Assembly (NCBI GenBank): GCA_903920145.1
Contig: CAIXKV010000068.1
Location: forward strand, 1 to 33,502
Length of the DNA stretch: 33,502 nt
DNA from: an uncultured Rhodospirillales bacterium
GTDB taxonomy: Bacteria > Pseudomonadota > Alphaproteobacteria > Azospirillales > Azospirillaceae
Direction of reading: 5' to 3'
Shown one piece after another: positions 1 to 33,502 of the stretch; positions within the stretch are counted from its first letter, which is position 1, and each line of letters opens with the position of its first letter. The notes under the pieces were generated by a model. It saw only the letters and a list, made by a program, of their open reading frames with translations, was not told the DNA's origin and did not search any database. A program made the translations under genes and the position numbers.

Positions 1-110
1 CCCCGCGTCCTCGTGGACGCGAAGCCCCACTGTGTGGACTCTAGGGGGCGCGGATGCGCCCGCCCGGCGTCTGAGGGCAGCCTTGATGAGTCACCATCAA
101 GGCCCGATTA
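1..110 (+). repeat. Hairpin MITE, copy 1 (cut by the window edge)
   Basis: This is the right-hand part of the dispersed element, cut at its left by the window start. Hairpins 3, 4 and 5 are visible. It carries about 16 extra bases between hairpins 3 and 4 (about 28-43, CCACTGTGTGGACTCT), which add a small CCAC/GTGG hairpin. The same insertion is seen near 30191-30206, so it defines a subtype. The right end (GGCCCGATTA) lacks two bases of the usual GGCTCGATGGTA. It is followed at once by TGA and the next copy, in the same orientation. Confidence 0.9.
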
Positions 111-113
111 TGA

Positions 114-260
114 TACCGGCGAGCCCTGATACTGACACACTGCCGGTATCGGGCCGCGACGGCGGCCCCGCGTCCTCGTGGACGCGAAGCCAAGGGCGCG
201 GATGCGCCCGCCCGGCGTCTGAGGGCAGCCTTGATGAGTCAACATCAAGGCTCGAGGGTA
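114..260 (+). repeat. Hairpin MITE, copy 2 (full length, 147 bp, TGA target duplication)
   Basis: This is the reference copy. The imperfect terminal inverted repeats are TACCGGCGAGCC (114-125) and GGCTCGAGGGTA (249-260); 10 of 12 positions match when one is reversed. TGA flanks both sides (111-113 and 261-263). The hairpins in order are H1 114-120/142-148, H2 151-157/162-168 (loop GACG), H3 169-175/180-186 (loop TCGT), H4 194-199/204-209 (loop GGAT) and H5 228-236/243-251 (loop AGTCAA). It contains no gene. Minus-strand translations through it are open but have the same sequence at every copy, so they are repeat-derived. Confidence 0.93.
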
Positions 261-299
261 TGACACGGCGCACGCCGGCTATCGGCAAGACAAAAAGAA

Positions 300-323
300 C
301 AGGGGGAGCTTTCGCTCCCCCTG
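300..323 (-). terminator. Rho-independent terminator of the first porin gene
   Basis: A perfect 10-bp stem (CAGGGGGAGC 300-309 with GCTCCCCCTG 314-323, loop TTTC) lies 34 bases downstream of the porin stop on the minus strand. In minus orientation it is followed by a T-rich run (TTCTTTTTG). Confidence 0.85.
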
Positions 324-356
324 CATCAGACACAACCCCAATCCTTGGAGGGGAGA

Positions 357-1661
357 TTAGAACGCAATCGCGTTCTTCCACAGGAACAGGTTGGCGTTGC
401 CGCTGTAAGCAGTCCCGTTGCCGAACGGATCGGTGCCTGGACCCTTCATCCCGTAACCGGCTTCGTTCTGGGTTTCGCTCCGCAGATACTCTAACGAGGT
501 GGTCAGGCCAGGCGCCAGGACGTAGGTGGCGCCCAACGAGTAAAGGTCAGCCGAGCGAGAGCCGGGGGCATAGAGGTTTCCGGCATCTTCGCCGTGAGCA
601 TAGTTGAAGCCAACCGTGACTGGACCCGTCTGGTAGGAGATACCCGCCGTGACGGTGCTCTGGTCGTTCAGATACAGGCCCGAAGTCTTGGCGTAGCCCG
701 ACTTGCCGGCATTGAGGTAGCTGCCGCCGATCTCGAACCCAGCGTAACCGAGCTGAATGCCAGCTTGAAGAGCCGACAGGTCGTTGTAGCTGGTGTAAGG
801 CCGGGTGCTGTGGTTGGTCGGGGCATCGCCGTGCTCGTAACCCAAGCTCGCCTGGACCGACACACCGCCGAAGCTGCCATCGTAACGGAGACCGGCCTCA
901 ACGATGTTGTTGTAGGCGCAGCCCTGAAGCGGCTGTCCGTTGCCGAAGGTGCCGCCGCACTCGCTCTGCGTCGGATCGCCACCGGCTTCAATCGCGGACG
1001 AGGTGGTGGTCACATAGTTGCGACGATTCACGTCGGTGTTGACGCTGAGGTTGGTCGGGGTGAAGGCCAACATGCCCATCAGGCCGGTGCCGTCGTCATC
1101 CTGCGGGAAGAAGCGCGGGGTGAAGTAGTTGACCTTGGTGGCAAAGTTGCTGTTGGTGATGTTGTCGTAACCGCCGCCGAACACCGGCTCTAGGAAGGTG
1201 TTCTGGTTGTTCAGCCAACCATAAACGCCATCCGTCCAGTCGCCGACCACGCCGCCGGTGCCAAAGCCGTTGGGGGCCGTCACGCCATACTGGTTGTTCG
1301 GGCCCTGATTGACGCCCCCTTCGATCCGGCCAAAATTGCCGTCCGCGAACAGGTACGCTTGGTCGGTGTCGAGAACGCCCGTCCGCTCGTAAGCCCGGAC
1401 GCGCAGGTTGGCACCGTATTCAATGCCGTTGTCGGCCTTCGCGGTCGGCGTGACCTGCAAACGGAAGCGGTTGGTAAAGTCCACATTGCGGGTGGTGCCG
1501 TTGGCGCTGTCACCCTGCTGATCGACATAGCCCATGGTGAAGTATGCGTCGCCGCTCAGCTTGACATCAAACTTCCCAGGTCCGGTACCGTCGGCGGCTG
1601 CCGTTCCACAGGTTCCGACGAGCGCGATGGCCGCGCAACCAGCGAGCAGAAAACTCTTCAT
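357..1661 (-). CDS. Outer-membrane general porin (first of two paralogues)
   Basis: A 434-residue outer-membrane beta-barrel porin, expected to form a trimeric diffusion channel for small hydrophilic solutes. The start at 1661 is chosen because it is preceded by AAGGAT and opens a signal peptide (MKSFLLAGCAAIALVG...AAAD). The longer upstream reading frame has no support. After the signal peptide comes GKFDVKLSGDAYFTMGYVDQ, nearly the same block as in the neighbouring porin (GKFDVKLTGDAYIEGGYVDQ), so the two are paralogues. The body shows alternating aromatic/Gly-rich strands. The chain ends in Phe (KNAIAF), the usual BAM recognition residue. The gene has its own terminator and a long upstream region, so it is probably monocistronic. 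Substrate specificity cannot be read from the sequence. Confidence 0.9.
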   Translation of the reverse strand: MKSFLLAGCAAIALVGTCGTAAADGTGPGKFDVKLSGDAYFTMGYVDQQGDSANGTTRNVDFTNRFRLQVTPTAKADNGIEYGANLRVRAYERTGVLDTDQAYLFADGNFGRIEGGVNQGPNNQYGVTAPNGFGTGGVVGDWTDGVYGWLNNQNTFLEPVFGGGYDNITNSNFATKVNYFTPRFFPQDDDGTGLMGMLAFTPTNLSVNTDVNRRNYVTTTSSAIEAGGDPTQSECGGTFGNGQPLQGCAYNNIVEAGLRYDGSFGGVSVQASLGYEHGDAPTNHSTRPYTSYNDLSALQAGIQLGYAGFEIGGSYLNAGKSGYAKTSGLYLNDQSTVTAGISYQTGPVTVGFNYAHGEDAGNLYAPGSRSADLYSLGATYVLAPGLTTSLEYLRSETQNEAGYGMKGPGTDPFGNGTAYSGNANLFLWKNAIAF

Positions 1662-2098
1662 CGTAAGCATCCTTTCAAAACCGCCGAAGCAACCCGGCCC
1701 TGACTGTTGATCTCGTGAGACCAAATAAACGCCGAACCGATCGGGTCGGCAAGGTGAATTGGCGGTAATCGCTTGGAAGCGAGGCCATTGTGGCAATTGT
1801 ACAACGCACCCCATCGGGGCTGGCGGTGAATGTGGCAAACGTCGATGAAATGAAGGGCGCTCTGCCGAGAATTTGGGCGCAGCCCAGCGCACAGACTTCA
1901 TCACTCTTTATCAGTGGCCACAGCAACCACAGCCGAAAGAAGAGCCCCGGATACTGGCAGACGGCTTGTCATTCATTTGAGTCGGAAACGAAGCTTCAGC
2001 TCTTTTCTGCGAAGCAGGTATGCAAAAAAACGGCGGCGACCGGGGTCACCGCCGTTTCTCCTAGCCTTAACCCGCCCTGACAAGCAGGGCGGAAGCCC
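1662..2098. other. Intergenic region between the two porin genes
   Basis: These 437 bases hold the 5' region of the first porin gene and, at 2024-2055, the terminator of the second. Short frames here (for example 1790-2080 +) lack a ribosome site and family features. I could not assign promoter boxes with confidence. The AAGGAT ribosome site for the porin start lies at about 1669-1675. Confidence 0.6.
2024..2055 (-). terminator. Rho-independent terminator of the second porin gene
   Basis: A GC-rich hairpin (ACGGCGGCGACC 2030-2041 with GGTCACCGCCGT 2044-2055, one mismatch) is followed on the minus strand by seven T residues (plus-strand A run 2024-2030). It lies about 45 bases beyond the porin stop codon. 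Confidence 0.88.
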
Positions 2099-3466
2099 TT
2101 ACCACTGAACAACCGTCCGGAGCAGGACCACGTCGCCGCTGTCGTTGCTCACGCTGGTCGGCTCGACCGAAGCCGGAATGTTGCTGGTGGCTTCGAAGTG
2201 AGTGTACTCGGCGCCAACCCGCAGGCCCGGAGCAACGGTGTACATGGTGCCGCCGGTGACGGCGCCCAGGGTCCGATTGCCGCTATAGGCCAAGTTGCCG
2301 GCGTCGGTCTCTTCGAGGTACTTCACACCGAACACCCACGGCCCGAGGGTGTACTGACCACCAATGTTCCAGGCCGTCTGGTCCTTGACATGGGTTGCAA
2401 CCCGGCCAGGAGCCCAAGCCGCATACTTGTTGCTGCCGGTCGCGTCCACCCACGGAGCCTTGGTGTAACCGCTCTGGCCACCATAGACGTAACCACCGCC
2501 CAGGATGAAATCGGCGTAACCGACCTGGCCGCCCAACTGGTACGACTCGAGGTCATGATAGGCATTTACCCCGCCGCCAGCGGCGTCATTGTGAGCCGAA
2601 CCACCCGCATAACCGGCGCTGGCCTTAACCAGAAAGCCGTTGAAGGTCTCGCCGTAGTTCAAGACCGCTTCGTAGCTGTCGTCGAAGTAGACGCGCTGCA
2701 AGCTGGTCGAGGTGGCCGCCGTGTACAGTGAACGATTGACGTCGGTGTTGACGCTGTTCTGACCACTGGCCGAGTCACCGTTACGCGGAGCGTAGCTAAC
2801 CGCACCCTGCAAGCCGTTGGTCGGGGTCGATCCAAAGAAGCGCGGGGTGTAGTAGACCAGCTTGGTGTCGATGTTGTGCGAATTGATCAGGCCCAGGCCG
2901 TTGCTGCCAATCGCGCCGTTGTTGAACTGGCCCCAGGCATAGCCGGTGCTGTTGCCGGGCGACTTGCTGTTGCTGCCGGTGGTGGTGTAGCCGGTCGGAA
3001 CGGCGCTGGTGTTGGTGCTGACATTGCTGCCGCTGGTGTATGACCGCCATTGATCATACAGAGTCAACATCTGCCAATCCAGCGGGTGGTTGACGCTGTT
3101 GATGTAATAATCGCCAGGGCCAAAGATCACGCCGCCCTGGATCTGACCGAAGTTGCCAGATACGTAGATGTAACCCTTGTCGGCATCGACCGTGCCGGCG
3201 GCGCTGTTGGCGCGGAGCCGAGCGAGAGCGCCGTAGGTGATGCCGTTGTCGGCAGTGGCCACCGGGTTCACGACCAAACGGAAGCGGTTTTCAAAGTCAA
3301 CGCCACCGGCGTTGTTATGCAAACGCTGATCGACGTAACCGCCTTCAATATAGGCGTCGCCGGTGAGCTTGACGTCGAACTTACCTGGGGCGGTTTGGGC
3401 GTTAGCGGCACCGGCGGTCAGAGCCAGTGCGAGGGCGGAAGTGCCCGCCAGCAGATAGTTTCTCAT
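2099..3466 (-). CDS. Outer-membrane general porin (second paralogue)
   Basis: A 455-residue porin. The start at 3466 follows a strong GGAGGAG ribosome site and opens a classic signal peptide (MRNYLLAGTSALALALTAGAANA, cleavage likely after ANA). The N-terminal GKFDVKLTGDAYIEGGYVDQ block is shared with the porin at 357-1661. The interior is less similar and has Ser/Thr/Asn/Gly-rich segments (about residues 160-200) that probably form extracellular loops. The last residue is Trp (RTVVQW), an aromatic end typical of BAM-inserted barrels. A terminator at 2024-2055 separates it from the first porin, so the two are probably transcribed and regulated independently. Solute specificity is unknown. Confidence 0.9.
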   Translation of the reverse strand: MRNYLLAGTSALALALTAGAANAQTAPGKFDVKLTGDAYIEGGYVDQRLHNNAGGVDFENRFRLVVNPVATADNGITYGALARLRANSAAGTVDADKGYIYVSGNFGQIQGGVIFGPGDYYINSVNHPLDWQMLTLYDQWRSYTSGSNVSTNTSAVPTGYTTTGSNSKSPGNSTGYAWGQFNNGAIGSNGLGLINSHNIDTKLVYYTPRFFGSTPTNGLQGAVSYAPRNGDSASGQNSVNTDVNRSLYTAATSTSLQRVYFDDSYEAVLNYGETFNGFLVKASAGYAGGSAHNDAAGGGVNAYHDLESYQLGGQVGYADFILGGGYVYGGQSGYTKAPWVDATGSNKYAAWAPGRVATHVKDQTAWNIGGQYTLGPWVFGVKYLEETDAGNLAYSGNRTLGAVTGGTMYTVAPGLRVGAEYTHFEATSNIPASVEPTSVSNDSGDVVLLRTVVQW

Positions 3467-3832
3467 GATTTTCTCCTCCATCCTGGCAGCGAATGTTGAG
3501 CTCGTTGTTTCTCCAAGCTGGACCAAGAGGTACTCAGCCTGATCGCAAAGCGCAAAGCCGAAAGTGCTACCGTGGTCCTTTGGAAGGCACTGTGTGGCCG
3601 GATAGGCACAGGTTCCGCGAGGGGCTGTTCAAATTGGCTGTGCAACTCGGTGAATTCGGCAGGCTTCTGGCATCGTCTCATCGAAGTCCAGGCGGTGGCG
3701 CCGATCTTCCGGGGTGAAAAAGCCAATGTTGTTGCGAACGCGCGACTTTTATGGTTTGTTCGGGCGCGAAGAGGCTGCGGCATTATGCGCCCGGTGGCCC
3801 TCCCTTATTATGAACAACGCGAAGTTCCCGTC
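3467..3832. other. Divergent intergenic region, porin / DUF3576 gene
   Basis: These 366 bases lie between the minus-strand porin start and the plus-strand lipoprotein start and must hold the promoters of both. The porin ribosome site (GGAGGAG) is at about 3474-3480. I see no RNA gene, strong hairpin or repeat copy. The open frames crossing it look like chance extensions. Confidence 0.5.
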
Positions 3833-4366
3833 ATGACCCGGCTGCCATCAACCGTCCATGCCTGCCTCCTTCTGACGCTTGTTCTGGCGTTGGGAGCGTG
3901 TTCGGGCACCAAAACCACGACCCAGGAAGAGGTCGAGAGCAAGCAGAATTACAAATACGGAAGCATACTCGGCGGTGAGGGTGGCATCAGCCTGTTCGGC
4001 GAGCCCAAGCGGGACGACGCGCAGCAGGGCGGTGGTGGCCTCGGCGTCAACAGCTTCTTGTGGCGCGCTTCCCTCGATACCTTGGCCTTCATGCCGATTG
4101 CGTCGGCGGATCCGTTCGGCGGGGTGATCCTGACCGATTGGTACGCTCCATCCGATACGCCGAACGAGCGGTTCAAGGTGAATGTTTACATCCTGGACCG
4201 GCAGCTTCGGGCTGATGCGCTCAAGGTTTCGGTGTTCCGTCAACAGCGGGATAACGGCGGCACTTGGCATGACACCACTGTTGGCGCGACCACCGCGACC
4301 ACCATGGAGGATACGATCCTCACGCGGGCCAGGCAGTTGCGGATTGCCCAAACCCGGAACAACTAG
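3833..4366 (+). CDS. DUF3576 family lipoprotein
   Basis: A 177-residue lipoprotein. I recognise it as the DUF3576 family that sits just upstream of leuS in many alphaproteobacteria. The start at 3833 gives a type-II signal peptide (MTRLPSTVHACLLLTLVLALGAC) with lipobox LGAC and lipidated Cys23. A frame extends further upstream, but it would bury the signal. The mature part has a Gly-rich linker, then a conserved-looking core (NSFLWRASLDTLAFMPIASA...GGVILTDWY...ERFKVNVYIL) and ends near RARQLRIAQ. The function is unknown; an envelope role is inferred from the lipobox and from lptE downstream. The hairpin at 4415-4439 probably ends its transcript before leuS. Confidence 0.85.
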   Translation: MTRLPSTVHACLLLTLVLALGACSGTKTTTQEEVESKQNYKYGSILGGEGGISLFGEPKRDDAQQGGGGLGVNSFLWRASLDTLAFMPIASADPFGGVILTDWYAPSDTPNERFKVNVYILDRQLRADALKVSVFRQQRDNGGTWHDTTVGATTATTMEDTILTRARQLRIAQTRNN

Positions 4367-4414
4367 TCCAGAGAGAGCCGGCTTAGGGGGGCGGGTGTCG
4401 GGGTTCGGTTTGAT

Positions 4415-4445
4415 CGCAGGCGGTGATGAGCCGCCTGCGGTTTTG
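4415..4445 (+). terminator. Likely terminator after the DUF3576 gene
   Basis: A 9-bp perfect stem (CGCAGGCGG 4415-4423 with CCGCCTGCG 4431-4439, loop TGATGAG) is followed by GTTTTGCG. The T run is short, so termination may be partial. Confidence 0.6.
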
Positions 4446-4530
4446 CGCGATTCGCGCCCGTTCGTCGGGGTACGGTCTAGTGGCGTCCAGGTCTCCGAAA
4501 TCACCGTTTCATTTCAGAGTTGCGCACATC

Positions 4531-7098
4531 ATGGCCCGCTATAATTTCAGGGAAACCGAAGCGAAATGGCAGACGATTTGGCGTGAACGGGGCACCTTTG
4601 TTGTCACCGAGCGTTCGGATCGTCCGAAATACTATGTGCTGGAGATGTTTCCCTATCCTTCGGGGCGTCTGCACATTGGCCATGTCCGCAACTATACTCT
4701 TGGTGATATGGTTGCCCGGTTCAAGCGGGCTCAGGGCTATAATGTTCTGCATCCCATGGGGTGGGATGCCTTTGGTTTACCCGCCGAAAATGCCGCGATT
4801 GCCAACAAGGTCCATCCGGCGGCGTGGACCTTCGACAACATTCGGGTGATGCGGGGGCAGCTTCAGGTCATGGGGCTGGCTTATGACTGGTCACGCGAGG
4901 TGGCCACATGCGCCCCGGACTATTATCGCCACGAACAGAAAATGTTTTTGGACTTTCTGAAGGCGGGCTTGGCCTATCGGAAAGAATCCTGGGTTAATTG
5001 GGATCCGGTCGAACACACGGTTTTGGCCAACGAACAGGTCATCGACGGTTGCGGCTGGCGGTCGGGCGCGCCGGTGGAAAAGCGCAAACTGTCCCAATGG
5101 TTCCTGCGCATTACGGACTTCGCCGAAGACCTGCTGGAAGGGTTGAAGACTCTGGAGCGGTGGCCGGAGAAGGTACGCCTGATGCAAGAAAACTGGATCG
5201 GTCGATCCAGCGGCGCTCGTCTGACATTCGCTCTGATTCGGCCCGAGGGAAATTCGTCTGAAGGCATGCCCGAAGGCGTCGAGGTTTTCACGACTCGTCC
5301 CGATACCCTGTTCGGCGCTTCGTTCCTGGCCATTTCACCCCATCATCCTCTGGCGGCGATGCTGGCAAACGGCAATCCGAGGCTGGCGGCCTTCATTGCC
5401 GAATGCAACCGAATCGGGACCAGTGAAGCCGCCATTGAAACCGCCGAAAAAACCGGCTTCGATACGGGGCTCACGGTTCGCCACCCCTTCTTGCCCGATC
5501 GATCCCTGCCGCTACACGTCGCCAATTTCGTCCTGATGGACTATGGCACCGGAGCCATTTTCGGCTGTCCGGCTCACGACCAGCGCGATCTGGATTTTGC
5601 GCGGAAATACGGGTTGCCGGTGCGCCCGGTGGTGATTCCTTCCGATGTCGCTCCCGAACACTTCGCAGTGGGCAACGAAGCCTATACGGGTCCGGGCGTA
5701 TTGCACCATTCGGGATTCCTGGATGGTTTGAATGTCGAGTCGGCCAAGGCTGCCGCTGGCCAACGGCTGGAAGCTATGGGCTGCGGCCAGCGCACCACCG
5801 TTTACCGTTTGCGCGATTGGGGCGTGTCGCGTCAGCGATACTGGGGATGCCCGATTCCGGTGATCCATTGCCAAAGCTGTGGAGTGGTGCCGGTGCCCGA
5901 CGATCAACTGCCGGTGCGGTTGCCGGATGATGTGTCGTTTGACCGCCCTGGCAACCCACTGGAGCATCATCCCACCTGGAAGCATACGGCCTGCCCCCAC
6001 TGCGGGCAGCCGGCTCTGCGCGAGACCGACACCTTCGATACCTTTTTCGAGTCGTCCTGGTATTTTGCCCGCTTCACTTCGCCGAACGAGACCGAGCGCG
6101 GTTTCGATCGCCAAGCCGCCGACTACTGGTTGCCGGTGGATCAATATATCGGCGGAGTCGAGCATGCGGTGCTCCATCTGCTCTATGCCCGCTTCTTTAC
6201 CCGCGCCCTAAAGCGATGCGGAGCTTTGGGAGTCGAGGAGCCCTTTGCCGGTCTAATGACCCAGGGTATGGTCACCCATCGCGCCTATCGGGGCGAAGAT
6301 GGCGCCTGGCTCTATCCCGAAGAGGTGGGCGAGCAGGAGGGTCGGGCGATTCGGGTTGCCGATGGAACGCCGGTCGCGGTCGGTCGCCTGGAGAAGATGA
6401 GTAAATCCAAAAAGAATGTGGTCGGGTTAGAGCGGGTGGTTGATGCCTATGGCGCCGACACCGCGCGCTTGCTGTTATTGTCGGACAGCCCACCGGATCG
6501 CGATCTGGAATGGACGGATGCCGGCATCGATGGGGCATGGCGGTTCCTGAATCGTCTATGGCGCCTGTATACCGAACCGCCCGAGCCGGCGGGGTCGGGA
6601 GATGTCGGCGCGAAGGTTCAGGCGACGCGCAGTGCCATCCACAAGGCCATTGCGGCGATCACCGACGATTTCGAGAAATTCCATTTCAATAAAGTTGTGG
6701 CGCGGATTCGTGAACTGACCAACAGTTTGGCAGAACTGGGCGGCAGCGAGGACGAGGTGGCGGTACGGCGCGAAGGGCTGGAGGCTCTGGCGGTTCTGAT
6801 TGGCCCGATGATGCCGCATCTGGCCGAAGAACTGTGGCAGGGACTCGGCTACGAAACGCTGTTGGCCGATCAGCCCTGGCCTCGGTTTGATCCGGCGCTG
6901 GTGGCTGATAACACCGTGACCATGGCGGTTCAGATCAATGGCAAGCTGCGCGCCACGGTGACGGTGGCGCGCGATCTGCCCGCAGTCGAGGTGGAGCGTG
7001 TGGCTTTGGCCGAAGCGGCGGTGGTGCGGGTGCTTGAGGGCAAGTCGGTTCGCAAGGTGGTGGTGGTGCCAAACCGGGTGGTCAACATCGTCGCCTGA
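4531..7098 (+). CDS. leuS: Leucine--tRNA ligase
   Basis: An 855-residue class I aminoacyl-tRNA synthetase that charges tRNA-Leu in the cytoplasm. The start at 4531 gives [14 protein letters not shown], the expected N-terminus; upstream frame extension is not homologous. The HIGH signature is at residues 48-51 ([11 protein letters not shown]) and KMSKS at 622-626. The CP1 editing domain lies between them, with [12 protein letters not shown] and a [17 protein letters not shown] block. CxxC pairs ([14 protein letters not shown]) lie in the zinc/insertion region and the C-terminal anticodon-binding domain follows. Length matches bacterial LeuRS. The ribosome site is weak. lptE follows 57 bp downstream and holA follows that; all three are probably co-transcribed. 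Confidence 0.97.
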
Positions 7099-7155
7099 GC
7101 GGCGTAACGGTGGCGGCCCAGTTGGACGCGCACAAAAGGAAAAAGGAGACGGCGA

Positions 7156-7800
7156 ATGGGAGGCGGGTCCGGTCGGGTGGCGCTGAAGATCGCCCCAATG
7201 CTGGTGTTGGGGCTGCTGCTGGAAGCCTGCGGTTTTCAGCCCATGATGGCAACACCGACCAATCAGCCGGCGGTGAATGAACAACTGGCTCAGGTCACCA
7301 TCGACGAAATCCCCGATCGGGTCGGGCAGGAACTCCGCAATCGTCTGATCGATCATTTCTATCGTGACGGACGACCAGCCAAGCCGTTGTACCGGCTGAT
7401 CATCAAGCTGGACACCAGCCAGATGACGCTGGCGGTTCAATCGGACGTTTCGGCATCCCGATCCGAATGGATCGTCACGGCCAACTATCAGCTTTATTAT
7501 ATCCCGAATAATACCTTGGTTCTCAGCGGCAGTAGCCGTGCGGTTCCGGGCTATAACGTCACTTATGCCCAGTATTCTTCGTTCGTGTCCGAAAGTGCAG
7601 CCTTTGATCGCGGCATTGTTTATGTTGGCGATGACATTGCGACTCGGGTTGGCATGTATTTCGCCCGAGATCCCGACCAACGGCGCAAACTGCCGCCGCC
7701 GGCTTGGGCGCCGACTCTGCCGCCCGCGCCGGCAGCCGTGCCGACCGTGCCATCGGTGGTTCACCCGTCGTCGATGCCAGCCAATACTCCGAACTGGTAA
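7156..7800 (+). CDS. lptE: LPS assembly lipoprotein LptE
   Basis: A 214-residue outer-membrane lipoprotein, the expected plug/partner of the LptD barrel that inserts lipopolysaccharide into the outer leaflet. An AAGGAGAC ribosome site precedes the start. The signal peptide ends in a lipobox (LLEACGF) with Cys25. The mature domain contains typical LptE strands (LYRLIIKLDTSQMTLAVQSD, WIVTANYQLYYIPNNTLVLSG and a YSSFVSESAAFDRGI segment). The C-terminal 45 residues are Pro/Ala-rich and probably disordered. The position between leuS and holA is the usual place for this gene and supports the call, since LptE is weakly conserved in sequence. Confidence 0.88.
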   Translation: MGGGSGRVALKIAPMLVLGLLLEACGFQPMMATPTNQPAVNEQLAQVTIDEIPDRVGQELRNRLIDHFYRDGRPAKPLYRLIIKLDTSQMTLAVQSDVSASRSEWIVTANYQLYYIPNNTLVLSGSSRAVPGYNVTYAQYSSFVSESAAFDRGIVYVGDDIATRVGMYFARDPDQRRKLPPPAWAPTLPPAPAAVPTVPSVVHPSSMPANTPNW

Positions 7801-7827
7801 GCGGTCGGATGGGGGAAGGCGTCGGCG

Positions 7828-8859
7828 GTGAAGCTTCAAGGCAAGGCGATTGATGGCTTCCTCGCCCGGCCAGACCCCCGGATTCGGGCGGTCCTGGTTT
7901 ACGGCCCGGACGCCGGGTTGGTGCGGGAGCGGGCCGGGACTGTGGCGCGCTCTGTGGTCCCGGACCTCGCGGATCCGTTCCGGGTTGCCGAGCTGCCGGT
8001 GCGAACGGTGGCCGGGGATGTGGCGCGGTTGCTAGATGAGGTGGCGGCGCTGTCCTTGGTGGGAGGGCGCCGGTTGGTTCGCATCCGCGAGGCTGACGAA
8101 TCGGTGACAGCCGCTTGTGCCGCCCTGTTTTCGGCGCCGCCGTCGGGTGACAGCCTGCTGCTGGTCGAAGCCGGGGACTTGGGCGCCCGCTCGCGCCTGC
8201 GTCTGGCTTTCGAGGCCGCGCCCCTTGGGGCCGCACTGCCCTGCTATGTGGAAGACGAATCGGCGCTGCGGCGGGTGATCGTTGAATTGGCGGCGGGGCA
8301 GGGGTTGAGCCTCGACAATGATGCTCAGGTGTTTCTGGCCGCCCATTTGATCGGTGATCGTTCGGTGGTGCGCGGAGAGATCGAGAAGCTGGCGCTGTAT
8401 ATGGGCCCCGAGCGTCGGGTTGGGTTGGAACAGGTCCAGGCGGTGATTGGCGACAGCGCCTCACAATTGTCTTTGGATGACCCCATCTGGGCGGCAGCCA
8501 GTGGTGATTTTGCCGCCCTCGATACGGCGTTGAGGCGGCTTTATGCCGAAAGCATGGCACCTGTGGCTATCCTGCGGGCGGCACAACGGCATTTTCAGCG
8601 ATTGCATTGGGTCCAGGCCGAAATCGCCGCCGGTTTGTCGAGTGAGGCGGCGGTGGGGGCTTTGAAGCCCCCTCTATTCTTTAAGTTGCGTAGTGTCTTT
8701 TTGACTCAACTGCGCCAATGGCCGTTACCGGCCTTGCGTCAGGCCCTCGATCGCTTGACCGAGGCCGAGATCGAATGCAAACGCACCAATATGCCCGACG
8801 AGACCTTGTGTGCCCGGACGCTGTTACAATTGGCGGCCTTGGCCCGGAGTCGTCGCTGA
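7828..8859 (+). CDS. holA: DNA polymerase III subunit delta
   Basis: A 343-residue delta subunit of the clamp-loader complex, which opens the beta clamp. The start is GTG at 7828, 27 bp after lptE. The N-terminal AAA-like part has AVLVYGPDAGLVRERA where an ATPase would have a P-loop; delta does not hydrolyse ATP, so its absence is normal. A middle helical region (FLAAHLIGDRSVVRGEIEKLALY) and a C-terminal collar domain (AILRAAQRHFQRL...LTEAEIECKRTNMPDETL) complete the family pattern. It is the last plus-strand gene here. It converges on topA across a 96-bp gap that holds a decayed copy of the hairpin repeat. Confidence 0.93.
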   Translation: MKLQGKAIDGFLARPDPRIRAVLVYGPDAGLVRERAGTVARSVVPDLADPFRVAELPVRTVAGDVARLLDEVAALSLVGGRRLVRIREADESVTAACAALFSAPPSGDSLLLVEAGDLGARSRLRLAFEAAPLGAALPCYVEDESALRRVIVELAAGQGLSLDNDAQVFLAAHLIGDRSVVRGEIEKLALYMGPERRVGLEQVQAVIGDSASQLSLDDPIWAAASGDFAALDTALRRLYAESMAPVAILRAAQRHFQRLHWVQAEIAAGLSSEAAVGALKPPLFFKLRSVFLTQLRQWPLPALRQALDRLTEAEIECKRTNMPDETLCARTLLQLAALARSRR

Positions 8860-8891
8860 CGGCCAGTTCCTTGAGCGGCCTTTTGAACTCA

Positions 8892-8945
8892 TGCCATTCG
8901 AGCCTTGGTGGTGATTCATCAAGGCTGTGCCTTCAGATGCCGGTG
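8892..8945 (-). repeat. Decayed fragment of the hairpin MITE (minus orientation)
   Basis: The sequence from TGCCATTCGAGCC through hairpin 5 to CAGATGCCGG matches the right half of the element on the reverse strand (TACCATCGAGCC ... CAGACGCCGG) with scattered substitutions. TCA (8889-8891) precedes it, consistent with a TNA flank. The hairpin stem survives through a G.T wobble (AGCCTTGGTG with CATCAAGGCT). The rest of the element is not recognisable. It lies between the convergent holA and topA stop codons. Confidence 0.75.
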
Positions 8946-8955
8946 CCACGAGGGA

Positions 8956-11829
8956 CTAAGAGGGGGTGGCTTTTCTGGCACGTGGGCGCTTGGCCGGTTC
9001 GCTCTCGGAGCCCGTGCCATCGGCGGTCTTCTTGGTTCGCGCGCTCGAACTTGAAGACGCCGGGCTTTTCGTAGCCCTCTTTTTGGCTGGCGCCGGGGTT
9101 TCTACTGGCGCCGGGGCCGGTGTTGCCCCATGCGCCGCAGCTTTTGCGGCGGCTTTCTTTGGGGCGTCCTTGGCCGCTTTGCCTGTGCCGGCTTTGGCTT
9201 TGGTCTTCGCGGCGGGTTTGCCGGTTCCAACTTTGGCGGCTTTGGCGGCCAACAGGTCGACGGCCTCGTTCAGGGTGACATCTTCAGCGGCCATGCCTCT
9301 GGGCAGGGACGCATAGAGCTTACCATGTTTGACATAAGGGCCGAAGCGCCCGCTGCCGACCGTGATCGGTTTGCCATCGGCGGGATGTTCACCCAAGGCG
9401 CGTCCGGGATCGCTGGCGGCTCGCTGGCGACCCTCGGTGAGGGCGATTACGGCCCGATTGATGCCGATGGTCAGCACATCGTCGTCATCGGATAGGGATT
9501 TATAAATGTTGCCGTGGCGAAGATAGGGACCAAAGCGTCCGATCCCGGCAGTGATCATCGCGTTTCCTTCGGGATGGGGTCCAACATCTCGGGGAAGCGC
9601 CAGCAAGGCCAGGGCGGTCGCTAAATCCACATCCAGGGGGCTGAGATTCTTGGGAATCGAAACCCGTTTGGGCTTATCCTCGTCTTTGGTCTTTTTCTTG
9701 CGCTTGGCCTTGGCTTTGCCTGTTGCCGTTTCGGTCGGCGGGGGTGGCAAGGCCACGGTTTCGGTGAGCGGGCCGAGTTGGATATAAGCGCCAAAGGGGC
9801 CACGTCGGACGGTGACGGGCAGGCCGGTCGCCGGGTCGTGGCCCAGCAGGCGCGGCCCTTCCAATATCTCCCGACCGTCTTCGCCATCGGGAGAGGCGAT
9901 GCCGAGCGGGCGGGTGTAACGGCATTCGGGGTAGCGCGCGCAGCCGATGAAGGCGCCATTGCGGCTGAGTCGCAGGCCCAGTCGCCCTTCGTTGCAGGCC
10001 GGGCATGTGCGCGGAGAAACCCCGGCGGCGGTGGGTTCAGACGGGAAGAAGTGCGCCCCTAACGAGGCGTCCAGAGTGTCGATGACCTGGGTGATGGTCA
10101 GGTCTTTGGTGCCGGCGATGGCTTCCGAGAAGGCGCCCCAGAAAGCCCGCAACACCGCCTTCCAATCGATCCGACCGCCGGAAATGTCATCAAGCTGATT
10201 TTCCAGATCGGCGGTGAAGGTATATTCGACATAGCGGTCAAAGAAGCTTTCCAGGAAAGCCGTGACCAGACGGCCCCGGTCTTCGGGGACGAACCGCTTT
10301 TTCTCCAGGCGAACATAATCCCGGTCCTGGAGCACCTGAAGGATGCTGGCATAGGTCGAAGGACGCCCGATGCCCAACTCTTCTAGACGCTTGACGAGAC
10401 TGGCTTCGGTATAGCGGGGCGGTGGTTGGGTCGAATGCTGTTCGGGGCGAATGTCACCGCGCGACAGCGGGTCGCGTTCTTTGATCGGCGGCAACCGGCG
10501 CTCGGCTTCGTCGTCGTCGGCCACATCGTCGCGATCCTCCTTGTAGACCCGGAGGAACCCGTCAAACACCACAATAGAGCCGGTGGCCCGCAGCACCACG
10601 TCGCCCTTGGGCGAAGCAATATCCACCGTCGCCTGATCCAGAATGGCCGAGGCCATTTGGCACGCTATGGTGCGCTTCCACACCAACTCATACAGGCGCA
10701 ACTCGTCCCGGTCGAGAAAGCGGGCGACGTCCTCGGGGCGGCGTGCGAGGTCAGTCGGTCGAATCGCCTCGTGGGCCTCTTGGGCATTTTTGGCGCTGGC
10801 TTTGTAAAGCCGAGGGCTGGGCGGCAGATAGCGGTCGCCATAGCTGGTTTCGATCAGCGCGCGGGCACCGTTGACGGCTTCGTTGGACAACGACACGCCA
10901 TCGGTTCGCATATAGGTGATCAATCCCACCGTCTCGCCGCCGATGTCGACGCCCTCATAGAGCTTTTGGGCGATCCGCATGGTGCGGGTGGCGCCCAGGC
11001 CGAGCTTGCGGGAGGCTTCCTGCTGAAGCGTTGAGGTGGTGAAGGGCGGGTAGGGGTTGCGCTTGACTTGTTTGTGTTCGACGGACGCCACGGAAAAGGC
11101 GAGTGGCTTCATGCGTTCAACCACCGCCTCGGCGGCAGCCTTGGTGCCAAGCGCGAATTTATCGAGCTTTTTGCCGTCTAGTTGGATCAGTCGGGCATTG
11201 AAGCTTGCGCCATCCGGGGTTTGGAACGTGACCTCGATGGTCCAAAACTCTTGGGACCGGAAAACCTCAATCTCGCCTTCACGCTGGCACACCAGACGCA
11301 AGGCCACCGACTGCACTCGGCCTGCCGATTTCGCACCCGGCAGTTTGCGCCACAGCACTGGCGACAGGGTGAATCCGACCAGATAATCCAGGGCGCGACG
11401 AGCCAGATAGGCTTCCACCAACTCGCGGTTGACCGCGCGAGGCGCACCAATCGCCGCTAAAACGGCGCTTTTGGTAATTTCGTTGAAGGTCACCCGCTCG
11501 ATTTTGAGCCCAGGAGGAAGGCGTTGCTCTCGAAGCAGTTCTTCGACATGCCAAGCGATGGCTTCACCCTCGCGATCCGGGTCGGTGGCGAGGTAAACCC
11601 GTGTCGCGCCTTTGGCCGCGCGCACGATCTCGTCAAGGTGACGCTTGGAGCGTTCCCCCAACTCCCAGTCCATGGCGAAATCTTCGTCAGGACGAACCGA
11701 GCCATCACGGGCGGGCAAATCCCGAACATGACCAAAGCTGGCCAGAACGGTGTAGTTGGGCCCGAGATACTTGTTGATCGTCTTGGCCTTGGCCGGCGAT
11801 TCGACGATGACGACATTGCTGACCGGCAC
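8956..11829 (-). CDS. topA: DNA topoisomerase I
   Basis: A 957-residue type IA topoisomerase that relaxes negative supercoils through a 5'-phosphotyrosine intermediate. The start is GTG at 11829 behind GGGAGGA. The TOPRIM domain opens with VVIVESPAKAKTINKYLG and carries the DxD-type acidic motif (ATDPDREGEAIAWH). The active-site tyrosine is Tyr306 in LITYMRTDGVSLS. One C-terminal zinc-binding module (CPACNEGRLGLRLSRNG...CARYPEC) is followed by repeated GRFGPYL/V-type modules. The last 110 or so residues are a low-complexity Lys/Ala/Pro tail, as often seen in alphaproteobacteria, probably binding DNA non-specifically. dprA lies 48 bp upstream on the same strand, so a dprA-topA operon is likely. 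Confidence 0.97.
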   Translation of the reverse strand: MPVSNVVIVESPAKAKTINKYLGPNYTVLASFGHVRDLPARDGSVRPDEDFAMDWELGERSKRHLDEIVRAAKGATRVYLATDPDREGEAIAWHVEELLREQRLPPGLKIERVTFNEITKSAVLAAIGAPRAVNRELVEAYLARRALDYLVGFTLSPVLWRKLPGAKSAGRVQSVALRLVCQREGEIEVFRSQEFWTIEVTFQTPDGASFNARLIQLDGKKLDKFALGTKAAAEAVVERMKPLAFSVASVEHKQVKRNPYPPFTTSTLQQEASRKLGLGATRTMRIAQKLYEGVDIGGETVGLITYMRTDGVSLSNEAVNGARALIETSYGDRYLPPSPRLYKASAKNAQEAHEAIRPTDLARRPEDVARFLDRDELRLYELVWKRTIACQMASAILDQATVDIASPKGDVVLRATGSIVVFDGFLRVYKEDRDDVADDDEAERRLPPIKERDPLSRGDIRPEQHSTQPPPRYTEASLVKRLEELGIGRPSTYASILQVLQDRDYVRLEKKRFVPEDRGRLVTAFLESFFDRYVEYTFTADLENQLDDISGGRIDWKAVLRAFWGAFSEAIAGTKDLTITQVIDTLDASLGAHFFPSEPTAAGVSPRTCPACNEGRLGLRLSRNGAFIGCARYPECRYTRPLGIASPDGEDGREILEGPRLLGHDPATGLPVTVRRGPFGAYIQLGPLTETVALPPPPTETATGKAKAKRKKKTKDEDKPKRVSIPKNLSPLDVDLATALALLALPRDVGPHPEGNAMITAGIGRFGPYLRHGNIYKSLSDDDDVLTIGINRAVIALTEGRQRAASDPGRALGEHPADGKPITVGSGRFGPYVKHGKLYASLPRGMAAEDVTLNEAVDLLAAKAAKVGTGKPAAKTKAKAGTGKAAKDAPKKAAAKAAAHGATPAPAPVETPAPAKKRATKSPASSSSSARTKKTADGTGSESEPAKRPRARKATPS

Positions 11830-11877
11830 GAGTCCTCCCGCCCTCCCTGCTGTTCTAACCTGGCAGTGAACAACACG

Positions 11878-13047
11878 CTAACCGTCTGATTCGATCCCAG
11901 GGATCGAAATCAGGTTCACCTGATTGCCTGGCCGCCGCTCTGCCCGTCCGGCCAGTTCCAGTTCCAGCACTACGGTTTGAACGATCGCCGCAGACAATTG
12001 ACAGCCACGGACCAGTTCGTCAATTGGAACCGGCGACGGACTGAGGCTTTCCAGCACCAACACGCGGGCGCGGGCCAGTTCGGCCTCGTCCAAACGCGGC
12101 GTGGGAGCCAGCGGGCGGCTCATCAGAGCCTCTCCGGTGCCTTCGCGGGCTCCGGGTCGAATCAGAGGGGTTAGCACTTGGAGCACATCGGCAGCCGATT
12201 GTATCAGGGTTGCGCCTTCGCGAATCAGGCTGTTGGTTCCCTGGCAGCGTGGATCCAGAGGCGAGCCCGGCACCGCCAGCACCTCGCGCCCCTGTTCCAG
12301 CGCAAAGCGGGCGGTGATCAGGGAGCCCGATTTGAGCGCAGCCTCAACCACCACCACACCCAGGGAAAGCCCCGAGATCAGTCGGTTGCGGCGGGGAAAA
12401 TGGCGGGCCTGGGGCTGGGTGCCGACCGGATTTTCGGAAATAGCCACGCCTTCGACGATCAGGCGACGATAGAGCGCGTCATTGTCCTCGGGATAGATCA
12501 CATCGACACCGCCCGCCAACACCGCCACGGTGCCGCCAGCCATGGCGCCGTCATGGGCGGCAGCGTCAATGCCTCGAGCCAAGCCTGAAACCACCACCAG
12601 TCCAGCGTCGCCCAGCTCGCGGGCCAGCATATGCGCAAAGCGGCGGCCATTGACCGAAGCATTGCGGGCGCCGATCACCGCCACCGCCGGGCGTTGCAGC
12701 AGGTGAGCGTGTCCCAACACGAACAGCAGCGGAGGACGGTCGTCGACGGTGGCCAAGGATACGGGATAATCGGGCTCGCAGGCTGCCAGCGGGCGAATGC
12801 CAGCCCGGACACAGGCCGCCAACTCACGCTCGACCTCAGCCTTGGCCGGGACGCGCAACGGCTTGCTCTTCCCGCCCTGCTTGGCCAGCTCCGGCAAAGC
12901 CTTCAGTGCCGCTCCTGCCGAACCATACTGGTCGAGCAACCGGAAAAATGTGATCGGTCCGACATTCTCAGCCCGGATCAGGCGCAACCAATCGAGGCGC
13001 TCGGCGTCGGACAAGGGGCGGCGAATCAAAGGCATGGGTAAGGCCAT
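11878..13047 (-). CDS. dprA: DNA-processing protein DprA (Smf)
   Basis: A protein of about 389 residues that binds incoming single-stranded DNA and loads RecA in natural transformation. The gene is also widespread in species not known to be competent. After an N-terminal helical region (LSDAERLDWLRLIRAENVGPITFFRLL) comes the Rossmann-like core: LAVIGARNAS-type strand, GLVVVSGLARGIDAAAH and GGVDVIYPEDN. A C-terminal winged-helix-like segment follows (LSPSPVPIDELVRGCQLSAAIVQTVVLELELAGRAER). The frame stays open up to 13131; the start at 13047 (MALPMPLIRR) fits the family N-terminus better, and 13035 is also possible. An inserted repeat copy ends about 87 bp upstream, so the promoter must be short or lie within or beyond the repeat. 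Confidence 0.93.
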   Translation of the reverse strand: MALPMPLIRRPLSDAERLDWLRLIRAENVGPITFFRLLDQYGSAGAALKALPELAKQGGKSKPLRVPAKAEVERELAACVRAGIRPLAACEPDYPVSLATVDDRPPLLFVLGHAHLLQRPAVAVIGARNASVNGRRFAHMLARELGDAGLVVVSGLARGIDAAAHDGAMAGGTVAVLAGGVDVIYPEDNDALYRRLIVEGVAISENPVGTQPQARHFPRRNRLISGLSLGVVVVEAALKSGSLITARFALEQGREVLAVPGSPLDPRCQGTNSLIREGATLIQSAADVLQVLTPLIRPGAREGTGEALMSRPLAPTPRLDEAELARARVLVLESLSPSPVPIDELVRGCQLSAAIVQTVVLELELAGRAERRPGNQVNLISIPGIESDG

Positions 13048-13134
13048 TCCAAGCGTGGCGACAAGGGACGCTGGTGTTTCGCGCAATTGTGACAGCGGGG
13101 TCAAGTGCGGATTGCATCGGTTGCAAAGCAATCA

Positions 13135-13240
13135 TACCGGCGAGCTATAACGATGACACACTGCCGGTATCGGGCCGCGACGACGGCCCGCCCGGCGTCT
13201 GAGGGCAGCCTTGATGAGTCAACATCAAGGCTCGAGGGTA
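13135..13240 (+). repeat. Hairpin MITE, internally deleted copy (106 bp, TCA target duplication)
   Basis: Both ends are intact (TACCGGCGAGC and GGCTCGAGGGTA), and TCA flanks both sides (13132-13134 and 13241-13243). Hairpins 3 and 4 are missing: hairpin 2 joins directly to GCCCGGCGTCTG. Hairpins 1, 2 (GGGCC/GGCCC) and 5 remain. The right-hand TCA is the reverse complement of the TGA stop codon of the DHOD-like gene, so the insertion targeted that stop codon and its duplication kept the gene terminated. Confidence 0.92.
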
Positions 13241-14245
13241 TCAGAGGGGATTCAGCCGCCGCCATCCCTGAAGTGCGGCCATGTAGTTACCACGTTCAAA
13301 GGCTGCGGGATTGGGGCAACGGCTGAGATTCATACTGCCTTGCATTTGCTTCAGGGACTCGTATTCGTGCTCGATTAACCAGCGTTCAAGGCCGATCCGC
13401 AGCTCGGCAAGTGCGTTCGGGCCGTCCTGAAGCAGCACCGACACCAGTTGTATGGCATTGGCGCCGGTCATGATCGCCTTGACCACATCGGCCACCGTAT
13501 GGACTCCGCCCGAGCAGGCCAGCGATGGTTTCACCTGAGAAGACAGGATGGCCAGCCAGCGCAGACGCAGCAGCAGCTCCGACGAGGTGGACAGCTCCAG
13601 CCGAGGCGCGGCTTCGAGCCTTTCAATGTCAATATCGGGCTGGTAAAAGCGGTTAAACAGAACCAGGCCATCGACGCCGGTTTGCTCTAGCCGATGGACA
13701 AAACCACCAAATGCCGAAAAAAATGGTGATACTTTCAATGCCACGGGAATCGTGACGGTCTGCTTGACCTGTCGGGCAATGGTGATGACCCGATCTTCCA
13801 CCGTGGCGGCATACTCGTCCAGGGCCGCAGCGACGAAATAGACGTTCAGTTCAAGCGCATCGGCTCCGGCCTCTTGGATCAGGCGGGCGTAATCGCTCCA
13901 GCCTTCGGTGCTGACGCCATTTAGAGACGCGATCACCGGCACCCGCACGGCTTCTTTAATCCGGCGGATTTGCTCCAGATAAGCCTCGGGCCCCAGGGCG
14001 AAATGATCAAGGCCGGGAAAGTAACTCAGGGCTTCGGCGTAGCTGTTGGCGGGGCCTTCGGTGGCCAGGAGGGCATGCAGGCGATCTTGCTTGATCTGTT
14101 CTTCGAACAGAGAATGCATGACGATCGCCGCCGCCCCGGCGTCCTCGAGCCGGCGCACTGTGTCCAGGGAGTCGACCAACGGCGATGCTCCGGGCATCAG
14201 CGGATGGGGGAGATCGAACCCCAGGTAGCGCGTGGACATGTCCAT
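13241..14245 (-). CDS. Dihydroorotate dehydrogenase-like flavoprotein
   Basis: A 334-residue FMN-type TIM-barrel protein of the dihydroorotate dehydrogenase superfamily. Recognisable elements are the N-terminal LGFDLPHPLMPGASPLVDS, VIASLNGVSTEGW, the ALELNVYF strand where DHODs have the NxS(C/S)PN-type catalytic loop, the Lys strand PVALKVSPFF and the phosphate-binding end (CSGGVHTVADVVKAIMTGANAIQL). In the catalytic loop, the usual Cys or Ser and following Pro-Asn are absent (LNVYFVAA), so orotate synthesis is unlikely. The start has AAGGAA upstream. It lies 71 bp downstream of nifJ on the same strand and is probably co-transcribed. An electron-transfer or accessory role to NifJ is inference only. 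The stop codon sits inside the target duplication of a MITE. Confidence 0.85.
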   Translation of the reverse strand: MDMSTRYLGFDLPHPLMPGASPLVDSLDTVRRLEDAGAAAIVMHSLFEEQIKQDRLHALLATEGPANSYAEALSYFPGLDHFALGPEAYLEQIRRIKEAVRVPVIASLNGVSTEGWSDYARLIQEAGADALELNVYFVAAALDEYAATVEDRVITIARQVKQTVTIPVALKVSPFFSAFGGFVHRLEQTGVDGLVLFNRFYQPDIDIERLEAAPRLELSTSSELLLRLRWLAILSSQVKPSLACSGGVHTVADVVKAIMTGANAIQLVSVLLQDGPNALAELRIGLERWLIEHEYESLKQMQGSMNLSRCPNPAAFERGNYMAALQGWRRLNPL

Positions 14246-14283
14246 GGGATGTTCCTTGCGTCTTCCGTTGCTTGAGAGCAGAC

Positions 14284-14304
14284 GGGAGCGGTGGTAACGC
14301 TCCC
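14284..14304 (-). other. Hairpin between nifJ and the DHOD-like gene
   Basis: A 7-bp perfect stem (GGGAGCG 14284-14290, CGCTCCC 14298-14304) lies between the nifJ stop and the next start. There is no T run on the minus strand. It may therefore lower read-through or stabilise the nifJ message rather than fully terminate it. Confidence 0.45.
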
Positions 14305-14316
14305 CTCGGCTGGTCT

Positions 14317-17300
14317 TTACTTGTCCTTGGTTTCCTGGAACTCGGCGGCAAAGCGCAGGCGTTCCAGGCGCAGGCGGCTTTCGGACTCGGCGGCCTTGAG
14401 CAGAGCCCGGAAGCGGGCCGGATCATCCCGCTCGACCACCCGGAACCGGGTTTCATTGGCCATGAAGTCAGCCAGTCGAGCCTTGGCTGGCCCGCTGTCC
14501 ATGACCAGCGGCCTTTCGCCGACCGCCAAGCGGCGCGGATCAAAGCGGTACAACGACCAGTGTCCGCTATCCACCGCCAATTTTTGCTGATCCAGGCCAT
14601 GGGCTAGATCATAGCCATGGGCGATGCAGTGGCTATAGGCGATGACCAAAGAGGGGCCGTCATAGGATTCGGCTTCCAACAAAGTCCGCACCGTCTGTTG
14701 ATCGCGGGCGCCAAAGGCCACTTGAGCCACGAAGACATTGCCGTAAGACATGGCCATCATGCCCAGGTCTTTTTTACCGCTGGCTCGTCCGGCGATGGCG
14801 AATTTGGCCGAAGCGCCCAACGGCGTCGCTTTGGATTGTTGGCCGCCGGTGTTGGAATAGACCTCGGTATCCAGCACCAGAACATTGACGTTGCGACCGG
14901 AGGCCAGCACATGGTCAAGGCCGCCAAAGCCGATGTCATAGGCCCAACCATCGCCACCAACGATCCAGACGCTCCGTGTCACCAGATTATCGGCGATCTC
15001 AAGCAGACGTTGGGCGGCTAGGCCGTCGATGCCAGCCAGGGCTTGACGCAACGCCACCACCCGTTCCCGTTGGGCGGCAATGGTCGCCTCGTCTCGCCCG
15101 GTGGCGGCCAGCAGGCCCTCCACCAACGCTTCCGGCAACTGTCCAGCCAGTGCTTGCACCAGCCTCCGCGCCTGAAGGGCCAACTGGTCAAAGGCGGTGC
15201 GTAGGCCGAAGCCATATTCGGCATTGTCTTCAAACAGCGAATTGGACCATGCCGGCCCTCGGCCCTCGGGGGTGACGGTGTAGGGCGTGGTCGGCAGGTT
15301 GCCGCCATAGATCGAGGAACAGCCGGTGGCGTTCGCGATCACCGCCCGGTCACCGAAAAGCTGGGTCAGCAATTTGAGATACGGGGTCTCTCCGCATCCA
15401 GCGCAGGCTCCCGAGAACTCAAAGAGCGGTTGGAACAGTTGCACCTGCTTGACCGCCAACGGAACCTGAGGGCGCGGAGCTTCGGGCAGGGCTAAAACAT
15501 AAGAAAAGGCGGCGCTGGCGGTGGCGCCGATCTCGGCGGTGGGGCGCATCTCCAGGGCCTTGCGCCGGGGATTGGCCTTGTCCTTGGCCGGGCAGACCGC
15601 CACGCACAAGGTGCAGCCGGTGCAATCTTCGGGTGACACGGCTAGCACATAGCGGGAGCCGGCGAACTCCTCGCCCCGATAGTCGAGGCTGCGCAAACCG
15701 ACGGGGGCTTCGGCGAGCGACTCGGGGGTACAGGTCTTGACCCGGATCACGGCGTGCGGGCAGACCATCGCGCACTTGTTGCACTGGATGCAGAGTTCGG
15801 CATTCCATCCCGGTACTTCGGCGGAAATGCCGCGTTTTTCGTATTGGGAGGTGCCCACCGGCCAAGTGCCATCCACCGGAAAGGCGCTGACCGGCAGTTG
15901 ATCGCCATGACCGGCCAGAATCGCGCCGGTGACACGGCGGACGAAGTCGGGGGCGTGGGCGGGGATCGGTGGCCGGCGATCGAAAAGAGCGCTGGCCTCC
16001 GCTGGCACCGGAATTTCAATCAGGTTGGCCACCGATTGATCCACCGCCGCATGATTGCGCCGCACCGCTTCTTCGCTGCGCCGGCCATAGGTCTTGTCGA
16101 TGGCGCCCTTGATTCGCTCCACGGCATCGTCGGCGGGCAGCACACCCGAGAGCGCGAAGAAACAGGTCTGCATCACAGTGTTGATGCGCCGCCCTAACCC
16201 GGCATCCCGTGCGACGCGGCTCGCATCCACCGCGAACAGCCGAACCCGGCTGTCGATGGCTTGTTGCTGAACCGAACGCGGCAGGCTGGCCCACACGTCA
16301 TCGGCGGTGCCGGGGGCATTTAACAAGACGATCGCACCGGGCGCCGCCGTCCCGAGCACATCCATCTGATCCAGCAATGGGAAATGGTGGCAGGCGACGA
16401 AACCGGCCTGGCTGATCAAATAAGGGGCGTGAATCGGTTGCGGGCTGAAACGCAAATGGGAAACCGTGGTGGCTCCCGACTTGCGGCTATCATAGACAAA
16501 ATAACCTTGGCCATATTGGCCGGTTTCTTCGGCAATGATTTTCAGCGAATTCTTGTTGGCGCCGACCGTTCCATCGGAACCCAGACCAAAGAAGACGGCG
16601 CGGGTGGTGCCTGCCGGTTCGACATCAAGGGCCTCGCCCAACGCCAATGAGCTATGGCTGACATCGTCATGGATGCCGACGGTGAAGCGCCGCTTGGGGC
16701 GAGGGCGGGTCAGCTCGTCGAACACCGCCTTGACCATGGCGGGGGTGAATTCTTTGGACGACAGGCCATAACGGCCACCGATGACCACAGGCTCTACCGC
16801 GAAACGCGGTGTGCCGACGGCTCGGGCCTCAGCGAGTGCCGCAACCACATCCAAGAACAGCGGCTCGCCCACGGCACCCGGCTCTTTGGTGCGGTCTAGG
16901 ACCGCAATGGCCCGAGTCGTTTCTGGAAGCGCCGTGACGAAGTCGGCGATGGAAAAGGGTCGATAGAGGTGCACCGTGAGCACGCCCACCCGTTCGCCTC
17001 GCTCGCGCTCCAGAAAACGCGCGGTTTCGCGGGCGGTTTCCGCACCCGAGCCCATAACCACGATCACCCGCTCGGCGGCGGGGTGGCCGTCATAGTCGAA
17101 CAGCCGGTAGCGTCGTCCGGTGCGCTCGGCCAAATGGTCAAAAGCGTCCTGAACCTGTCCGGGGCATTGCTCATAAAAGGGCGAGCAGGCTTCCCGCGCC
17201 TGGAAGAAGACGTCAGGATTTTGAGCCGTTCCGCGAATCTGGGGCCGGTCGGGGCTTAACCCGCGCTGGCGGAGTGCGCTGATGGCGCTTTCATCGATCA

Positions 17301-17898
17301 GAGCGCGGATATCGTCATCGCTCAGGGGGATGATGCCGTTCAACTCGTGGGAGGTGCGGAAGCCGTCAAAGAAATGCAAAAACGGCACCCGCGCCTTGAG
17401 CGTCACAGCATGGGAAATCAGTGCGAAATCCTGTGCCTCTTGGACGGTCGATGCCGACAGAAGCGCCATGCCGGTTTGGCGACAGGCCATGACATCGCTA
17501 TGGTCACCGAAAATCGACAAAGCGTGGGTGGCCAGCGTCCGGGCTGCCACATGCAGAACGAACGGCGTTAACTCTCCAGCAATCTTATAAAGATTGGGGA
17601 TCATCAGCAGCAGACCTTGGGACGCCGTGAAGGTCGTCGCTAAGGTTCCGGCTTGCAAAGCGCCGTGGATGGCCCCTGCTGCACCGCCTTCGGACTGCAT
17701 TTCGACGATCTGGGGAATGTCGCCCCACAGATTGGATTTCTCCGCCGCCGCCCACTCGTCAGCCAACTCCCCCATCGGTGAGGCTGGTGTGATCGGGTAG
17801 ATGGCGATGACCTCGCTGCATCGGTACGCGACCCAACCGGCGGCCTGATTCCCGTCGACCAACGCGGTCTCGGTTCGAGTCACTCCTGTATCGGCCAT
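14317..17898 (-). CDS. nifJ: Pyruvate:ferredoxin (flavodoxin) oxidoreductase
   Basis: A 1193-residue single-chain enzyme that converts pyruvate and CoA to acetyl-CoA, CO2 and reduced ferredoxin or flavodoxin, supplying low-potential electrons, for example to nitrogenase. The start at 17898 (MADTGVTRTETALVDGNQ) follows AAAGGGAG; the frame upstream of it is not homologous. Domains in order are the pyrimidine-binding core (IAIYPITPASPMGELADEW), the core domain II, the gamma-like domain (FFGLGSDGTVGANKNSLKII), two [4Fe-4S] motifs starting at Cys703 (CIQCNKCAMVCP) and Cys759 (CTGCTLCVAVCP), a third cluster start (CAGCGETPY) and the thiamine-pyrophosphate GDG...NTGGQQS region near residues 980-1010. 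Length and order match NifJ. No nif genes are in the window, so a nitrogen-fixation role is open; general anaerobic pyruvate oxidation is equally possible. Confidence 0.95.
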   Translation of the reverse strand: MADTGVTRTETALVDGNQAAGWVAYRCSEVIAIYPITPASPMGELADEWAAAEKSNLWGDIPQIVEMQSEGGAAGAIHGALQAGTLATTFTASQGLLLMIPNLYKIAGELTPFVLHVAARTLATHALSIFGDHSDVMACRQTGMALLSASTVQEAQDFALISHAVTLKARVPFLHFFDGFRTSHELNGIIPLSDDDIRALIDESAISALRQRGLSPDRPQIRGTAQNPDVFFQAREACSPFYEQCPGQVQDAFDHLAERTGRRYRLFDYDGHPAAERVIVVMGSGAETARETARFLERERGERVGVLTVHLYRPFSIADFVTALPETTRAIAVLDRTKEPGAVGEPLFLDVVAALAEARAVGTPRFAVEPVVIGGRYGLSSKEFTPAMVKAVFDELTRPRPKRRFTVGIHDDVSHSSLALGEALDVEPAGTTRAVFFGLGSDGTVGANKNSLKIIAEETGQYGQGYFVYDSRKSGATTVSHLRFSPQPIHAPYLISQAGFVACHHFPLLDQMDVLGTAAPGAIVLLNAPGTADDVWASLPRSVQQQAIDSRVRLFAVDASRVARDAGLGRRINTVMQTCFFALSGVLPADDAVERIKGAIDKTYGRRSEEAVRRNHAAVDQSVANLIEIPVPAEASALFDRRPPIPAHAPDFVRRVTGAILAGHGDQLPVSAFPVDGTWPVGTSQYEKRGISAEVPGWNAELCIQCNKCAMVCPHAVIRVKTCTPESLAEAPVGLRSLDYRGEEFAGSRYVLAVSPEDCTGCTLCVAVCPAKDKANPRRKALEMRPTAEIGATASAAFSYVLALPEAPRPQVPLAVKQVQLFQPLFEFSGACAGCGETPYLKLLTQLFGDRAVIANATGCSSIYGGNLPTTPYTVTPEGRGPAWSNSLFEDNAEYGFGLRTAFDQLALQARRLVQALAGQLPEALVEGLLAATGRDEATIAAQRERVVALRQALAGIDGLAAQRLLEIADNLVTRSVWIVGGDGWAYDIGFGGLDHVLASGRNVNVLVLDTEVYSNTGGQQSKATPLGASAKFAIAGRASGKKDLGMMAMSYGNVFVAQVAFGARDQQTVRTLLEAESYDGPSLVIAYSHCIAHGYDLAHGLDQQKLAVDSGHWSLYRFDPRRLAVGERPLVMDSGPAKARLADFMANETRFRVVERDDPARFRALLKAAESESRLRLERLRFAAEFQETKDK

Positions 17899-18222
17899 GC
17901 GGTCGGCTCCCTTTGACGCCCACAACTTTACGCAGCAAAAACGGCCCGGAGTGGACACGAGCGCAAGAGCGCAAACCCGCCGTTCGGTGCTCCGGGGCGC
18001 CTGTTTTGCGAGGTTCTTAAGGATTTCTTGAACTCTCGCAACGGTGGTTTCCTGGCAGAGTTGCCGGTTTGGCGCAAGGCGGATTTCGAGAAGCCGCGAT
18101 ATTTTCGATAAAGCTTGCCGACAAGGGGTCGACTGAACGTCCACTTGCCAGATTGGAAAAATCGCCTATAACGGTTGGGCAGGGATCCGCAATAGCGATG
18201 GATCAGCGGCAGGAGGATGAAG
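17899..18222. other. Divergent promoter region, nifJ / TPR gene
   Basis: These 324 bases separate the divergent starts of nifJ and the TPR gene. I looked for a sigma-54 -24/-12 box, an NifA-type TGT-N10-ACA site and an FNR-type TTGAT-N4-ATCAA site and found none convincing. A TGGCAGAGTTGC string near 18053 has wrong spacing for sigma-54. The TPR gene's ribosome site AGGAGG is at 18211-18216. Confidence 0.5.
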
Positions 18223-19311
18223 ATGGATTTGGGTTTCCTCGCGATTCCGTTTTTCACGGCGCTGGGCGTCTTTAGCCTCGCTGTTGTTGGCAATGTTGAA
18301 GGGGTTAATGTCGAGTCGATCAGTGTCCCCTCGGTGGTTTCGGCCAAAAGCGGCTTTACCTCGGACGTGGTCGTGACGCGGCTGGTCGATCGAATCCAAA
18401 AAATTGAGCAACAGGCCGAAACGACAGCCATTGCAAAAGAAGTGATGGCCAATGACGAAGGCGGGACTGTGGCCGTTTTGGGTGAGTTCTTTGAATTGAC
18501 CCCTTTACTGCGAGCCGTTCAGACCACCTTTGGGCTGATCCCTTACAGCTTCTCCGGCGAGATTGTGGCGAATGGCGATAATCTCGAGATGGTGCTGCGT
18601 GGTCGCGATACCCGGCATCACGAGACCACGATCCACGAAGAGGTTGAAGGTCGGGATGTGTCGAAATTGATCGATAAGGTCGCCTACGAGGCGGTACGGA
18701 TGATCGATCCCTACATGCTGGCGGCCTATCAGTTTAGAAAGGACTATCGGGTTCGTGACTTCACCACGACCGAGAGCGTGATTCGTCGGGCGTTGGCTGA
18801 CCCGGAAGCGCGGGATCGGAAATGGTTGCTGAATCTGTGGGGCGTCGTGCTGTACCAGGATTCCGATCGGGATGGCGCCATCGACAAGTTTCGCGAGGCT
18901 CTAGAGGAAGATCCGAATTTCGCTTCAGCCCTGTTTAACTGGGGCGTCGTGCTGGCGCGTCAGGGCAAGCAACAGGATGCCATTGATAAATTCCAGTCAG
19001 TGGTAGTGGGCTGGAAGCCGGGAGATCCCGTCGAAACCCTTGCTGCGGCTTACACTGAGTGGGGCTTTACGCTGGCCTTATTGGGCCATCCTGATCGAGC
19101 TTATGACAAGTTCCGGCGGGCCGTCGAAGTGTATCCTCAACTCTCGGATATTTACACCAGTTGGGCTGAAGTCCTGAGCGCCCAGGGGCATCCTGAAGAG
19201 GCGCAGAAGAAGACGGCTCAGGCCTTGGAGCTGGCTCCGGTGGAGCGGGTCTATACCGAGAATCTGATTGGTCGAGTCCAGAACCTGCCGGCGGTGGCGG
19301 CTAGCCGCTAA
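18223..19311 (+). CDS. Membrane-anchored TPR repeat protein
   Basis: A protein of about 362 residues with an N-terminal membrane segment (about residues 3-25) and TPR helices in its C-terminal half. The two nearby ATG codons are 18217 and 18223. The AGGAGG ribosome site ends at 18216, so 18223, six bases downstream, is the better start. Residues 60-150 form an unassigned domain (VVTRLVDRIQKIEQ...VAVLGEFFELTPLLRAV...SGEIVANGDNLEMVLRGRD). From about residue 190 come three to four TPR-like units (LNLWGVVLYQDSDRDGAIDKFREAL, ALFNWGVVLARQGKQQDAIDKF, AYTEWGFTLALLGHPDRAYDKF, IYTSWAEVLSAQGHPEEAQ). TPRs mediate protein contacts; the partner is unknown. It is transcribed away from nifJ and ends at a bidirectional terminator. 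Confidence 0.85.
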   Translation: MDLGFLAIPFFTALGVFSLAVVGNVEGVNVESISVPSVVSAKSGFTSDVVVTRLVDRIQKIEQQAETTAIAKEVMANDEGGTVAVLGEFFELTPLLRAVQTTFGLIPYSFSGEIVANGDNLEMVLRGRDTRHHETTIHEEVEGRDVSKLIDKVAYEAVRMIDPYMLAAYQFRKDYRVRDFTTTESVIRRALADPEARDRKWLLNLWGVVLYQDSDRDGAIDKFREALEEDPNFASALFNWGVVLARQGKQQDAIDKFQSVVVGWKPGDPVETLAAAYTEWGFTLALLGHPDRAYDKFRRAVEVYPQLSDIYTSWAEVLSAQGHPEEAQKKTAQALELAPVERVYTENLIGRVQNLPAVAASR

Positions 19312-19337
19312 TATGGGGCGCGCAAAGGGCCGCATGA

Positions 19338-19363
19338 TCAAAGGGGGCTTTTGCCCCCTTTGA
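19338..19363. terminator. Bidirectional terminator, TPR gene / pgeF
   Basis: An 11-bp perfect stem (TCAAAGGGGGC 19338-19348, GCCCCCTTTGA 19353-19363, loop TTTT) lies between the convergent stops of the TPR gene and pgeF. The A/T bases at the stem base serve both strands. Confidence 0.75.
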
Positions 19364-19371
19364 TGTTGGGA

Positions 19372-20139
19372 TTAGGGACGCAAGACAATAACCGAAAGAC
19401 CGCGACCATAGACCGCGTCTCCCCGCAGCGTTGCTCGGCGATAGCTGAAGAACCGGGTGTCTTCGGCCAGGGTGTCGTTGGGGCAGCGTTGTAGCGACTC
19501 GATCCCACATTCGCCGAGTCGCCGGGTGATCAGTCCCGGAAGATCGAACATAAAGTGGCCAGTTCGGTGCGCGGGGGCAAAAAAATCGCCGTCGTCCGGG
19601 CGTTCGTTCGTGAACTGGGCGGGAAAGTCCGGGCCGACTTCGTAGGAGCGTTGGGCGATACAGGGGCCGATGGCGGCGACCACGCGCCGGGGGGCAGCTC
19701 CAAGTGTGGTCATGGCTTGGACCGTGGCGGCGATAATTCCGGCCCGCGTTCCTTTCCAGCCAGCATGGGCGGCTCCGATCACCCCAGCTTTGGCGTCGGC
19801 CAACAAGATTGGCACGCAATCAGCGGTCAATATCCCTAGCGCGATGTCCGGTTGTGCGGTGACCATGGCATCGGCCTCAGGGGCCTGTTGATGGGCATGG
19901 GGTTGGGTTACCACCACCACCGTTGGGCTGTGGACCTGATAGAGGGTGGTCAGTCGCTCGGGAGCTAAGTCAAGTCGGCGCATGGCGCGGGCGCGGTTCT
20001 CGGTGACCGCCGCTGGATCGTCGCCCGAGCCGTAGCCGCAGTTGAGAGAGGCGTAGAGGCCGGTGCTCACGCCGTTTTCACGGGTAAAAAAGCCGTGCCG
20101 AATGCCATTCAAGTCGTTGAGAGCGCCAAGGGTGATCAC
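19372..20139 (-). CDS. pgeF: Peptidoglycan-editing laccase-fold protein PgeF (YfiH)
   Basis: A 255-residue member of the multicopper-oxidase-like YfiH/DUF152 family. E. coli YfiH acts on misincorporated muropeptide precursors, and other members have purine nucleoside activity. The three zinc/copper ligand motifs are present: QVHSPTVV (His), LTADCVPILL (Cys) and GAAHAGWKGTRAGI (His). IGPCIAQRSYEVG and FDLPGLITRRLGECGI also fit the family. The start codon overlaps the stop of the upstream methyltransferase gene by 4 bp, so the two are translationally coupled. The order lgt-methyltransferase-pgeF on one strand is a common alphaproteobacterial arrangement. Confidence 0.93.
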   Translation of the reverse strand: MITLGALNDLNGIRHGFFTRENGVSTGLYASLNCGYGSGDDPAAVTENRARAMRRLDLAPERLTTLYQVHSPTVVVVTQPHAHQQAPEADAMVTAQPDIALGILTADCVPILLADAKAGVIGAAHAGWKGTRAGIIAATVQAMTTLGAAPRRVVAAIGPCIAQRSYEVGPDFPAQFTNERPDDGDFFAPAHRTGHFMFDLPGLITRRLGECGIESLQRCPNDTLAEDTRFFSYRRATLRGDAVYGRGLSVIVLRP

Positions 20140-21302
20140 GGGCGGGACCGAGAGGTGAGGGGGGGAGCTGCGGGGGGGCGCCAGAGCTTGGCGTTTTCAA
20201 ACCCCGCCGGGATGGATTGATTCAGGCCGGTGAGTGCCAAAACTTTGAACAATCGCCCCATAGCATCGTCGTCGGTCAGGCGGTGAACGGCGGCGTCCAG
20301 GTCTTCGGCTTGTTGGGGCGAAGCCACTCGACGGAGTGCGGCGGCTCGGGTCTCAAGGCCCAAAGCGCGGAGAAAATCGCCTTGGGTCACGGGGCCATGG
20401 GCGGTGGCGCCGCCATCGGCTGCGGTTGCGGCAAGAGCGCCGAAATCCACATGGCTGGTGATGTCGGCCTCGCCAGGGCGGGCCAGCACCGGCACCGGAA
20501 CATGGCGGTGGAGGGCCTGGAGGGTATCGGTGGGGACCGGGGCAGTATGGCCATAATCCACCACCAGCGCGGCGCCACCGTCGCGGGCCAGCCGCCGGCC
20601 CAACTCCAGGGCGATGCTTTGAGCGGTGGGGGCCAGATCAATGACGGTTCCGATCGCCAAGGCGGGGCTGGCGGCTCGCAACCGGGGGGGGATCAGGAGG
20701 GTCGATGGTTGGCCAGGACGGTCGAGCCGAAAGCACAGCTCCTCGGTGTCCGGGGCCAGAGTCACCAGCCGTTCGGCCCACCCTTCAGGGGTCAATTGGA
20801 ATTGGCGAATGGGTAAGGCGTCGAAGAACTCGTTGGCCACCAGCAGCAGCGGGCCGTCGGGCACTTCGGCCAAGCGATCCTGCCAAGTCGGGGCATAAGC
20901 GGCCAGGGCTTCGGCTTGGCGGCGCCGTAGCACCGGACTGGTTTCGACCAATACGATGCGGCACGCGCTTGTGAAGGCCGGCAGAACCCCTGACACTGCC
21001 CGCAAGGCATCAGCCATCAAGGTTCCTCGCCCCGGTCCCAGCTCGGCCAGCGTGACTGGATTGGGGCGACCAAGCTGGTCCCAGCACTGGGCACACCATA
21101 GGCCGATCAGTTCGCCGAACATCTGGCTGATTTCTGGCGCAGTGATGAAATCTCCAGCCACTCCGAATGGGTCAGAGGTGGTGTAATAACCGTGCCGTGG
21201 ATGGCACAGAGCCTCCATCATGAAGTCGGCGACGGTCAACGGCCCTTCGAGTCGAATCCGTCGTTGCAGCAGGGCGAGCAGGGGGGGCGCCGATTCGCTC
21301 AC
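20136..21302 (-). CDS. SAM-dependent methyltransferase, MidA/NDUFAF7 family
   Basis: A 388-residue protein of the family whose mitochondrial member NDUFAF7 (MidA) methylates an arginine of a complex I subunit; bacterial members are thought to do something related, but this is unproven. N-terminal features are GPLTVADFMMEALCHPRHGYY and GDFITAPEISQMFGELIGLW. The SAM-binding glycine motif is LAELGPGRGTLMADAL. Later blocks are LLVANEFFDALPIRQF and ALVVDYGH. It overlaps lgt upstream and pgeF downstream by 4 bp each, so it is the middle gene of a tightly coupled operon. Confidence 0.9.
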   Translation of the reverse strand: MSESAPPLLALLQRRIRLEGPLTVADFMMEALCHPRHGYYTTSDPFGVAGDFITAPEISQMFGELIGLWCAQCWDQLGRPNPVTLAELGPGRGTLMADALRAVSGVLPAFTSACRIVLVETSPVLRRRQAEALAAYAPTWQDRLAEVPDGPLLLVANEFFDALPIRQFQLTPEGWAERLVTLAPDTEELCFRLDRPGQPSTLLIPPRLRAASPALAIGTVIDLAPTAQSIALELGRRLARDGGAALVVDYGHTAPVPTDTLQALHRHVPVPVLARPGEADITSHVDFGALAATAADGGATAHGPVTQGDFLRALGLETRAAALRRVASPQQAEDLDAAVHRLTDDDAMGRLFKVLALTGLNQSIPAGFENAKLWRPPAAPPLTSRSRP

Positions 21303-22192
21303 GGCGCTGGGGTCCGGGGCTGGGTCGTCTCGGTCTTCGGCTCTGCCACCCTTGCTTCTGTTGTCGCGCCTGTTGCCGATGCCGTTAACACCACGGTTGC
21401 CGGGCGGGTGCGGGCGTACAGGATGAAGGCGGCACCGATCATGATCATCGGTATGGACAGCAATTGACCCATGGTGGCGCCTTGGAACAGGAATCCCAAT
21501 TGGACGTCGGGCTCTCGGAAGAACTCCAATGAACTGCGGGCCAAGCCGTAGCCGATGAAGAAAAGGCCGATCAATGTTCCGGGCCGGTTCCGAATCGCGG
21601 GCACCCGAGCGGCTAACCCCAACAGTACGAATAGCACCAACCCTTCAAGAGTGGCCTCGTAAAGCTGGCTAGGGTGGCGGGGCAGGGGGCCGCCTCGGGG
21701 AAAGACCATCGCCCAGGGGACATCGCTGACCCGGCCAAACAATTCACCATTGATAAAATTCGCAATGCGTCCAAAGAACAAGCCGATGGGGGCGGCGCAG
21801 GCCAACAGATCACCGAAGGCCAGTGGCGAGAAGCCACGATGATACGAGAACAACAGGACAGCAATGATCACGCCAAGGAAGCCGCCATGGAACGACATGC
21901 CGCCATGCCAGACCATCAAAATTTGGCTGGGATCTGAAAGATAGTAATCGAATTGATAAAAGAGGACATAACCAATGCGGCCTCCCAGAACGACCCCGAT
22001 GACCGCCCAGGTCAGAAAGTCATCATAGTCGATGGGCTGGGGTGGGCCAGGATTGCGGGCCGACAGCCGCAGGCAGTACCGCCATCCCAGGATAAAGCCA
22101 GCCAGATAGGCCAAGGCATACCAACGGATTGCCAACGGGCCGAGGGAGATTGCGACAGGGTCGATAGCCGGGAAGGGGATAGCGAACATCAT
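21299..22192 (-). CDS. lgt: Prolipoprotein diacylglyceryl transferase
   Basis: A roughly 297-residue inner-membrane enzyme that moves diacylglycerol from phosphatidylglycerol to the lipobox cysteine of prolipoproteins, such as the LptE and DUF3576 lipoproteins encoded here. Seven or so membrane segments are visible. Family motifs are GGRIGYVLFY, WHGGMSFHGGFLG (catalytic His region) and GLFFGRIANFINGELFGR (signature with conserved Arg/Asn). Start choice is uncertain: GTG at 22201 and ATG at 22192 and 22189 are all in frame and none has a strong ribosome site. It starts about 80 bp after the hldD stop, so it could be read from its own or the hldD promoter. Confidence 0.95.
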   Translation of the reverse strand: MMFAIPFPAIDPVAISLGPLAIRWYALAYLAGFILGWRYCLRLSARNPGPPQPIDYDDFLTWAVIGVVLGGRIGYVLFYQFDYYLSDPSQILMVWHGGMSFHGGFLGVIIAVLLFSYHRGFSPLAFGDLLACAAPIGLFFGRIANFINGELFGRVSDVPWAMVFPRGGPLPRHPSQLYEATLEGLVLFVLLGLAARVPAIRNRPGTLIGLFFIGYGLARSSLEFFREPDVQLGFLFQGATMGQLLSIPMIMIGAAFILYARTRPATVVLTASATGATTEARVAEPKTETTQPRTPAP

Positions 22193-22272
22193 GGCGGACA
22201 CCGCAAGGTAAGAGCGGGGGGAACAGGCGATCCGCCGGAGCGGTCATCAGCGAGGAGCGGTATTGGGTGAGG

Positions 22273-23259
22273 TCAGCGGTACGGGTTCGGTGCGGCGAGG
22301 TGCGTTCTGACATAGCGATCAATGCCGTCTTCCAGGGACGCAAAGGGCGCCTGATAGCCAACTTGCCGTAACCGCTCCATCTGGGCTTGGGTAAAATACT
22401 GGTAGCGATTACGCAACGACTCGGGCATGTCGATATATTCAATGGTCGGCTCCATGTCGGCAGCCCGGAATGTTGCCAAAGCGAGATCTAAAAAGCTGCG
22501 TGCTTTGCCGGTCCCAACGTTAAACAGGCCGCTGACAACGCGCGTTTCGCCCAACCACAGCATCACTTGCACGCAATCCTCAACCCAAATAAAGTCACGA
22601 AGCTGCCCTCCGTCCTGATAATCGGGGCGGTGAGAGCGGAACAGCCGGGCTGGTTGACCGCTGCGAATCGCCGGGTAAAGCCGGGAGATCACCGATGCCT
22701 GTTCACCCTTATGGTACTCGTTGGGGCCGTACACATTGAAGAATTTAAGACCGGCCCATTGGGGCGGGGTTCGTGCGCCTTCGGCGACGGCGCGGGCGAC
22801 ATAGCGATCAAAGGCGTGCTTGCTCCAGCCATAAGCATTGAGCGGCTGTAACCGCGCCAATCCTTCTAGGCTGCCGTCATCATCGAAGCCCTCCGAGCCA
22901 TCGCCGTAGGTGGCCGCCGACGAAGCATAAACCAGTCGGACATAATGGCGCGTACACCAATGCCACAAATCCACCGAGAGCGTAAAATTATTCTGAAGGA
23001 TCAGGTCAACATCGGTTTCAGTGGTCGAGGAAATAGCCCCTAGATGGTAAATGACCTCGATTTGATCGGCGTGAGAGTCCAGGAATTCGAACAAGCGTTC
23101 GGGCGTGACCAGCGCGCGAAGCTCGCGACGACTAAGATTGCGCCATTTGTCATCGGAGCCAAAGCGATCGCAGACCGCGATGGCACTGACGCCCTGCTGT
23201 TCAAGAGTGGCGACGAGATTGGACCCAATAAAGCCGGCGCCGCCGGTTACGACGATCAT
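22273..23259 (-). CDS. hldD: ADP-L-glycero-D-manno-heptose 6-epimerase
   Basis: A 328-residue NAD(P)-dependent short-chain epimerase that makes ADP-L-glycero-D-manno-heptose for the LPS inner core. The Rossmann motif is at the N-terminus (MIVVTGGAGFIGSN). The catalytic Ser/Tyr/Lys set is in VYASSAATYGDG and AYGWSKHAFDRY. The family's substrate-binding region follows (FFNVYGPNEYHKGEQASVI, RDFIWVEDCVQVMLW, FNVGTGKARSF). Length is normal. Together with lptE and lgt it marks this half of the window as envelope-related. Upstream, between it and the chemoreceptor, lie a plus-strand terminator-like hairpin and a MITE copy. Confidence 0.94.
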   Translation of the reverse strand: MIVVTGGAGFIGSNLVATLEQQGVSAIAVCDRFGSDDKWRNLSRRELRALVTPERLFEFLDSHADQIEVIYHLGAISSTTETDVDLILQNNFTLSVDLWHWCTRHYVRLVYASSAATYGDGSEGFDDDGSLEGLARLQPLNAYGWSKHAFDRYVARAVAEGARTPPQWAGLKFFNVYGPNEYHKGEQASVISRLYPAIRSGQPARLFRSHRPDYQDGGQLRDFIWVEDCVQVMLWLGETRVVSGLFNVGTGKARSFLDLALATFRAADMEPTIEYIDMPESLRNRYQYFTQAQMERLRQVGYQAPFASLEDGIDRYVRTHLAAPNPYR

Positions 23260-23289
23260 GGCATTGCCCGCTGGTTGGCTGTCCGAAGT

Positions 23290-23315
23290 CCCAGGTTTCG
23301 CCTGGGCAGTTTTTT
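23290..23315 (+). terminator. Terminator-like hairpin with no obvious upstream plus-strand gene
   Basis: A stem CCCAGG (23290-23295) and CCTGGG (23301-23306), loop TTTCG, is followed by CAG and six T residues on the plus strand. The nearest gene to the left, hldD, runs the other way, so no known plus-strand transcript ends here. Confidence 0.6.
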
Positions 23316-23366
23316 ATAAGCCGACCGGGGGGCCCACCGCAAGCCGCCTGCGTACCCAAGGTTTGA

Positions 23367-23489
23367 GAGCGGCGAGCCCTGATACTGACACATCGCCGGT
23401 ATCGGGCCGCGACGGCGGCCCCGCGCGCCCATGCGCCCGCCCGGCGTCTGAGGGCAGCCTTGATGAGTCAACATCAAGGCTCGAGGGTA
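23367..23489 (+). repeat. Hairpin MITE, internally deleted copy (123 bp, TGA target duplication)
   Basis: The left end reads GAGCGGCGAGCC, two changes from TACCGGCGAGCC. The right end is GGCTCGAGGGTA. TGA flanks both sides (23364-23366 and 23490-23492). The left arm of hairpin 3 is fused to the right arm of hairpin 4, removing about 25 bases. The 9 bases TGAGAGCGG occur both at 23364-23372 and at 23490-23498, longer than the 3-bp duplication of the other copies; the extra match may be chance or conversion. Confidence 0.9.
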
Positions 23490-23716
23490 TGAGAGCGGAT
23501 TTCTCCGAAAAGCCACAGCTTGAACGCATGCTAGCCCTCTTTGGTCCGTGTCATACGGATAGGTGATCGTCAATCGGATAAAACCCTCGGCATAAGGTGC
23601 AGCCCTTAAAAATGGGATTTGCTGTTGATCTTATTTGTTCTAACTATTGTTTTTCGCCTGGGAACTGTGACGATTGTGACGGTTCGGATCGTTCCCCATT
23701 TGCAAGGAAGATTGCG

Positions 23717-25393
23717 ATGTTCGACCATCTTAAGATAAATGTTAGGCTAATGCTAATTGTCGTCGCCGCCATCATCGGAATGTTGGGCGTAGCGTCGGTC
23801 GGTTTGCTTGATCTGCGAAGCAATTTATTCACAGAGCGCCTCGATAAACTTAAGAATATCGTTGGAATTGCACAATCTATTATGGTGTATTACAATAATA
23901 AAGCTGAATCAGGGGAAATTTCACAAGAAAGCGCTCGGAAACAGGCGTTGGCCGAGATTCAAGCGATAAGATATGGTGAAGATGATTACTTTTTCGTTTA
24001 TGATCAAAAAGGCACTGTTTTAGCGCACTCTAACCGAGATATTATTAATACAAATAGAATAGATTCAAAAGATAAGAACGGTGTTTACGCTGTTCGTGAA
24101 GTATTGGCTCAAGCCAGAAGCGGTAATGGCATGACCTATCTTTATTACCCAAGGGCAGGACAAGATACGCCCGTTCCAAAAATGAATTATTCTGTTCTGT
24201 TTAAGCCCTGGGATATGACGGTCGGTAGTGGCATTTATATTGACGATATTAGGGAGAGGTTTTGGGGCAATGTGGCACGGGTTAGCATCATTATTCTGAT
24301 CCTGATGGCCATTGTGGGGGGGATTGCCTTGCTGATTGCCGACGGGATTCGTAAGCCCTTGAAGCTGGTGACGGATCGGATGGGGGAATTGGCCAGGGGG
24401 AATATGGAGATCGAGCTTCCCATTACGAATCGCGGGGACGAGATTGGGGATATCGCCCGTGCCGTGGTGGTCTTTAAGGAGTATATGCTCGAGCATCAAC
24501 GGCTGGCCGAGCGGGAGCAACGGCATCGGGAGTCCCGCCAGCGGCGGGCGGAGCGGATCGAGACTTTGATCAAGGCGTTTGATACCGCCATTGCTTCGGT
24601 GGCCGAGCGAGTCTCGGCGTCGGCAGAGCGATTGCACGCCGACGCCCAGGGGCTTTCGGCCAACGCCGATCAAACCAGCCGTCAGGCCACCGCCGTCGCC
24701 CGTGCCGCCGAAGAGGCGTCGGTCAATGTCCAGACCGTGGCTTCGGCGACCGAAGAGTTGTCCATGTCCGTTAACGAGATTGGCCGTCAGGTCCGGGAGT
24801 CCTCTCAGATCGCCACCACCGCAGTAGAGGCCGCGAACCGGACCAACGTCACGGTGGCCGGTTTGTCAGATGCGGCTGACAAGATCGGCGAAGTGGTGAA
24901 ACTGATCAACGACATCGCGTCACAGACCAATCTGCTGGCCCTGAATGCCACCATCGAAGCGGCGCGGGCCGGGAACGCGGGCAAAGGATTCGCCGTGGTA
25001 GCGTCGGAGGTCAAGACACTCGCCAGCCAGACCGCAAAAGCAACGGGAGACATTCAGGCCCAGGTCGGGCAGATGCAGGCTGCAACCAATACCGCCGTCG
25101 AGGCGATTCGAGACATCAGCGAGACCATTCGGCGTATGAGCGAAATCACGGCCGTGATCGCGGCCACCGTAACCGAGCAAGGCGCGGCGACCGAAGAGAT
25201 TGCGCGCAATGTGGTCCAGGCGACCAGCGGCACATCCCTCGTCTCAACCACCATTGCTGGGGTCAGCGGCGCCGCCGACGAGACCGGGGGAATGGCGACT
25301 CAAGCCCTCTCCGCCGCCGGAGACCTTTCGCAACAGGCGAAGAAGCTGCATGTGGTGGTGGCTGATTTCATTCAACAGGTGCGGGTGGCATAG
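23717..25393 (+). CDS. Methyl-accepting chemotaxis protein with single Cache sensor domain
   Basis: A 558-residue chemoreceptor. The start at 23717 follows AAGGAAG and gives a short cytoplasmic N-terminus and first membrane helix ([21 protein letters not shown]). Residues about 35-185 are a periplasmic single-Cache domain ([32 protein letters not shown]). A second membrane helix follows ([23 protein letters not shown]), then HAMP and the signalling hairpin with the canonical tip ([20 protein letters not shown]...[13 protein letters not shown]). No C-terminal CheR pentapeptide is present. Base composition differs sharply within the gene: one counted 60-base line in the sensor part (24001-24060) has 19 G+C, one in the signalling part (24661-24720) has 43. 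This suggests a replaced sensor domain. The ligand is unknown. Confidence 0.94.
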
Positions 25394-25403
25394 GGGGCGA
25401 CAT

Positions 25404-25438
25404 AAGCCCCACTGACGAGTCGCGCGTCAGTGGGGCTT
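25404..25438. terminator. Bidirectional terminator after the chemoreceptor gene
   Basis: A 14-bp perfect stem (AAGCCCCACTGACG 25404-25417 with CGTCAGTGGGGCTT 25425-25438, 7-base loop) lies between the convergent chemoreceptor stop and the stop of the small basic ORF. There is no long T run, but the stem is strong. Confidence 0.75.
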
Positions 25439-25442
25439 GATA

Positions 25443-25556
25443 TTACGCCTTTTTGCTGGGCGGCGCAGACGGGACCGGAGCCGTCGATATGCGCTTGGTC
25501 TTGTCCTGTTTCGGCTTCTTGGCTTCACGGCTATTCTTTTTTTGACTCTTGGCCAT
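25443..25556 (-). CDS. Small basic hypothetical protein (37 residues)
   Basis: The reading frame begins MAKSQKKNSREAKKPKQDKT and ends PPSKKA. It has a good ribosome site (GGAG, about eight bases before the ATG) and its own likely terminator just downstream, at 25404-25438. Eleven Lys and two Arg of 37 residues and no hydrophobic core suggest a disordered nucleic-acid-binding or ribosome-associated peptide. I recall similar short MAKSQ(K/R)..REAKKPK proteins annotated as hypothetical in alphaproteobacteria, but could not check. Function unknown. Confidence 0.65.
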   Translation of the reverse strand: MAKSQKKNSREAKKPKQDKTKRISTAPVPSAPPSKKA

Positions 25557-25761
25557 CGCCAGTCTCCGCTTTCTAAGGGCCTTTCGCCGTGACCCTCCCG
25601 GAGGGTCGCAGAGATCGAGAAGTGTTAGATGGGGTTGCAGAAGCGCGAATAAAGTAGGCCGCAGCGGAATATTATCTCTTTTTGCTGAGGCTTAATTTTC
25701 ACACATCGGCGAGTCGGTTCGCGACCATAGAGGTTGGTTGCAATCCCGGCCACGGTTCTTA

Positions 25762-25909
25762 TACCGGCGAGCCCTGATACTGACACATCGCCGGTCCTCG
25801 GGCCGCGACGGCGGCTCCGCGTGCCCATGCGCGCGAAGCCAAGGGCGCGGATGCGCCCGCCCGGCGTCTGAGGGCAGCCTTGATGAGTCACCATCAAGGC
25901 TCGATGGTA
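25762..25909 (+). repeat. Hairpin MITE, full-length copy (148 bp, TTA target duplication)
   Basis: The ends are TACCGGCGAGCC and GGCTCGATGGTA, and TTA flanks both sides (25759-25761 and 25910-25912). All five hairpins are present. In hairpin 3 the stem is CGCGTGC/GCGCGCG with loop CCAT, versus CGCGTCC/GGACGCG in copy 2: one pair is swapped C-G to G-C and one T-A becomes T.G, so pairing is kept. It lies 9 bp beyond the stop of the minus-strand MFS gene. Confidence 0.93.
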
Positions 25910-25921
25910 TTACTGCCGTTT

Positions 25922-27139
25922 TCATTGACGCCTAACCAGATGGTGGAGAGCAACCGCCGTCGCGGCGAAGCCTGCCGCAGCGCCGATAGCCAGCCCCCAA
26001 CGTGGGCCCAATGTGTCTGCAACCCAGCCAACGATCGGGGCGCCGATCGGCGTCGCACCTACGCCGATCGCGAGACGTAGCGCCATGACGCGCCCCCGCA
26101 TCACGGGTGGGGTCGATAACTGCATCAGGCTGCTCGTCGTGTTGGTGAATGTTAGCGTGGATATGCCGATGATGACGAGAGTTACGCCGAACAACCAAGC
26201 ATTGGGCGCTATTGCGGCCAGCGCAAAACCGACTCCGAAAATCGCCGTGGCTATGGGGAGAAGGCGGAACTGTGGTGTTTCTCGCCCCGCCGCGAATAGG
26301 GCGCCACCGAATGTTCCAGCAGCCGTGATCGAGGTCAGGAGGCCATATTGATCCGCGCCGCCATGAAAGACGCTCACCGACATGGTTGAGATAAAAATCG
26401 GAAAATTAAGCCCGAATGTACCGATCAGGAAGAGCATCCAGAGGATCGCTTTGATATCAGGACGGGATCGGACATAGCAGAGCCCTTCCACAAGATTGCC
26501 GCGTGCCTGCCCGGCCCGGATGTTGGGGTGAAGCTCGCCCAAACGCAGAAAGAACAGCGATGCCAGCACGGCAACGAATGAAGCTCCATTGATCAGGAAG
26601 GCCCAGCCGGATCCGATCGCAGCGATCACGATGCCGGCTATGGACGGGCCGACCATCATGGCGGCGTTCATGGAGGTGGAATTCAGGGCCACCGCATTAG
26701 GAAGGTCTTTATCCTCGACCAAATCAGAGACGAAGGTCTGGCGGGCTGGCATATCGACCGCATTGACGCAACCGGACAGGAAGGCTAGCACGTCGACGTG
26801 CCACACTTGAACCTGCCCGGTGATGACGAGGAGGCCTAGCACGAGGGCAAGCACGCCCATGGCGGCCTGCGTTGCGATCAACAGCTTGCGCCGGTCAAAG
26901 CGATCCGCCGCATAGCCGGTCCAGGGCAGCAACAGCAATTGCGGCCCGAATTGCAGCCCCATCACAACACCAACGGCCATCGCGCTATGATGGGTAAGCT
27001 CGGTGAGAACCAGCCAGTCCTGTGCGGTACGCTGCATCCAGGTGCCGATATTCGAGAGGATCGAGCCGCCGAACCAGAGACGATAATTATAGACCGTTAA
27101 GGAACGAAACGTGCTGGACCCGATGCCTTTATGAGCCAA
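25922..27139 (-). CDS. MFS transporter, EntS/MFS_3-like exporter
   Basis: A 405-residue major-facilitator permease with about 12 predicted membrane segments. It resembles the MFS_3 (EntS-like) group: FRSLTVYNYRLWFGGSILSNIGTWMQRTAQDWLVL at the N-terminus, GYAADRFDRRKLL as the loop 2-3 signature, and SGCVNAVDMPARQTFVSDLV. It probably exports a small organic compound by proton antiport. It is the last gene of a four-gene minus-strand operon (MarR regulator, isochorismatase-fold hydrolase, small membrane protein, this gene) and overlaps the preceding gene by 11 bp. A MITE copy lies 9 bp after its stop. The exported substrate is unknown. Confidence 0.9.
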   Translation of the reverse strand: MAHKGIGSSTFRSLTVYNYRLWFGGSILSNIGTWMQRTAQDWLVLTELTHHSAMAVGVVMGLQFGPQLLLLPWTGYAADRFDRRKLLIATQAAMGVLALVLGLLVITGQVQVWHVDVLAFLSGCVNAVDMPARQTFVSDLVEDKDLPNAVALNSTSMNAAMMVGPSIAGIVIAAIGSGWAFLINGASFVAVLASLFFLRLGELHPNIRAGQARGNLVEGLCYVRSRPDIKAILWMLFLIGTFGLNFPIFISTMSVSVFHGGADQYGLLTSITAAGTFGGALFAAGRETPQFRLLPIATAIFGVGFALAAIAPNAWLFGVTLVIIGISTLTFTNTTSSLMQLSTPPVMRGRVMALRLAIGVGATPIGAPIVGWVADTLGPRWGLAIGAAAGFAATAVALHHLVRRQ

Positions 27140-27464
27140 CGGGAGAATTTCCGCCGTGGAACTTCCCGAAGAGACGCGCCGACATCAGGCCGATGAGCAA
27201 AAGGCCTAACCCCAGGCTGACGATATGATCCGTCGCGCGAAGGTCAAATTGGCCTACGCGCACAATGAGGCAATATGCGAGCACGAGGTTTCCAAAGCCC
27301 CACAGCACGTTGACAGTTGATGATGACAGCCCCTTGCCGGGTGGTTTGGCGAACGGGCTTTGAAAGGCTTGCCCCATCATGCCGCTGACAGCATGCGGCA
27401 CGGCGTTAGCCAGAAAAGCGCCACCAAAGAAGTATGAGAGGTCATCCAGCCATATCATGATCAA
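27129..27464 (-). CDS. Small conserved membrane protein, unknown function
   Basis: A 111-residue hydrophobic protein with about three membrane segments (around residues 8-30, 51-70 and 82-103). It contains a sequence GGAFLANAVPHAVSGMMGQ and a short PFAKPPGKG loop. I do not recognise a named family. Its start overlaps the stop of the hydrolase gene by 4 bp and its end overlaps the MFS start by 11 bp, so it is translated as part of that operon. It may act with the exporter; this is inferred only from position. Confidence 0.75.
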   Translation of the reverse strand: MIMIWLDDLSYFFGGAFLANAVPHAVSGMMGQAFQSPFAKPPGKGLSSSTVNVLWGFGNLVLAYCLIVRVGQFDLRATDHIVSLGLGLLLIGLMSARLFGKFHGGNSPVGS

Positions 27465-28021
27465 GCCCCACGTTTCAGGAGAGCGATAATCTCCCCGGTT
27501 GTGCCGGTTTCGCCGATCTTAGGGAAAACTCGGGTGATGCTGTGTGTATGTGCATCGAAATCAAGGTCAGTCATGGCATCAATCGCGAAGGTGATGTTGA
27601 AGCCCAGCTCGTAGGCTTGGCGGGCGGTGACTTCGACGCCATTGCTGGTGGCAATTCCTGTGATCACGATCTGGGTGACGCCCCGTGCCCGTAGATAAGT
27701 TTCAAGATCGGTCTTTGTGAACGCCCCCGGTGTGTACTTTGTCACGACGTGATCTTCGGTTTGTTGGTTCAGTTCGGGAATGAGATCGGTCCAGCCGTCT
27801 GGAAAGACGGTATTGCGACGCGGATGTTCGGTTCGAACCGCAGGGGCTCCGGCAACATTGACAAGAACCACCGGCAAACCCTGCTTGCGAAAGGCTGCGG
27901 CCATCGTACCGACATGGGCCACCACCCTCTCGATCGGATGGGCCGTCGGGAGCGAGACAAGGCCTTTCTGGAGGTCGATGACAACCAGTGCGGTTTGGGG
28001 GTCGAGGGCACTCACGGTCAT
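27461..28021 (-). CDS. Isochorismatase-fold cysteine-hydrolase family protein
   Basis: A 186-residue protein with the isochorismatase-like alpha/beta fold. The catalytic Asp is in ALVVIDLQKG (Asp16) and the Lys in VVTKYTPGAF (Lys95). At the nucleophile position the motif is TGIATSNGVE, so Gly128 stands where most amidohydrolases of this family have Cys. Loss of Cys is also seen in true isochorismatases such as EntB and PhzD, which use Asp and Lys without a thiol, so the protein may be active on a vinyl ether or another substrate. It is the second gene of the MarR-controlled operon. Substrate unknown. Confidence 0.88.
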   Translation of the reverse strand: MTVSALDPQTALVVIDLQKGLVSLPTAHPIERVVAHVGTMAAAFRKQGLPVVLVNVAGAPAVRTEHPRRNTVFPDGWTDLIPELNQQTEDHVVTKYTPGAFTKTDLETYLRARGVTQIVITGIATSNGVEVTARQAYELGFNITFAIDAMTDLDFDAHTHSITRVFPKIGETGTTGEIIALLKRGA

Positions 28022-28054
28022 GGGGGGCCTTTGACTTCAAAAGGTTGGAATGGA

Positions 28055-28498
28055 TCAGGGGCCGCTCAGGCTTCGGATGATTGCGGCGGCGGACAGGAGG
28101 GTTTGCTGTTCGTCCGAGTCGAGTTTCGCGACGGCGGCGAGCAGCCAGTCCTGTTTTGCAGCACTTCTCTTGCGCCGCGCCTCAACGCCCTGTGCTGTCA
28201 GTGAAAACAGGATTTGTCGCCCATCTGTGGGGTGAGGAGTCCGCTCGACCAGGCCCTCCTGTTCAAGGCTGGCGAGGATGGCGCTCATCGACTGGGGCTT
28301 CATCGCCTCGGTGCGTGCGAGATCAGCGGTGGTCATGCCGCCGTTCTCATCCAGTCTAGCGAGGGCTGCGGTCTGGGAAAGGTTCAGGTCGCCCGGATTG
28401 GCGTCCGCCCGCAGGCGGCGAAGGAGTTGTCTGATCGCCTGCGTCAGGGCGGGAACGACCGTTTCGGGCGATAGGGGGGTGTCAGGAGGGCTGCTCAT
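28055..28498 (-). CDS. MarR-family transcriptional regulator
   Basis: A 147-residue winged-helix regulator. The DNA-binding part is LNLSQTAALARLDENGGMTTADLARTEAMKPQSMSAILASLEQEGLVERTPHPTDGRQILFSLTAQG, with the wing motif DGRQ. Helices at both ends form the dimer interface. ATG at 28519 is also in frame, but the start at 28498 leaves the palindrome at 28509-28525 outside the gene as an operator. AGGGG directly precedes this ATG at short spacing. MarR proteins usually repress their own operon and release DNA on binding phenolic ligands. The downstream hydrolase and exporter fit a detoxification module. Confidence 0.88.
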   Translation of the reverse strand: MSSPPDTPLSPETVVPALTQAIRQLLRRLRADANPGDLNLSQTAALARLDENGGMTTADLARTEAMKPQSMSAILASLEQEGLVERTPHPTDGRQILFSLTAQGVEARRKRSAAKQDWLLAAVAKLDSDEQQTLLSAAAIIRSLSGP

Positions 28499-28508
28499 TC
28501 CCCTGACA

Positions 28509-28525
28509 TAGCATATCATCAGCTA
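28509..28525. promoter_or_regulatory. Candidate MarR operator
   Basis: A 17-base imperfect palindrome TAGCATATCATCAGCTA (arms TAGCnnAT and ATnnGCTA, 6 of 8 arm positions symmetric) lies 11 bp upstream of the regulator start. Length and symmetry fit MarR-type operators. Binding is inferred. Confidence 0.5.
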
Positions 28526-28591
28526 AACTGGCAAGGTGCCTGTTTATCTCCCCGGTTCTCACGGTGCCGTTAATCTTTTCCCCATAAGGTT

Positions 28592-28629
28592 TCCCGTGCG
28601 CCTATGCGCGCGAAGCCGAGGGCGCTGCG
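28592..28629 (+). repeat. Fragment of the hairpin MITE
   Basis: TCCCGTGCGCCTATGCGCGC followed by GAAGCCGAGGGCGC matches hairpin 3 and the left arm of hairpin 4, with the CCAT-loop version of hairpin 3. Neither terminal repeat remains. It lies four bases beyond the stop of the DUF2459 gene and upstream of the MarR operon. Confidence 0.7.
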
Positions 28630-28632
28630 ACA

Positions 28633-29319
28633 TCATCGGCCCTCTGGAAGCTGGTAGAACAGGGCTTGGCCAAAGGGGGCCCACAGAGGCACTCTGACTC
28701 CGGCTTGGGCTAGTGCCTCGCGCACCCACTCGTTACAGGTGGTGAACATCGTATAGTGACCCTCGGCCACGAAAAAGGCGTCGTGTAGGGTGTAACGGAC
28801 ATCAGGAATGAGCAGAGGGGTTCCTTGGTCGCTGCGGAGAAAGCCAGCCTGGAGATAATCGGTTAGACGGCGATAGGCGTCTACGGACAACCGAAGGTGG
28901 CGGGTGTCGGCGCCTGGAAGGGGACGCGGCATCGCTTCCACATGCATGACTGAACCATCGAGTCCAAAGAGGGCCTTTGCGGCGCTCGTGAAGCGAAGAG
29001 TCGCCCAGGTCGGGGTGCTCAGATAGAACTCGCGATCTCCCCAGCCGAATGCCAAATAATCATGGAACCCAGGAATAATCCCTAACTTCTGGATCGGCAA
29101 AACACCGTACCAGTCCTGTTCAGGAGTCACGATGGGAACCACCAGATCCGTATGAATGCCATTGTTTATAAGATAAATATCAATACCAGAGGAAATCGAG
29201 TCTTGGTTTCGGTTGATCACCACCAAACCACCAACCATCGCAGCCAGCAGATAGAGACCGACCAGGACGAGCGGGGTACTGGCCACCAACAGTCCAACTT
29301 TGACCCATCTTTTTGTCAC
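28633..29319 (-). CDS. DUF2459 / TIGR02117 family membrane-anchored protein
   Basis: A protein of about 228 residues with one N-terminal membrane helix (GLLVASTPLVLVGLYLLAAMVGGLVVI) and a periplasmic domain. Recognised blocks are INNGIHTDLVVPI, DYLAFGWGDREFYLSTPTW, HVEAMPRPLPG and YTMFTTCNEWVREALAQAG, which match the uncharacterised DUF2459 family. His, Asp and the TCNEW Cys/Asn could form a catalytic site; this is speculative. The frame opens at 29400. GTG at 29319 is preferred because AGAGGAG lies eight bases before it, and this avoids a 53-bp overlap with the methyltransferase gene upstream. The two genes are probably co-transcribed. Confidence 0.85.
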   Translation of the reverse strand: MTKRWVKVGLLVASTPLVLVGLYLLAAMVGGLVVINRNQDSISSGIDIYLINNGIHTDLVVPIVTPEQDWYGVLPIQKLGIIPGFHDYLAFGWGDREFYLSTPTWATLRFTSAAKALFGLDGSVMHVEAMPRPLPGADTRHLRLSVDAYRRLTDYLQAGFLRSDQGTPLLIPDVRYTLHDAFFVAEGHYTMFTTCNEWVREALAQAGVRVPLWAPFGQALFYQLPEGR

Positions 29320-29347
29320 TGAAAGCACTCCTCTGACGGACCCAAGA

Positions 29348-30046
29348 TCAAACTTCAATTTTCGTCGCGCTGATAACCCAATCATCATCAGCAAAATCAT
29401 GATGAAGATAGGTCATTCGATCAATGCAGACATCAAAACGACCTCTGAAGATTTCTTCAATGTCGCTTTTTGAAAAAAACAGCATATCCATGCCGGTTTC
29501 AACATGCGATGCCACCTCGGCGGCTAACGCCGTGATATGCCATGTGCAGCGCCCTAGGAATATGGCATGTTGACGTCGGCCATCGCCGTCATTGCGTGTC
29601 ACGCATAAGAATTTGCCGCCAGTTTTCAGGATGCGATACACTTCTCTAATCATTTGGCCGGCTTGATCTATTGACATATAGTACATAACACCAAAGCAAA
29701 GCACGGCATCAAAGCTCTTATCACCATAATGAGAGAGATCATGTCCCGGTGTTTGATGGGTTTGGATCGTTATGCCAAGCCGTTCAGTCAAGGACTGTAA
29801 GTACGCAATGCCCGTTGCCGAGATATCGCAGGCGTGAACATCAAAGCCCTGATGGGCAAAAAACACAGCATGCCGCCCGGCACCGCAGCCCAAATCAAGG
29901 ACTTTGGTTGTAGAGGCCGCACGGCGGTCAAGAGTCCGAAAGGTCCAGCGAACAACCTGCTCATGGGGATAGGCCGGCCTGAAACGTGCGTCCGCATGGG
30001 CTTCTTCCCAACGCTCCCGCATGGATCGCCGTTCGACATTTTGCAT
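29348..30046 (-). CDS. Class I SAM-dependent methyltransferase
   Basis: A methyltransferase of about 232 residues, substrate unknown. The SAM site is VLDLGCGAGRHAVFFAHQGFDVHACDIS, with the acidic Asp of motif II in HACD. FDAVLCFGVMYYM and IREVYRILKTGGKFLCVTRN are motifs III-IV. The fold is like TehB or UbiE-type small-molecule methyltransferases. ATG codons at 30046 and 30058 are the plausible starts and neither has a strong ribosome site; the frame runs open to 30103. G+C is lower than in the core genes (23 of 60 in 29401-29460), suggesting recent acquisition. A composite MITE array lies upstream. Confidence 0.85.
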   Translation of the reverse strand: MQNVERRSMRERWEEAHADARFRPAYPHEQVVRWTFRTLDRRAASTTKVLDLGCGAGRHAVFFAHQGFDVHACDISATGIAYLQSLTERLGITIQTHQTPGHDLSHYGDKSFDAVLCFGVMYYMSIDQAGQMIREVYRILKTGGKFLCVTRNDGDGRRQHAIFLGRCTWHITALAAEVASHVETGMDMLFFSKSDIEEIFRGRFDVCIDRMTYLHHDFADDDWVISATKIEV

Positions 30047-30159
30047 GGTTTCACCCATCTGATCTTGTCTTCGCACAGAGCCTCTTGGAAGCGGGCCCGT
30101 CATGCTGCGGCGATCACATTACCAATATTGGGCGCTCGACGGTCAAGGAGCCCGTATTC

Positions 30160-30237
30160 AGCGGCGCCAGCGCCTCTTGCAGACGAGAGGCCCCAGTGTG
30201 TGGACTCTAGGGGGCGCGGATGCGCCCGCCCGGCGTC
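30160..30237 (+). repeat. Left part of a nested hairpin MITE (outer copy)
   Basis: From about 30187 the sequence clearly matches hairpin 3-4 of the subtype with the 16-base insertion (CCAGTGTGTGGACTCT). A weaker match may begin near 30160. It stops at GGCGTC, where TGA (30238-30240) leads into the next copy. In the intact element GGCGTCTGAGGGC is continuous, so the inner copy appears to have inserted at that internal TGA. Confidence 0.8.
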
Positions 30238-30240
30238 TGA

Positions 30241-30387
30241 TACCGGCGAGCCCTGATACTGACACATCGCCGGTATCGGGCCGCAACGGTGGCCCCGCGT
30301 CCTCGTGGACGCGAAGCCAAGGGCGCGGATGCGCCCGCCCGGCGTCTGAGGGCAGCCTTGATGAGTCACCATCAAGGCTCGATGGTA
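30241..30387 (+). repeat. Hairpin MITE, inner copy of a composite (147 bp)
   Basis: All five hairpins are present and the right end is GGCTCGATGGTA. The left flank is TGA (30238-30240) but the right flank is TCA (30388-30390); the mismatch is expected if nested copies later recombined. Hairpin 2 is GGGCCGC/GTGGCCC with a G.T wobble. The right end interrupts the 3' part of a tnpB remnant on the minus strand. Confidence 0.92.
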
Positions 30388-30800
30388 TCACGGCCAATTT
30401 CACGAGGGTCTTCGCTGCGTTCAGGTCTCGATCGCGCCCGCAGCCACAGGCCGGACACGTCCAGTCTCGCACCGACAACGGCAAGATGTCCATCTTGTAT
30501 TTTCACGCCGAACAGGTCTTGCTCGAAAAATACCAGGGTCGGCCACGACAATTCGAGAACCGTTTAGTTTGGTCTTGTAGTCGATCTGCCGCCGGAATTC
30601 GTGCAAGCCAACATCGGCGATGGCCCTTGATAGTTTATCATTGGCCATCATGCCCCGCACGTTCAGATCTTCGATCACGATGACGCCGTGGTTTTTGGCT
30701 ATCGCCGTGGTCGCTTTGTGCGTAGCATCCTTGCGGGTCGTGCCGATACGGGCGTGGAATCGGGCGTCGGCACTGACCTGCTTTGGGATGGACGCCTCTG
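30388..30800 (-). pseudogene. tnpB remnant (IS200/IS605 family)
   Basis: This is the C-terminal part of a TnpB RNA-guided nuclease, reading from ADARFHARIGTTRKDATHKATT through GVIVIEDLNVRGMM (RuvC-II Glu present) and LNGSRIVVAD. A 1-base deletion near 30537 then shifts the frame, and the text resumes as WYFSSKTCSA, an in-frame TGA at 30503-30505 (where Cys is expected), KYKMDILPLSVRDWTCPACG and DRDLNAAKTLVK (RuvC-III Asp present). The zinc-finger CPAC pair remains, but the first CxxC is broken by the stop. The N-terminal half is absent; homology begins right after the stop of the solute-binding-protein gene. The 3' end is cut by a MITE. It is inactive as a nuclease gene. Confidence 0.88.
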
Positions 30801-30804
30801 TGGT

Positions 30805-31527
30805 CTATGGTTGTTCGGCATGTGCCAGCTGTTGGGCGAAGGTGCCGTCTGCTTTCATTGTGGCTAACGCCGCAGAAAACGCGGCGGCTAGGCTGTGTCC
30901 TTCCGGTGAGTCCTGGAAGGCGAAAAAGACATTCTGTTGCGACACCGGAACCGCCGGATCATAAGTAATGCCCTTCAGTCCAGCCGCCCGCAGAGCCCCC
31001 AAGCCGGTTTTCTCTTCAACAACGAAGGCGTCAATGCGCCCAGCGTCCAACTTGGCGAAATTGATTTCATCGGTCGCGGCACTTTCCAGAGAAAAGGTGG
31101 TGCTATTCACAATTTCATTGGCATAGGGGTAGCCAAGCGTGATTCCCACCCGCTTTCCGGCAAGGGTATCAACGGTGGTCCAGACGGGATGATCCGATTT
31201 GGCGAAAACAAAGTCCCTTTTGACGTAAATAGGATCGGATGGAACGTAAGGCTTGCTTAACAAGACCTCAAGCGCCGGCAACAGAGCATCGACATCGCCA
31301 TGCTCGAAGCTATCAACCGCCCGCTTAGGCGGAACAACATCAATGGACACTGTGATATGAGCCCGCTTTGCCAGCTCTTTCGCCAGATCGACAAAAACAC
31401 CCGTATTGGCATCGACCACCATCACGGGAATCGGGTAGAGGGCAAGCGTAATCGACTTGTCATCGGCCCAAGCCGGCGATGTTAAGCCAATAAGAAGGGT
31501 CGCTACCGATAGGATATATCTGGTCAT
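30805..31527 (-). CDS. Periplasmic solute-binding protein (SBP_bac_3 type), orphan
   Basis: A 240-residue periplasmic binding protein. The start at 31527 gives a signal peptide (MTRYILSVATLLIGLTSPAWA); a GAGGA ribosome site lies about 10 bases upstream, and the in-frame ATG at 31536 is too close to it. The two-lobed fold shows GVFVDLAKELAKRA, DVDALLPALE, LAGKRVGITLGYPY, KLDAGRIDAFVVEEKTG and the usual C-terminal helix. Polar amino-acid or small organic acid binding is typical of the family. No ABC permease or ATPase gene is near. It lies 62 bp downstream of a chemoreceptor gene on the same strand, so it may deliver ligand to that receptor or sense rather than import. Confidence 0.88.
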   Translation of the reverse strand: MTRYILSVATLLIGLTSPAWADDKSITLALYPIPVMVVDANTGVFVDLAKELAKRAHITVSIDVVPPKRAVDSFEHGDVDALLPALEVLLSKPYVPSDPIYVKRDFVFAKSDHPVWTTVDTLAGKRVGITLGYPYANEIVNSTTFSLESAATDEINFAKLDAGRIDAFVVEEKTGLGALRAAGLKGITYDPAVPVSQQNVFFAFQDSPEGHSLAAAFSAALATMKADGTFAQQLAHAEQP

Positions 31528-31589
31528 GAGAGCCATTTCCTCAATATTAGGCACTATTCTTCATTTATGAAGGCCGATAAGCTGGATGA

Positions 31590-33158
31590 TCAGGCGGCGG
31601 TGAGTTCACCAAGAAAGTGATCGACTTGGTCGCGGAGTTTCCCAAACCGTTGATCAAGACTGTCAACAGCGCCGAGTAGAACGTCGGCGGCTTCGCCATT
31701 GCGTTGCGCCGCTCCGGCCACGCCCTTGACGGTTTGCTCTAGGCTGGCTGAACCTTGGGCGGCGTCGAAGAGGGCGCGGTTGATTTCGTTGGTGGCCGCG
31801 TTTTGCTGTTCAACGGCCGAGGCGATCGCGGCGCTGATTTCGCTGATCGTGCCGATCACCCCGGTAATATGATGAATCTCCGCAGCGGCGGCCTGGGTCG
31901 AGGTCTGGATGGCTTGAACCTGACTGGAAATCTCCTCGGTGGCCTTGGCGGTTTGGTTGGCGAGGCTCTTGACCTCGTTGGCCACCACGGCAAAGCCTTT
32001 TCCGGCCTCTCCGGCCCGTGCAGCCTCGATGGTGGCGTTGAGCGCCAGCAGGTTGGTTTGGGAGGCGATACTGGTAATCAGGGTCACCACATCGCCGATT
32101 CGGGCGGCCCCGGCGACGAGGCCGGATACCAACGCGATGGTCTGATCGGTTCGGGTTTTGGCGGCATCGACAACCTGATTGGAGGCTTGCGCCTGCCGGC
32201 TGATTTCCCGGATTGAGGCGGCGAGTTCCTCAACGGCGGTCGACACGGTTTGCACGTTGGCGCTAACCTGATCGGCAATCGTGGCCGCTGCCGAACTGAG
32301 TCGCGTATTGTCCTCGGCGGTCCCGGCGACGATCCGGGATGAGTGGCTCATTTCGTGAGCGGTGTGCGAAGCCGCAGTGAGAACGGTCTTGACCTCGGCG
32401 TCGAAGGTTTCCGCGACTTGGTGCAACGAGCGTTTGCGCTCCTGTTCGGCCTGCTGCTTCAGGGTTTCCTGTTCGGCTTCCAGGCGCACCTTGGCAATGG
32501 CATGAGCCTTAAAGACCTCGACCGTCGCTGCCATTCGCCCAACCTCATCAGAGCGGTTGAGGGCGGGCACCGTCACATCGTGGTCACCGTTCGCGAGTGC
32601 GCCCATGGCGCGATCAAGGTCTAGAATTGGTCCGGTTACGCTGCGGACAATCAAGGCCAAGGCGCCGCAGACTAGGGCTAGAATGCCGAAACCAAAGGCT
32701 ACGATGGTCCAGGCACGCCCAGCTACTTCTTCTTGGGCGCGTGTCGAGGTCATACGCAATTCGAGAGTGCCGATCGGCTTTGACTCTCCTTTTGCCGTTG
32801 TTCGGTAAATTGGGGCCCGTTCAACAATCAGTTTGCTGGCCGAAGCCGTGGTGTGGCCGTCCTGGGCGAAGATTTTGCCGCCCTGATCGAACAGGATACT
32901 GCCTGCATAGTCGGGGTCTTGGGCCAACGGTGCCAGAAGTGTCCGGGCCGCGTTGGTGTCGATATTCCAGAGTGCCTCGCCCGCGCCGCCGGACAACATC
33001 GCCACCGAAAGACGGGCGCGATCGTCGAGTGCGCGGCGGCTATCTTGGGTGGTGACATAGACCGCCCCGATCACGGCAAGCGCGATGGTCGCCGATAGCA
33101 GCACGCAGATGGGAGCTATCGTTCGGACCATGAGACTCCGGGTCAGAATGCCAATCAT
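31590..33158 (-). CDS. Methyl-accepting chemotaxis protein
   Basis: A 522-residue chemoreceptor. The start follows AGGAG at 7-base spacing. The first membrane helix is about residues 12-33 ([21 protein letters not shown]). The periplasmic part (about 35-150) is short and includes [42 protein letters not shown], which resembles the CHASE/dCache-like sensors of alphaproteobacterial receptors; I do not assign it firmly. A second helix ([20 protein letters not shown]), HAMP and the MCP signalling domain with [36 protein letters not shown] follow. The solute-binding-protein gene is downstream in the same direction. No CheR-binding pentapeptide is visible at the C-terminus. Confidence 0.93.
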
Positions 33159-33234
33159 GGCGATCTCCTGATGGTTCCGTTGGCGCTTCGCACGGACGTT
33201 TTGCCACTGTGCAAATTCGCAACAAGTTTAGGAT

Positions 33235-33303
33235 AACCCGAGCCACGGGTTTGAAACGAGTTAACCATTTGTGAAACTTGAAGGATTCAAAAGACCCGTG
33301 GCT
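33235..33303 (-). promoter_or_regulatory. Alternative hairpins upstream of the second chemoreceptor gene
   Basis: AGCCACGGGT (33241-33250) is exactly complementary in reverse to ACCCGTGGCT (33294-33303). The same segment can instead form a local hairpin, AACCCG (33235-33240) with CGGGTT (33246-33251). The two pairings exclude each other. They lie 77-145 bases before the start codon. A leader switch or a protein site is possible; nothing shows which. Confidence 0.35.
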
Positions 33304-33344
33304 TGGCGACGATCCATCACAACACCGCAAGGGCCCGCATGTGA

Positions 33345-33491
33345 TACCATCGGGCCTTGATGCTGACTCATCAAGGCTACCCTCAGACGCCGGGCGGGCG
33401 CATCCGCGCCCTTGGCTTCGCGCGCATGGGCGCGCGGGGCCGCCGTCGCGGCCCGATACCGGCGATGTGTCAGTATCAGGGCTCGCCGGTA
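33345..33491 (-). repeat. Hairpin MITE, full-length copy (147 bp, minus orientation)
   Basis: On the reverse strand this copy carries all five hairpins, with hairpin 3 as CGCGCGC/GCGCGCG and loop CCAT, giving C-G where copy 2 has T-A. Its element-right end (TACCATCGGGCC on the plus strand) is flanked by TGA, its element-left end by TCA. The left junction reads GGCGTC-TGA-TACCGG on the reverse strand, the same nested junction as at 30232-30246. Confidence 0.92.
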
Positions 33492-33494
33492 TCA

Positions 33495-33502
33495 GACGCC
33501 GG
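33495..33502 (-). repeat. Beginning of a further hairpin MITE copy, cut by the window edge
   Basis: GACGCCGG continues into another element copy on the reverse strand (CCGGCGTC just before the TGA junction). It shows that the array at the right edge is composite, like the one at 30160-30387. Confidence 0.7.

Follow-up and report, generated by a model that had tools for sequence, protein, structure and literature searches.

The window, by which we mean the whole 33,502-bp stretch of DNA analysed here, is contig C68 of a 4.26-Mb draft genome in 269 contigs. A repeat of about 147 bp recurs along it, in complete copies and in fragments. The parts of the copy at 114-260 and the remaining copies are as follows.

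1..111, plus strand: right part of another copy, directly before the copy at 114-260; the contig begins inside it
114..260, plus strand: full-length element, 147 bp; TGA at 111-113 and 261-263
114..141, plus strand: left terminal inverted repeat
151..168, plus strand: hairpin H1, 7 bp, loop GACG
169..186, plus strand: hairpin H2, 7 bp, 4-nt loop
194..209, plus strand: hairpin H3, 6 bp, loop GGAT
210..225, plus strand: conserved tail 3' of H3; this stretch and H1 belong to the best conserved parts of the element
233..260, minus strand: right terminal inverted repeat
8893..9015, minus strand: partial copy, diverged
13135..13240, plus strand: shortened copy, 106 bp; both flanks TCA
23367..23489, plus strand: shortened copy, 123 bp; left end GAGC, not TACC; both flanks TGA
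25762..25909, plus strand: copy, 148 bp; both flanks TTA
28588..28648, plus strand: weak fragment of the H2-H3 region (E 0.008)
30241..30387, plus strand: copy, 147 bp; flanks unequal, TGA/TCA; abuts a truncated copy at 30182-30240
33345..33491, minus strand: copy, 147 bp, at the contig end; flanks unequal, TGA/TCA

The first seven bases of the left terminal repeat can pair with positions 142-148 to form a left hairpin. Flanking trinucleotides are equal in four of six copies in the window and unequal at 30241-30387 and 33345-33491; the equal flanks listed in the initial annotation (TGA at 111 and 261, TCA at 13132 and 13241, TGA at 23364 and 23490, TTA at 25759 and 25910) are correct. Its terminal repeats of 12 bp proved too short: they extend over approximately 28 bp (TACCNNCGAGCCNTGATNNTGACNCATC), the consensus ends being identical at 22 of 28 positions and those of the 114-260 copy at 20 of 28.

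Abundance and target duplication of the element

The repeat is real and abundant, as first noted from the window alone. With up to three mismatches, the 28-bp terminal repeat occurs 409 + 403 times in the draft genome, against none for a reversed control, and the left end occurs 297 times. These figures suggest roughly 300-400 copies in this genome, an estimate that may double-count copies located at contig breaks and that overlooks diverged ones. Copies delimited by pairing of ends (96 in 850 kb) span 81-167 bp and contain no transposase gene. Among the 73 that are 140-170 bp long, the median nearest-neighbour identity is 97.3% and the mean pairwise identity 86%, indicating that recent as well as old copies make up the family. 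Small size, many copies, absence of a transposase gene, terminal inverted repeats, and a target site duplication, the marks of a MITE, are all found. Palindromic units of approximately 41 bp (41-42 bp) formed from right ends also occur, either singly or about 40 bp apart (L084, 5346-5387; L094, 4145 and 4185; L091, 3100 and 3141), and resemble minimal derivatives of the element.

In a first set of 50 copies, 41 have TNA flanks, and N is equal on the two sides in 26 of these (0 of 100,000 shuffles as good). A larger set, overlapping the first, comprises 96 paired copies from 81 stretches (850 kb): TNA is present on both sides in 72, with equal N in 52 of the 72 against 19.6 expected (0 of 20,000 shuffles), while TNA is missing from one or both sides of 24 copies and 20 TNA-flanked copies have unequal N. 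The agreement is direct, not inverted, N being complementary in just 6 of 72. The initial reading of a MITE-like, non-autonomous element with a 3-bp TNA duplication is thus supported by these counts (52 of 72), the basis being flank statistics rather than a clean empty site of the element's own.

Target duplications and terminal repeats of this kind are not known to be typical of REP sequences. This bears on a reading of the copies as REP/BIME-type palindromic repeats of the GTAG or CGTC kind, whether RAYT-associated or lacking any known transposase, whose spread leaves no target duplication. The high copy number, the palindromic character of the units, the GGCGTC tail, and the 41-42-bp palindromes built from right ends are all in keeping with that reading, as is the mainly alphaproteobacterial distribution of CGTC repeats given in passages of one source (PMC3733652). 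Against it stand the 28-bp terminal repeats and the significant TNA duplication, which is present where the REP/RAYT definition has no target duplication, and on these features we find the reading very improbable.

Spacing between neighbouring copies fits the preferred reading of a TNA-duplicating MITE. A right boundary closely precedes a left one (gap of -5 to 30 bp) in 16 cases; 8 of these have a spacing of exactly 3 bp, and in 7 of the 8 it reads TNA, as expected if a new copy enters a TNA beside an old one. Judging from this spacing, such insertions would leave tandem elements that share a single TNA.

Two further loci allow a loose empty-site comparison for the family. On contig C27 a copy (12883-13029) is nested in another, and across 65 bp the joined flanks with one TTA can be aligned to an intact element without gaps; the single-TTA model scores 102 against 99 and 97 for other models, a small margin. 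On contig C78 of the window's own genome, a TPR/glycosyltransferase-41 gene (L098, 4417-6939) contains an in-frame copy, where the insert of 147 + 3 = 150 bp adds 50 codons and the 840-amino-acid frame stays open. The ortholog in another genome (G001) has no insert; its two parts are 68 and 66% identical, and an indel makes the site ambiguous by 3 nt. This in-frame copy calls to mind the palindromic elements that occur in frame in Rickettsia, as those are described in passages of PMC3733652.

Autonomous IS630-like relatives and the probable source of mobility

Related ends, of the form TACC..GAGC..TGAT..TGAC.CAT, bound IS630-like insertion sequences. At loci of two genomes (G025 and G029), found by an end-motif pattern search, TACC ends and TNA flanks enclose a 1,167-bp element in which a helix-turn-helix (HTH) frame overlaps with a second, DDE_3 frame. 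The second frame matches PF13358 (3e-29) and NCBIfam transpos_IS630 (1.6e-46, above cut-off), so that these autonomous relatives carry the DDE_3-type transposase of the IS630/Tc1/mariner group. The G025 transposase is identical to one of Nitrospirillum viridazoti CBAmc. A tandem pair of the 1,167-bp elements shares one TTA, as do some of the MITEs.

A scan of named genomes yielded 472 relatives, of which 80 were kept, mostly from alphaproteobacteria by title; 71 of the 80 loci were examined, the other nine having their match near a contig end. Both ends were found in 58 of the 71 (TACC ends were required for this count, flanks were not), with TNA on both sides in 56 and equal N in 48 of these, against 19.8 expected (0 of 20,000 shuffles). 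Two empty sites are available. An insertion in Rhizobium sp. T1473 aligns without gaps to S. meliloti pRRI128_4, which has one TCA (152 of 157 positions identical), and pSmeSM11b agrees at lower identity; a second site, in T1473 and T1470, aligns without gaps to Rhizobium sp. T136, which has one TAA (156 of 157 identical). A TA duplication predicts TNATATNA in the empty site; at both sites the TA model scores lower, as do models without duplication. The 2-bp TA duplication that characterizes IS630/Tc1/mariner elements is therefore not what these relatives make: two independent empty sites with a single TNA show that this IS630 group duplicates 3 bp, TNA and not TA.

The expectation stated in the initial annotation, that loci without the element show a single uninterrupted TNA, thus holds for the autonomous relatives at two sites; for the element's own family it holds loosely, through the nested copy and the G001 ortholog. 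No empty site of a Novosphingobium insertion sequence was present among the 12 matches listed (21 records). The same kind of ends reaches beyond close relatives: among 10 remote IS630 loci, nine of which (30-60% identity) were examined, six have TACC ends and equal TNA flanks, including one from Moraxella and two from Acaryochloris, although at two of the six (L386 and L387) the TACC end was the third-ranked candidate and the assignment is weaker. Of the other three, one (L383) is ambiguous and two (L379 and L385) have no recognisable ends. In G002, a genome of the same genus as the window's, an IS630-like element (L184, 637-2101) has ends GTACCTCGGCAC in CTAG, which is compatible with TA; TNA-type and TA-type IS630-like elements are therefore both present in the genus or its relatives.

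Compared with single autonomous ends, those of the MITE match at 17-21 of 28 positions, most of the agreement falling in the blocks TACC, GAGC, TGA, and GAC.CA. Another genome of the genus (G004) contains two decayed transposase remnants whose C-termini are directly followed by TACCATCGAGCCT..., with which the common right end of the MITE opens (its first 13 bases); TTA comes next in one remnant, and the other (L203) has no TNA there. In our judgement the repeat is very probably a MITE, mostly of 102-167 bp and with imperfect 28-bp terminal inverted repeats, mobilised in trans by a TNA-duplicating IS630-like transposase. A transposase of the IS630/Tc1/mariner group would cut out the MITE and insert it in trans, targeting and duplicating TNA, and we infer that a TNA-type enzyme of this kind moved the copies in the window.

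The insertion sequence that the initial annotation had supposed to lie elsewhere in the same genome was not found: neither an intact parental transposase nor a match to the same-genus transposase remnant is present in the draft genome. Its one DDE_3 match (L188, contig C46) is a short IS630-type fragment without TNA-type ends. The suggested search for an insertion sequence with these ends thus led to IS630-like elements with related ends elsewhere and to no such element in the window's own genome. Because no intact parent was found there, the family is probably now orphaned in this genome, or its parent is unassembled. On contigs C14 and C73, inverted ends separated by 1.5 and 2.5 kb enclose host-like genes and were set aside as separate elements. 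G041, a genome from another taxonomic family of the class, contains three clear short MITEs (L114, 1042-1222; L115, 900-1185; L116, 882-1054) that have a similar motif and differ in their interior; their inverted repeats, TACCAAKGAGCGYTGATAATGACYCAT, are perfect or nearly so. Flanks are equal (TTA) in two of the three and TAA/TTA in the other.

TNA duplications occur in some IS5 groups, and an IS5-family link had been proposed, by which an IS5-family (IS1031-like) transposase would move the element and make its TNA duplication. One locus of the window's own genome (L072, contig C252) might seem to bear this out, where an IS5-type frame at 1204-2115 is preceded by a complete MITE copy of 123 bp (1078-1200) and followed, some 0.9 kb downstream, by a truncated one, which ends at 3016. 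Both neighbours carry the MITE interior, however, so we read them as separate MITE copies that adjoin the IS5-type frame by chance, although the locus makes an IS5 parent slightly less improbable. Thirty-five loci with IS5-type domains were examined: every one of the 5 PF01609 matches in the own genome, and 30 of the 50 PF13586 matches that were listed across 13 genomes. In 34 of them the transposase is not enclosed by a pair of such ends, so that an IS5-type parent is not supported; IS630-like elements, by contrast, have such ends at their own termini. Apart from the L072 frame, no IS5-type transposase was found between such ends, the arrangement by which membership of that family would be recognized, and we regard the unsupported IS5 origin as very unlikely.

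The hairpin interior

Folding the 114-260 copy at minimum energy reproduces, as five hairpin loops, the five serial hairpins first described for the element; the predicted folds of other copies differ somewhat. Four foldings gave z-scores of -5.0 to -5.6, with 0 of 200 shuffles as good. The element was matched in 24 of 59 genomes searched, its own included, and outside the genus the matches, among those listed, cover mostly positions 38-112 (approximately) or part of them. Matches on named plasmids comprise nine from Azospirillum, two from Niveispirillum, and one, of 29 bp, from Tistrella. The genome's family is taken to be Azospirillaceae since the matches in two of its members (G031 and G015) have the same coordinates as those on plasmids of Azospirillum ramasamyi and Niveispirillum cyanobacteriorum. 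No resemblance between the interior and the transposase gene was noticed.

Covariation was assessed on 22 sequences from several genera, over three helices with 20 base pairs. Pairing is kept in 96.3% of cells against 79.5% in shuffles, and 11 of the 20 pairs have changed on both sides against 8.1 in shuffles (5 of 500 shuffles as high). Double-change cells number 60, whereas shuffles give 19.3 and a slid pairing gives no more than 9. The sequences were chosen from matches fitting the core, a choice in favour of the structure, and counts of this sort are inflated by relatedness. The loops and the tail GGCGTCTGAGG are conserved across the set. From these comparisons, the interior is a predicted three-hairpin module, conserved and covarying across genera of the Azospirillaceae.

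The hairpins may be a functional cis-acting RNA, a regulatory leader or terminator-like structure, to which mobility is secondary. The strong covariation of the three helices and the conserved loops and tail speak for it, as do some core copies at the Nitrospirillum-matched loci, which by eye lie apparently just before start codons. On the other side, no Rfam family reaches the gathering score: the window contains no match at that level, and 13 loci searched at E up to 1 gave five matches, all below it. Nor is there an orientation bias between co-directional genes, with 12 copies in the same and 12 in the opposite direction, from 24 usable of 96 copies with a crude gene caller; its absence argues weakly against a simple mRNA role. 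We hold a cis-acting RNA of this kind to be unlikely.

In a genus matched to Nitrospirillum (g2), the module's 3' half is preceded by a 5' half of another kind (L058, L060-L063, L065, and L121-L123); several of these half-modules lie apparently just upstream of a start codon, and no TACC ends are visible.

Quasi-palindrome correction is a known process in palindromes, and the compensatory changes could have arisen by such hairpin-templated mutation instead of selection for the fold. The arms do remain complementary while their sequence changes, as this would predict; conservation also extends to loops and linkers outside the stems, which arm correction leaves unexplained. We rate templated mutation as a real possibility, though the less probable side of the question. 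More doubtful, and put forward as speculation, is the idea that a structured module selected for function is carried between TNA-duplicating IS630-like ends as a mobile cassette of structured RNA or single-stranded DNA. The family supplies hundreds of covarying hairpin modules in one genome, making the role of the hairpins testable.

Comparison with known systems

On the evidence of the two empty sites, a widespread bacterial IS630-like group duplicates TNA rather than TA, which raises the question of how an IS630-like transposase makes a 3-bp stagger. Since TA also borders the CC...GG core of such elements, our results suggest that a TA duplication may have been taken for granted in some of them. 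Literature searches, which covered titles and the beginnings of abstracts in a collection with few subscription journals, found no paper joining IS630 with TNA duplication and no description of the repeat family.

The autonomous relatives share with the IS630/Tc1/mariner (ITm) elements, for example IS630 and ISY100, the DDE_3 transposase with HTH domains, the terminal inverted repeats, and an A/T-bounded target. In C. elegans, Tc4 and Tc5, which are related to Tc1/mariner, duplicate TNA; the duplication is alike, although these elements are eukaryotic. IS630 and ISY100 themselves duplicate TA, according to passages of PMC2170065, whereas the relatives found here duplicate TNA; TA is the rule in the group, with TATA for Sailor, in the corresponding passages of PMC8533490.

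Among bacterial MITEs, Nezha, Correia/NEMIS, bcr1, and ERIC, as sketched in parts of PMC3733652 and PMC10969869, are likewise short, lack a transposase gene, have terminal repeats, and sometimes reach hundreds of copies. The element described here, likened to them by description, differs in its TNA target and three-hairpin interior. REP repeats (GTAG and CGTC, in the portion of PMC3733652 that treats them) are also palindromic and abundant, whereas the element in the window is bounded by terminal repeats of 28 bp and duplicates TNA.
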